64,000 nucleotides of DNA, taken from Sclerodactyla briareus. Its lineage: Eukaryota > Echinodermata > Holothuroidea > Dendrochirotida > Sclerodactylidae. Both the position numbers and the translations under genes were made by a program. Under the pieces are notes generated by a model that did no database searches, was not told the DNA's origin, and saw nothing but the letters and a program-made list of their open reading frames with translations. Positions 1-64,000 of the stretch are shown one piece after another. Within the stretch, counting starts at the first letter, position 1, and each line of letters starts with the position of its first letter. The stretch lies in NCBI GenBank assembly GCA_026419785.1, contig JAODTK010005749.1:186001-250000 (forward strand), in the 5' to 3' direction.

Positions 1-99
1 CATTGGACTATTCCAAACCAGTTGGATCATCTACTCCAGATGCCAACCCCTCAGGCCAAGGATGAACTCTCTACATCATTTCATTCCATTGCACCATTT

Positions 100-420
100 T
101 TTTGCTCACAGGCCTTTTCACTTCAGACTTTGACCTCTCTTGACCTTTGGTGACTTTGGACCTGACCCGAGAACAATAGTGCACATCTACTACTACATAG
201 TAACCCTTCATTAGCTCTCTACATCCTTTCCTTGCACAATAACAACAGTACAAACTTTTTCAGACTCTGACCTCTACTGGCCTTGAGTAACCTCAGACCC
301 AAGTCCAAAACAATAAGGGTCTTCTCTTCAGAAATGTAACTAACAGGTCTAATTTGACTTAATGGATGCTTGTGTCCTTTAGATGTTGTTCTTAGAAGAA
401 GTGCGTCACATACACACCTA
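100..420. repeat. Diverged outlying copy of the ~300 bp satellite
   Basis: Two segments, around 121-190 and 256-325, carry the phrase 'cagact..gacctct..tgacct' followed by 'ccaaaacaataagggt'. This is the core of the satellite units at 36955-38525. Order and wording match, but many small gaps separate the copies. No coding content is visible. Confidence 0.5.
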
Positions 421-454
421 CACACACACCATGCATGACTGCATATATCTATCC

Positions 455-737
455 ACAGTACGGGTTCGTGAATCTGTGAACTACGAATACTTACCCTTAT
501 CGATCATGCACCCCCTCAATATGCACCGATTGTCCTGGCACCTAACATAGTACCGGGTGTGGCACCTCATCACCCTTCTCTTTTTTCCAGCTAGGCTCCT
601 GCATTCTCGAGGGGTTTACCCCGTAGGCGAATTTTTGGATGCCTGCGACGGCCCGAGAGAGAGGGGGGGATGGATGGGTGGGACTGCCGTATAAGGGGTA
701 AGTATTCGTAATTCACAGATTCACGAACCCGTACTGT
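455..737. mobile_element. MITE-like element, family T, copy 1
   Basis: The ends form a terminal inverted repeat of about 44 bp: 455-500 and 691-737 are near-perfect reverse complements, starting 'acagtacgggttcgtgaatc'. The ~190 bp interior has no coding capacity. A pyrimidine tract ending in AG (about 574-590) resembles a splice acceptor. The right repeat contains GGGGTAAGT with GT at 698-699, resembling a splice donor. The interior matches the element at 19551-19846, including 'gccacc/gcacc..cat..ccttctct.ttttccag'. No clear target-site duplication was found. It is non-autonomous and the superfamily is not assigned. Confidence 0.8.
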
Positions 738-763
738 TACTGCCACTCCAAAGACAGCGTTGA

Positions 764-825
764 GGGTAAGGAGCTCCATCGTAACTCTGTGCATGGGCTC
801 GTAAGGCATATCCGCGGGCATGACG
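764..825. repeat. Direct repeat, left copy
   Basis: The segment 'gtaaggagctcc.tcgtaact' followed by 'ctgtgcatgggctcgtaaggc' recurs at 3078-3140 with a few substitutions and gaps. Read on the minus strand both give a similar peptide start (PYEPMHRVT and PYETMQRVT). The pair could be a repeated exon piece or an ordinary DNA repeat. Confidence 0.65.
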
Positions 826-3077
826 AGGACGTCTGTGAGGGATCATGCCGGGGCCAAACAGAGCAGTAGGAGACGCTCGCTAACGTTCTCCCAGGGCTGG
901 CGGACACTCCCTGCTCCGCCCTGGAAACCCATGCGGAAAAACCGTGATGTATTGCCGCAAGGGCGGAGGGGAAGCCCGGATCTTCAGCCCCGCTTCCCCT
1001 GGTGGAAGAGGGCCAACACTAATGACATCGCAGGGCATACCAAGGCAACCACAGGGTCACAACCAAGGATGTTGCGACGTCCGCCAAACGCGGTCCCGAA
1101 ACACCGCTTGTTCGGAAGCATTGTTGGCTCGTCTCCCCGAAGAAAGAGACGCATGCGCGAGTGCGGTGGTACCACAGCTAACCCATCTGCCTGAGCCGGA
1201 AAGGGGGTCCTGGAGCAGAGGGTCTGAAGTCGCACTTTGTTGGCTGCCACAAAAAGATCAACGAACGGCCGTCGTTCGGGACCGTCACTTCGCGGGCCCC
1301 CTGCGCTGATCCGCCCAAAAGAGGCCATCACCCTAAGACGGTTCCTCACCCAAGAGCGACGTGTCTGTCATCACTGTCGCCCTGGGAAGGAAGTCGCGAA
1401 AGCGACTATACCACAGCCACCGTGTGGCTCTGTCTGCTGCCGCCCTATGTGACTCCGTCCCTCGGGACAGGAGGTGTCCCGAAATCTTCGGCGAAGAGGA
1501 CTCGTCTGCGGATCTAATTGGGAGACGCGGACCGGTCCAACAGATTGCGCCGCAGTGGACGCGCGCGCCGGCAGCACAGATCGATAATATCGATCATGGT
1601 AGCCGCCAAACCCAGGACCGAGTTTGGCCCTGGCCGGGGAATACTCGGAGGACAGGATGGACGCTGCAGCCGCGGCAACGTCCAAGACGCGTTGAGATTC
1701 ACGCGTATGAGCTATCGCCCCGCTTGGGTCGACGGGGCCACCCCAGCCAATCGGTGGGCGACGACTGTGATGCCCGCTCCATGCAACAATGAAAGCGAGG
1801 ATTGGCCTGCCGACCCAGTTAATGAGCTTGGGGCCGTCGAAGACCGAATGGAAGGGACCACAAGCAGGTATAGTCATGTCCCCTGTAGCCGAACGCTAGG
1901 AATCGGCAGTGAAGCGGCGGGTATCCCGGGGCAGGATACACGTCCTCAGGTCTTCAACGATGCCTCACCCCCGCTTGATGAGGATCGGGCCATAGGCTGT
2001 AGCAAGGTAGACGCCCATCAGGATTCCTTGGACGGCGGGCGACACCCTCCGCGGTGGTTCTTCCCCGAGAACCTAAGACTGCCTAAACGACCTCGCCTCG
2101 CCTATGCCTTCGGCCTCCCCTTCAGCTTACAGGTCGAGGTCGGCGGCGATAGCTGGAGGCCGGCCTCCTGCTGTTCTCGGCTGCCCGGCGGCATTGAAGC
2201 CGCCCGCAGAAAGGGTCTACGCCCAGGAGGGCAAGTCCGCACGAAGCAGCTTACATGGCCTCCGTAGGTTACGACACCGCCTCGAGGACGGTGTCCCGCC
2301 TAGCGCCCGTGGCTCCTTACGGGCCCTGGCGCTGGGCCCCTGGGCGATGGACTCGAAGTGGGTGAAAACCTCACCACGACCGGCCCCCAGGGGGTTGTCT
2401 ACCGGCCCCACAGGGTGGATGTCTACCCGCCCGGCATGAGGGATAGGCAGGACGGTCGGCGCAGTGGCTGCTCCCTTCGGGACGGCTCTTCGGAGCTCAG
2501 TCCCCATTAGAACGTGGCGACCGCTCATTCCGGAGTGTCATGGGAAGTCCGTGGCAAGGAGTCAACTCGTCCTCCTCGTCTGAGCGATTGATGACTGAAC
2601 TGACTTTCCCTCGGAGTTACCCGGTCAGTAATGCCCCTGCGCCGCCGCCACCCCCGCACTGGTGAGGACGCTGCACGGCACACCCTGCTCCGGGCTCTTT
2701 TACGGCCAGGCCCCAATCGAGCCTCCAGCCCCTTTGGAAAATTTTCAGGACCGTCGAGCCACATTATCGCGACGTTCGTTTCGGCAAATGCAGCTCGCTG
2801 GCGCTCCTCTTGCTAAAACCCCCAACGAGCCGTGGTCCCCTCCAGGTCCTGACCTCTGTGTTCGAAACCACCGTAGCCTCGGCTCCTAGTGGTTGATTTG
2901 GCTGGCTGAAGCCAACCGAGCGCCACGGTCGTCTCGAGATCTGACCTTCGAAGCTCCCTCGATGGACGGTCCGTTCTGCGCTTCTCGTGCGCCAGACCCC
3001 ACCCCACGTTGGCCCCTCTCGGAGCCCCTGGCTCCTGGGGGGGGGGAATAGGGACAATATCATTGGTTCGGCCGACC

Positions 3078-3140
3078 GGCGTAAGGAGCTCCACGTAACT
3101 CTTTGCATGGTCTCGTAGGGCTTCTCCACGGGGTTGGCAT
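3078..3140. repeat. Direct repeat, right copy
   Basis: This is the partner of 764-825, about 2.3 kb away inside the same GC-rich island. A one-base difference shifts the minus-strand frame relative to the left copy. Confidence 0.65.
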
Positions 3141-3639
3141 GGGCCTACCGGGGCCAATGGATCCGGCTCACGGTGGTTGGTTCCAGCCAGCTGAGGCCGA
3201 CCGGGTTTTGCCCTGCAGGCGCCCTAGGATCCGACCATTCTGTATGAAAAGCCAGCCTGGTGCTCCTCGTGCCCCAACCAGCTGCACGCACACTGGCTCT
3301 AGAAAAGGCGCCCGGGCCACAACCTTCTCTGGGGCTGCTGAGTCCTTCCACCGGCACGGTCTCCTGCTGTCAGGCCCCAACCGAGTCGTTGCCCCACTCG
3401 GAGACAGGGACCTTGGTGTCCGACCACCGGAGCGAGGGATCCCGGTGGTCCGTTCGGTTCAGCGAAGCCGCGCCGGGCGCACCACTGGCGCCCAGGTCCG
3501 ACCGTCAGGAGCCAACGATTAGTGACTGGTCTTTTCGGCGGGCTACCGCGGCGGCGCTCTGCTTGCCGCCTGGGTGATTCGGGACGCCCGCCCTAGCCGG
3601 GAGCCAGTTAAGAGGATCCCAGTTCCTTTCCCCTTGCCA

Positions 3640-4220
3640 GATTCCTAGATGAGGCTTGAATGGCTTCCTGAATGTCATTGAAAAGTTGTAATCAGCAAGT
3701 AAGATCAGTAGAAGCCTACTCCCTGAGAAATTGAATAATGGGTGAATTTGTGTTACACACTGTTTGCTACTTAACCAGTAGTATTAATAGAGTTAGGGTT
3801 ACTGATACTATCGCGGAACATATCAGCTAGTTACATGGGAGTATCTGCAGGCTTAGCTTCAAATTTAGCATTATAGTTTCTGTGTTCAAGCTATTACTCC
3901 CTCCTCATAACCATTCCACGTAGTTGTTGTGTGCATAGCCTAGAGGTTGCACGATACAGTGGTGACAATGGGTGCATCCAGTTATGCAGAGGTGACTGGA
4001 GCCTGTAAGCCATGAAATGCCATGACCATCGGCTTTTGAGCAATGGCCTCTGAGCCCCCAAAATTAACTTCTTTTTAAGGCCAGCTCTAAGTGGGGAAAA
4101 CCCTATTAGTGTTGCAATTATACTTATATACTGCATTTTTCTACAGAGCATGGGTTCGTGGCTACTGTGCACAGATTGCGTATTATAATGAAGGCTACTG
4201 CACACCTGCCTACCGCGAGC
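3640..4220. other. Anonymous AT-rich spacer
   Basis: Composition returns to AT-rich. No gene, inverted repeat or recognisable mobile element is visible, and open frames are short and overlapping. Confidence 0.5.
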
Positions 4221-5240
4221 CACAGGTGGGGAGAGGGCGATTGTTGTCAGGGTATTTTTTCCATTGTACTTGATCCAACAGTGTCAGAGGGGAGGGGAGA
4301 ATCGTGTCATATTCATACAAGCATCAACCCACAATACTATCATTATCACAATTGCACTTACTGCATTTTGTCCTCGGGGAGGGGAGTGGGTTGCAGATTT
4401 TTCGTGGGAAGGGTCAACTCATTTCCATATTGAGCATTGTTCTATATAAATCAAATATGTTGGGCATGCCTTACACTTGCTAGGGTAGCAGTGGGGATGG
4501 TTGGCAGTTGCTGAATTGCAATTGCCCTGTATATTTTTCAAAACAAACAACTCATTCTATTTTCCTAAGAGGGAGGGGTGGCAATACCCAGGGTGGGGAG
4601 AAGGATTTTTGTCAGGGTATTTTTTTCCTAATGAACTCAATTCGATAATTTTTAGAGAGGAGGTCGTTTCATATTCATATTACACATTCACATGATAATA
4701 CACAATTCTGGCCTAAATCATCATATTAGGTGTATGTATCAATAAGGGTCAACTCTATCCATATTGAGCATTGTTCTATATAATCATAATATGTATGGCA
4801 TGCCTTACACTTGCTAGGGTAGCAGTGGGGATGGTTGGCAGTTGCTGAATTGCAATTGCCCTGTATATTTTATAAACAGGCACACTCATTCTATTTTCCT
4901 AAGAGGGAGGGGTGGCAATACCCAGGGTGGGGAGAAGGAGTTTTTGTGGTCAGGGTATTTTTTTCCTAATGAACTCAATTCGATAATTTTTAGAGAGGAG
5001 GTCGTTTCATCTTCATATTACAACACAAACACACTTCCTGATAATACACAATTCTGCTGATTCTCTGGGCCTAAATCATCATATTAGGTGTATGTATCAA
5101 TAAGGGTCAACTCTATCCATATTGAGCATTGTTCTATATAAATCATAAATGTATAGTGTGCCTTACACTTGCTAGGGTAGCAGTGGGGATGGTTGGCAGT
5201 TGCTGAATTGGCAATGGCATCATATAATTTTTCAAACACA
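4221..5240. repeat. Tandem repeat, period ~335-357 bp, about 3.5 units
   Basis: The phrase 'gccttacacttgctagggta' begins units near 4468, 4802 and 5160. Each unit continues with 'gcagtggggatggttggcag', 'gggaggggtggcaatacccag', 'gtcagggtatttttttcc' and 'ccatattgagcattgttcta'. A degraded partial unit precedes them from about 4221. Short plus-strand frames at 4501 and 4842 are translations of this repeat and look alike for that reason. Confidence 0.85.
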
Positions 5241-5469
5241 CTCATTCTACTTTCTTAATTTATATACTGTATCGCAATTGGCGGCAGTATGCAAGGGAGC
5301 TGTAACGCGTCAATCCACAAGCTCCTTCCACTAGGCTACTACTGCCACTTCAGTGCAAATCCCTAAGGGCTATTTGTTTAAGCATTGGTGTTCATTTTTG
5401 TTTATTATATTGCAGGTGTGGCTAAACATGGTGTCAAAACACTACTTGATTGGTGAATGCGAGTTGCAC

Positions 5470-5760
5470 AAAACTGTAATTTGGGACATCATATAGGTGG
5501 GGGAAAACTTAAGGGTGGGGGGGGGGATTGGCAGCTGAATGGGGGAAGTAGCCATATGGGGAAATAGAGAGTGAAGGAAAATTGGATTTATAGGAGGAAA
5601 ACGAGGGGATTACCAGGGGAACTTAGGACATTTTTTTCACCATTTGTAATTTGGGAAATCATTCACGACAGGGGGAGGTTGATTGGGGAGGGGGATGTTT
5701 GCAGGCTCAACGGGGCAAAAGCAACCCTCATGGGACTATAGAGTAATAAAGTTATATTTG
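5470..5760. repeat. Two-unit tandem repeat, period ~172 bp
   Basis: The segment 'gtaatttgggacatcat' near 5474 recurs as 'gtaatttgggaaatcat' near 5646. Both are followed by G-rich 'gattgg.ag' stretches and 'atggg.aatagag' wording. The copies are diverged. Confidence 0.55.
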
Positions 5761-6159
5761 AATTGGAAATTCGAATTTGGGGATTGTGCTCATGATGACC
5801 GCACATCAGCACTGACCTGTTCTCCAAAATTGTAGAAGCATTTTGCATGATTAACATGAGTACTGATGTCATATAGGCCTTTCCTTTTTGTATGCAAATT
5901 GCACAAAACACAATGTCACAAACATAACTTCTCAAAATAATGTGGTTGATCCTATTTCAAGTCTCCAATCTACTTGTGTTGTCTCCAGGCCGTGTAAATT
6001 TATTATGAATTATTACAGAGGTTTCTGTTCTGTGCTTCCACCCCAACCCCCACCCCACCCCCCAGTCCTCCCCACAAGTTGCCGCCAGCGGGAGCCCGTT
6101 GGGTACGCTACAAATTCACCAACCGCCTCCCGACGAGGGCCTATTTCCTTGACAGTGTA

Positions 6160-6365
6160 ATAATTTTTCAAAACCTTCTTTATTCTTTATAGCGAAAATT
6201 CCTATATTAAAGCCTAACATTTTCAGCACGCTTTGCGCTCCGCATATCTTGCAGAGTTTCCGCCATCATTTCAGAATCAGCGTACTCATTCTCTGTTCCT
6301 TCCTACAGACTCTATAATATGGCAGATAAGATAGATACACAATCCCTATGATCTTGAAAACGGCC
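6160..6365. repeat. Interspersed repeat shared with 16185-16400
   Basis: The order 'aaccttctttat..tata.cgaaaa', 'cctatattaaagc', 'cagactctataatatgg' and 'gatagatacacaatccctatgat' is matched at 16185-16400 with similar spacing. This points to two copies of one dispersed element. No open frame is conserved between them. Confidence 0.5.
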
Positions 6366-6419
6366 CTGCACCAATGGCACAGCCACTAGGGGGGTCGGGG
6401 GTCATGACCTTCCAACTTT

Positions 6420-7700
6420 TGAGAAGGCGTCCATACATAATTATTTTTCACATAAAAATGTTTCCCATCACTTCTGCTTTGGGTCCCCCCCCCAATTGTC
6501 TTGACCCCCCTACTTTTAGACAGGGAGCTGTCGCCTAATTGACTGCAAACTATACTATCTGTTGGGGAGGAAGATGTTCTTGTCTGCCGTCTACAGTACC
6601 GGTACCACTGTTTTGCATTTGTGGTGTTTTTTGCAGGATGTGTTCTCTCACGACACAATACTCCCAGTGCCAGGCATTTCCCCGCATGTGCAGTTATCGG
6701 GAGTACCCGACCCTATTCTACTGAAGCGCCCGATTGCAGGGATGCTACTCTGAGAAGTAAACATTGGCCCTCCACATTGTTCATTTAATTTTTCATTCTT
6801 TTTTTTTCTTGAAAAAGGTAAACAAAATGAAAACGTAAATGCCGGTTAAACCTAGGGGTAGGTGAGCTCGTCGGGGAACCTGGCCCCCCGTTGGGGTAAC
6901 TTCGTACCCTCGCGTCGGGGGCAATCCTGCTCCACTATTGACCTCCCGCAGTACGTCACAAGAGGTACTTTGTAAATTCTGTCTGAGAGTTTCATTCCCC
7001 ATGCAAAATAAAGTATCAAAGTCCTGACTTTTCACATAACCAATTGTAATATTTCTAAGATACGACAAGGGTGTTTTGGTTAATTATTGAATGAACCTAG
7101 CACTTTCCCGGCTTTTCTGCAACATTGCATCAGTTGTTTACAACTTTGGTTCGAAAATGAAAATCCATTTGAATTGTTGAGTTTCAGGACATAGTGTTTT
7201 ATACCTGCCTCTTGACCATTTTTTTCTTAAGTATTCATGCCTTTGACCCGATTTCACATAGGATACTCTGATAAATCTCCATGTCCCCAAACCAACCCTA
7301 AATGGGTACTAGGCTTATGTGGCATTATGCATTAATCTCTAACAATCTGACAAGCTATGAATGGCCAGCATCCACTCTAATATTTTTGGTCAGGGAAATA
7401 CAAATCTCCGTGAATAAAGCAAGCTGTCAGATCCTGTCCCTTGCATATTTTCTTCAGGTAACTAGCTGTTAACAAGAGAAGTTAACCAATTGAAGTGGGA
7501 TTTGGGCTATGTCCTCCTGCATTATGGCTGTTCCATGCAGCAATAGGCTGCAAATATTACCTTAGTTTCTTCTGAAATGATTGATTTGAATTCTATGGTT
7601 CAGGAAACCAGGTGAGGCTCATCAAGGGACCTCCGTCATATTACCATGGAGATCACCAACCAGCGTAACTTTCCTTCTCTTCTCGACTAAGTTCTCAGAT
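6420..7700. other. Anonymous region
   Basis: A mixed-composition stretch with C and G tracts (about 6486-6515) and a CG-richer patch at 6860-6940. No convincing gene, RNA or transposon end is seen. Confidence 0.4.
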
Positions 7701-7706
7701 TTATCG

Positions 7707-7795
7707 AGGCAAGGGAGTAACAACTCCGAACCTGCTCCCAGGACCACTATTTCATGTCTCCATCCGGAAAGACGATAAATGAACTTCAGGACCTA
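7707..7795 (+). repeat. Direct repeat, first copy, with MBD-like coding phrase
   Basis: About 88 bp, almost identical to 8079-8169, including 'aacctgctcccaggaccac' and 'ctccatccggaaagacgata'. This copy ends in 'ctaggatgcgaggcctacgt', wording that reappears at 14553. The duplication therefore copied part of a coding-like sequence. Confidence 0.85.
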
Positions 7796-8019
7796 GGATG
7801 CGAGGCCTACGTTTGGCCTACTGCTTTTTTAAATTTAGCATTCTTCTACTTTACATAGGCCTAGACCTAAGCATTGCAGACATTCCGGAAATAGGCATAT
7901 CTTTGTAAATAGCAATACTACCACAGGCTGCACAACCCAGTCACAAATTTTAATTTGTGCCTGTACCCACAGTGGCTGCCCAAACTAATGTAAGAACCAA
8001 CTCCGAGTCTACACTAATT

Positions 8020-8237
8020 TGCCTCCAGCAAGTTGGCACGGCGCATACTTGTATGCCCCAGACCTCAGATGATATCGAGGCAGGGGAGAGTAACAACTCC
8101 GAACCTGCTCCCAGGACCACTATTTCATGTCTCCATCCGGAAAGACGATAAATGAACTTCAGGACCTGACCACTTTCTTGGAACATGGAGGGGCAGAAGT
8201 TCAAGTTCAATGTGACTGCCTACAGGATGATGGATAA
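8020..8237 (+). pseudogene. Fragment resembling an MBD/TAM domain
   Basis: An open frame from 8094 to the stop at 8235-8237 encodes 47 residues with no start codon. It includes QDHYFMSPSGKTINELQD followed by LTTFLE. Tyr-Phe-x-Ser-Pro-x-Gly-Lys followed by Leu and Phe-Leu is the core pattern of methyl-CpG-binding (MBD/TAM) domains. Upstream, in the same frame but across in-frame stops (TGA near 8069, TAA at 8091), PPASWHGAY resembles the start of such a domain. A related stretch at 14601-14650 reads PPASWPAHIVC..GKS. A 'tttgcctccag' tract before it could be a splice acceptor. The real domain is usually about 70 residues; this one is broken and carries about nine extra codons before the Tyr-Phe core. 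Methylated-DNA binding is the family role; function here is unproven and the identification is tentative. Confidence 0.35.
8079..8169 (+). repeat. Direct repeat, second copy
   Basis: Partner of 7707-7795, offset by about 372 bp. Differences are mostly one- or two-base gaps ('gaggcaagggag' versus 'gaggcaggggagag'). Only this copy continues into the longer open frame ending at 8237. Confidence 0.85.
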
Positions 8238-8460
8238 GATTTATTGCAAATACCCGTAACAAACCCCAATATCCCCAGAAAGTTCACTGCACCACAGCGG
8301 AACCATGGAGTGAAGACCTTGCTCATCGCAACTGCAAGTAAAGCCACCCGGGGAAAAAATCTGGCTGGAATTTAAACTTGGAATATTTGCTTGCAAATCA
8401 TCACTATACACACTCTGCATTTGCTGCACTCGGGACAATAAAATGGCCGCCACATAATTA

Positions 8461-8980
8461 AAAAATCCAGGTTTATCAATTGATAAACCTGGATTATCGA
8501 CCGAAAAACCCGGTTTTATCGACGATAAACCTGGTTTATCGCCTGAAAATCCAAGTTTTTCGCCGATAAACCCAGTTTATCGGTCGATAAACAGGATTTT
8601 CCTGAAATCCTGGACTATCAACTAAAAAATCAACGTTTTCAAGTCGAAATACCATGTTTTACAGAAAATCCAAGTTGTTCGGTTGAGATAAACAGTTTAT
8701 CTCGATAATCCAGGTTTTTCGACTGAAAAACCTGGATTTCCGGTGATAAACCAGGTTTTTCGCCGAAAAACCAGGTTGATCGCAAGAAATACCTGGTTCA
8801 TCTCCGATAATCCATGTTTATCGCCGATAATCCAAGTTTTTCACTGTTAAACAGGGGTTAATCACGATCAAACGGGTTACGGCGATAAACCAGGTTTATC
8901 AGCGATAAACCAGTTTAGCGCGATAAACCGGATATCACAGATACACTCGGTTTATCGTAATAAACATGGTTTATCAGTAT
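8461..8980. repeat. Array of about 26 short palindromic units
   Basis: The unit is about 20 bp: GATAAACCAGGTTTATC plus a 3-4 bp spacer, often CGCC. Each unit is itself a dyad. Clear ones lie at 8480-8498, 8524-8541, 8563-8582, 8747-8763, 8823-8841, 8884-8900 and 8903-8918. Arms vary (GATAAACC, GAAAAACC, GATAATCC) but the two arms of one unit often vary together. The array begins abruptly after 'cataatta' and ends at the start of a dispersed repeat tail (8981-9165). No unique spacers, so it is not a CRISPR array. GATAA/TTATC are GATA-type half-sites, but binding is speculation. Confidence 0.9.
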
Positions 8981-9165
8981 AACAAGGCGATCGCCCCCGT
9001 GTCTCGCCTGGTTGCGCGACAGTTGTTCCATCTAATAGTCACCATGCAAACAGTTACAAGGAATTTAATGTGTTGCTTTAAGATTATGGTATAGCATTTA
9101 ACACCTTACTAATCAGTGATCAATTTCAATTCGTAAGGACTGATTATGGACAATGTCTACTAGGC
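8981..9165. repeat. Dispersed repeat tail, copy 1
   Basis: About 180 bp matching 28642-28828 through 'gcgatcg', 'ctcgcctggttgcgcg', 'ccatctaatagtcacc', 'ggtatagcatttaacacc' and 'cagtgatcaatt'. At the second locus the tail follows a different (~200 bp unit) array. The tail thus seems to be the fixed end of an element whose upstream array is variable. Confidence 0.8.
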
Positions 9166-9188
9166 AGTGTTCGCGCTAAGGTGCGCAA

Positions 9189-9256
9189 GTGCGGGATTCG
9201 CCACCTCCTCTCAAGATTCCCGCAAAGAAATTGGTCATATGCGGGAAAATCCCGCA
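9189..9256. repeat. Short inverted repeat
   Basis: 'gtgcgggatt' at 9189-9198 is the exact reverse complement of 'aatcccgcac' at 9247-9256, with a second 'gcggga' in the loop. It may be part of a small decayed element. No further support. Confidence 0.4.
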
Positions 9257-9259
9257 CTC

Positions 9260-10240
9260 TTTTTGCGATGGAGATTGGCACATACACCAAACAAAAACAC
9301 ACACATTGAGCCAGTACGTTTATTAAACGCCACATTTAGAAAATATTCATTCATAATATTTTGAAACTATAACGAGCAAGACCACAGAAGTCAAATGCCT
9401 AACGTAGAATTTAGGAAGACCCGTCGTATTACAGATTGACGAATACAGTCCTCAGAGCAGTAAACAACCGCTATGCGCAAAACAATTTGCTGCAAGTAAA
9501 CAATCAATAGCTGCCTTCTAGTTTCAAGGGATGGATTTCTTATGGGCAAGATATTACAGTGCACATCGCATATATAGCACATAGATTAGGCCCTAATAAT
9601 ATAATTGCTGTCATTAGATAGTAACATAGATAGGGCCCGAATAATATACTGCCGGATTAGATTAGGCTAACGTTACTTTCGCAAAGTTCTGCGTAATCAC
9701 AGACATAATTGATTCAAGTCAAAATAGAAAACTTCAAATATTCCTATTGGGTAGCTCTGATTCAAGCTAGGTGTAATATTTCCAGAGTATTTAACCCAAG
9801 TGTTTGTCAGTCCCGATCTCAGCCTTCCCAATACAATCAGAGTGCATAGGTTATAAATAGCCTATATTGTGTTGAGTGCACTGGATGGGGCTAGCCAAGG
9901 CTAGGCCACATGTGTGGGTTTGGCTTTGGTGGGTTGTTACGATTTTGCACCAGGCACAGCTAAATCTAAAAGTATCAAACTAAATTGTCATAGGGATGGG
10001 GATTCATGCCAGACTTGCTTGGGGAGAAGATAACTGATTCAGAGGGGGGGACAGGTTTTTGGCTGTGGTTTTGGGAGGGATTGGTCATGCTCGAGATGAG
10101 TGATGAATGATACAGCTATGCCGGGCAATGAACAATTTGGAGAGCTGACGGAAAGTGTGATCCAAGCGCTGACCATAGGCTTAAATCTTGTTTTGGGTCA
10201 GTTGCAAATGCTCGCGTCACAGAGGGTGCATAGAGTGGGA
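9260..10240. other. Anonymous region
   Basis: AT-rich, with two near repeats of 'taggcc.taataatata' (9588-9650). No gene or transposon ends recognised. Confidence 0.4.
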
Positions 10241-10504
10241 CGGGCGGGGGGGGGGGGGGGGAGGGGGGTGCATAAAGTGGGCACTGGGGCAGGTAGAATT
10301 GAAGGTCATATGCCCAATGACTTTTCTAAAATCAACAATACAATGCCATTTGCTGTCGTGCTGTTTTTAATAATTCTGAGAAAAACCAAATGCATACAGG
10401 TGTTCATTCAAAACCGGGCTGTGTTGGCTGATACCCTGCTGAAAAATATCAATCGCAAAAGAGATGGGACTGCATTATGGGGAGCTGGCAGCCAATCAAC
10501 AAAT

Positions 10505-10585
10505 TCTAGAAATCCCCCCCCCACTTTTGTCAGATCCCCCCCAAATTTTGCTTGAAGGGGGGAATATCCCCCCCCCCCAAAAGAT
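10505..10585. repeat. C/G-tract hairpin
   Basis: C tracts alternate with 'aaattttg..aggggggaatat' and more C tracts, forming a hairpin-prone block. The same kind of block recurs at 25220-25280, 27421-27443, 46424-46500, 53106-53150 and 58347-58420. A G tract lies nearby at about 10246-10268. Confidence 0.6.
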
Positions 10586-11334
10586 AAAATCCTCGCGCCA
10601 ACCACCTGCTACTAGGAGGAAGAAGTATAAGTTTTGTGGAAATGTCGACTAAGATCGCATAAATTATGCAAATAGACACCACTATTCAACTTCATATTGA
10701 CGATTGCTCATTTCACATACTCAGGACCACACTTACTACATGGAAGTCAAAAACCTAAACATTTGCATGAATGAACAATGTAGACATGCATAATCCCCAG
10801 GACTCGAGTCAATGTATGTTAACATTTTGGGGAATAAACTGAGGTAGACCATACAATCAATGCTTCAGGAAAATCAAACCAAACTTTGAAATTGGGAAAC
10901 ACCATGCAATAGACATGAATGACCTCCAGTGTCCTCAACCTATGTGAATAATACCAATTTTAGAATAGTGGAATACTCACAAGAGTGCTTATATTCACAG
11001 AAAGAGTGGTTGATGGAATGAAAACAATCTGATTGAACTTGTTAAATTTTGCAAAATTAGGCAATTTAGACGACTCAAATTACATATTTGACGCTTGATG
11101 AAAATCTAATCAGGTACATCTACTTATATGCCCGCATCTATGTGCCAAACCAATCACCATAGAACTAGGTTCATCTGTAATCTTGCGAACGAGCCTGAAC
11201 AATAGATTACCTCAAATAAGTAATGACCTTACTGAACTAGACACCGCCTGGCGGTTCGAACGCCAACTATCACCACTGTGACAATAACCATTTTCTATTT
11301 TTTGCCGTTAAGTCCTTAAATAAGCACATTAGTT

Positions 11335-12760
11335 CAAGAGTCAACCTGTAAACACATGACCACCCGACAGAGGTCAAATTGAAGGCAGAGGTCACACACA
11401 TGCAGGTCAACAATTAATCACAATGGGAACCATCCAGCCTTCACAGATATTCAATTCTCGCCTTACTGCCAGGAGGAAACAGTTTTGGACCCTAATTGAC
11501 CTTGAAGACCTTTAAGACATGGGGCAGTTTTTATGAAAATCGAACTCCTCATGTGATACATCCACTCCTAGGGAATTTTCCTTTCTGAAGAACATGCCCA
11601 GTACTATTGCCGAAAAGTACTAAAATCAGTTTTTACCCCTACGTGACTTTGATGACCTTCAATGACATGGCGGTTTTTATAAAAATTGTTATCTCCAGTG
11701 ATGCATCCACTCCTAGAAGCATAGTTGGGCATTCCAATGAACATGCCTAATGTATTGCGAAAAAGCTATTAATTAAACTTTGAACCCTTGAAACTACCAA
11801 GTAAGTGTACGATTCGAAGCGGGAGTGGTTCCCCCATATAAAGCACACAAGTCTATCACATACCCAAAAATGACCAGTTCTATTTTTTTGGCTACCGACT
11901 CCCTCTAAATAAGCACGTTTATTCAAAACTTGACCTTTAACCACATGACAACCCACAGAGGTCAATTGAGGTCAGAGAGGTCACACACAGCAGGTCAACA
12001 ATTAGAGGACAATGGTGAACCTTCCAGCCTTCACAGATATTCAATTCTACCGATATCGCCAGAGGAGAACAGAAAACAGTTTTTGACCCATTAGTGACTT
12101 GAATGACCTGCAATGAAGGACAGTTTGATAAACATTGTACTCTCTGTGATACATCCACTCCTAGAGCGCATTTTGCATTCTGATACACGCCCAGTGCTAT
12201 TGCCAAAAAAGTATTAAAAATCAGTTTTTGACCCTACCGTGACCTTTAAGACCCTTCAAGGACATGGAGGTTTTTATAAAAATTGTTACGCTCCATGTGA
12301 CTGCATCACGCCTAGAAGCATATGCATCAATGAACACGCCTAATGGTATGCCGAAAAAGCTATTAAATTAAACTTTGGACCCTTGTAACTACCAAAGTAA
12401 AGGGTCCGATCGAAGCGTGAGTTGGTCCCTCCATAAAGCACACAAGTCTCTGATCAATATCCAAAAAGAACCGGTTCTATTTTTTTTTTGCCCGCGAACC
12501 CTTAAAGAAGAACATTTATTCAAGACTCAACCTTTAACCACATGACCACCGACGAGGTCAAATTGAGGTCGAGGCACACACTATATTACAATGGTGACCT
12601 TCCAGCCTTCACAGATGTTCCAATCTCCGATTACGCAGAAGAAAACAGTTTTTGACCCTTAGTGAACCTAAGACCTCATGACTGACAGTTTTATGAAATT
12701 GTTACACTCTCCATGGGGATAAATCCACTCCTAGGAGCATTTGCATTCTGATGGAACACG
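11335..12760. repeat. Internal tandem repeat in copy A, period ~585-605 bp
   Basis: The phrase 'ttcaa.act..acctttaaccacatgac.accc' begins near 11335, 11915 and 12518. The following 'aaccttccagccttcacagat' and 'cactcctag.agcat' segments recur with the same spacing. About 2.4 units are present. The other large copies instead carry a ~0.95-1.03 kb tandem unit. Confidence 0.8.
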
Positions 12761-14042
12761 CCCGTGCTATTTTGCCGAAAAATTACCAAAATCATTTTGA
12801 CCTTCAAATTGACCCTTAATCCATCGGATGACATACCCATTTTTAATAAAAAATGTAACCTCCATGGTTACACCCGTCCCTAATATAACCCACACAGGAA
12901 AGGTCACTGGAAGTTGTTGCAGAACACATACTATTGGCAGTTATATGCCCATAAGTTACCTTGAATGACCTTTGATGACATTATGGTTTTTGATAATGTG
13001 GAAAATTTCTCCACCATGACGTACACCCTTTTCTGAAATTTCAACATTGCCAATCAATGGTCATTGTAAGTTTGTCTCCCAACAATATTAGTTTTTTTTG
13101 TCCACAAGTGACCTTGAATGACCTTTGATGACATGGTCAGTTTTTTATGAAAAATGTTACGCTCGATGAGATGCACGCAGTCCTACAGCATTATGTATCT
13201 CAAGTATACTGCCGATGCGATTGCCAAAAGGTATCAAAACCAACCTTTACCCCTTTGTACCTAGAGAACCGAGTTGGCCCGATTGAAGCGTGAGTTTGTT
13301 TCGTCTATCAGCACACAGAGCTCTGCCACATTTCCATAATTTTGACAAAAATTGACAGTTTAATTTTCTTTGCCCTGTAACTCCAAATAAAGCACCTTCA
13401 TTCAACATTTGACCTTTGAAACCTTTTGACCTCCCACATTTTCAGGGGTAGTTTGACCTTCTGATTCTAAAAATCACCATGACAAATCAATAACGAACAT
13501 CCTAACGCAACTTAATTTTGAATGAAAAACTTTGACCTCTGATTTTTCACACATCAAAGTCACGATTGGGTCAAATGATGGTTCATTTCGATCGGAAGGT
13601 ACCATTGAGATCCGAAAATGGCCACGAAATTTGATTCGGCCAAAAAACATGGCAAAGGTCAAATTGAGGTCAACAGTGTCACACGATGGAGGTCAACGAG
13701 TGAAATCACAACACCATGGTGCACCTCCAACCCTCGGCAGACATTTGGTTCCCAAGTTATGGCCAACAAACCAGTTTTTGACCCCAATTGACCTTGATGA
13801 CCCTATTTTACGCTGAAAATTAATCAGTTCATCTAACTCATATCCCGCATCTATGGTGCCAACCAGTCATCAAGCACCTACGGTTCAGTCCGTAATCTTG
13901 CTCAACCTGAAACATACTTCAGCATAAAATAGGATAATTACCTGACTTAATTATGACTTGCGTGCCCAAATCTAATCAAATCGGGTTCACCCAACCCCGA
14001 TGCTACCCTTAGAATCAAAATCCTGCTCCCGAGGAAAGTGTG

Positions 14043-14105
14043 ACACACCCCTCACCAACCACACAACACACACACACAAGCACCCCCACATACACACAAC
14101 ACAAC
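14043..14105. repeat. CA-rich microsatellite
   Basis: Imperfect ACAC/CACCCC tract. It occupies the same place in the large repeat as the CA-rich tracts at 31895-31950 and 35670-35730, so it is part of that repeat and not independent. Confidence 0.8.
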
Positions 14106-14249
14106 AGGAGCACCCTAGTGACCACTAGGTCCTCCTCCTGAATTTCATTCAGGCGAGACAAAAATGGTGCATTGAAAGATCCTCACCGCAACCGGCGACG
14201 GACACTTTTGAGATGGCATTTTCAGGCATTTCACACCATTTCACATCAC

Positions 14250-14541
14250 CCACTTTAGTGGCTATTGGGTTGAGCTTCGAGCTTGTAACCCATAGTTTGT
14301 GGTTCGAAGCCTGCCACGTTGTAACCTTGAGCAAGGTACTTTGTCCCGCTAGCCTCTCTCATCCAGGTCTACAAATGGGAACCCGAGGTATTTGGGGCAC
14401 ACATTGGCGCGTGATTGTAGCTGCCGCGCGTATATCCTCAGGATTGTCGGAGTGCGTGACTGGTTCCTATACCGGGGTACTGTCTCTTTAAGCGCTTAAA
14501 TTGCACTCCTTCAGGGGTAAAGCGCTATATAAGATTTTGAC
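14250..14541 (+). mobile_element. tRNA-derived SINE
   Basis: An RNA polymerase III B-box-like 'ggttcgaagcc' at about 14301 is followed by 'ccttgagcaaggtacttt' and 'gcctctctcatccaggt'. This is the conserved central block of several deuterostome tRNA-SINE families. The body continues with 'aaatgggaacccgaggta' and ends in 'gcgctatataag'. The A box is weak. About 290 bp long and non-coding. It lies directly behind truncated copy A of the large repeat. Confidence 0.75.
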
Positions 14542-14552
14542 AATTTGACCCT

Positions 14553-14650
14553 AGCCAAGAGGATGCGAGGCCTAACGTTTGTCTACAACTAATTCTTTCC
14601 TCCAGCAAGTTGGCCGGCGCATATTGTATGCCCGGACCTCGGCAAAAGTC
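14553..14650 (+). repeat. Copy of the MBD-like locus 5' segment
   Basis: 'aggatgcgaggcctaacgtttg' matches 7788-7812. 'cctccagcaagttgg.cggcgcata' matches 8023-8050. The two parts, apart in the 7.7-8.2 kb locus, are joined here. In the third frame it reads PPASWPAHIVC..GKS, resembling the beginning of an MBD domain, with a splice-acceptor-like 'tttcctccag' in front. Confidence 0.6.
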
Positions 14651-15013
14651 TTTCGCCATATTATTATGAACGATGTGACTCCAACAGTTTACACCACGAC
14701 CTTACCAAAATACGTCAACCTCCCGCAGCTAATTTTTTATATTCCCAGGGTGGAAGTTCCGATCCGATTTTCAGAAATCGCAAATGTGTTTGAATCACGG
14801 TTAGGGGTTCAGCTCTCGCGCCTGATTTCGTCCCCAGGGGGAATCGAGTGCCGCCGATCCGATGGTTATGAAAAAGTGAGAATAGTGTGCAGAAAGTGTC
14901 TTTCAAAATGTAAACAAATATGTCACATGTCTGGAATAGCAACGTTTCAATGGCCATTTGGCCTTTCCTCCCACCCTGAAAAAAAATATCTCGCGCTCCC
15001 GGCAGCGTTATGA
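14579..15013 (+). other. 144-codon open frame, unrecognised
   Basis: An uninterrupted plus-strand frame of 144 codons, long for this AT-mixed sequence, but with no domain I recognise. It has a Cys-containing stretch CRKCLSKCKQIC at about residues 110-121. Its start overlaps the segment shared with the 8 kb locus in a different frame from the MBD-like reading. It could be chance, an exon remnant or part of a transposon. Confidence 0.25.
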
Positions 15014-16180
15014 AGGCCATGCAACAAAACTTACATTGACCACATCATCCGACATACTCAAGTCCCACCGACATTAATGGAAAACACTTAACTCATACAA
15101 CGCACTTATTCGAGTCACTGGCACCAATGTGAGCTACGGGAGGGGGGGCGTGGGGTGCCCCCTCCCTCATGCGCCCACCCCACACCAGAATTGAGTTGTT
15201 CGTTTGTTGTTCGTTTGTTTTTCTTCATATGAGATAAAATCACAAATCTCTCACACTACGAGTCTGTTGCGCTCATGTTGCAAGTTTATGACATCAGTTA
15301 TTCTAAAAAAAAATCTCTTGTACACGCACGAGTAAGGTTTCTGTTTCTGTCCAAGGGGCCGCATAATTCATGACCTGCGGTCAAACGATTGAACTGCCTA
15401 AGATTCTGTATACATCATATCCATGACGTGCAGCTTCCAACTTTGGGCAGGACGCATGGCTTTATTGGTTTAGTTAGAAATACAGTGCACGCTGAGCAGC
15501 TGCCGTAGCATCATTATGGGTCTCGATTGTGTCGGCGATGGGCGGGGGGTGGACTTCAGACAGCTTTGTACACTCTGCACACCGGCCAATCCTATGAGTT
15601 TAATTATGAGCGCCTCACTCAGTTACCTGCGTAGGTACGTAAGTGTTAGGGCATAGACGACCCTCTGCGTTCCGTCGAAACGTTGGGACCCTAAAAAATT
15701 TCTCCGTGTAACCTATCCGTGACCTCAACGGAACGGCGTGCGCAGAAACTTGGGACCTATTTTTGCGGCAATTAATGGAACAAAGAGCAGGAAGTTGACA
15801 GGTGACCACCTCGAAAAAACACCTAGAACTTGAGAGCACCCTACGACCACCTCGAAATGAATAACTTGCCAGGCGTGCTCCGGCATTCCGCAGCATACCG
15901 CTTTGACTCTTGTGCGCGCGCGACCTGCCCACTCAACGCTGCTGTGAACATAAGCTCCACAGAGAAACAACACGGGAGCCTCCTAGCCGCAAACTACCTC
16001 ATACACTGGTGTATCCCGCGGAGCACATCAAGGGATGCACTAAATTACTACACTAAATATGTCGGCCCTTCATGAGAATATTGTTTTAATGGTTAGATTA
16101 GATTATGTCAATGGTGGCTGCCGTCGGGGAAGCTTGCCCCCCGCCCTCGGGAATTTTTTTTTATACGATGTCCTATTTTC
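15014..16180. other. Anonymous region
   Basis: No recognised gene. It contains a G tract near 15139-15146 and two copies of 'gaccacctcgaaa' (15803 and 15845). Minus-strand frames across 15615-15973 overlap each other and match nothing I know. Confidence 0.4.
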
Positions 16181-16184
16181 CCCA

Positions 16185-16400
16185 ACAGTATTATATTTCC
16201 AACCTTCTTTATATCGAAAAATCGAGAATCTAATTCCTATATCAAAGCTGATAATATTTGGCCGCTTCGTGCCCTCTATATTTTTAATTATAGTGCCAGC
16301 TTCCTCGTTCAAGTTTATAGATCACCGTATCTATTCTCCTATCTTTTTTACAGATCTAAGATCGTCGCAATAGATACACAGCCTTATGATATCTATTCCG
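16185..16400. repeat. Interspersed repeat shared with 6160-6365
   Basis: Second copy of the dispersed sequence described at 6160-6365. Its 'cagatctaagatcgtcgcaa' and 'tagatacacagccttatgat' end matches that of the first copy. Confidence 0.5.
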
Positions 16401-16439
16401 AATGTCGGAACTGCAGGGATTACGTCATAATTACCCCTC

Positions 16440-16965
16440 GACACTAGGAAAGTGTCCGTGGATATTATGGTTTTGGGTGTGTAGCTCCGGTCGACTACCG
16501 CCGTCCCAGGCTCCGCCGCCGGAAACTTTGACGTTAGCGCAATAACCTCTATAACGCTTTATTCGATCAATCTGAAACTTTGCACACATGTCCGCCCTAG
16601 TGAAATCTCATAGTAGTTCCAAAGTGGGCATCACTGCAATGATGTGGGGTTTGCTAATTTGCATAAATTACGCGCAATTTCAAGTTAGTCGGACTTGAAA
16701 CTAAAAATGGTGGTAGGGACTCTAGTTGATCCCGAAAAATGTGTAGGTAATTTCAAGTTCATCCGGAGATCAAATTTTTGCATATTATACGATTTTCCCA
16801 CTTTTGTCCATTTGAATGAAACTTGGTGGATGGGGTCCACATTTGTTCCTGACAAATTTAAAAGGTCTTTCACGGCCATCGTGGGTCAAATTTTAATAAT
16901 TCATGGACTTTGTGTAACATCCATGTTTACACAAAACTTGGTGGATAAAGGTCTTATAGGGTGTT
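16440..16965. repeat. 117 bp-period repeat family, copy 1
   Basis: It begins with 'gacactaggaaagtgtccgtgg' and 'gatattatggttttgggtgtg', continues with 'ggctccgccgcc', and then holds units with 'ttgcataaatta' and 'aatgaaacttggtgg'. The same order is found at 53462-54200. Two or three decayed units are present. Confidence 0.8.
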
Positions 16966-17499
16966 AGATACTTCTTCCCAATGAATCCTCAAAAGTTGGG
17001 ATACCCGGGGCCGTTTTACCCGCCTACACAGCTAGTTCTGATGGGAGGATGATTGTTTCTGCCGTCTACCACTGTGTGGCCTTTGTGTTAAATGGTCAGT
17101 GGTCCACGACTCATTTTTTGACCGCACACATGAAGAACAATAACTCGTTTTTGACCGATGTATAGAGCCTATAATGTTTTTTTTTTCTACGGGACCATAC
17201 AATCGTGCAGTTTCATTAAATTAGTTACACGTATATGACACGTGTCCTCCTAATATAGGTAAGCGTATTGGGCGCGACCTATGGTCATTGTGAATCACTC
17301 AAAAAAAAAGTACGTCTCGATATTTCCTTTTCTGGAACCGACTCAAGAAAGTTATAATCAACAAATTTGAGGAAGGGAAAAGAGGCGAAGACCGGAAAGC
17401 TGGAAGGTGAAAAGTGGAAACACTAACGCCTCCCAGAATATACGTTATACAAAGTGATATCCAAATTTGACAGATTTTAGTTAGTTTTAGTTAATAAGG

Positions 17500-19330
17500 T
17501 CAGAAGGACAAAATCCTCATAAACGACCCGGACCACAACATCCAGTAAAGAAAATGAACCAGCCACTAAATAATTCGCCCTTGATTCCTGAAAAATAAAT
17601 CAAGACTGTTTCGTGAATGCATTCACACGCTTAGAGAGAACAACATTTTCAGGAAGACAATTCCACGCATTGATCACTCTCTGCGAGAAAAATATTTACT
17701 AAATGTCCAATCGCAGCGCTTGCCACCAACGAAGCTTGAGACATTAGCCTCTATTTGCCGTAACCTTGGAAAATTCAACCAAAAGCAGTAGTGATGGCAA
17801 GGGCCATCGCGTCCATGGACAAATTTGTAAAACCGGGAGCAATCACCCCGAATTCGCCTTATCTCCATGGTAGTTAGACCCGATACCGCCGCAATCTTTC
17901 TTTTCTCTTCGTAGGATACATTTTTTTCAGACAGTCAAATCATTCTAGTTGCCTACGTTGAACGTTTTCAATAACCTGCTTGCTTTTGCAAGTAGGGATT
18001 CCCACACTTGTACAGAATATTCCAGGTGCGGTCTCACCAGTTGCTTAAAACATCTGACCCAATATTATTATCAAACTAATGACGTCTAATCACGCCAAGA
18101 ATCCATTACCCTCTTTCTAGCATCTTCGGGGCACACTGCTAGAAGGTTTCAATAAAGAATCGAAATACACACTAAGATCTTTTTCTGAAATCACCTCCTA
18201 ATATTTTGGCCATTTAACTGAAGGAAGCGTTGCGATTTTAAAAACCAACATGCAACTGTGGCACTTGTCGACATTGAAGAGCATTTGCCAGTCGAGACCA
18301 TTTGAATTATCACCAGACCCCTTTGAACATTTTCATCATCATCAATTGAACGACCTCCCGATACAACTTGTATCGTCTGTCTGCGAATTCTTAACCCGGC
18401 AATGAACAGACTTTCAAGGATCGCATATACTGCCAGAAGAGTAACGGCCAGAACCGATCCCTGTGGAACACCACTAGTGCCTTTTGCAAGAAACGATCAC
18501 CCATGATGACAACTCGTTGTTCCCTATTATGGAACCACTCAAGCCACTCAATCCACTTTAAGGACTTTCCCCTCAATGCCAAAGCGCTCCAACTTGAGCA
18601 AGAGACGCCCATGAGGAACTTGTCAAAAGCTTTCTGACAGTCCAGGAAATTATATCAACGACATTGCCGTTGTCAACATAACATGTCACAATCTTCCATA
18701 ATTCCAAGAGATTAGGTCAAACACGAACGATTTTTTTCCTAAACCATGCTGAGAATTCCCAATCAGACTATGCTCATTAAATGATCCCGAATGATTGATC
18801 CCATTATCTTGCAGACAACACTATAAACTTACTGGCCTGTAATTACAAGAAGAGACCGTTTAACCTTTCTTGAAAATAGGACGAACATTTGCTCTCCTCC
18901 AATTGCATCCGGCAACAATACCTTCTTGCAGGAGTCTTTCACTGAAAAAAATAAGCTAATGGAACAGAACAACTCGTCGGCAAAGATTTTAGTAAGAAGG
19001 ATAAACTCCGTCAGGGTCAGGAGCTTTATCACTTTGAGCTTCTCGGTTCTCCTTTACTAAACCAGGCGAGGACACCACCATCTTACCAAATACTATGCGG
19101 AGGAAACGCCGACAAATACGTAACCAAAATTATCAAGTTCTCATGAGTAAAAAACAGACGAGAAATAATCATTAGGAACCTTAGCCATCTCCTGGCTAGC
19201 GCTGAGGAAGAGGATCGTTGATAGCTAATAAAACCCGTTAACCCACCCAGCCATTGGTTTCCTTCTGCATGGGTCCATGGTTTTTCAGTGTTCATTTGGC
19301 ACCAAATGCAATCAACGCCACATGCGGAGT
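17500..19330 (-). pseudogene. CR1/L2-like LINE, reverse transcriptase 3' part, decayed
   Basis: Minus-strand pieces in shifting frames follow the order of a CR1/L2-type ORF2. Around 19140 there is FFTHENL. Around 18860 there is a 'NYRPVSL'-like stretch. KWIEWLEWFHNREQRVVI lies in the open frame 18391-18612, and the catalytic-palm neighbour TSGVPQGSVLA is near 18475-18440. FAD at 18387-18379 is followed by a disrupted second Asp. VRPHLEYSVQVW is near 18038-18000, and TTMEIRRIRGD is near 17880-17850. The family reverse-transcribes its own RNA during insertion. The copy is 5'-truncated (no endonuclease seen) and frameshifted about every 50 codons, so it is inactive. There is some uncertainty over how many frameshifts are sequencing errors. 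Confidence 0.9.
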
Positions 19331-19550
19331 GCCAAAATTTCCCGGAGAGTTATAGTTATACTAGTAAAGATAAAGAATAGTATAAGATAATGGCGGTTGA
19401 AAAGCAAAAGCATCCGAAGCAGGACTGGAGTTTAGGGGTGTGTTATATTTGCCACCCATTGCCTCAACGCCCGCTGCAAAAGCCAAAAAATCAGAGGAAT
19501 GGCTTTATTCAGACTAGGTGAAAACAACAAAATAATTTTCGGAACAGAAT

Positions 19551-19846
19551 CAACAAAACTTCACTGGGTTTTGTGAATCTGTGAAGTATGAATACTTACC
19601 ACATATTGGACCCTGCACCCCACCCCGCGCCATGAACAATTATGGCATAACACAAACGTCCGGGGGCCACCCCATCGCCTTCTCTATTTTCCAGGCGAAG
19701 GCGTCCTAGAATTGGGGCGAAGGCCCGCAAATCGGACCGAGGAGGACGCACGTGATGCCCGGAAAAGTGGGGACGGTTGGGCGGAGTGTCCAATATGGGG
19801 TAAATAGTCATCTTCCACAGATTCCCAAACACGTGAAGTTTTGTTG
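19551..19846. mobile_element. MITE-like element, family T, copy 2
   Basis: The ends 19551-19609 and 19790-19846 are inverted repeats of about 57 bp ('caacaaaacttcac' outermost, '..accccatattgg' innermost). The interior matches the element at 455-737, with 'gccaccccatcgccttctct' and 'attttccag' forming an acceptor-like tract ending at 19694. 'ggggtaaat' at 19797-19805 occupies the donor-like place. The 105 nt between them equals the 107 nt in copy 1. Non-coding. Confidence 0.85.
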
Positions 19847-20099
19847 AATCTATTTCAGATATTCACCTTACCCGTATGGGCCCTGCACCAGACTAGCACA
19901 GGGCCCCGCGGTGGGCCCGTGCCATCCCGGGGGGACCGTGGAATGTGGTAGACAGAGGCGGGAAACTCTCGTGAAGAAACTACTTCAGCGAGTTCCATCC
20001 GTGCCGTGGAGGGTAGGCCCATACCCAGGCATCGTTGCGGCTTGCGAACAGCCCCGGCAACGTGCCAACGCTGCGCGGACCAGCCACACGGCCCTGGAT

Positions 20100-21150
20100 A
20101 GGGCGCCCTTGGTTCTGAAGAGCCGTACCGGTTCCGGAGAGCGATTGACGGTTCTGGAGAAAAGGGAGAGCCGACCCTCAGCCTCGCAGGAGCTGATCAG
20201 GCTCCGGATGCGGAAGAGACGGACGCGCGATCCGGCGAGGCCGGAAACGGGAGAGTCGAGTCAACGGGCTTGTGGAGGGCCAGTCCGCAGGCTCGGAGAG
20301 CCGATCACGCCGAGGCGTTAACGAATGGGGAGAGCTATTGGTCGCGGAGATTGCTTTCTGTTGTACACGGTACCCCCACGATTCCGGCGAATTGACGGAA
20401 GAGCCAGTCCGCGGCTAGGGATAGCAGGAAAACCGACCCGCGAATCAGTAGCGACGGCGTGGCTTCGGAGACGGCAGATTCGGGCAGGGCGATCATACTC
20501 CGAAAAGAATAGCCTGGGAAGGCTGGCAAAGCAGATCCACGGCGGAGAGATCTGATCAGGCCGGAGGATTGGACCCACGGCTCTGGGGCGCCGCTCCGGG
20601 GTCGCAGCTTCGGCCCGCCGCTTCGGAGAGACGGATCAGGAGGTCTGAAGAGCGGGCCACGGCGGAAGAGTGATCCGGAGGCCGAAGAGTAGCCCACGGA
20701 TCCGGAGAGCCGGAGAGCCGACTCCCTGGGCTCGTGAGAGCCTCTAGGAGAGCGATAAGGAGGCCCGGAAGAGGTGGCCCACCAACGGTCCGGAGGCGGG
20801 AGAGCCGACTCACTCAAGTCGTGGACCGTCTCGGAGAGCCGATAAGGAGGTCCGGACGAGTCAGCCCACGGCCCCGGAGAGCGGGAAAACCGGGACCCAT
20901 CCGCGGAAGAGCCGATTAGGGGGCGAAGAGTCGGCCACGGTTCGGAGAGCCGGGATAGCCGCTATCGGCTCGGTAGAGCCGATGTCAGGAGGGCAGGAAG
21001 AGGCGCGAGCAGCCGACCTTGCCTCCGGAACGAGTCAGCCCGCAGCTCTGGAGAGCCGGTATGGCCGATTACACGGCTCAGGCGAGCCGTAAGAAGGCGG
21101 AAAGTCGGTCGACGGCTCTGGCACGGCCGGGACAGCGACCAAAGCTCGCC
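20100..21150. repeat. Degenerate GC-rich tandem repeat, ~70-110 bp units
   Basis: Units share 'ggagagccgataaggaggtc' followed by 'ggaagagtcggcccacggctc'. Clear unit starts fall near 20633, 20750, 20838, 20911 and 20977, with weaker ones either side. Spacing is irregular. In several frames this gives repetitive Gly/Arg/Pro/Ser-rich peptides, for example GEPIRRSGR. Whether it encodes a protein repeat or is a DNA minisatellite cannot be decided. Confidence 0.7.
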
Positions 21151-21668
21151 GGGAAAACAGAGGTGGTCGGCGGCCGTGGAGAGGGACCCGGATGTGGTGT
21201 ACTGAGAGTCCTTTGATATGGCCAAACTCCTGGCTAGGGGAACCGACCCATGGTTCGGAAGGCGCCGGGAAGACGGTTCACGGGCCTCAGGAGAGCACGA
21301 TCCCGACTCTGGGGAGGCGGCCTTCGGCTCTAGTGGATCTAGTGAGCCAGGCCAAGTCTGGGAGCCCAACGCCCCAGGAGGGCTGGAACGCCAGTTCGGT
21401 CGTGGGCCCGGCTGGGAGAGCCCGGCGGCCCGGTTTTGTCGTAGGTTAGTGAGCAGGTTGGGTCGTGCGAGCGGTGCGGTACGGGGCTGGTGGAGAGGAT
21501 GGCTCTTCGCCACTTGCTGTGCTGGAGACTGGTCCAGTGTAGCGGTAAGGCGCGTTCGGCGTAGACTAGCGTGTTAGAGCTGGACTTTCTTCAGGGTTAT
21601 CGTTGCTCAGTCAATCCCGCCGCCTGAGCAGTCGAGACTGTCGTTTGGGCCCGTAGTCGGCGCAGAGG

Positions 21669-22150
21669 CTACCAGGCGATCCGCTGGTCGTCGAAGTAGA
21701 AGAGTCGAGCCCCGGCGGTAGTCAACTGGAAACCTGTACCTGAGGCGGAGCAGGAGAAAGCCTTATCGTCTTGAAGGCGGTAGGCGTTCTTCAGATCGAC
21801 GTAGTAAGCCTGGCCCTCAGCACAGGTAACATTGCATGACTTTAGGTCGAAGAACAACTTGTGAGGGGCGAAAGTGGCGGTCGGGCGTCAATAACGATGC
21901 CTCCATGACGCCTTCTTCAGTCAAGGTGGTGGTATTCGCCGACAGCAATATCTCCGCGGTGACCGGCGCCGTGTATGGGTCTCCTAGGGAGGTGTAACTG
22001 GCTGAAGCCGACGTGCAACCCGAACCCCCAAACTTCTGTGGGACGGTGGGCCTGCCTTCGTACTTAAAGGGCCGGAGCAGGGGCTGTTCAGCGGCTCCTG
22101 AAACCGATAATCTGCCGGATGGCGTGTAACGCTCCCCCTCGGGAGTGTTT
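21669..22150 (-). pseudogene. Protein-like frame in the GC-rich cargo, unrecognised
   Basis: Reading the minus strand from about 22150 to the stop at 21671-21669 gives some 150 codons, with a single frame change near 21870-21890. The later part includes FFDLKSCNVTC, QAYYVDLKNAYRL and DDKAFSCSASGTGFQL, then ends RIAW-stop. The earlier part includes TAPVTAEILLSANTTTLTEE. Balanced composition, paired Cys and N-glycosylation-like NVT and NTT look like a secreted or lumenal domain. The C-terminal 'K-x-F-x-C ... I-x-W' pattern faintly recalls lysosome-associated membrane protein domains. That is weak and I do not assign a family. It lies on the same strand as the element's splice-like signals. Confidence 0.4.
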
Positions 22151-22509
22151 CTCCATACCGAGTCTCACCAGGGGCCGCCTACCGACGCGGTGAGAAAGAA
22201 ACGAAGTAAGAATGACATGCGACGGCAACGGCCCTGCTGCATCTGTATCTCCCCGGGAGAAAAGCAATGAACGAAGGACGAGAGTAGTCCAAGGCGTGGC
22301 CCTGTGCTTGGTCTGGGAAGTCATGAAAGTTTCACACGATTTCCAGTCCTTAAAGCTCCCCATGTGAAGGTGAATTTGGACGGGCCTTTCGGTTCCCAAC
22401 CGCGTCAGGTGCTAAAATCGAGGTCCGCAAGCCTTAGAGCGGGTTATCCCGCCAGGACGCCCGTGACGGAATGACGCGGTCGGGCCCACAGCTACGGGGG
22501 ATGGCTCTG

Positions 22510-23400
22510 GGGGGTTACGGCATCCGCACCGGAACCGAGTTCGTTCGGCTCCCTCCGCGGCTGAGGAGGTGGCCTCCGGTTAGGACGGAGTACGGAAAAG
22601 CGCCGGAAACTGGACGATGGCACCCTCCGCCCGGAGAGGCCTCCGGCTCGGAGGGGGCCGGAACCGCGCCGGGGCCGGCTGAGTCGGCTGCCGGCTCTGG
22701 GTCCGTATCCAGCGTGCTTCGACTTTTCCCGAGGCTGAGATGAATCGCTATCCGAGCTGTAGAACGAGGAGGACTACGACAGACCCTTATCGCCCTTGCG
22801 TCTACTGTGTTTGCCCCGGTGAGACCTGCGGGCTCCCTCGCCTATTCGAGGGAAGTGTGAAAGGCTCCGAGGGAAGAGAGGGAGAAAGGTCATGTACCAC
22901 CGGTGTAGGGAACTATAGGTCTTGGGCCGCTTCCAACCGCTATGGTCGATGTGAGAGGAGGCTGACGCGATCCGGATGGAAACGGTGATACATGCTGGGT
23001 TATCGGGTGTGGCAGACAACCCCATGACCGTGGGCTGCCGGGCCAGTCGTATCCAGCGGCCAGACGGGCCGTCCACGCTGGTCTGGGTCCAGGCCGCGCC
23101 CGGATTGTGCACGGCACCGGGCACCGACAATGACGGGTCGGGTTACGGCAGTCCAACCGAGGCTCACCCGGCCGGAACACGGTGAGGCGGCTCCCTCCGC
23201 GCCGGGGAGGGCCCCGGACGGGGGAGGTTACCCGCCGTCCAACCGAGGCTCACCCAAGGACGGGCTCGGTTGGTGTTCGGCTCCCTCCGGCAGGGAGGGG
23301 CCCCCGGCCCGTGAAGGGTGGGTTTACCGCAGTCCAACCGAGGCTTACCCCGGCACCGACCCGGTTGGGTCGGCTCCCTCCGCCGCCGGACAACAAGTCC
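22510..23400. repeat. GC-rich tandem repeat, ~86-95 bp units
   Basis: 'gtccaaccgaggct' starts units at 23151, 23237 and 23332. Each is followed by 'cggctccctccg' and 'gggcccccgg'-type wording. A partial unit lies near 22515 ('ggttacggcatccgcaccgg'). Read in frame the plus strand gives SPTEA and GSAPSA repeats interrupted by stops. It is a separate array from 20100-21150. Confidence 0.75.
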
Positions 23401-23829
23401 CAGCCGGCTGCACGTAACACAATACGGGTCAAAGTCACCGCACGTGGACGTAGGCGTAGGGACGTGTACACGAATTGTTTTAGGTGCAGCTTAGGCTCAA
23501 CAAAGGTACTTACGCAAATCGAGATCGAGAGGAGAATACGTTCCTTCAAAAACGACATTATCGTAAGAAAAATCGTTTGAGAATAGGTGAAAAATCAAAT
23601 GTGACAGGTTGATCCTAATGATAAAACGATGATTGGAGTCGAAGGAATAAAGCCAAAGGGTGAATTCTTGACGAATTTCTAAGCCAAGATCTCAATGTAG
23701 ACGAAACGTCTGGCAAAAAAGAGAAGGCGCTGGGGTGGCCAACCCGGACTTTTGTGTTATTGCAAGAGGTTCAATGGCGGGGGGTGGGGGACAGGTCCAT
23801 AGGGGTAAGTTGAAGATCTGAAATAGATT

Positions 23830-25180
23830 AGGTGTTTCGGTGTGCTATATCGCACCAAATTGCATTAACAGATGCTGGAAATAAAAATTGTTCCACAAGA
23901 TGCATGACACCCAATATGGAAGTTGAGCTTGAACAAAGCAAAAATGAAAGAATTACCTCAAATATTTAGCTAAACTGAGTGCACATTTTTTCGTGATTGC
24001 CTCCAATGTGGCAGATCTTACGCGCTCCGCTGAAATTACGTCAGGAAGTGCCATTCCTGCGAGGTCTAATTACTGAATGTTCACGTATACTCACATTCAC
24101 GTATGCTCCGCGCCAACCAATGGTGGCGATTCGCTCAGATGGTGACATGCCGCCCCTAAAAATTGGTCAGCCAACCCCCTCCCCCTACTGGAAAATCCGG
24201 GTACGCCATGACCAGCCACCCAAAGCACATTACTGTAATTTCACGTACACCAACGCAGATACAAGACTTACTCTCAAGCCGGACCTTACCGAAATGGCCA
24301 GACACCAGATTCAAGTATTATTCTTTCTACAATTGTCGTGAAAACTTCTGACTATTTTGGAGTCTATTATCAGTAACAGGAATCCAAACTAAGAAAGATT
24401 TACGCTGAAATGATGTGGAAAGAGACAATTCTGTTATTGCGCAATGTGCTTCATGACGTCACGAGAGTAACCAGGGACCATGTGCAATCACAAAACCATG
24501 TATTTTTCCACAATAGTGACAAGCGAACTAACAATGGGATCTGATAGTAATAATTTTGATAAATATTAATAATATTGTTTGCTAATAATGGTGCAAAATT
24601 CACCTTTTGTAAAGGGATGGGGCGACCTTCGAGTCGTTACTTATGGTGAAGTCATCAGTTAGAGTGAATTCCTTAGGTGAAATAAAAACTCGGACAAGGG
24701 AACATGCCAGAATGCGTCCAAATTGGTAGGGGTTCTGAGGTGTCCCTTTCATTTGTGGCCACTTTAAAGATTGATCTGTTGCATAACCATTGTACGTTAA
24801 GTCACTAACACGTAAGTATAATTCCAGGCATAACTTAGGTCCTGCGAAGAAATCCATTTCCCTGCCGTCATTCCATAAGTTTTCACAAACACCACCCAGC
24901 CATCAGGTAAAGCCATCAGGCACAAAGTTGGATAAGGCACAATTATTCCTCGAATGGCATTCAATTAATGCCATACGCCACGAAACACTAACTGGCTTTT
25001 GCTAACACTATTTGCCCACTTATCAGGCTGGCGGGCAATGGTGCCGAGACACAGTCAAAGAAAGAAAAAACTGCCATATATACGACTGCGAATTTCTTTT
25101 TGAAAATATTGCGGAAATATAACTGGACTTCAAGTCGTTGCCGGAGCATATCGATCTCTATGACAAGGTCGGGGTGGACG
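23830..25180. other. Anonymous region
   Basis: AT-rich with no recognised gene. The stretch 24040-24135 ('ggaagtgccattcctgc' and 'gcgccaaccaatggtggc') has wording close to one unit of the ~200 bp arrays at 27985 and 54560, so a decayed unit may be present. Confidence 0.4.
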
Positions 25181-25186
25181 TACAGC

Positions 25187-25330
25187 ATGGGCGGCGAGCA
25201 CGGGGGGGTGGGGGGTTGGAACGGGGGGCGGTCCCCCCAATATTTGTGGGGGGGGTACATAATATCAAATGCCCCCCCGCCCAAATTTGGCGACTGGCGA
25301 AAAAAAATCCTATCATCATCGTAAGTCCGC
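25187..25330. repeat. G/C-tract block with 'ATGGGCG' start
   Basis: 'catgggcggcgagc' is followed by long G tracts and 'tccccccaatatttgtgggg', which can fold on itself, then more C tracts. Comparable blocks occur at 27421, 46424 and 58347, suggesting one family of element ends. Confidence 0.55.
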
Positions 25331-25629
25331 CAAAACAAAATGTCTCACTCATATTCCTCTATTAGATTGTTTAAATTTTTGTGAGAAGTCCGAAATGCAT
25401 TCTGTCTTTTCCGATACATGTATAATAAGGGGCCCACGTGTACAAGAACTTTGATAAGATTCTGGCAAATTATGATTTCTGTCCATACATGTCATCTTCA
25501 AATGTGGTGAAATATAGGGAGGCCACGAGGAGAATGGGTTTAGGACTTCATTCATGGTGCACCCCTCCCCCCACCACCCTCCCCACACAACATTGCGGAA
25601 TCCAACTGGCATTTATGTAACTTGCCACA

Positions 25630-25900
25630 CAGTGTAGTCTACTTCTGATCCATTACTGTTAGATTGGCTTTGCCAGACTGACGGTGTGTTTTTAATAGAA
25701 AGAGGAAGCTATATGTAACGAAAAACAACAGGGCAGGGGATTCGTGCACATTAGTATGGGGTTTACGTGGATGACGTATGGACATACAGGCGCGGCGAGG
25801 AGAAAATTCTGAGACGGGGAAATTTGGACGAAAAATTTGAACTAATCTGAAAGAGACCAAATTGTATGCTGACTGGCTCATCTCCTTTCAATCAAAATGC
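25630..25900 (+). repeat. Composite element, head segment, copy 1
   Basis: 'tagtctacttctgatcc', 'ggctttgccagactgac', 'aacagggcaggggat' and 'ttctgagacggggaaattt' occur in the same order at 54209-54420. The second half matches 27466-27620. No array follows here, so this may be a truncated copy. Confidence 0.75.
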
Positions 25901-27370
25901 AAAATGCAACTGCAACTTGACACACGTCGATATCATCTTGATCGATCGCCTCAGCTCATTGTGGCATAGATATTGAACAGTGAATAGATTATGTACGTGG
26001 AATTAGACGAAGATTCACGGGAGTTGAAGGATGGGTCCAATGATGAGAAATCTGCCATAACAAAGGAGATGAATGTGGAGGAGAGCAATTTCATTCTTAT
26101 GTTTTTCATGCTAGACAGATCCGTAATGGCATGGCAATTCAATGTTTTAACAAATTTAATTTTCGAATTTATAATATTATATTTTTTTCCATTGGAATGT
26201 GCTGTTGCTCCCGGGAGTCCAGGCCTACAAAGCCACTTCCATTTGTGTTGCCCCCCACCGTAATATTCCTTATTGTGTCCTTTGCTCTTGCTATCCAGAG
26301 TAAAACCATTAGAAAACCTCTGACTTCGGCACCGTGTCATGAGGTTGACAGCCCATCCTCTAGTTAAGGTTTTGTTATTTCCAGTACATTGTTAATCATG
26401 CCACTGCGATTTAAACACATGCCTGGTATATAGCAAGGCAATACAGCGGGTTGTTCTTCCTTGAATGTGTAAAAAAAGTACAGGTCATTATTTGCATAAG
26501 GACTCGAGGACTGCGGACTCGACTCGGAGCCGAATGGACTCTGGACTCGGACATACTGGTGACTGCCGGACGTCTGACTCGGAAAGAGAGGAATCGATCG
26601 ACTCCAAGCACTTGTTCTGTAATCACCGGGGGATACTTATTCCTTTTGGTCTTTTTTTTTGTGGCGATTCAGGCTTTCGCAAAACTGTTTTCATGATGCG
26701 CGTATCCATAAATAGATCGCTAGAATGTTTCGCAACACTCTCATAATTCTTCAATCATAGACATAGCCAAACGGGCTCAGAAGAAAATTGCCGGGAACAA
26801 GAACTATATCGTGGCTACTATTTCAGTAAACACCTCCAGACAGGGGGGCGCGCACAGCGGGGGCAAGTGAGGGTGGGCTGCCCCCCCTTATGGGTTTGGG
26901 GGCCCGGAAAACGCAAAATCGACAGCATGTGTTTTAATGCACACGTTTTCGTCGGGGATGGGGTGAAGTGTCAAAATCCGTTATCCGACTTATTTTCGAC
27001 TCGTTCTCATCGAGACTCGAACGAGACTCAACTGTTTGCTGTAAAAGCGTTCGCAAATGTAGCGATGTTTTCTGTTTTGAGAACACTGTGGGTCATGTCT
27101 GAGCCCTCGTTGTTGATATCAAGTGAAAGGACTCAATGTCAACTTGCAAACTTTGCAACATTTTTTTAGATGTGGACGGCTTAAGGAGTAAAAGCTCATA
27201 TTCTGATGGATACTACTCTGCTTCAATTGGCTTTTCCTAGAGTGATTCTATTACAGAAAAATTATTAACAACTGTTTGTTTTTGCTTATATTTTCTAAAG
27301 CGTACGATACATGCTTTTTTTCTAAAAAATTAAGCCTTCCTACCTGTACAGAACGTAAGAACATAGCATG
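25900..27370. other. Anonymous region with one short known repeat
   Basis: At 26451-26600, 'aaaaagtacaggtca' followed by 'actcgaggactgcggactcg' repeats the end of the large repeat at 36645-36740. A plus-strand frame at 25991-26263 has an acidic, plausible beginning but no recognised domain. The rest is unassigned. Confidence 0.4.
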
Positions 27371-27454
27371 GGCAGTGCTCACGAAGTGGGGCAGAGGTGG
27401 GAAAACGAGGTCGGACGCATGCCCCCCAATATTTTTGGGGGGCCTATATTCAAA

Positions 27455-27760
27455 TGTGCACAATTATTATGGAGTGTTACGTGAATGACTCATGTCCGTA
27501 AAGGCGCGAAGCTTAGAAAAATTCTGAGACGGAGAAATTTGAACGAACAATTTGAATGGAAACAAATATGAAAAATGACCAAAATTGGTCTGCTGACTGG
27601 CCTCAAAAATCCTTTTATTCAAACGCCAAAAAAAAAGAATGCACACATTTTCCATTACAGGTGTTTCAAGTCAATTTTCAATCTGCAGCCGCAGCCTCCA
27701 AAACAATTGGAAGGGTCCTCGATGGATCTCTGAAAAGATGCTCTTAAACATGGCTTGGCA
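27455..27760 (+). repeat. Composite element, head segment, copy 2
   Basis: 'tacgtgaatgactcatgtcc', 'ttctgagacggagaaattt' and 'ccaattggaagggtcctcgatgg'-type wording match copies at 25735 and 54320-54510. It is followed by the ~200 bp array starting near 27985. Confidence 0.75.
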
Positions 27761-27984
27761 GTAATGGAGACCGACCATGGAAAAAATGTACGAATTAAAA
27801 GCACCGTCACGGCTCTCGTAAACTGTATTGTCATGTCAGTGATTGCTTGTATACTAGGGATACGTCACGGGAATGCCAGCTTACTGGCAAGTCTGGGGCA
27901 GGGGGGATGGGGGTTGGTCTGTAAGACTGTTTTCTCTGTCACTCACTACGCTCAACTGATGCTGGTGCAATTGAAATGACCACG

Positions 27985-28640
27985 CATAGATCAGTTACTT
28001 CAAGAGTGTTTCTTGAGATTTACGTTTCGGATTAATTGTAAATTTGGGGGTGGTTGCTTACTGTCCCATAAGCCATGGGAAGTACCGTTTCGGCAATCTG
28101 GGGATTCGTAAGGCTCCAAATTTCCTTGTACCGTACGCGTCCAATAATGCTTGCTGGGCCAAATGGTACGGAAAAACACGATCGATCATTCTTTCAAGAC
28201 GTATGGTTCTTGAAAAGTATAATTTATTCGAATTATTTGTCCACGTTTTAGGGACGGTGTGCCTCCCTGCCGCATAGGGGGAGACGTGGCCGGGAAGTTC
28301 CGTTTTCATCCATCCTGCACTCTGGGGGGGTCTGGTCTGTAAAAACGAATTTTCCTTGTTACCCTACGCGTCCCTCTGATGGCGACAGCTGGCCCGAATT
28401 GTCAAAGGAGGACATCGCTCAGTTGCCTTCAAGGATCGTTTCTTAACTCTGAAGTCCTTGTGAATTAATAGCCAATTTTAGGGACGTTGCTTACGTGCCA
28501 CACAGTCCGGGAAGTCCGTTTCCTGCAATCTGGCGGTCTGTAAAACTGCGAATTCTCCTTGTTCGCTACGCGTCAACCCCGAATTGTGGCTCCAATTGTA
28601 CGAAATAACATTGACCAGTTCCCTCAAGAATGTTTCTTGA
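27985..28640 (+). repeat. Composite element, ~200-230 bp unit array, about 3 units
   Basis: 'gatcagtt.cttcaaga.tgtttcttga' ends units near 27988, 28171, 28402 and 28608. Each unit has 'ttttaggga.gttgcttac', 'tgcaatctgggggtctgtaa', 'gctacgcgtcaacc' and 'aattgt'. Each unit end carries a small palindrome, clearest at 28622-28639 (TCAAGAATGTTTCTTGA). Same unit as at 54560-56345. Confidence 0.85.
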
Positions 28641-28641
28641 A

Positions 28642-28828
28642 ACAAGGGCGATCGACCCCCAGTTCCTCGCCTGGTTGCGCGTCATTGTTTCCATCTAATA
28701 GTCACCGTGCAAACAATTCGGCATTTTTAATGTGTTTCTTTAAGATTTTGGTATAGCATTTAACACCCTCCTACTCAGTGATCAATTCAAATTCGTAAGG
28801 AACTGGATTTTGGACATGTCCTACTGAA
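28642..28828 (+). repeat. Dispersed repeat tail, copy 2
   Basis: Matches 8981-9165 over its full length, with scattered one-base gaps. Here it follows the ~200 bp unit array and runs straight into the large repeat, whose first landmark ('tataagttttgtggaaat') begins at 28838. Confidence 0.8.
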
Positions 28829-28835
28829 GAGTGAA

Positions 28836-31800
28836 GACGTATAAGTTTTGTGGAAATTTGGCTAATTTGGCCTAATTATGCAATTGACCCAATATTCAAC
28901 TTCCAATGACGCCATTTGCTCATTTCACAGATCTCAGGACCAATTGTGAACACTTAATACATTTCAACGGAACTCAACAACTAACTGAACATTTGCCTGA
29001 TGGACTATTTTTAATACACACTGCATAACAAACCCCAATGACTCGAATCAATGTTATGTTAACATTTTGGGGGGGACTAAACTAAGGTAACCATACCAAT
29101 CAATGCTTCAGGAACTCAAACCACACTTTGACATTTGGAAAAACCATGCAAAATAAGACACCTGAATTGCCCGTCCAGTGATCCTCCACCACTATTGAAG
29201 TAATAACAATTTTATATAGTGAAAATCACAGGATGGGCTCTATTCACAGAAATGAGTGGGATGGTGCAATGAAAAAATCTGACTAACTTTTGAATTTGTG
29301 CAAACTTATGCCAATTAGACGACTCAATTACCTATTTTGACTGCTGAAAAATCCAATCATGGGTACATCACTTCACATCCCCGCATCTATGTCCGAAACG
29401 AACTCACCATACACCATGTGGTTCATCCTGTAATCTTGCCTAACGAGCCTGAACAATAGATTACATAAAATAGTCTAATCACCCTTATTTTAGTGACTGT
29501 TGTTTCCCCAATGCTCATAATCCTGTTCACCTAATCCCAATGCCACCGCTGAAATTTGGACCTCTTGATCTCTTTACACACAGAGGTTCACATGGGTCAA
29601 ATTAATGTGTCGCCATTCCGATCAGAGAGTACCACTTGAAGGTCCGAAATGGCCACTAAATGTGATTCTGAGCCCAAAACACAGTAGTAAAGGTTCACAT
29701 TTAGGTCAAGAGGTCACGGGAGGCGATGGGGAGGTCAACGAGTGATCACAATGGCGTCACCTCCCACGTCTGGCATACATCTGGTACCCTTTACGGCGAA
29801 CACAGTTTTTGACCGTTTTATTGACCTTTAATTTAATGACCTGGTGATGATGTGACCCCTTTTGCATGAAAAAGGGTTACCCCAGATGATATGACACCAT
29901 GTCTTTGAAATATAAACCACATCAGGAATGTCCACTGGAAGTTGCTGGCATGAGACATACTATTTGCAGTTTTTTGTCAATAGTGACCTTGAATGACCTT
30001 GCCTACATGTCAGTTTTTATGAAGAATGATTACTCCGCATGAGAGGGCATGCAGTCTAAGCCATCATGTTAGCCCAAAGTATACTGCCGATGCTATTTGC
30101 GAAAGAAGGTATCAAAACCAACCTTTGACCCCTGTAACTTAGGACCGTGAGTGCCCAATTGAAGCAGGAGTTTGCTTCGTCTATTCAGCACACAGAGCTC
30201 TGGTCACATATCCAAAAATTGACAGTTTTAATTATCTTTGCCCTGTCACTCTAAATAGGCCAATCCATTCGACATTTGACCTTTGACTCATTATCAGGGG
30301 TATCTGACCTGCCTATTCTAAAAATCACCATACAAATCACTATGAACATCCGTAAGTGACTTAATTTCAAATGAAAAACTCTTGTGATCTGTCACACACA
30401 AATGTCACATTGGGTCAAATTCTGTCCATTTCGTCAGAAGGGTACTTTGAGATCGAAAAGTTGCAACGATATTTGATTCGACTCAAGATATGGTAAGGTC
30501 AAATTGAGGTCAACGGTCAAATTGTGAGGTCAAAGTGTCACCCAGATGGAGGTCCGTATTGGAATCACACTGGCGCACCTCCCCCCGCCGGCAGGCATTT
30601 TGGTTCCCATGTTATACCAACAAACGTAGTTTGGACCTCAATGTGACCTTTAATGACCTTGGATGACTTGACCGTTTTTATAAAAACGTACCCCTACATG
30701 GGTTACAACCACCCTGTCCTGAATAGAAACCACATCAGGAAAGTCACTGGAAGTGCGTGCAGGGAACACATACTATTTTGGCAGTTATATGCCCATAAGT
30801 GACTTTGAATGACCTTTGATGACATGATGTTTTTATGGAAAATGTGTCTCCCCATGACTACTCCTGTCCCTGAAATTTTCATTCAACATTGCCAAGCAAT
30901 GTCCCTGTAAGTTGTCTCCCAAAATATGAGTTTTTTGTCCATAGTGACCTTGAAATGACCCTTTGATAGACATGTCAGTTTTTTATTAAGATGTTACTCT
31001 TGATGCGATGCACGCAGTCCTACAACCTTGTGTATCAACAAAGAATACTGCCAATGCTATTGCCAAAAGTACAAAACCACCCTTTGACCCCTTGTAACTG
31101 AGAACCGAGTGCCGATTGAAGCGGAGTTTGTTTCGTCTAGTCAGCACACAGAGCTCTGGTACATATCCAATTTTTGAACAAAAGTGACAGTTTTTAATTT
31201 TTCTTGCCCTGCAACTCTAAAAATAAGCACATTCATTTGAACATTTGACCTTTTGACTCTTTGACCTCATTAATCAGGTAGTTCTTACCTGGCTGATTCT
31301 AAAATTTCACCTTACAAATCACTATTACCTCATACCTGACACTAATTTCACATGAAAAACTTTGACCTTCCGATATCTTCACACACGAATGTCACATGGG
31401 GTCAAATTAAGGTCCGTTTCGATCAGAATGTACCTTTGCAGATCCGAAATGTCCACGAAAATTTGATTCGGCCAAAACCTCGTAAGCGTCATTGTGTCAA
31501 CGGTCACAAAATGGAGGTCAATAGGTGGATCACCAAGGTCCACCTCCCAACCTTAGCAGACATTCAGTTTCCAATGTTTATGGCCGAAAACCTAGTTTTT
31601 GACCCCAACTTGAACCTTTGGCGACCCTATTTTACGCTGAAGAAAAAAATCGACTCATCTACCTTATATCCTGCATCTATGTGCCAAACCAGTCACCATA
31701 CTCCCTACGTTCATCCTTACTCTGCTCACCGAGCCCAAACACGAAATAACAAAATAGGCTAATTACCTTTACTTAATTAGTGACTTGTGTGCCCATAAAT

Positions 31801-32930
31801 CTCATCGATCATGTTCACACCCACCCCCAAGCTACCCCTGAAAATTTTGTCGCAATTGCAACTTGCCGTTCTAAAGATATCCTCCTCACGCAGTGTGACA
31901 ACACCCACACCCACATACACACCACACACACCCTACACACACCACCCACCATATGGGACCACTAAGTCCTCCTCCTGAATTCATTCAGGCAAACATAAAA
32001 TTCAGGATTTATGCAATTTTAGGGATGTTGCTTCTCCATATGGCCCTGGATAGTGCCTTTCCTTTCTCCTGCAATCGGGGGGTCTGTAAAACCAAAAAAT
32101 TCATTGTTCGCTGCACGCTCAGCCGATGGTGGTGCTCCACTAGAGGGTCTGACCTCATATTCCCCCCCCCAATAATTTAAAAAATAGGATCGCCCCCCCT
32201 GGAACGTAGTACGTTTCATCGGGGGTATTTTTTTTGTCAGTTGTATCGCATAAATATGACCTGCGGAAAAATTGCCCGTTCATGCATTTGAATTTTTTTC
32301 AGAAATTTATGGATTTTTGTCAAACATTGAAGTATGATACACTTACAAAGTGGATCAAATGTGGCACATTTTGCGCGTCTAAGCAGTATTAATGACTCGA
32401 AAAATCGGGGGGGGACAACCTCCTCCCCTTAGAAACCGCTCCCCCCTGCAGACAAACCCATGCCAACTCTGCCCCCCCTATGTATAACCCTGGCGCCGCC
32501 CCTGCCTCCATACATACCAAAACCAACAAACAATTTTCCGTCGAATTTGTGATGTATTCTGCTCCCAGTTTTTTGCTGTTTTCGGATTCTTGAAAATGAC
32601 CACAAAACAAAAATCAGCAATTATCGTTACAACAAACAACAACAACATCGACTTGCGACATCGACTGCTGATGCTCACAAGGTTCAGAAAATGCCAACAT
32701 CGGCTTCAATAACTTTAGGGCTCTCATGAAATGTTTGTTTCACATTACTCTAACGTACACACACATGTATTATGTGTCTAATGTAAAATACATTTTTGGG
32801 GAGGGTTGGATTTGAGGCCTATGAAAACTACATGAAAGTTCAATCGTGGACATTTTGTCATTTTTAGAATCCCACTTATCGTTTGTTGATGCCTTTGAAT
32901 GTGTCAAAAAGTACAGGTCAATTTATATAG
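28836..32930. repeat. Large repeat, copy B (full length)
   Basis: Contains all landmarks of copy A plus a 3' section: 'ttagggatgttgct', 'atatggccctgg', a C-tract near 32160, 'aacattgaagtatgatacac', 'gcgccgcccctgcctccata' and 'gtcaaaaagtacaggtca' at the end. An internal unit is repeated with a period near 956 bp ('gaagc.ggagtttg.ttcgtct' at about 30160 and 31116). No conserved protein. From 29211 onwards it is repeated directly by copy C. Confidence 0.9.
31895..31952. repeat. CA-rich microsatellite in copy B
   Basis: 'cacacccacacccacatac'-type tract at the same internal position as in copies A and C. Confidence 0.8.
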
Positions 32931-35900
32931 TGAATAATCACGGAGTGCTCTATTCAAACAGAAAGAGTGGTGATGGAATGAAAAAAATCTGCCAACTTTT
33001 GAATTTTGCATAAATTAGCATTAGACGACTCAATTACCATATGGACGCGAAATCAATCAGTACTCTACTTCTACTTTCACATCCCGCATCTATGTGCCAA
33101 CAAGTCACCATAGCACTATGGTTCATCTGTAATCCTTGCTAACGAGCCTTAACAATAGATTACTAAATAGGCTAATTAAAGCCATTATTAATTAGTGACT
33201 TTTTGTTCCCCAAATCTAATCAGAGCATGTTCACCCAATCCCATGTCCAACCCTGAAAATTTGAACCTCTTGATATCTTTACACACAGAGGTCACATGCG
33301 TCAATTATTGTCCATTTCGGTCAGAAGGTACCCTTGAGGTCCGAAATGGCCACTAAAATGTGATTCGGCCCAAACATAGTAACGGTCAACTTTAGGTCAA
33401 AGGTCACACAGATTGGGTCAACGAGTGGGATCACAATGGCGCACCTCCCCACCTCGGCAGACATCTGGTTACCATGTTACGGCCGAAAAACAAGTTTTTG
33501 ACCTTTTTTGACCTTTAATGACCTTGGATGATGTGCCCTTATCAGAACAGGTTACCCAAGATGAGATACCATGTTCTTGAAAATACACCACATCAGGAAA
33601 TGTCACTGGAAGTTTGCCTGCAGGAGCACATAATATTTGGCAGTTTTTTGTCCTAATGACCTGTAAGACCTTTGATGACATGTCGTTTTTTATGAAAAAT
33701 GTTTACTTCATGAAGAGGCAATCGTCCTACAACATCATTTATCCCAAGTATACTACTGCCGATGCTATTGCGAAAAAGGTATCAAAACCAACCTTTGACC
33801 CTTGTAACTTGAGGACCGAGTCCCAATTGAGCAGGAGTTTGCTGCCTTCGTCTATTCAGCACACAGCGCTCTGTCACATATCCAAAAATTGACAGTTTTT
33901 AATTTCTTTTGCCCTGTAACTCTAAAAATAGGCACATCCATCGCATTTTGACTTTGACCTCATTATCAGGGGTAGTCTTGACCTGATGACTGATTCTAAA
34001 AAAATCAGACCTGACAAATTCACTATGAACAATCCTAAAACATAAGACAAACACTAATACAAATATTCAAATGCCACACAGACTTTGAATTCTTCCCACA
34101 CCCAAAAACAAAACGGCACACAAGTGGGTAAAATTACATGAATCACATCCTTTCGATCAGAAGTACCTTGAGATCCTAAAAACACCCGAAAATGGCAACG
34201 AGAATTTGATTCGCTCAAGATATGGTAAAGGTCAAATTGGAGGCAAAGGTCAATTGAGGTCAAAATGTCACACAGATGGAGGTCAACGATTGGATCACAA
34301 TGGCGCACCTCCCCACCTCGATAGACATTTGGTTTCCATGGTATGACCAAAAAACTAGTTTTTGACCTCAATTGACCTTTAATGACCTTGGATGACGGTG
34401 ACCGTTTATTATAAAAAATTTACCCCTAATTGGTACCCTACACCCTGTCCTTAAATATAACCACATCGGAAGGTCACTTCCTGGAAGTTGTTGCAAGGAA
34501 AACATACTATATGGCAGTTATATGCCCATAAGTGACTTTAAATGACCTTTGAATGACATGATGGTTTTTATGGAAAATTTCGCCCCATGACGTACATCCT
34601 GTCCTGAAAATTCATCACATTGCCAAGCAATGTCATTGTAAGTTGTCTCCAAAAATACTAGTTTTTTGTCCATAAGTGACCTGAATGACCTTTGATGAAT
34701 GTCATTTTTTTTATGAAAAATGTTACCTTGATGAGATGCCGCACGCAAGTCCTACAAGCATTATGTATCACAAGTATACTGCCAATGCTATTGCCAAAAA
34801 GTTCAAAACAAACCTTTGAACCCTTGTAACTTGAGAAAGAACAGACCGTTAGCCGATTGAAGCGGGAGTTTGTTTCGTCTATGGCACACAGAGCTCTGGT
34901 GGTAGCACATATCCAAAATTTTGCAAAAAATTGACAGTTTTAATTTTCTTTGCCCTTTGCAACTCTAACAAAATAAGCAAATCATTTTGATCATTTGACC
35001 TGTGACCTTTTGACCTCAGTATCAGGGGTAGTCTGACATGCTGATTTAAAATTCACCAGTTGACAAATCACTATAGACATCCTAACTGCACTTAATTTAA
35101 ATGAAAAATACTTTGACCTTGATATCTTCAAGCACAAAGGTCACATGGGGAAATTATGGTCCATTTCGTCAGAAGATGGTACCTTTGAGATCCGAAAAAT
35201 GTCCACGAAAATTTGATTCGGTCAAAAACATAGTAAAGGTCAAATTGAGGGTTCAAAGGGTCCCAAAAGATGGAGGGTCAATAGGTGGATCACAATGGTC
35301 CACATCCCACTTAGCAGACATTCAGTTTCCAATGTTATGGCCAAAAAAAATAACTTAGTTTTTGACCAAAATTGACCTTTGAGACCTATTAATACGTGTG
35401 AAAATCGACTCCTCATCTACCTTATATCCTGCATCGATTTGGGCCAAAACCAAGTCACCATAGCTCCGACGGGTCCTCCGTTAATTCTTGTCAGCGAGCC
35501 GTTTCTAAACAATAATAATACACAAAATAGGCTTAATTACCTTACTTAATTAGTAACTGTGTGTGCCCAAAATCTCATCAGATCAGTTCACCCAACCCCA
35601 AAGCTACCCTGAAAATTTGTCGCAAGTGCACTGCCGTTCGAAGATATCCTGCTCACGAGGACAGTGTGACCACACCCACCACACATACACACGCACACAC
35701 CCACACATACACACCACACAACACACCATAGGACATAAGTTCCTCCGAATTTCATGCGCGAAAACAATAAACAAATTCAGGAATTATGCCAATTTTAGGG
35801 ATGTTGCTTACTGCCATATGGCCCTGACGTGCGTTTCCTGCAATTCGGGAGGTGGTCTGTAAAACAAAAAATTCATTGTTCGCTTGCACGCCCCGATGGT

Positions 35901-36660
35901 GGTGCCTCCACTTAGATGGTCTGACCTCATATGTTCACCCCCCCAATATTTAACATAGCTCGCCCCCCTGGGACCGAGGTACAGTTTTCATAGGGGGTAT
36001 TCTTTTGTCAGGTTGTATCGAATGAAATATGACCTGCTGGAAAATTGTCATGCATTTGAATTTTTTCCAGAAATTTATGGATTTTGTCCCCAAACTCGTT
36101 GAAGTAGATACACTTACAAAGTGTTATCAAATGTGGCACCATATTGCGTCTAAGCAGTATTAATGACTCGGAAAAATCGGGGGGGGCACCTCCTCCCCTT
36201 AGACCGCATCCTCCCATGTCAGACCACCCATGCCAAATCTTGCCCCACTATCGTAGAACGCTGGCAGCCCGCCCCTGCCTCCATACCATACCAAACCAAA
36301 CAAATTTCAGTCGCATTTGTGAGGTATTCTTCTCCCAGTTTGCTGTTTCGGATATATTGAAAATACAACCAAAATCAGCAATTATCGGTTACATCGACTT
36401 CGACATCGACTGCTGACGCTCACAAGTTCAGAAAATGCAAACATCGGCTTCAATAAACTTTAGGCTCAGTGAAATGTTTGGTTCAATTACGCTAACGTAC
36501 ACACACATGTAATTATGTGTCTATGTTAAAATACTTTTTGGGAGGTTGGGATGTGAGCATGAAAAAACATGAAATTCATCGTGACATTTTTTTTGTCATT
36601 TTAGGAAGGCACTGATCGTTTGTTATGCCTTGAAGTGTCAAAAAAAAAGTACAGGTCAAA
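32931..36660. repeat. Large repeat, copy C (tandem duplicate)
   Basis: 'tttatatagtgaataatcac' at 32933 matches 29213 in copy B, and the two run in parallel for about 3.7 kb, offset 3719 bp, to 'gtacaggtcaaattt' at 36650. Copy C lacks the first ~375 bp of copy B; the join falls inside 'acaggtcaatttatatag'. Internal unit period is about 1030 bp (33826 and 34859). Confidence 0.9.
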
Positions 36661-36760
36661 TTTGAATAAGACTCGAGGACTCGGACATTGTGACTCGGAC
36701 CCGGACCCGGAAGCCAATGACTCGGACTCGAGATACTGGGACTCGGACTCGGATTGAGAG
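36655..36760. repeat. 'ggactcgg' minisatellite at the end of copy C
   Basis: Repeated 'gactcgga' and 'ggacccgg' hexamers to octamers. Related patches occur at 26500-26590, 57240-57295 and 60270-60390, the last in both orientations. Confidence 0.75.
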
Positions 36761-36954
36761 GATGACCTTCCACGACTGTTCATATCAAACCAGAAAGCCA
36801 AAAGGTAGTGATTCATTGACTCTTCTGACAAACCTAGCCAGACACAGGACAAATGGGAGAGGAGGTCATCATGGGAAACATATCGTCTGACAAATAAATT
36901 TTCCCAATCCAACCAATAGGGTTTCCTATTATCTTGATAAGATAGAGAGCTACA

Positions 36955-38525
36955 CATAATTTCAAGGATTTCAGACTTGGGCCTTGGTGAACCCCAAAAA
37001 CAATAGGGCTTTCATGTACCTCATCATGACCTCTGCCCATACCAAGGACAATAGGGTTCCTGTACCTCCCAATAAGAAAGAACACACAAATTAGAACCTG
37101 ATCCGACCAAACCATGCTGGAATTATCGTGTTCACAAGGTTTTCAGACGGACCTCTGGGGACCTCAGACGACCGGCTGGACCTGACCCCAAAACCACAGG
37201 GTCCATGTACTCATCATGGGGAACACACATACCAAGGTATGAGCTTTCATCCATCCAGGTGGGGTCACGTTATCGTGTTGACAAGCCCAAAATGGCAAAA
37301 TTATTAACTTTTCAAAAATTGCTATTTGACCAAAATTCAACCCCGACCTATACAGAACAATAGGTCCTGTACTCCCCATAATAACGCTACAACACCGAAT
37401 TTGAACCTGATCGACCAACCATCGACTTATCGGGTTCACAGGTTTCAGACTTGAACCTCTGGTGACCTCAGATGCTCTGACCTACCCAAACAATAGGGTT
37501 CATGAAACTCATCATGGGGAAAACACAGAACAAGTATGAAGCGTCATCCATCCGGGTGGGGTCAGATATCGTGTTCACAAGCCAGAATTGCCCAACTTAT
37601 CAACTTTTCACAAAATTCCTATTTTGGCAAAGTCACCCCCGGACATACCGAAACGATGGGTTCCTGTACTCCTCGAAGAAAGCTACACACCAAAACAGAA
37701 CCTGACAGACCGAATATTCTGGACTTATCGTGTTCACAAGGTTTCAGGACTTGACTCTGGTGGACCTCAGATGACCTCTTGACTGACCCAAGAACAATGA
37801 GGTTCATGAACTCATCATGGGGGAGGAAACACACTACCAGGCGTATGGCTCATCCATCCAGGGTGGGGGTCCAAGTTTTATCGTGTCACAAGCCAAAATT
37901 GGCCAAATTATCAACTTTTCACACAAATTTCCTATTTCTGACCAAATTCACCCCCGCGACCTATACCAGAAAACATAGGTTCCTGTACTCCCCCATAAGA
38001 AAGCTAAAACCAAATTGAAACCTGATCAGACCAACCATTCGTGGCTTATCGTGTTCCCAAGGTTTTCGACTTGGACCTCTGGTGACCTCAGATGACCTCT
38101 CTTGACCATGACCCAAAACAATGGGTCAGGTACTCATTCATGGGGAAACACATACCAGGTATGAACTCAATTCATCCAAGTGGAGTTTGATTTATCGTGG
38201 TTCACAAGCCAAAAATTGGCCAAATTATTGACTTTCACAAAATTTTCAATTTTTGACCAAAATTCACCCTCGACCTATACCAAAAACAATAGGGTTCCTG
38301 TTTTCTCCCCATAAGAAAGCTACACACCAAATTGAACCCTGATCAGGACCAACCAGTCTGACTTATCGTGTTCCAAAGGTTTTCAGACTGTTGGACCTCT
38401 GGTGACCTCAGATGACCTATGACATGACCCCCAAAACAATAGGTCATGTACTCATCATGGGAACGCACATACCAGTATGAGCTTCATCCATCCAGGTGGG
38501 GTCGAGTTCTCGTGTTCACAAGAGC
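36955..38525. repeat. Satellite array, ~300-320 bp unit, about 5 units
   Basis: 'tatcgtgttcacaaggtttt' followed by 'cagacttggacctctggtgac' starts units at about 37127, 37429, 37727, 38048 and 38365. Each holds 'cccaaaacaatagggt', 'tcatccatccaggtggggtc' and 'gaccaaccattc'-type wording. Each unit also has a half-repeat ('atcgtgttcacaagcc'), so it may be an old dimer. A partial unit begins near 36955. Copy 1-460 is a distant relative. Confidence 0.9.
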
Positions 38526-38533
38526 AGCGTTAA

Positions 38534-38565
38534 TACACACACACACACACACACACACAACACAC
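38534..38565. repeat. (AC)n microsatellite
   Basis: An uninterrupted ACAC tract exactly at the end of the satellite array. Confidence 0.95.
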
Positions 38566-39000
38566 TGTCATGACTGAATAGAATACCTCTGACTTCGTCA
38601 AGGAATCAAAAATTAACTGTTTTGATTTCTTTGCCCTGTAACTCCTAAAATAAGCACATTTTCTGATGACTCGACCTCGACCTTTCGACCTCGTCATTAG
38701 ATGTTTGATTCAACGAATCAAAAAACACCATGACAATCTCTACGAACAACCCTAACTTGAAAAAGTGCATAAATGTATCAAATTAGTCACATTGAATGAC
38801 TTTGAGTGACCTGTCACTGGTGTTAAATTGATCAGGATGAAAGGTACAATCTCACCAAGTTTCAGGGAATTCAACCAATTTCAACAAAAATCTGCATGAA
38901 GATTGCAAAAGTGGACCACTTAAATGCCAATTAGTCACATTAAATGCCTCTTTTGACCTTGTCTCTACTGTTAAATTCATAGGGACGATAGTAGATAGAT
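38566..39000. repeat. Fragment of the large repeat
   Basis: 'tttgccctgtaactc.taaaataagcac', 'gacctcgacctttcgacc' and 'caccatgacaa' follow the order seen inside copies A-C. The rest of the unit is missing. Confidence 0.6.
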
Positions 39001-40035
39001 AGTAATTATGTTCCCACCCCAATTTTTTAAAGAAAAAACAGAAAATGGTTTTCTGCCGGACAGTACAGAACCTTTAGACAAATATACAATATACATACAT
39101 AGTATGCCGAAAAAGCCTGGAACAAACAGAAAACATAATCAACGGGTAGCGTGGGAATTATACAAGTGGATATCTTCCGGAAGAAATGAATTGCGGGGAA
39201 ATGGCTGTTTTGGTGATTGGAACTCGCATTTAATGCCGGATCTGTTGTACTGTGTGAGGGGTATGAAAGGGATGGGTGACATCGAAAGTTATTGCATTAA
39301 CCATCTCCACCGAGTTTAATGGAAATACAACAAACTTAAAAAATCGCAAAATTATGCAAATTCGACTAATAAATTAGCACCTTCTAATGCTGGAAATCTA
39401 ATCATTTCATCTACCACTTCATAGTTGTATATATGCTGAAGGGCAATTCCACTGTGCTCACGTTACATTGTAGCATTTTTAGAAACAAATTTGCTATAAA
39501 TATACAAGAAGCATTTTATCATTTGATGTTCTTATTCAAGGACATGTCGGCAAATCGGATAGTACTTGGAATTGCAATGTTAGACAACTACTGGATTGCA
39601 TAGCACATTTAATCGATGATAAATTACCGCGTGGAAGAAAAAAAATAAAATTGACTCTCTTTTTTTCTTCAGATTTGCTCCAAACTATAACAAAGAACAT
39701 AATCAATAGTACCACAGTGTCATGGTCATAGTGGGAATGAGAAAATGATTACAGAAAATGAAAAGATATATCAAGAATAATTAAAATATCAATTAATTAG
39801 TGTGACTAGGATGCAGACAAATTATACAATTAGACAAAAACCATTAATGGGGACCAGGAAAGAAGACACAGTATATATGGAAATCAACTCTCAATTGATA
39901 ATCATGAACAAAATCATGCGTGGAGGATTATTGAGTGAGTGTACACACGTAGTTGGAACTACAGTCACTTTTTCAACCCAAACATGGGGGAATCTAGCGA
40001 AAAAAGTGGGTTTTTCAGTGAAAAACTCCCTGGTG
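39000..40035. other. Anonymous AT-rich region
   Basis: A 103-codon plus frame (39008-39319) has ordinary-looking composition (MPKKPGTNRKHNQ..) but no recognised domain. It may belong to the LINE fragment that follows. The rest shows no structure. Confidence 0.35.
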
Positions 40036-40240
40036 TCATGGAATTGCCTGAACTGATCACCCATCCATTATCAGGATGTTTGCTGATGACTGCATAATCT
40101 AGCGGACCATCAAGGGCATCAATGACGTTACATGCTCAGCAAGATCTGGGTAATTTTTCACAATGGAGTAAGACTGGCAGAGCGATCGGAATGCACAAAA
40201 TGCAAGTCAATGGTTGTCACCACCAGAGTCAAGTTTTAAC
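40036..40240 (+). pseudogene. LINE reverse transcriptase fragment
   Basis: Two frames joined by a one-base shift read ..ELPELITHPLS, then MFADDCII, with the catalytic FADD box at 40079-40090. This is followed by a QQDL..FSQWSK stretch and KCKSMVVTTRV. This is the palm region of jockey/CR1-type LINE ORF2 (YINDLP, FADD, W..W...N..KC). An in-frame TAG follows FADDCII and several frame breaks occur, so it is dead. Only about 70 codons are recognisable. It is a separate insertion, on the opposite strand from the one at 17.5-19.3 kb. Confidence 0.85.
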
Positions 40241-40344
40241 CATACCAATATGTGAAATTGGAGATTGGAGATTGGCTTTACCGCTTCCTGATTTCGTGGA
40301 GTTACAGACTAACTATCGCACACATTCATCATCAGTGAATGGAC

Positions 40345-40514
40345 TTGACTTAGACATGTTATTGTTATACAACGTCTTCAGGTGGTCATTTTGGCCCAGA
40401 ACAATTTCCCAGATTGGAAGACATTAGTCCCACATACAGGAATAGTGGTCATGGGGTGTTTTCTGGTGATGGTGTAAATCCTTCATCATCATCTTCAACT
40501 CTGACTCTTCAATA
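40345..40514 (+). other. Protein-like open frame behind the LINE fragment, unrecognised
   Basis: A plus frame with no start codon, ending in TAA near 40512, reads TTSSGGHFGPEQFPRLED and ends SSSSSTLTLQ. It has gene-like composition, but I cannot name it, and it is not the continuation expected for the LINE. Confidence 0.3.
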
Positions 40515-40540
40515 AGCTTTTTGCCTGTTGTGTGCTGTCA

Positions 40541-41053
40541 CTAGCAGTGATAACCCCTAGTTGGTGTTTGCATAGTACCAGGGACAAGGACAAGACAATT
40601 GCAGATACCGATCAAGAGCATATCTTGTACACAAGCTTCCAGGCCAATTTTCATTAATATGCAAGTTACTGCAAATGAGTATGATCTTTCGGACGAAAAG
40701 TGGATGCGCATCGACAACTCTTCACCGTAACCTTCCCCAAAAGGTTTCAGCATGACAGCTATATTTTTTTCTGAAAATACGAGAGCATCAGCTGAAAATG
40801 AGATATATTCCAACGATCGTACTCACTCCCACTTTTACAAACTTCGAACGGGGAATTTCATATAAATTTTGAGTTTGTCCTTTTCTGCGAATGCGAATAC
40901 TTCAATCAATTCATGAATATGATAAATAACTCTCAGTCCGCCTGAAGAAACCACAAGAATGTGCACCCTGTCATAGAGGAGGGTCATAGCAATGGATCTG
41001 TTCAATGGGCTAGTCTGTAAGGACCTTTCGCCAAATAGCATGTTGCAGTGCAC
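40541..41053 (-). other. Two minus-strand open frames, unrecognised
   Basis: Frames of 90 and 72 codons (40541-40813 and 40835-41053) lie end to end in this AT-rich region. The upper one contains RVHILVVSSGGLRVIYHIHELIEVF, which has a beta-strand-like alternation, but no family is recognised. They could be broken pieces of one coding sequence. Confidence 0.25.
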
Positions 41054-41767
41054 TGTGAATAGTTTTGTGCATGCTGGGATAATTCAGGGGGCAGTTTTGT
41101 GTTAGCATGTATTGGAAAAAAAAACTGTAAATTTCGATTATCTTCATCATTCGCTGTGCTATCTCTCAAAATTTAGGATGTTGTCCCCGATAAATTTCAC
41201 ATCTCTCTGTGGGAAATTTTGGCTAAAATGTGCTATATTTCCGCCAGAGAAAAATCACTTGTATTGCTAATCCTATTGGGCCTCCCTTTATTTGCCGCCG
41301 AGCTAGACCACGATGCATCGCGAGAGGCTATTTGCGAAAGGCTAATGAGGCCACTCATTCCGGGCCCCGAGGCATAAGCCACATTAGGCTAATACTACTA
41401 CACGTCTCAAGACTTAGCCTACTTGGCCAATCCTAGGGCCTAGCGTAAATTTAATTTCCAAAAAAAAACTAACCTCGGCATTCCTTCAGCCCACTTCGAG
41501 AGTAGGCCTGTGGTGAATTGAGTTTGGAAGTAGCTCTCCGAGGCAATCTGAATAATCGGAAACGTCTGTGCTTGAGAACTTGTTGACAGTACCATACCAC
41601 AGTACCACCAGTACAGTGAATTGACTCTCGAACTGTCTCGAACTCTCGTCGACCGGCCAATTCAAGCGCAGATAAAAGCCAACTGCTTAGAGCTCGCATC
41701 GTAGCTGCGCTGCCGCCGAGCTGAGAACGATAATTTTTGAAAGCACGTATCTGCGTAATGGTTTACA

Positions 41768-41835
41768 GCCCACGAGACCGAAGGGTCAACGAGACCGACG
41801 GCCCACGAGACCGAACCGAAATTGAAAAGGTTGGG
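41768..41835 (+). repeat. 'cacgagaccgaa' minisatellite, patch 1
   Basis: Three to four units of 'cacgagaccgaagggt' and similar, ending in 'gaaattgaaaagg'. Same unit as at 42296, 46505 and, inverted, 56765. Confidence 0.8.
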
Positions 41836-42295
41836 GCACACACGTATTAGCTTGAAGATCATCCGCCGCAAAGGTTATCCTTCAAAAATGAAGTCCATAA
41901 TATTAGTGGGGGTACATCTGCTGCTCTGGGGTAAGGGAATGCCGATTTACTTTTGACTTTATCTGGAAGGGGGATATTCAAAGTACAAAGATGGAAGTTT
42001 CATGGAAATGGTCCACTACTTTTGGCTGTTTTGAAAATTCAAGGATTAAAATAGGCCCTGGTCGAGGGTCCGTCGGAAAACTGGTGTCGGGAAATACGCT
42101 GGCTAAAAATAGATCCCCTACTAGCTCAATATCTACATGGTCATGGTACCTCGAATTGCACATCGTTGGAATGAGTGGACTCTCTGCTTCACCGTGGTGT
42201 ATGGCGATATTCGAGGAAAAACTTCTGGAGGTGCCAGATGGCTGAGAACGGACCCAATTTAGTGTGTAAGTCAATAGGGAAATTAATGGGCGTGT

Positions 42296-42366
42296 GCCCC
42301 CAAAAAGGGTCCACGAGGACCGACGACCCACGAGACCGAAATTGAAAAAAGGGTCCACGAGACCAT
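42296..42366 (+). repeat. 'ggtccacgagaccgaa' minisatellite, patch 2
   Basis: Units 'gggtccacgaggaccga', 'cccacgagaccgaaatt' and 'gggtccacgagacc'. It abuts 'atgggcgtcaatcc', the start of another dispersed sequence. Confidence 0.8.
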
Positions 42367-42409
42367 GGGCGTCAATCCATTCCGAAACGTGGGAGGGGGG
42401 GGGGGACGA

Positions 42410-42545
42410 GACGGACTGCGATACACTATCTAAGCGTAGCGTACCAAGGAAATTTGGGCTCGTCTATAACTCCCAGATCGCCGGAAATGGCACTTGCCGT
42501 GCTAATGCAAACATCTCAAGGTGCGATTTTAGTGAGAGGAACATG
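42410..42545. repeat. Short dispersed repeat shared with 51790-51900
   Basis: 'aactcccagatcgccggaaatggcact' at about 42469 is matched by 'acctcccagatgcccggaaacggcact' at about 51835, with similar preceding 'agcgta/gagcg' wording. About 60 bp of clear similarity. Confidence 0.5.
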
Positions 42546-43439
42546 TTGAAGAGTTGCCACGCATCTTACGACCTCTTTATATGTTTGTGAAAGAAAATGT
42601 CAGCAAGTGACTACAAACCAAAATATACCAAGAACCCACTGCAGGTTCACAATTTGGGTAAAATGGGGCGGAGGGGGGGGGGGGTTGGAATAATAGATAG
42701 GGTCTTTCTGGAACTATTTTGCGGCGCGATGCAGTGGCGCGGTCATGGCATTTTTGTAGAGGCTCTGGGTATTGGAATGGTGGGCTTGTCATACTATTCA
42801 AATACGATTACCCAAAATCTCAGGAAAGTTGCCTAAATTTCATTCCTGCTCGTTATTTCTCACATTTCTTGCCCGAATTATGTTCACTTGCACTACCGGT
42901 ACTCGAGTTCTCGAGTAGATCTTAACTTGATTATGCACTGACTCAATTCCTATGCCACCTGATTGTACTGTCTGGCTATATTGGGCAGGAACCTTGACCC
43001 GATCTCTGAAAAAAGTAACCCTTTTGAATAAAGATATTCAGAGGTATATGTTAAAAGTTTACAGAATAGCGAGTATATACGGTGTACCAGTTAGGGCGAA
43101 AATGTAAAGTCTGTGTAATGCCACAACTAGACAAGAAACTCGTTGGGGTCAAGCACATCGTACACACGATTTATAAAAATTTCCATACAATCATGGGCGT
43201 CCGCGTCGTCAACAAAATGGACTTCAAATAGGGCAAAGCGTGTTAATGTTACTTCCGACTATACGAACGCTTTCCGCCGATATGGCAAGCGGATTTGATG
43301 ACTGATCAGAATGAATTTGTTTGAGAAGGGGGGTAGCAGATAACATAGGAGCGTAGCGAAAGCAATTTTGAGAGGGGAGATGAAGTTTGATTACGGGTCG
43401 CCGGGGGTTAAGGGGAGGGGTTTCCTCCTCCCTTGCAAA

Positions 43440-44340
43440 ATTTTTGCATTTTCCGTGGCCATAGAATGCAATGTGGCTGCAATATAGCCACTCCAAAACA
43501 CTCATTTATTCAAGGAATAATTTTATAGATGCGACTTGCTGCTCTGAATCTTGTGCCATTTCTCGACAAATCGAATCGAGGGCAGTGAGAATTTGTAAGT
43601 CTACATCTCACTTTTCAGAGGACCGCCGAATTCCCCATCCTCCCACTTTAGAAATGTTTGCTTTTCAGGTGGCCTCAGTGCAGTCTGATGGATTATGACA
43701 CTCCTAAACACTCACTTTGCTCCAGAAATAATTTGGTATTGTTTGCCTAGATGCGACTGCTACTCAGGATCTCTGATGGACTGAGTATTGGCCTCTTGCT
43801 TTGGGAGTTGGTGTAATGGTACCTGAGTAGAGGTTCTTCTTTGGGAGCTTCGTGTAATTCCTACCTAACAGCGGATCGCCAACTTAGGCAATACGGGACC
43901 ATCCTATTAAGGGGCCGCGGGCGACAAAATGTGCCTGAATTTTTAGGTGGTGTCACCGGAAGATGGTCCCGGCGCGAAAAGTGTTGCATGTTTTCGGGTA
44001 TTTTTTCAGGAATTTGGCAGTCAGCAGAGATTCGCCGATTCCCATTTGTTGTTTACTTTTGCCTTTTTCGCTGCCAAATTTTTCACGAATTTTTGTTATT
44101 CTTGCCCCAAATTTCTCATCTCAGAAAAATTGTGTACGGCAGCCTGCCGCCCCACCCCACCTCCCCGTCGTATTTTTTTTTTTTTGCATTTCACATGTCC
44201 TTTACGATGCAATTTTTTGTTCTGAATCTTGTGATGTTTTCATGCCAAAATGTGCTGAGCAATGGGCAGTGAGTGCCATCATTGTAAGCTGGTCGAAATC
44301 TCCCTTTTCATGGACCGCGGATCTCCAGTCGTCCATATGA
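43440..44340. repeat. Loosely repeated region
   Basis: 'ctctgaatcttgtgccatttctc' near 43541 and 'ttctgaatcttgtgatgttttc' near 44218 are both followed by 'gggcagtgag' and 'tctc.cttttca.agg/tggaccgc'. The period is about 680 bp. 44020-44130 is also similar to the reverse complement of 58800-58920. No gene recognised. Confidence 0.5.
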
Positions 44341-45039
44341 GAGGCAAGGTCATAAATTTTTCTGCCACGTTCCCCTTCCGACGTAAAATCTTTAAAAAAG
44401 CATCGCCCCGAAAATAATGAATTCCCGAATTTCATGAGTTCGCGGGTGACGGGAACCGGTAGGCCTACGTAAAATACACCAAATAGGGATATTGCGTGCG
44501 CAAGCGCGATCAAACTTTTGCACATTTTTTAAATGACCTTCGCCTGAATTTCCATGCCGGTTTATCGTCCTTTCTAGATATTCTCTCATCTCATTTTGTT
44601 TAGATCCATTTCGGGCTGTCTCATTTTGGACCATAGTAAATTCGTTTTTTCCAATTGGATGACTAGATAGGATGCGGAAGCTTCGTATGTCCAGCCGTCA
44701 GCATGACTAACCAGCACGCTATATGTATATTTCAGTCCCATGAAGAATTTTAAAATTGCACTAGCCTATTTGGTACAAAATGCTTGAGGGTCAATCTGCA
44801 GATTTTTTACAAACAAACTATTCCGCATTGGAAATTGTACGTGAATCTAATTCCTACCCTAATTCCTCTAATCATAACAATAGACAGATAGACACAATTG
44901 CTTGCTCTACAATACGACAGCCAATCACGTCGTCTTTGTAAATCTGTTGTGTGTTAATTTGGACGAAAAGTAAGTAATAGATTATTGCGAAGTTGTGCCA
45001 TTAAAAATGAAAAAGGGGTTTTCACACCTCGATGAGGAG

Positions 45040-45041
<2 letters not shown>

Positions 45042-45076
<35 letters not shown>

Positions 45077-45142
45077 GGGGGGTGGGGGGGGGGGGGGGGA
45101 ATGGTACCTCCGCCCCCACATTTATCACGTGGGGGGGGGGGA
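45042..45142. repeat. 58-base G tract and flanking G/C block
   Basis: 45042-45099 is all G except T at 45076 and 45083. A second G tract lies at 45130-45140. Plus-strand poly-Gly frames here are artefacts. Exact length is unreliable in any sequencing method. Confidence 0.9.
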
Positions 45143-46400
45143 GCACCCCGATTCTTATCCGAACCGCGCCTTCTAAGTGGTTTTCAAAGGTTCAAGGCAA
45201 GAACACGGCACGGGCGGTTGAGTATTTGGTTGAATATAAAGGAAATATATATTCGTTAGAAGTCGGTGCAGCTTTGATTGGCTAACTCTTTGAGCGTTTC
45301 TGAAGCAGTGACATGAATGTGGACACACTAATCTGTAGGCTCTGCAGTTGCCCGGACGGCGGAATGACGCACCTCCTTGATATACGGCGCATTGCACATT
45401 GTTATTTTGGGGTAAGTAAGTTGAAGATTCGGTTAAATGTTATTAGTTATCAAGTTTAATATAAAACTTGAGCCAAAAGCTGTTCAGATTTGAGTATGGC
45501 CAAGGGATGTAGTGAGACCCGGTCCGGTCTTGATTATTTCCGAATAACTGGTCTCGGGTCTCGACTTTCGAGACCGAGACCCCTATACCTACAGTGTATA
45601 AACTCAAGATGGTGTGCTGGTCTCCGATCTCATCTTGTCTCGACCTACATCCCTGGGAAACGTGCTATAACTACAGTACATCGTTCGAAGATAATGCATC
45701 TATCTAACACATATGTTTTTTTGATTGAGTCATTTATTGAATTAAGTTTTTTTGAACGTTTTTGAAGAATACATACATTTCTTCAGGAAACGGGTGACAA
45801 ACTCTGCTTCCATACTTGGCATCGCAATAGAAGAAAAACACAACCGCGCGCAAAACTCGCGCAAGAAAAAAGCGACCATAGCGACATTCTAAGCCGTCAA
45901 GTTACAGTGAATGGATTGTGAACTTCTGTCTCCCGGGCTCAGCAGCTCATTCGAGAAAGTCAAATTTCGCGTGTAAGTCTAAGTCAATTGGCCGGCTCAT
46001 TGTGGGAGTCCTATCAATTTCACCGCATAGACAGCTAACCGTAGAAAATGGTGGACGTGAATCAGGGCCCTGTAAATAGTTGATCTGCGATGGCCTAGGC
46101 CTATTTCTAAACGAAAAATCAAATGCAGATCAATTTTCAGACGTTGCAAACGTGAATTGGCCATTGGGGCAGAAACAATTTTCGTAAAAATTCAATAATT
46201 GGAAGCCAAATTGCAACACCCAAGCCAATTCGCGCGGATCGCTCCTAAAATTTTTGCACTAAACCGGGCATTCGAATAAACATGCGGAGTTTTAAAGTCC
46301 TCACTTGGCCCATCATCATGCTATTGCCTAAATGCTAGCTTCAATTCATCCGCGCCTTAATAGAGATATCACAAAACCCGAGAGGCATGTCCTGAGATCT
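45143..46400. other. Anonymous region
   Basis: It has a GAGACC-rich patch at 45520-45590, but otherwise no recognised feature. Confidence 0.4.
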
Positions 46401-46423
46401 CATGTCCCTCATACGCCAAAAAC

Positions 46424-46504
46424 GTGGGGGGGTGGGGACATTTAAGATTTGTCCCCCACCCATCGAATGTGGGGGGACTGTCCCCCCGTCCCCCCCCCCC
46501 CCCC
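46424..46504. repeat. G/C-tract hairpin beside minisatellite patch 3
   Basis: 'ggtggggaca' (46431-46440) pairs with 'tgtcccccacc' (46450-46460), followed by more G and C tracts and then 'gcgcccat'. Same layout, inverted, as 58334-58420. Confidence 0.6.
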
Positions 46505-46815
46505 GGATTGCGCCCATGGCACAGACCGAAGTCCGCAGACGAAATTTGAAAAAGGTCCCACGGACGAAGGTCCGCGAGACCGGAAGTGAGAAAGGGTCCG
46601 CGAGAACGAAATTGAGAAAGGGTCCGCGAGAACGAAATTGAAAGGTCCACGAGTACCGGAGGTTCCGCGAGACGAAAATTGGGGAAAGGGTCCACGAGAC
46701 CCGAATGTCGCGAAACCGAAATTCAAAAGGTCACGAGACCGAAGGTCCGCGAAGACTGAAAAATACAAGGGTCCCCGAGACCGAAGGTTCGCGAGACCGA
46801 ATATAAGAGAAATTC
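46505..46815 (+). repeat. 'ggtccgcgagaccgaa' minisatellite, patch 3
   Basis: About ten to twelve units alternating 'ggtccgcgagaccgaa' and 'ttgagaaag', giving a 26-30 bp higher unit. This is the longest plus-strand patch of the family. Confidence 0.9.
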
Positions 46816-47284
46816 TCAGGACCGAGCGTTTGTTCTAAATGATGAATAAAATTAATAGCGGAGACCTTATGAGAATATCGTCTCGCAATAAACCCGGAAC
46901 GATATGTTTCGATGCCGTTTCCTACAGTTCAAATACATTCGGAGATTTCAGCCGTCCGAAGATAATTGGGTAAAAAATTGCACCGATGTACACCAATTAA
47001 TACAGATTGTTGTTTTGTATCCGCATCCAGTGGGTGGGGGCTGTCGCACCCAGGTGCATTCGGTAGGGGTGGTGTTGTCCGAAGTCCGGGCTATCACCTG
47101 GGCAGTGAATGTTGGCGTATTCCCCACGGGTGGGGGTGTTTGCGCCCGCGCGTCTGTCGGTCCTACTCAACATATCCAATGCCTGAGTATATAAACATGT
47201 AAACATGTCCCCGGGCTATTTTGCTGCCCTAAATTCAACGGTGATACTTCTCAAATCTCACCATGCCATCACTCAAGTAATTAT

Positions 47285-47338
47285 AATGATAATAATACTA
47301 CTACTAACTACTAATAATTAATTAGTATTATTATCATT
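47285..47338. repeat. Perfect 16 bp inverted repeat
   Basis: 'aatgataataatacta' (47285-47300) and 'tagtattattatcatt' (47323-47338) are exact reverse complements with a 22-base AT-rich loop. Low complexity makes chance or microsatellite origin likely. Confidence 0.7.
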
Positions 47339-47344
47339 TTTCTC

Positions 47345-50045
47345 AGAAAACAAGGGGGCGGGGGGGATGGTCTCCCAAGTCTTCTGAATTAATTTGATTG
47401 AATAAATATTCAAAGCATTACATCGCATATTCACAACGCCTGGTAGAAAAAACGGCCATCCGCTCCTGCTCGAAACACTTGAAAATTTACAACTTTTGGC
47501 GATTCGATTTAAAATTCGGATCGCAGTAAGAACATGGGTATCCTTCGACTTTCCCCTAGTTGGGTCTCAGATTCTCACCTGGGTCCCAACCTGGACTCGT
47601 GACTGAAACAATTTTCAACGCGATTATTGGTTTTTGGTTATACAAACAAAATTTCAATCAACTATGATTATCACTGTGAACTACCCCACACCCGCTATAA
47701 TAAATGAACCAGGTGCACGGTACACGTTCACTCAGTTCAGGTAGATTGGGTGGGGGGCCGTCACTTACCCCAGACCAAAAAGGGTTATGGATTCCCCATT
47801 GCATTTATAACGCACACACCACTTCAATCACGTCCTGAATGCCGCGATTTTTTTTTTTGTGTGTTTCGGAATATTTAATTAACGAAATCGCGGCACCAAA
47901 TCCATAATCAAAAACTTTTCATTTTTACATCACACTGCCCCCAAATGTTTCCATTATTCCTCCGAATTTGGGTATTTTTCGTCTGTGTTTTCACTCTCAA
48001 ATTTCCAGGCAACCCCCGAAAAAAAACCCAGTCTCGGTACTATGACTGATTGCCCCAAGTTGGTTCTGTAGCATCCGTTATATACTTCACCATCTTACAT
48101 ATTTTGGGCATATAGATGTACAATTGTCACCTCACTTGGGGTTGAAAATCCTCACATGCCCTAGTTGTGTGAATGTTTGGTCAATTCGGTTCGAAAGGGA
48201 GAAATGCTGATGAGCTGGATGGCGTACTGGCCTCTTCTTCTAGGGCAGGAAATGTTCTGCCTGAATAGAACGATAGAAAAGCCGCCCCGCGCGCTGGGCG
48301 CGCTGAAAAAAATTGCATGCTGTTGGGGGGCCGTATTCGATTGAAATTCAGGCCAGTCTGCAGACATTTGGGGCATTTTCCTTACTTTTGACTTTTTTTT
48401 TTCATTATTCCGAATTTCTCCCGAAGTATTGGTCATTTTTGCCGAATTTCCCTCTCTTCTCAAGAAACTTTCGCGCTCTTTAAATGCTATATACGCGATG
48501 GTAATCCAGGAATACAAACAGTTTGGATTTACAAATTAGTAAGTGGCCTTGGTGATTTTCACGTTGCACAAAGAAAGTAAACTAAGAATCCTGTCACTGA
48601 TGTCTGATTTATGTCTTTCTGTCGGGCAGCAGTGAAGTAAGACATTTCTGACTAGGGCTAGGAGATTCAACATTCATTGGGCCTTGTGAGAGGGTCTCCG
48701 GTCCGGTTTTACCCGTCCCCTTGAAAGTTCTGGCTTGAGATGCAAATCCTTTCTCTGAAATTATTTCCTGTGCCAAAATTGCTGACCACCAAGGACAGTG
48801 ATGTTTTCTCTTCTTTCTGGTTTTTGGTCTTGAATCCTACCTTTCCATGGGACCAACAACGAATGTCCTCAGTTGGGGTCTAGGTAAAAGGGCCTTAAAT
48901 CAGCCCGATAAAGCCCATTCTAGAGAACCCAGCTTAAAATTTTTGTTTTGCCCGTATCGTGTCCTTCACACAAAGTTGCAACCATGAAGGTAGAACACAC
49001 CAACTAGTCGAAAGGTGCTAGTTTCGCCCTGTTTCTGGTATATCCTATGATTTAAAAAATGCTCGTCCTCATCTTTGATAGAATTACACAATTTCTTTCC
49101 GGGTTTGGTAATTATACATATTCCATTCCTATATAGCGCATTACAATGTAAGGAATATTTCGACGCGCTCCCCAATTTTTTTTTCTTTGCTGTCTCGTTT
49201 TCGAACCAAGGGCCACAACGAAATGTTTTGTTTGTGTTGGAAATTAGAGTGCAAGATATTTTTTTCAAATTGAAGTGCATCGTATAGCGTTGCCTTCAGC
49301 TGGCTTGAAATACCATGTCAATAGGAAGTAGTTATTTAAAATGGTAGTCCCAGAAATAACAAATTGCACTCAAATCGCACGGAATCTCATGGCTATCGTG
49401 CACGGTGGATACCGCGAACAACACGGACGAAATTTTCACGTGGGTATCTTTGGGCATCGATGGAAATGAGAGGTTCGAGAGACGGGAAGGGTCGCTACTT
49501 CCGGCCCTGATTAGGCCCTAATATTTTTTCCTGGTCTATGTTTGTGCCTTATTTCAGTTGCGAAATATAGTTTTCAACTTCTCGAGAAAAAAAAAAAATC
49601 AAACAAAATATTAGTAATTAATATTGGTTATTCTGGCTGCAGATTTTGTGCCAATATAAGTTTTTTCGCCCTGGCAAAGTCACATTTTTCGCGAGTTAGA
49701 GGAGTAGACAAAACCCCCTACCGAGCCCTGAGTTCCGTCGCTATGTCGAGACAACTTAAGTGAAGAGTGTTATTTGACACGGTGCATTGTGATAATTTAT
49801 CTGGAATGTATTCTAATTTCGAAATTCCAAGATCTCGGCTATTATTGATACAGGCATACCACTAGGTAAACATGTTGTTGCGGGAGTCATGCAGACACGA
49901 ACTAAAACTCCTGGTGAAAGTAAATATGGCGTTTTTCCGGGAACCGTGAAAATTATAATGGAAACCAATTATTTTCAGCAGCGCCAATTACACGTATTAT
50001 TTGCCTCTGGAAATTTGGACAAAACCACAACGTCGAACCTTGCCC
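47345..50045. other. Anonymous region
   Basis: 48240-48480 contains 'cgcgcgctgggcgcgctg' and a T-rich stretch resembling 58780-58960. 49120-49150, on the minus strand, has a 'gcgctatatagg' phrase like a SINE tail. No gene recognised. Confidence 0.4.
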
Positions 50046-50049
50046 AGAT

Positions 50050-52115
<2,066 letters not shown>

Positions 52116-52120
52116 CATCC

Positions 52121-52190
52121 CACTGTGGTCACGTGGTTAGCGTATTGGACTTGCAGTCTGATAGGCGTGTAGGTCGACTCCCGTGGAAAG
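52121..52190 (+). tRNA. tRNA-like pseudogene or SINE head
   Basis: An A-box-like 'gtggttagcgta' near 52133, an anticodon-arm-like 'ttggacttgcagtctga' and a B-box-like 'ggtcgactcc' (one T short of the consensus) near 52172 are spaced as in a tRNA. If folded, the loop CTTGCAG would present TGC (alanine). Acceptor and T-arm pairing are poor, so it is not a working tRNA. A SINE origin is likely. Confidence 0.5.
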
Positions 52191-53455
52191 AATAAAAATG
52201 TTTTAACCATTTGGTTTCCTCGCATTTTACAAAACTTGAACAACCTAAGTGAAAATATTATTTTTTTTTTCCGTGCGTTCTACAGACACCAAAAGTGGGA
52301 CAAATTGGTGTCTTCGAAACGTACGTAACACCTTGGTGATGGAAGTGTTGTAACAAACAAGGGAATCAAGGTTTCAAAATATGTTATTGTTGTATCGCAA
52401 CATACCTGTACAGCAAATTTATAGCAATTTTACAGTATACAGTTGATACATAATCATGCTGTTTTAGTGTTTGTTTTTTTCTATTTGAAACGTACGTAAC
52501 AACTATGAAGCCCATTTACGCAAGATAGTGAATGATAAAGGAAAAATTCAAGACATGTCATTTGGGGTATTCTTAATTTCAGCATAAAACTGAACAAAAA
52601 TGCAAGCATCACTCTTCTATTTCTAATCTAACGACTAAAATTTTTCAAATGTCTCACTTTTGTTGCTGAGAATTGTGGCCTTGTACATTAGCGTGATTAT
52701 TTTCCATCTTGAATAATCTAGTAGGTCTAGCCAAGCGACTAGCATAACAGTCATAACGGTCATCACTTGTATTTGCCAAAATGCTAACTCGTGTTTCCTT
52801 TCTTGTTGACGAAGTTAGCGCACTGCTCAAGAGTATCTAGTCGATCTATATAAAAAAAGATGGTTGAACCTGACGGCAAGAGTACAGATTTCGCTACAAG
52901 CTGCGAATATCGAAGACCAGGCGGAACGGGTTCGGTAGGCCTATGGCAACATTTGTTGAACTTAAAAAGGATACTAGTTTCACATGTATTTAGGCTGGTA
53001 TAATATATTGTCTATATTCCATCGTGTTCAATTCCGCAGATCGATAATGATAGTTTAATTGTCGATGTTGTGTTAATTTTCAAATTTCATTCGGTCAAAA
53101 TTTAGGGGGGGACGGACCCCCCACTTCAAATTTTTTGGGGGACGCGTGCGCCGTCTATTGCCTTAACGCATATTTCTAATCAGCTTCCATTGCATTTTTC
53201 TTTTGAAGGCTAGAATGCGAAAAATTCCGCGCTGCGCGCACTGTATTGTCATTTCCGTTACGTGTATAATACAGTAGGCTCTTGCACAATACTTCGTCAG
53301 ATTCTGGCAATTATGCTTTTTCTACATGCGTGTCATCTACAGGCTGCAGTGACACATGGGAAGGCACAAGAAAAAAATGGGTTGGGGCACGATTTATGTT
53401 GCCCCCACCAATGCTCGAATCCCAGGGCCATTTTCCTAACACTGCACATAACTAT
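52191..53455. other. Anonymous AT-rich region
   Basis: Nothing recognised except a G/C-tract block at 53106-53150 ('ggggggacgg' against 'ccccccact'). Confidence 0.4.
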
Positions 53456-53461
53456 ATCCCC

Positions 53462-54200
53462 ACGACACTGGAAGTGTTCGGGGATATTATGGTTTTGGGT
53501 GTGTAGCGCCGCCCGCCGTCCCGGGCTCCGCCGCCGCCGCCGGAAACTTCAGGTAATAACTCTTTAACGCTTTATCGATTGATCTGAAACTTGGGACACA
53601 TCCGCCCTAGTGAAATCTCGGATGAGATCGAAAGTGGGCATCGCTGCAATGCTGGGGGGGGGGGGCGCTAATTTGCATAATTTACGCAAATTTTCAAATT
53701 AGTCGGATTTGAACGAAACTTGGTGGGTAGAGACTATAGTTGAGCCCGTGAACAACTGGAGGTCATGCAAGGTCATCGAAGGTCACATTGCCGAATTTTA
53801 CGCGATTTTCAAAATTTTGTCAGATTTTGACCGAACCTGGTTGGGTCGGAAATTTAGTTGTCCCGAACAATTTGAAGGTCCTTTCAATGTCATCGGAGGT
53901 CAAATTTGCGTAATTTATCCAATTTTTCCAACTTTGTCATATTTGAACGAAACTTTGGGGGTAGGATGTGGGCTAACATTCGTTCCTCACAAAGTTAGAA
54001 GTCATTCCAAAGCCAACGTGGGTCAAATTTGCATAATTCATGTTCCTATTAACTTCCATGATCACAACACAACTGTGGATGAAGTTATCTTGGTTTCTGA
54101 CCAAAGAGGGGGTATTTATGGGGTTTTAAGAACACTTCTCTATGATTGCTCAAAAGCTGTGATATACACGTGGGCGTTTAACCCGCCTACACATGTCTAG
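53462..54200 (+). repeat. 117 bp-period repeat family, copy 2
   Basis: Same opening as 16440 ('gatattatggttttgggtgtg', 'ggctccgccgcc', 'ccgccctagtgaaatctc'), then at least three 117 bp units. Because 117 is divisible by three, one frame stays open for 163 codons (53709-54200) with a 39-residue repeat (LNETWWV, VIGGQICIIY). A working protein is unlikely: the first copy does not keep the frame. Confidence 0.85.
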
Positions 54201-54204
54201 TTTG

Positions 54205-54560
54205 GCTAGAGGTTTAGTCTACTTCTGATCCTTATTGTTTATAACAGACTGGCTTTGCCAACCTGATGTGCTGCTCCTCAAAGCTAATATGCACACAAAA
54301 ATAACAGGGCTGGGGATCGTGTACATCAGTTTGGAGGTTAACGTGATTGACGTGGCACTATATGGGCGCAGAGGCGGGCAAAACAATTCTGAGACATGGA
54401 AAATTTAATGACCAAATCTTTCGATTCTCTCCACGACAGTGATGTTCGGGCAAATTTTTAAAATTCGGGCAACTTCTAACCCAATTGGAAGGGTCCTCGA
54501 TGGGCAGCGAAGCCTGCTCTAAAAAAGGGTATGGTAAGAATTATGGAGAATTGTGAGGAA
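54205..54560 (+). repeat. Composite element, head segment, copy 3
   Basis: Same order of blocks as the heads at 25630 and 27455, including 'tagtctacttctgatcc' at its start and 'aattggaagggtcctcgatggg' near 54484. It leads directly into the ~200 bp array. Confidence 0.8.
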
Positions 54561-55160
54561 AAAACTTCGATCAGTTTTTGGCATTTATTGTCAATTTTAG
54601 TGATGTTGCCTACTGCCCATAAGGCATAAGGGAAATTCCGCTCTCTTTTTTTTTTTTTTTTTTTTGGGGGGGGGGGGGGGGTTGGCGGGAGTATGTAAGA
54701 CGAACAATTTTCTTGTGTACGCCCACGTCAACTGATGGGGGCGAATGAATGATAATTAATGAGGATACATCAGTTCCTTAGGGGTGAGTGTTTCTTTAAG
54801 GTCAAAACTAATTTATTGTCCATTGGGCGGATGTTGCCTAGACACTGCCATACAGCCCAGTGCGCTATGTGCAATACGGGGAGTCTTTAGGCGAAACACT
54901 TGCTTGTGCGCCAGCGCAAACTGTTGATGGTGAGAATTGTAAGCGTAAACATCGGTCAGTTTTCTTCAGCACAATTGTCGAATACATATCACATTGAAAA
55001 ATTTATTGTCAATTTTAGGGTGATGCTTACTGCCATACGGCCAGAAAGTGCCGTTCCTGCATGGGGGGAAAGTTTGTGAGACTATTTTTCTTTTAGCCAC
55101 GCGCCAACCGATGGTGGCACGAACTGTAAGGAAGTAAATCGACAATTTCTTCAACTTGGG
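54560..55160 (+). repeat. Composite element array, first part
   Basis: About three units of the ~200 bp repeat ('ttttag.gatgttgcctactgcc', 'gcgccaaccgatggtggc'). A 20-base T run joined to a 16-base G run (54646-54681) lies inside the first unit. Confidence 0.85.
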
Positions 55161-55690
55161 TTGGTAATGACAGTGCAACCGACAGAAACCGTATCACACT
55201 ATTATAAGCAGGTGTAGTGTGTTGGAGAGCCTCAGAGTCAGTCGATTGATGTACCAGTGCCTACCGAGTTCCAAATTAGACATCGTTGACTGACACCAGT
55301 CACTCTCTTCATCAACTCTCAATGACAGACAAATAGAGAGGGATATTAAAACCAACAGACATCGGAATTCATTATCCTCCGTGCAAGTAAAGCTTTTCAA
55401 TGATAAAACAGAGGGACGCTACCTCCTTTCTTATATTTTTATAGTTTACTACATGACTGATATATGGTTCATTTATTTATGAATGTTTATTTTATCATTC
55501 CACGCATGCTGTACGTGCGAGTACTTGAAATTTAGTTCTGGATTACTCCTCACTCACTCACTTTCTTACTTACTCACTCACTAACTCACTCACTCACTCC
55601 TACACTTACATACTTACTTACTATTACTTACTTACTTAGTACTACTAAGTAGCGGATGGGAATGAAGGCAACGATGAAAAAATTGTAAGA
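55160..55690. other. Insertion interrupting the array
   Basis: This ~530 bp sequence has no unit wording, so it splits the array. It contains a 68-codon minus frame (55194-55400) with no recognised domain and a (CTCA)n/(TTAC)n microsatellite at 55551-55640. Confidence 0.6.
55551..55640. repeat. (CTCA)n/(TTAC)n microsatellite
   Basis: Imperfect four-base repeats 'cactcactcact' and 'acttacttac'. Confidence 0.95.
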
Positions 55691-56345
55691 ATAAACATAT
55701 CAGTTTTTGGAATGGAAATTTATTGGCCAAATTTAGTGATGTTGCCCACTGCCATAAGGCCCAGAAGGTGCGTTCTGAATCTGGGGGTCTTTGCCGTGTC
55801 TGTATGTTTTGATGTGTTTTGTTTGGTGCGTCTGCTGGGTCGGTGGTGGTGTGTCTGTGTTGTGGTTGTGGCGTGTTGTGTCGGGGGGGTGTGGGGGTGT
55901 CTGTGAAAACGATTTTTTTTTCGTACGCTACGCGTCAACCGATGGTGGCCTTAATTGTAAGGAATATAAACACTGATACGTTCTTCCTAGAAAGTGTCTT
56001 GGAATTAAAATTTCAAAATTCAAAATGGAAATATCTGCCAATTTTAGGGATGTGATTAATTGCCAACCCGAGTAAGATTTCTGCAATCTGGAGGGCCTGT
56101 GAAAAACGACAAATGTTTTGTATGTATGCTACGCGTCAACCGATGGTGGCGCGAATTGTGAGAGTTAACATCGATCGTTCCACCAAGAAAGTCTTTAGAC
56201 ATTCAAATTTAGGAAATTTATTGCAAATTTTAGGGATGTGTCAATGTCGTACGGCCGGGGAGTGCCTTTTTCCTGCAATCGGGGGGATCTGTGATAAGAA
56301 ATTCTTTATTGTACGTACGCGTCAACCGCTGGGCGCTTCCGTGGG
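55690..56345 (+). repeat. Composite element array, second part
   Basis: Three further units, each with 'aattttagggatgt', 'ctgcaatc.gggg', 'tacgcgtcaaccgatggtgg' and 'aacatcgatc'. No copy of the tail at 8981 or 28642 follows. Confidence 0.85.
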
Positions 56346-56764
56346 ATAGTGATGATTTCTCGTAGGACCCCCATAGTCATCACCGATCGCCGACCCGGAT
56401 GATCATAAGAAGGTTGGAAAGAAGTTAGAATGTCGGGGGAACGGCCCCTCGTCGGAAAGTAAGGGGTGTGTTGTGAATTAGCGTACCAATCGGAAACAAT
56501 CTTCCGACGGGGAGGGGGAGGTGGGGCTCTCCGGACAGGGGGCATGACACCACGTCGGCAGGATGTACAACAATATCAAAAAATGTACCGACAGACCGTC
56601 TTCAGGACGAAAAGTGGGAGAGACCGCCCTCTTCCCCTTCATAGCTACTGTATTGAGAGTCACTAATTAAGAACGGAGTAGGTTTGCAACATATTTCGCA
56701 AAAGTAAATAACTGGAGCGTTCTACAGAACGAATAACGCAAATACAATACTCAGGGATGTTTCA

Positions 56765-57090
56765 TTTTCCGGTCTCGCGACCCTTCGGTCTCGCGGACCC
56801 TTTCGCACTTACTGGTCTCGCGGACCCCTTTCCACTTTCGGTCTCGCGGACCTCCCTTTCTCATTCGGTACGTGGACGCTTTTTAAGTTTCGGTTTCGCG
56901 GGACCCCTGTCTCACTTTCGGTCTCGTGGACCCTTTTGAAGTTATCGGTCTAGTGAACCTTCCCCACTTTCGGTTCTCGCGACCCTTTTGACACTTCGAT
57001 CGTCGGTCTCGTGGACATTCGGTCCTTCGTGGCCGTCGGTCTCGTGGGTCGTTGGTCTCGTGGACCTTCGGTCTCGTGGGCTCGGCCCCC
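56765..57090 (-). repeat. 'ggtctcgtggacc' minisatellite, patch 4 (inverted)
   Basis: Reverse complement of the units at 46505: about a dozen 'cggtctcgcggaccctt' and 'tttcactttcggtctcg' units. Confidence 0.9.
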
Positions 57091-57855
57091 GGTAATTGTT
57101 GTTTCACGACGATTAGCCCGTCAACAATGTAAGCCTAGTACGTCAATCGCGTTGCCGCTACGTAACATAAAAAGAGGAAGGACGGCAGCAAGAACTATGA
57201 GTGTAGCGAGGACGCAATGAGAGCTAGCGTGCAGTGCTGGAGTCCTCCTAATCCGAGTCCGCATCAGTATCCGGATCCGAGTCCGAGTCCAGGTCATTGA
57301 CTTCCGAGTTGTTATGCAAAGTTGACCTTGTACTATTTTACCAATTTAGGCATAGGCCCCCTATAGGGGGTTGCTCAGCTTTTCTGTTCTTATCTGGGTT
57401 CCCCATATTGATGATAGTACTGTTTTTTGATGATAAAGGGCCTCCAACGTTATCACATTGGTTGCAAGGCAAACGGGCTAACTCTAAACATTGGAAAGAC
57501 TGAAGAAAAGAAATGGCTTGTACGTCCGCAGAGGTAATCACGTCACAACCTTCATAGATTCATGGAGGAGTTATTGCGAGGCGGAAAACTACCGGACAGT
57601 ATCTGGGACGTAGATATCGACAAACCAAAGTTAACTGGAATGTACATGGTTGGGACATGTGAACGAAATCCCCAACTACTAGCGGTACTTTGTAGGAAAT
57701 TGAAGGAATGGTAAACGGGAACAGATCTATAAATGCAGCTTTTTTACGATACCGTATTCAAAGGTTTACCTTAACTTCAGTTTTTTTTGGCACATGTCCC
57801 AAAAACATAGGTTGGCCGGATCTGTAACGTGTTAGGACAAAGTCAGATGAACGGT
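57091..57855. other. Unassigned, possibly upstream part of a LINE
   Basis: Contains a 'gagtccgagtcc' patch at 57240-57295, then AT-mixed sequence with short frames. It may be LINE sequence too decayed to recognise. Confidence 0.35.
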
Positions 57856-57859
57856 TTGT

Positions 57860-58243
57860 TTGTTGTTGTATCGGCCCCTGCGCATACCACTTCTCTTAAT
57901 AATTTGTATGAGCAAAATATACAGAAGAAGCTCACCAAAAGTATTAGTGATCCACACACACGCTTTTCACATGACCTTCTAAATTGCAAAGGGTCAGGCC
58001 ATCGACTCCGGTCCCCCAGTCCACAAACCAGATCCCAAGCATTCTCCCGGAACATACATCACTCAAACACCACTGCCAGTGCCACGCTATAGCCATGCCA
58101 GCATTGTATCAGTATATTTGCACTTCGTATACTGTTTCAGTGTTTTTATATGTTCCCATAGATAATTCACTGTATGTTTATACCGAATGTTGTGATGTCG
58201 GGGAAATCAATTTTCCGTTTTCTTTGGAAATTGACAATAAATG
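57860..58243 (+). pseudogene. LINE ORF2 C-terminus and 3' UTR
   Basis: The frame near 57829-58092 includes LYEQNIQKKLTKSISDP, a 'GSGHRLRSP' stretch and a Ser/Thr-rich end. This resembles the last ~60 residues of jockey/RTE-like ORF2 proteins before the 3' UTR. It then runs through stops to 'gacaataaatgatctatc', the usual LINE 3' end with a short repeat tail. Only the final part is recognised. Family assignment is tentative. Confidence 0.55.
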
Positions 58244-58336
58244 ATCTATCTATCTATATCTATCTATCTATCGATCATCATCTATCCTATCTATCTATCT
58301 ATCGATCGATCTATCTATCGATATCTATCTATCTAT
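58244..58336. repeat. (TCTA)n tail
   Basis: Imperfect TCTA/TCGA repeat immediately behind the LINE 3' end, probably seeded by its terminal repeat. Confidence 0.95.
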
Positions 58337-58420
58337 GGGCGTGAACAGGTGGGGGACTGGGGGAATGTCCCCCACCTCCCAAGTGGGGGGATATCATAGT
58401 TTCCCCCCCCCCCCCGCACA
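58334..58420. repeat. G/C-tract hairpin starting 'ATGGGCG'
   Basis: 'aggtgggggac' (58347-58357) and 'gtcccccacct' (58367-58377) form a perfect 11 bp stem, followed by G and C tracts. Confidence 0.7.
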
Positions 58421-59125
58421 CTTTTCCGGACCGTATAAAAGAAATAATAGGCAACATGCCCGATTTTGTATCACTCTATCACTCTAAACGATTCAGTTTT
58501 TTGTCTAACCAACGATAATCGCGTTGGAAAATTGTCTTAAGGCCACTAATTCCAGAGCGACCCAGGTGAAGATCTGGGACCCGACTAGGGCCCTAGTGGA
58601 AGGATTACCCATGTTTCATACCGAGTTACTCGAATTTTAAATTCGAATAGCCAAAAGTGCATATTTTTCAAATTTTGTTTCGCGCGCCATGGCGTCTTTC
58701 TTCCAGGCGTACGCTAAATATGGGATGTAAAGCTTCGAATCTTTTTTTTCACTCGATTAATTTCCAAGAAGCCTTGGGGGCTACTGCCCCCCCTCCCCCA
58801 AATTTTTTCTGAGATGAAAAAGTCGGGTAACATTCGTGGAAAAACTAGGATGAAAAAGGCAAAGTGAAAAATTATCTGAATTTTTGCAAACTTTTTCGAT
58901 AAATTGCCCGGAAACATGCATTTTTTTTCGCGCGCTCAACGCGCGCTCGCCGGTAGTTTCCATTGGCTGACTTGTAAAATTTGGTTAAAAGTTTTTCTGC
59001 TCCCAAATTGAATTGGTCCCGTACCCTATGGCTTTTTTCCTTCAGAGATCGGTGCTGTTGATACCTGGCAAGTGCTGTCTCCGTCGATCTGAAAGGTATG
59101 AAACTCTGAATTTTTCTTGGTATCT
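58421..59125. other. Anonymous region
   Basis: 58780-58960 is similar in reverse to 44020-44130 and has 'gcgcgctcaacgcgcgc', a short palindrome. No gene recognised. Confidence 0.4.
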
Positions 59126-59128
59126 TGG

Positions 59129-59248
59129 TATCTATCTATCTATCGATCTATTACTATCTATCTATCTATCTATCTATCTCTCTCTCTATCCTATCTGTCT
59201 ATCTCTATCTATCTATCTATCCTCTGTCTATCTAGCTGTCTATCTACT
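59129..59248. repeat. (TCTA)n microsatellite
   Basis: Long imperfect TCTA tract with CTCT and CTGT variants. No LINE end is evident before it. Confidence 0.95.
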
Positions 59249-60265
59249 ACTTCTAACAATTTTTTTCTTTTGCCTGTACATACTGATGGGCATCAGCCAT
59301 GCATTAATCCACTATAAACCACATCCGATCGAGTGGAAGGGGGGCGATCACTATTCTATCATGAATATTAGACATTTTTCAGAAGTTCCTGAAAGCGATT
59401 TGGCGGAAAGTTTAAAAAAATTGATAACTTGGAAACGTTTTCGTAACAATTAAACTCCATGTGAATTTCTACCACTTGCTTTCATAGCCATATGCTTAGA
59501 CCCGGACTCCCACCGGAAACTTTAACTAGCACAATGTAAATCCACGTGCTAAAACGCCGCCGTTTGGAAGGAAAGTCTGATCACGTCGATTCTTGCTTAG
59601 CCTGCTAAGAAATGTTACTGCAAATCTCAGTACAAAAGCAAGTGACCCCAATGAATGACAAAGAATTACACCCCACCCTGGTCGGTTACTACTTCCACGA
59701 GATTTATTCCACGTTGATTCGCCACGTAACCAGAATAGTCGAGTACCCACTTCCGGTAAACGATAATCAACATTATGAAAAGCACATGGTTGAAAATAAT
59801 AACATACACTGACACGGGGAATTGAGAGCTAGCTCCCCCCCAAAACAGATCGTAATTCAACGAAGTTTTACTGTTTCCAAGTTGTGTTGAGCTGTCTGTG
59901 TTAGGTATCATTAACATTATAAACAGGAATAATGTTGTAACGTTTAGTTAGTAGATATTATGTTGACTGAGATATAAAAAAAAAAATGGATGGATATACA
60001 TGTCCATGTTGATTTAAATGCGAACAATTTGTAATGTGAACATTTCACCGAAGTAGACTTCTTCGATTGCAGGTATCTGTTTGCTCGAGATCGCTATGTG
60101 ACGATACAACATGCGGAGCGTGTAAGAATGATGTAACCAATTCCCTCCTGATGTCTTCGGACAGTCAGAAAATAAGTGGGAAAAGTGTCAATACTTTTTT
60201 TTTTTTTGGCGGAGCGTGTGCGTATTATTCGGTGTCTGTCGATCGTGAAATAAAGTTCTGCTTGA
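59249..60265. other. Anonymous region
   Basis: AT-rich, with short frames only. A plus frame ends in IEWKGGDHYSIMNIRHFSEV (near 59330-59390) but is not recognised. Confidence 0.35.
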
Positions 60266-60269
60266 AGAG

Positions 60270-60390
60270 AAAAAGGACTCGGACAGGACTCGAACCGAGT
60301 CCTGAGTCCTTTGGGTCGAATCCGAGTCCGAGTCCTTGAAAATAGTGGTTCGGTTCGGACTCGAGTCGATCACGGCTCGAGTCCTCCAAC
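60270..60390. repeat. 'ggactcgg' / 'ccgagtcc' minisatellite
   Basis: Direct and inverted units face each other ('ggactcgaaccgagtcc' at about 60286), so the patch can fold. Same motif as at 36655-36760. Confidence 0.75.
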
Positions 60391-61230
60391 ATGCTTAGCG
60401 TGGCGGGTCTCCAAAGGTCACGGGAGACGACCGGCCTAACTACGAAATTTTCAGACCTGCATCCATATTTTTCGTAGCGCTGACTCGGTCTCAGCAGGAT
60501 GCCGTGCTGGCTGCACTGATGTAGCGACGACTTTATTGACGTACAGCACGACGTTGCGAGCAATTCGTATTGACGGCACAGACGTTGCGCTAATGCTGAT
60601 GCGTGATGATCTAACGTGATGATCTTCCCATTTGCCTGTAAATAAGTGGCCAATGCCCTTGGTAGGACAACAGATGATGTGTTTGAACATTAATTACACA
60701 CTGCTCGTCAAACGACTCAATGCCAGGATGCTAGTCTGAAACACTAAACTGCGACAGTGGGAAAGAGAAGGAATATGAGGCGCTAAGGAGCTGCTGAGTG
60801 CGGTCCTGACTACGTGTGAAAAATAGTGTAGCCATAAGCCAGTCGTCGGTTACAGTTGATGAGATGATGATGATATGTGGTCAAAGGTCCGTAGGGGAAT
60901 GACCGCAGGTCGACGTTGAACGTACAGTGTGCGCACGATCTTTCGACCAACTCTCTGCCGAAAATTACGATCCTGCCATCACAACTTTACAGATTTTCCC
61001 ATAACGTACAACAAACTTCGAAAACATGGGATGAATTGGTTGCGTTTCAAATAGTGGTGACAGATTAAAAATGAGCTGTAACGACATTGCTATGGGGAAA
61101 TCTGATGGAATCTCGTTATTTTCCGAACTGTCTGTGATGAGCATGCGCACTTGACTACGAATGGCTTATTATCACCGTTGTTGACGGAAATTTGAAGGAC
61201 TGATGAGGACGAGTATTCTAGTATGATACA
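60391..61230. other. Anonymous region
   Basis: No gene, RNA or repeat recognised. Confidence 0.4.
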
Positions 61231-61232
61231 CT

Positions 61233-61277
61233 GATGTGTGTGTGTGGTGTGTGTGTGTTGTGTGTGCGTGTGTGTGT
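61233..61277. repeat. (TG)n microsatellite
   Basis: Imperfect TGTG tract with GGTG and TTG interruptions. Confidence 0.95.
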
Positions 61278-61349
61278 AAATGAATACGCAGCCGCGCCTG
61301 GGTGATCAAGCGCATAATTGTTTTTATGTTTAGGAGTTCCCAGATGTTA

Positions 61350-61535
61350 AACCGTTGGACACAATTGGTAGAGCGTCAACTTACCCACCCGGGAGATCCA
61401 GGTTCGAAATCCGGCCGAGTCCTGCCAAAGACCTGAAAATGTACATGGGCCTTCTCGCTGCTCCGAGGATTGGCGCATGGGCAGGGTAGTCCCCTTTGTA
61501 AGTCCTCACAAATGGGTCTCAATAAGCGCTATGGC
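61350..61535 (+). mobile_element. tRNA-derived SINE, second family or variant
   Basis: A clear A box ('attggtagagcg', about 61363-61374) and B box ('ggttcgaaatcc', 61401-61412, one extra A) lie at tRNA spacing, with 'acccacccgggagatcca' between. The body carries 'cttctcgctgctccgagga' and ends 'aataagcgctatggc'. The extra base and lack of an acceptor stem argue against a functional tRNA gene. Confidence 0.75.
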
Positions 61536-62000
61536 TTCACCGACCTTGCTCTCCAGTGGCTCCACCAACATGTCGAGATATCAAAATCCTTCCTGAGAGC
61601 ACTTAGCACATGTGTCCCACTAGGATGCCGTTCTAGGAACCCAGCTTGTCACGCTCTACACCGCACCTCTTGGGGATTGTGAGTACAGAACACAGCCTAT
61701 ACAAGATTCCTATCGTGAGGACAGAACCCGTACAATGTTCCAGCTGGAACAGTGTGTCTGGCACGTTGAGGACTTGGTCTTCCAGAACAAGCTCCTAATG
61801 ATAAACAAACTTCAAAAATGATGTGGTTAATACACTCCCGCTTATGCAATAACCTCTGCCCCCTAGTATTACAAATCGGAGACACTTGTACGGGTGATTG
61901 TGTCATTTTTTCGAGATAGGCTTGCCCAAATTGATTTTTATTGCATTATCCGGCCTATTTCAAATAAGCCTGAATCCAACTAAAATCGATGGTTTCATTT
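61536..62000. other. Anonymous region
   Basis: Unremarkable sequence. A plus frame running on from the SINE is not recognised. Confidence 0.35.
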
Positions 62001-62004
62001 TTGA

Positions 62005-62215
62005 CAGGGTTTTGGCGGCCATTTTGAAATTTCAACACATGGCCGCCATCTCTTTTTGGAAAATGGACCTCATAAATATCCCGTTTCAAAGTACCTACAG
62101 GCTGGTATTGTGACTAACCTAATGTTGTCGGTACGGTAGATCTAACGAGTAATTCACCATCAACCAGACTACATGGCGGCCATCTCGAAATTAAAAAAAT
62201 GCCCGCCGTTTCCGT
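62005..62215. repeat. 'ggcggccat' repeat block
   Basis: 'ggcggccattttgaaatttc', 'atggccgccatctctttttgg', 'atggcggccatctcgaaatt' and 'gcccgccgtttcc' form direct and inverted copies of one ~20 bp motif within 200 bp. Likely part of a dispersed element. Confidence 0.6.
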
Positions 62216-62219
62216 CGGA

Positions 62220-64000
62220 AAAGTTAGCGAATCATCGAGATCTCTAAGATATGGGGCCGGTCTTCATGGTAAGCTCACTGGATTATGTTGATCTTAGTAC
62301 TTTGTAGAATTAATCAGGAAGAATCTCTGGGATAAGAGATTAGTCCAGGATAAGAGTAAAAACTGTTTTTTTTTTTTTTAACAATACGGAAAAATACTGT
62401 TGACAAACTATACAGCGGATGCGGTGTCACGACGTATCGTACATATATTATACAAGTAAAAGTCATGGTATCAATGCGTTACAGGGCAAATGGCGGTCAG
62501 TTGAATCGCAGAAATAAACGGTATATTTCCATATTTTTTAAATCGAGCCTATTTGTAATTATTACTTATATTTTGGCTAATATACGTTGAGCTGAATTAT
62601 GTTTAGGAGATCTAACAGGGAAGTGGGGTATGCGATTTCCACTGCCAATTTGCCAATGATATATGGTCAGGCAAAATGGATAGCAGCCATACCAGTTGGA
62701 GGACAAAGATTTCCGTAATTATTGTTTGCAAGAGGAGAACAATCCCAACTCTTTAGATAGGGACCGATTTACAACAAAAGATACACTACTATAATGAGGA
62801 AATGAGTTAGATATGGCTAGATATGTACGTATTTACATCCATGTTTTATGAAGTGCGCAAGTGGAATTACACTTCTGCATCGGAACGATGACCATTGATT
62901 TTTTAGTGATTCGTACCAAGAACCAAAATTCACTGCAGTCGTCATTACCTACAACCCGTATGCCTGTGTCGGATTTTCTATCCTTAAACCAGGCCGAAAA
63001 CCAAAAGTTCCGATCAGTCTTCAGTTATAGGTCTGCCGCCACGAGGTAAGCCTCTGCTCCAAGATCTGGCGTCAGGATTTGATCTGAGAATCCTCCATTT
63101 TAACATTTCCTCTTAATTTAGATTTTGACGTGCTCCTTTGACGCTAACCTATGACGATTTACGTTTTCCTCGGAGAAGCTGTCATTCGAACCTTTCTTTC
63201 CAGGGATGGCCCCGCATTGCCCGTGCTTTTTTGTCGTTTTCACATGGGCTAGGCTCTAGCCTAGTGTAGCAGACCTAGTGCCTAGGCTTTGCCTACCACA
63301 CTTTGGATACGAGGTCTTTGCGTGGCAGCTACGCCAGTACCTGCTTAGGGCGTCCCTTGGCTTTAGGCCTTTTGCTCCCTCGTTTCGGTATAGTACTCGC
63401 CCTTTTTGAGGTGGTATCCTTCTGGGCTGTTTTTTTTCCCCTTCAGGGATAGACGGGAGGCCCCGTTTCCTTCCCGTTTTTCCGAGCTTCGGGCTTCGTC
63501 GGCGTGACGCTAAACCGCGAAGAGAAAACTAGTTATATTTATCGAAGATTCCTTTCAGTGAGATTGTTTTTGTGTTTTCAGAAAGTCCCCACAAGAACGA
63601 CAGTTCGGGTGGGGTTTGGTCATTTCATCAACCCATGTATATCTTTTGTCCTTTCGTCTTCAACAGTATTACGTTGAAGCAAAATCAATACCGTCCCCCA
63701 CTCTATCTGGGACTTTCAGAACTCTGCCCCGAGGTACTGTGCATTGCGCTCGAGCTCGTGTGGCCATTTTTGCCATTGCGAACCGTGGGGAATTTCCTCC
63801 TCGCTGGCGAGAGACTACTACCCCAGTCAAGATCCACCGAAAGTTGACCATCAGCTGAGAGAGAGCTTGGAAGCGCCCCATTGTCTCGTGTTTCTATTGT
63901 TCCTCCGCTTCAACATCTTGAGGAGGGGGGAAAACCAGGATCGTTGCTGGTGGTCACCCGGACACGGACGGATGTTCGGGCTCGACGAGCCAGATTGGCG
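62220..64000. other. Anonymous end of window
   Basis: Includes a 'ctaggct' repeat patch (63247-63297) and a pyrimidine tract with AG at 63571-63581 ('tgtgttttcag') before a plus frame 63572-63847. That could be a 3' splice site and partial exon cut by the window edge. The frame is not recognised and a second overlapping frame is equally open. Confidence 0.3.

Follow-up and report, generated by a model that had tools for sequence, protein, structure and literature searches.

The palindromic array and its copies

The window, the whole stretch of Sclerodactyla briareus DNA that was analyzed (64,000 nucleotides), contains a tandem array of 26 palindromic units, each reading GATAAACC-W-GGTTTATC plus a spacer and the last followed by a stub at 8979 (Table 1). 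The units were placed by wraparound alignment to the template GATAAACC-W-GGTTTATC-N4, and their number agrees with the original prediction of about 26 palindromic units. Unit spacing is 18-22 bp, most often 20 bp (10 of 26) and then 21 bp (7 of 26). The arms pair in 79% of scorable cells, and two of the 26 units are perfect palindromes. Folded as single-stranded DNA, the block reaches -124.3 kcal/mol against a mean of -53.1 kcal/mol (z -15.4), better than 100 of 100 shuffles; this strong folding follows from the units being palindromic and is no proof that folding matters. Judged from sequence, the array forms the left subterminal part of an element whose ends are of the IS3EU type.

Table 1 Features of the window discussed in the text.
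Feature	Position	Strand	Basis
High-copy interspersed repeat, two parts	7581-7793 and 8064-8416		
~271-bp piece of element interior	7794..8066	+	matches in the C2821, C761, C1816 and C2932 loci
Possible degenerate terminal inverted repeat remnant (AAAATGGCCGCCACATAATTAA vs TATGGCAAGCAAATGCTCAATAATTCG), doubtful	8441..8462	+	read by eye
26-unit palindromic array	8463..8978	+	wraparound parse; Tandem Repeats Finder rows 8462-8592 and 8687-8977; homology to six dispersed in-register copies
Right limit of homology	8979..8986	+	alignments with C2821, C1816, C2932, C761 and C858 stop at 8982-8986
Second high-copy interspersed repeat	~9165 to beyond 10200		
Second array family, perhaps	41768-41814		
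Second array family, minus cluster	46500-46805	-	
Second array family, plus cluster	56770-57080	+	

Across the 319-Mb genome there are 120 exact copies of the 17-mer unit GATAAACCNGGTTTATC and 0 of the pattern read backward. A genome search with the window array returned 233 matches, those listed falling on 34 contigs. Among the matches listed, six other loci carry all or most of the array in register at 78-84% identity: C2821 (84%), C1816 (82%), C2932 and C858 (80% each), C761 (79%) and C3102 (78% over positions 1-435 of the 536 in the query). Homology among the in-register copies begins ~25 bp ahead of the array, and the six loci rule out a purely local satellite. The original prediction had proposed looking for copies genome-wide and took their absence, together with single-arm changes as common as paired ones, as the sign of simple decay of one local tandem repeat: single-arm changes do dominate (see below), but other copies are many, so the array is not such a decayed local repeat.

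The window copy itself is an old, fragmentary and dead insertion that sits in repeat-rich DNA and currently serves no function of its own. The interior that comes after the array in other copies is missing past the right limit of homology, and the ~271-bp piece of element interior lies upstream of the array, whereas in other copies it lies downstream, inside the element. This piece is on the wrong side of the array, so the region holds either a rearranged copy or parts of two copies. The possible terminal repeat remnant was not called by an automatic end scan allowing up to 9 errors, and searches for RNA genes gave no Rfam or tRNA match across the window. On either side of the array lies a high-copy interspersed repeat. 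The upstream one seems to be interrupted by the 271-bp piece, ~100 bp being found on both sides.

Element ends, target duplications and classification

Intact relatives open with TATGGCAAGC...CAATAATTCGA, pass directly into the palindromic units and close with an inverted copy. The 18 ends listed read TATGGCAAGC(C)AAATGC(C/T)CAATAATTCGA or a close variant leading into the first half-site, the L056 end being degenerate at that half-site. The arrays start within the terminal repeat and have opposite orientation at the two ends: compared whole, C2821 and C761 are ~80% alike over 6.1-6.2 kb with an inverted array at each end, and both display the long inverted repeats made of tandem repeats that mark foldback-type elements. 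With up to 3 mismatches allowed, the end pattern has 22 + 27 matches in the genome versus 0 in a reversed control. The right end of C2821 was placed by eye and confirmed by string search; for several other placed ends the end match is weak (5-7 errors of 28-29).

Measured elements range from 172 bp to 8.1 kb and from 4 units (C219) to 98 (C2188), and several are array throughout. The shorter copies are mostly all array: C219 (172 bp), C1338 (584 bp), C2590 (644 bp), C1973 (861 bp), C2142 (934 bp), C2965 (1411 bp), C3114 (1544 bp) and C2188 (2035 bp). The 98 parsed units of C2188 make up ~190 inverted half-sites about one turn apart in 2.0 kb, with little or nothing else between its ends. C1816 has 8085 bp between its two ends, its middle partly read. 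Unit arrays are present in 13 of the 14 lone-end loci (those with an end-pattern match and no near partner among the matches listed), the exception being C2650. In three loci (L006 at ~2934-3240, L007 and L008) the element includes a SINE-like, tRNA-like stretch, GGGTTCGAGCC, which we take to be a B-box motif; just before it, C2821 and C761 are ~850-900 bp longer than C1816 and C2932.

Eight of the 21 elements with both outer ends placed are flanked by exact 6-bp duplications: CACGCG (C3114 and C2142), GGAGTC (C2965), GTCTCC (C1338), AACGGT (C2188), GGAGGC (C2611), ATCGTC (C2821) and GGCGCC (C2590). Exact flank matches in the same 21 elements number 0 at 4 bp, 1 at 5 bp, 1 at 7 bp and 0 at 8 bp, the last within the 8-10 bp duplication length of Mutator-type foldback elements. 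Flanks paired across different elements are exact at 6 bp in 2 of 420 cases, CACGCG being common to two elements. The duplications of C3102 and C1973 fit once shifted and C1816 matches at 5 of 6 positions. Counting against a transposon, the 6-bp flanks are inexact as placed in 13 of the 21 elements: the three just named and C2171, C761, C219, C3102b, C1870, C1968, C2527, C1687, C2056 and C3085. These counts omit C485, C1387, C2103, C2094, C1037b and C2650, whose outer end is missing, nested or ambiguous, and all one-ended loci. A rolling-circle (Helitron) left end had also been considered, and was dropped once the second inverted end and the 6-bp duplications appeared. Several target duplications have a central CG, and the insertion site of C2590 (L049) is itself palindromic (left AGGAGGCGCC, right GGCGCCTCCT).

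The ends and duplications resemble those of IS3EU (IS3EU/GingerRoot) elements, whose families are described, in the available portions of the sources, with TA..TA ends and usually 6-bp duplications (PMC10045372) and, in rust fungi, with TAYGG..CCRTA ends and terminal repeats >30 bp (PMC12730594). Most placed ends here read TATGGC..GCCATA; such termini together with 6-bp duplications have been published as the signature of IS3EU, under which we filed the family. No transposase turned up in the searches, so this membership stands on the termini and the filing is provisional. The elements differ from IS3EU in this respect and in their palindromic-unit arrays, of which those portions of the two sources make no mention; nor are such arrays described for IS3EU in the literature searched (titles and abstract openings, mostly outside subscription journals). 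In the oyster Crassostrea gigas, the satellites CgiSat35 and CgiSat47, with monomers given as 690 and 129, are labeled DNA/IS3EU in the part of the source available (PMC8268682), a likeness of label.

Candidate coding copies were rejected in turn. The interior of the 6-kb copy C2821 has no Pfam family over cut-off in the five of six frames scanned, which speaks against a gene there. For C2650, the lone-end locus lacking an array, all six frames were scanned over 4 kb and none matched Pfam at E 0.1, which speaks against an autonomous copy. PF24764, which we take to mark the IS3EU transposase, has five hits over cut-off in the genome (26.9-41.6 bits); within ~1.5 kb of them there is no array and no end repeat better than 9/29 errors, and they were discarded as the transposase of these elements. 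Neither a transposase nor an autonomous copy was found in the element interiors, lone-end loci or PF24764 loci searched.

Variation within and between units

According to the original prediction, many units carry matching changes on both arms, as if the dyad were maintained, and compensatory changes should be counted against single-arm ones. Neither of two tests supports this: single-arm changes prevail, and compensatory ones are at or below chance. Comparison of the seven in-register copies with their column majority covers 119 paired positions and 833 cells, of which 580 are unchanged, 171 single-arm, 11 double non-complementary, 5 compensatory and 66 gapped; shuffling gives a mean of 8.0 compensatory cells, and at least 5 in 94% of shuffles, and partners slid by 1-3 columns give 0-7. 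The window copy departs from the same majority by 22 single-arm and 0 compensatory changes. Within the window array, 193 cells include 40 single-arm, 3 compensatory (3.0 with shuffled arms) and 1 double non-complementary. When units are compared with units in 30 arrays, there are 1556 single, 109 double non-complementary and 97 compensatory changes versus a null of 127.7 +/- 8.8 compensatory; pairing across the spacer instead gives 90 against a null of 115.1. The counts within the window array and the 30 arrays, and the conservation profiles and counts below other than those based on the seven copies, exclude units that agree with the consensus at fewer than 11 of 17 positions, which leaves 969 of 1114 parsed units. 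The arrays of C1973 and C2188 do display a symmetric consensus change, GATAATCC/GGATTATC, which points towards paired change; such symmetry would also be expected from two-fold protein recognition or from exchange between arms. Also pointing that way, an arm in the C3114 type resembles the arm of the next unit above chance (32 vs 22.4; 2 of 500 shuffles), as is expected of 42-bp blocks.

The units do share a pattern of conservation: arm positions 1, 2, 4, 5 and 7 (GAnAAwC) are conserved and positions 3, 6 and 8 variable, mirrored in both arms (Table 2). Profile correlation between arms is 0.75-0.99 in six array groups and that among groups 0.55-0.98, and it is only the between-group agreement that counts as evidence, as positions 3, 6 and 8 were chosen after inspecting arrays of several groups. 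Conserved positions stand out most in C2188. The C1870 type is weakest, with position 7 poorly conserved and an agreement with other groups of 0.55-0.68, which counts against protein binding. Substitutions that arose after insertion are spread evenly (205/1676 at conserved and 130/990 at variable positions, P 0.51, where P values overstate as units descend from one another and are not independent), so mutation bias does not account for the conservation pattern of the units. The simplest reading of the GAnAAwC pattern would be that a binding protein constrains it; a founder pattern common to all subfamilies could mimic it.

Table 2 Deviations at conserved and variable arm positions.
Set	Conserved	Variable
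6-kb type	178/2277	327/1315
C485	127/2230	147/1323
C3114	87/1796	348/1059
C1870	160/1168	168/672
C2188	23/1267	266/760
Others	74/706	142/412
Window alone	15/254	36/147
Units of the seven-copy column majority	17/251	38/149

This pattern modifies the suggestion of densely set, paired GATA-like sites. Our best reading is close to paired sites, with GAnAAwC rather than GATA as the conserved core: averaged over arms, at most one of the eight positions is less conserved than position 3, the T of GATA, in each of the six groups (the C1870 type is exceptional in that position 8 is lower than position 3, and positions 3 and 7 are close). In 23 of 30 arrays no spacing is more frequent than 21 bp, under a 21-column parse that favors this value; the commonest spacing of 20 in the window array counts against phased sites. 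Many spacers read RRYY by eye, so the array is also symmetric about its spacers, with about one inverted half-site per 10.5-bp turn of the DNA helix. The GAnAAwC pattern fits putative protein half-sites placed about one per helical turn.

Possible origin and role of the arrays

With moderate confidence we interpret the array as the subterminal end of a non-autonomous cut-and-paste transposon with IS3EU-type termini, its units being putative protein sites. That this is a transposon end is argued by the inverted TATGGC..GCCATA ends, the 6-bp duplications and the inverted arrays that start in the terminal repeat. The array is probably a decayed end of this kind, made of two-fold symmetric sites that are candidate docking sites for a mobilizing protein. 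Each arm would be a half-site for the DNA-binding domain of a transposase or an element-encoded helper, each ~21-bp unit would bind a dimer, and units two helical turns apart would present their sites on one face of the helix. A long array could capture a scarce protein, help the two ends meet and let non-coding copies compete. Arrays would lengthen by unequal exchange or slippage, at times taking the terminal repeat into satellite-like blocks.

Replication slippage had been among the original suggestions, and slippage or unequal exchange probably does help the arrays grow; that the array is a transposon end had been missed. Copies of the end repeat recur within arrays: nine of the ten right-end copies in C1984 are consecutive, spaced 278-365 bp apart, and there are 4 copies of a 63-bp block with 97% identity. 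This locus (L070, C1984:270900-274260), with its nine right-end copies and 63-bp block, has the appearance of an element turning into satellite-like DNA. The C1984 blocks parallel the repeats of Tetris, which seeded satellite DNA according to the available part of its description (PMC4079207).

Other transposons are described with comparable ends, as far as the available portions of the sources extend. Galileo, a foldback element of the P superfamily, likewise has long terminal repeats of tandem repeats, with many sites for the transposase THAP domain, proposed to supply specificity (PMC3688188). The foldback element Tetris also has tandem-repeat ends and likewise lacks a found autonomous copy, but it has 8-10 bp duplications and TIR-220 repeats in place of 6 bp and ~21-bp palindromic units (PMC4079207). 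CACTA/Spm-En elements share repeated subterminal motifs: those of Spm are read by TNPA, and soybean Tgmt* has 24 repeats in 732 bp, able to form 12 palindromes; they differ in their CACTA ends, the 3-bp duplication of Tgmt* and the motif sequence (PMC2613891). Near the end of piggyBac lies a 19-bp palindrome held by two domains of a transposase dimer, with different ends and no long array in the portion of the source available (PMC11707139). By analogy, a dimer would bind the unit here and the array would form a multivalent end. In piggyBat, additional subterminal sites can be inhibitory (PMC11707139), which we count against a helpful array.

More tentatively, the element may be reduced to its own putative binding code, with site-only copies such as C2188 serving as a track or sponge coated end to end by transposase dimers; copies would then compete by site number, and arrays would expand in an arms race and later collapse into satellite DNA. 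It is somewhat unlikely that the units are functionless, a palindrome near a transposon end having grown by slippage or unequal exchange and simply ridden along. The spread of unit number from 4 to 98 and the terminal-repeat and 63-bp blocks of C1984 are what such passive amplification would give, but the mirrored, position-specific variation in six groups beside even post-insertion substitution, and the arrays in 13 of 14 lone-end loci, argue for the transposon end with protein sites.

We consider it highly improbable that the units owe their retention to folding, each as a hairpin or cruciform in DNA or RNA that is itself recognized or cut: single-strand folding is strong and C1973 and C2188 share a symmetric change, but compensatory changes fall below their shuffled or null means in both the seven copies and the 30 arrays, and the most variable positions, 3, 6 and 8, change unpaired. 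Still less credence goes to sites for a host factor, GATA-type or another, with the arrays acting as host regulatory or heterochromatin platforms. Many units do have GATAA strings, but few arm positions are less conserved than the T of GATA, and the first half-site belongs to the terminal repeat, a better fit to transposase recognition.

If the transposon-end interpretation is right, elements with IS3EU termini join the transposons ended by long arrays of repeated sites. Their version would be unusually clean: 4 to 98 copies of a module that has two-fold symmetry and spans about two helical turns. The contrast of constrained unit variation with even post-insertion decay would offer a way to read the recognition code of a lost protein from dead copies, and steps from transposon end towards satellite DNA would be visible.

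Arrays of another family, with GGTCTCGCGGACC as their imperfect palindrome, are also present in the window (Table 1). Its sequence TTCGGTCTCGCGGACC has 40 + 49 exact matches in the genome versus 0 in a reversed control, and no inverted pair of at least 10 bases was found at the units themselves. A minus cluster with a plus cluster 2-11 kb after it is present on 12 contigs, so the minus and plus clusters of the window may together represent a single 10.5-kb element whose terminal arrays are inverted.
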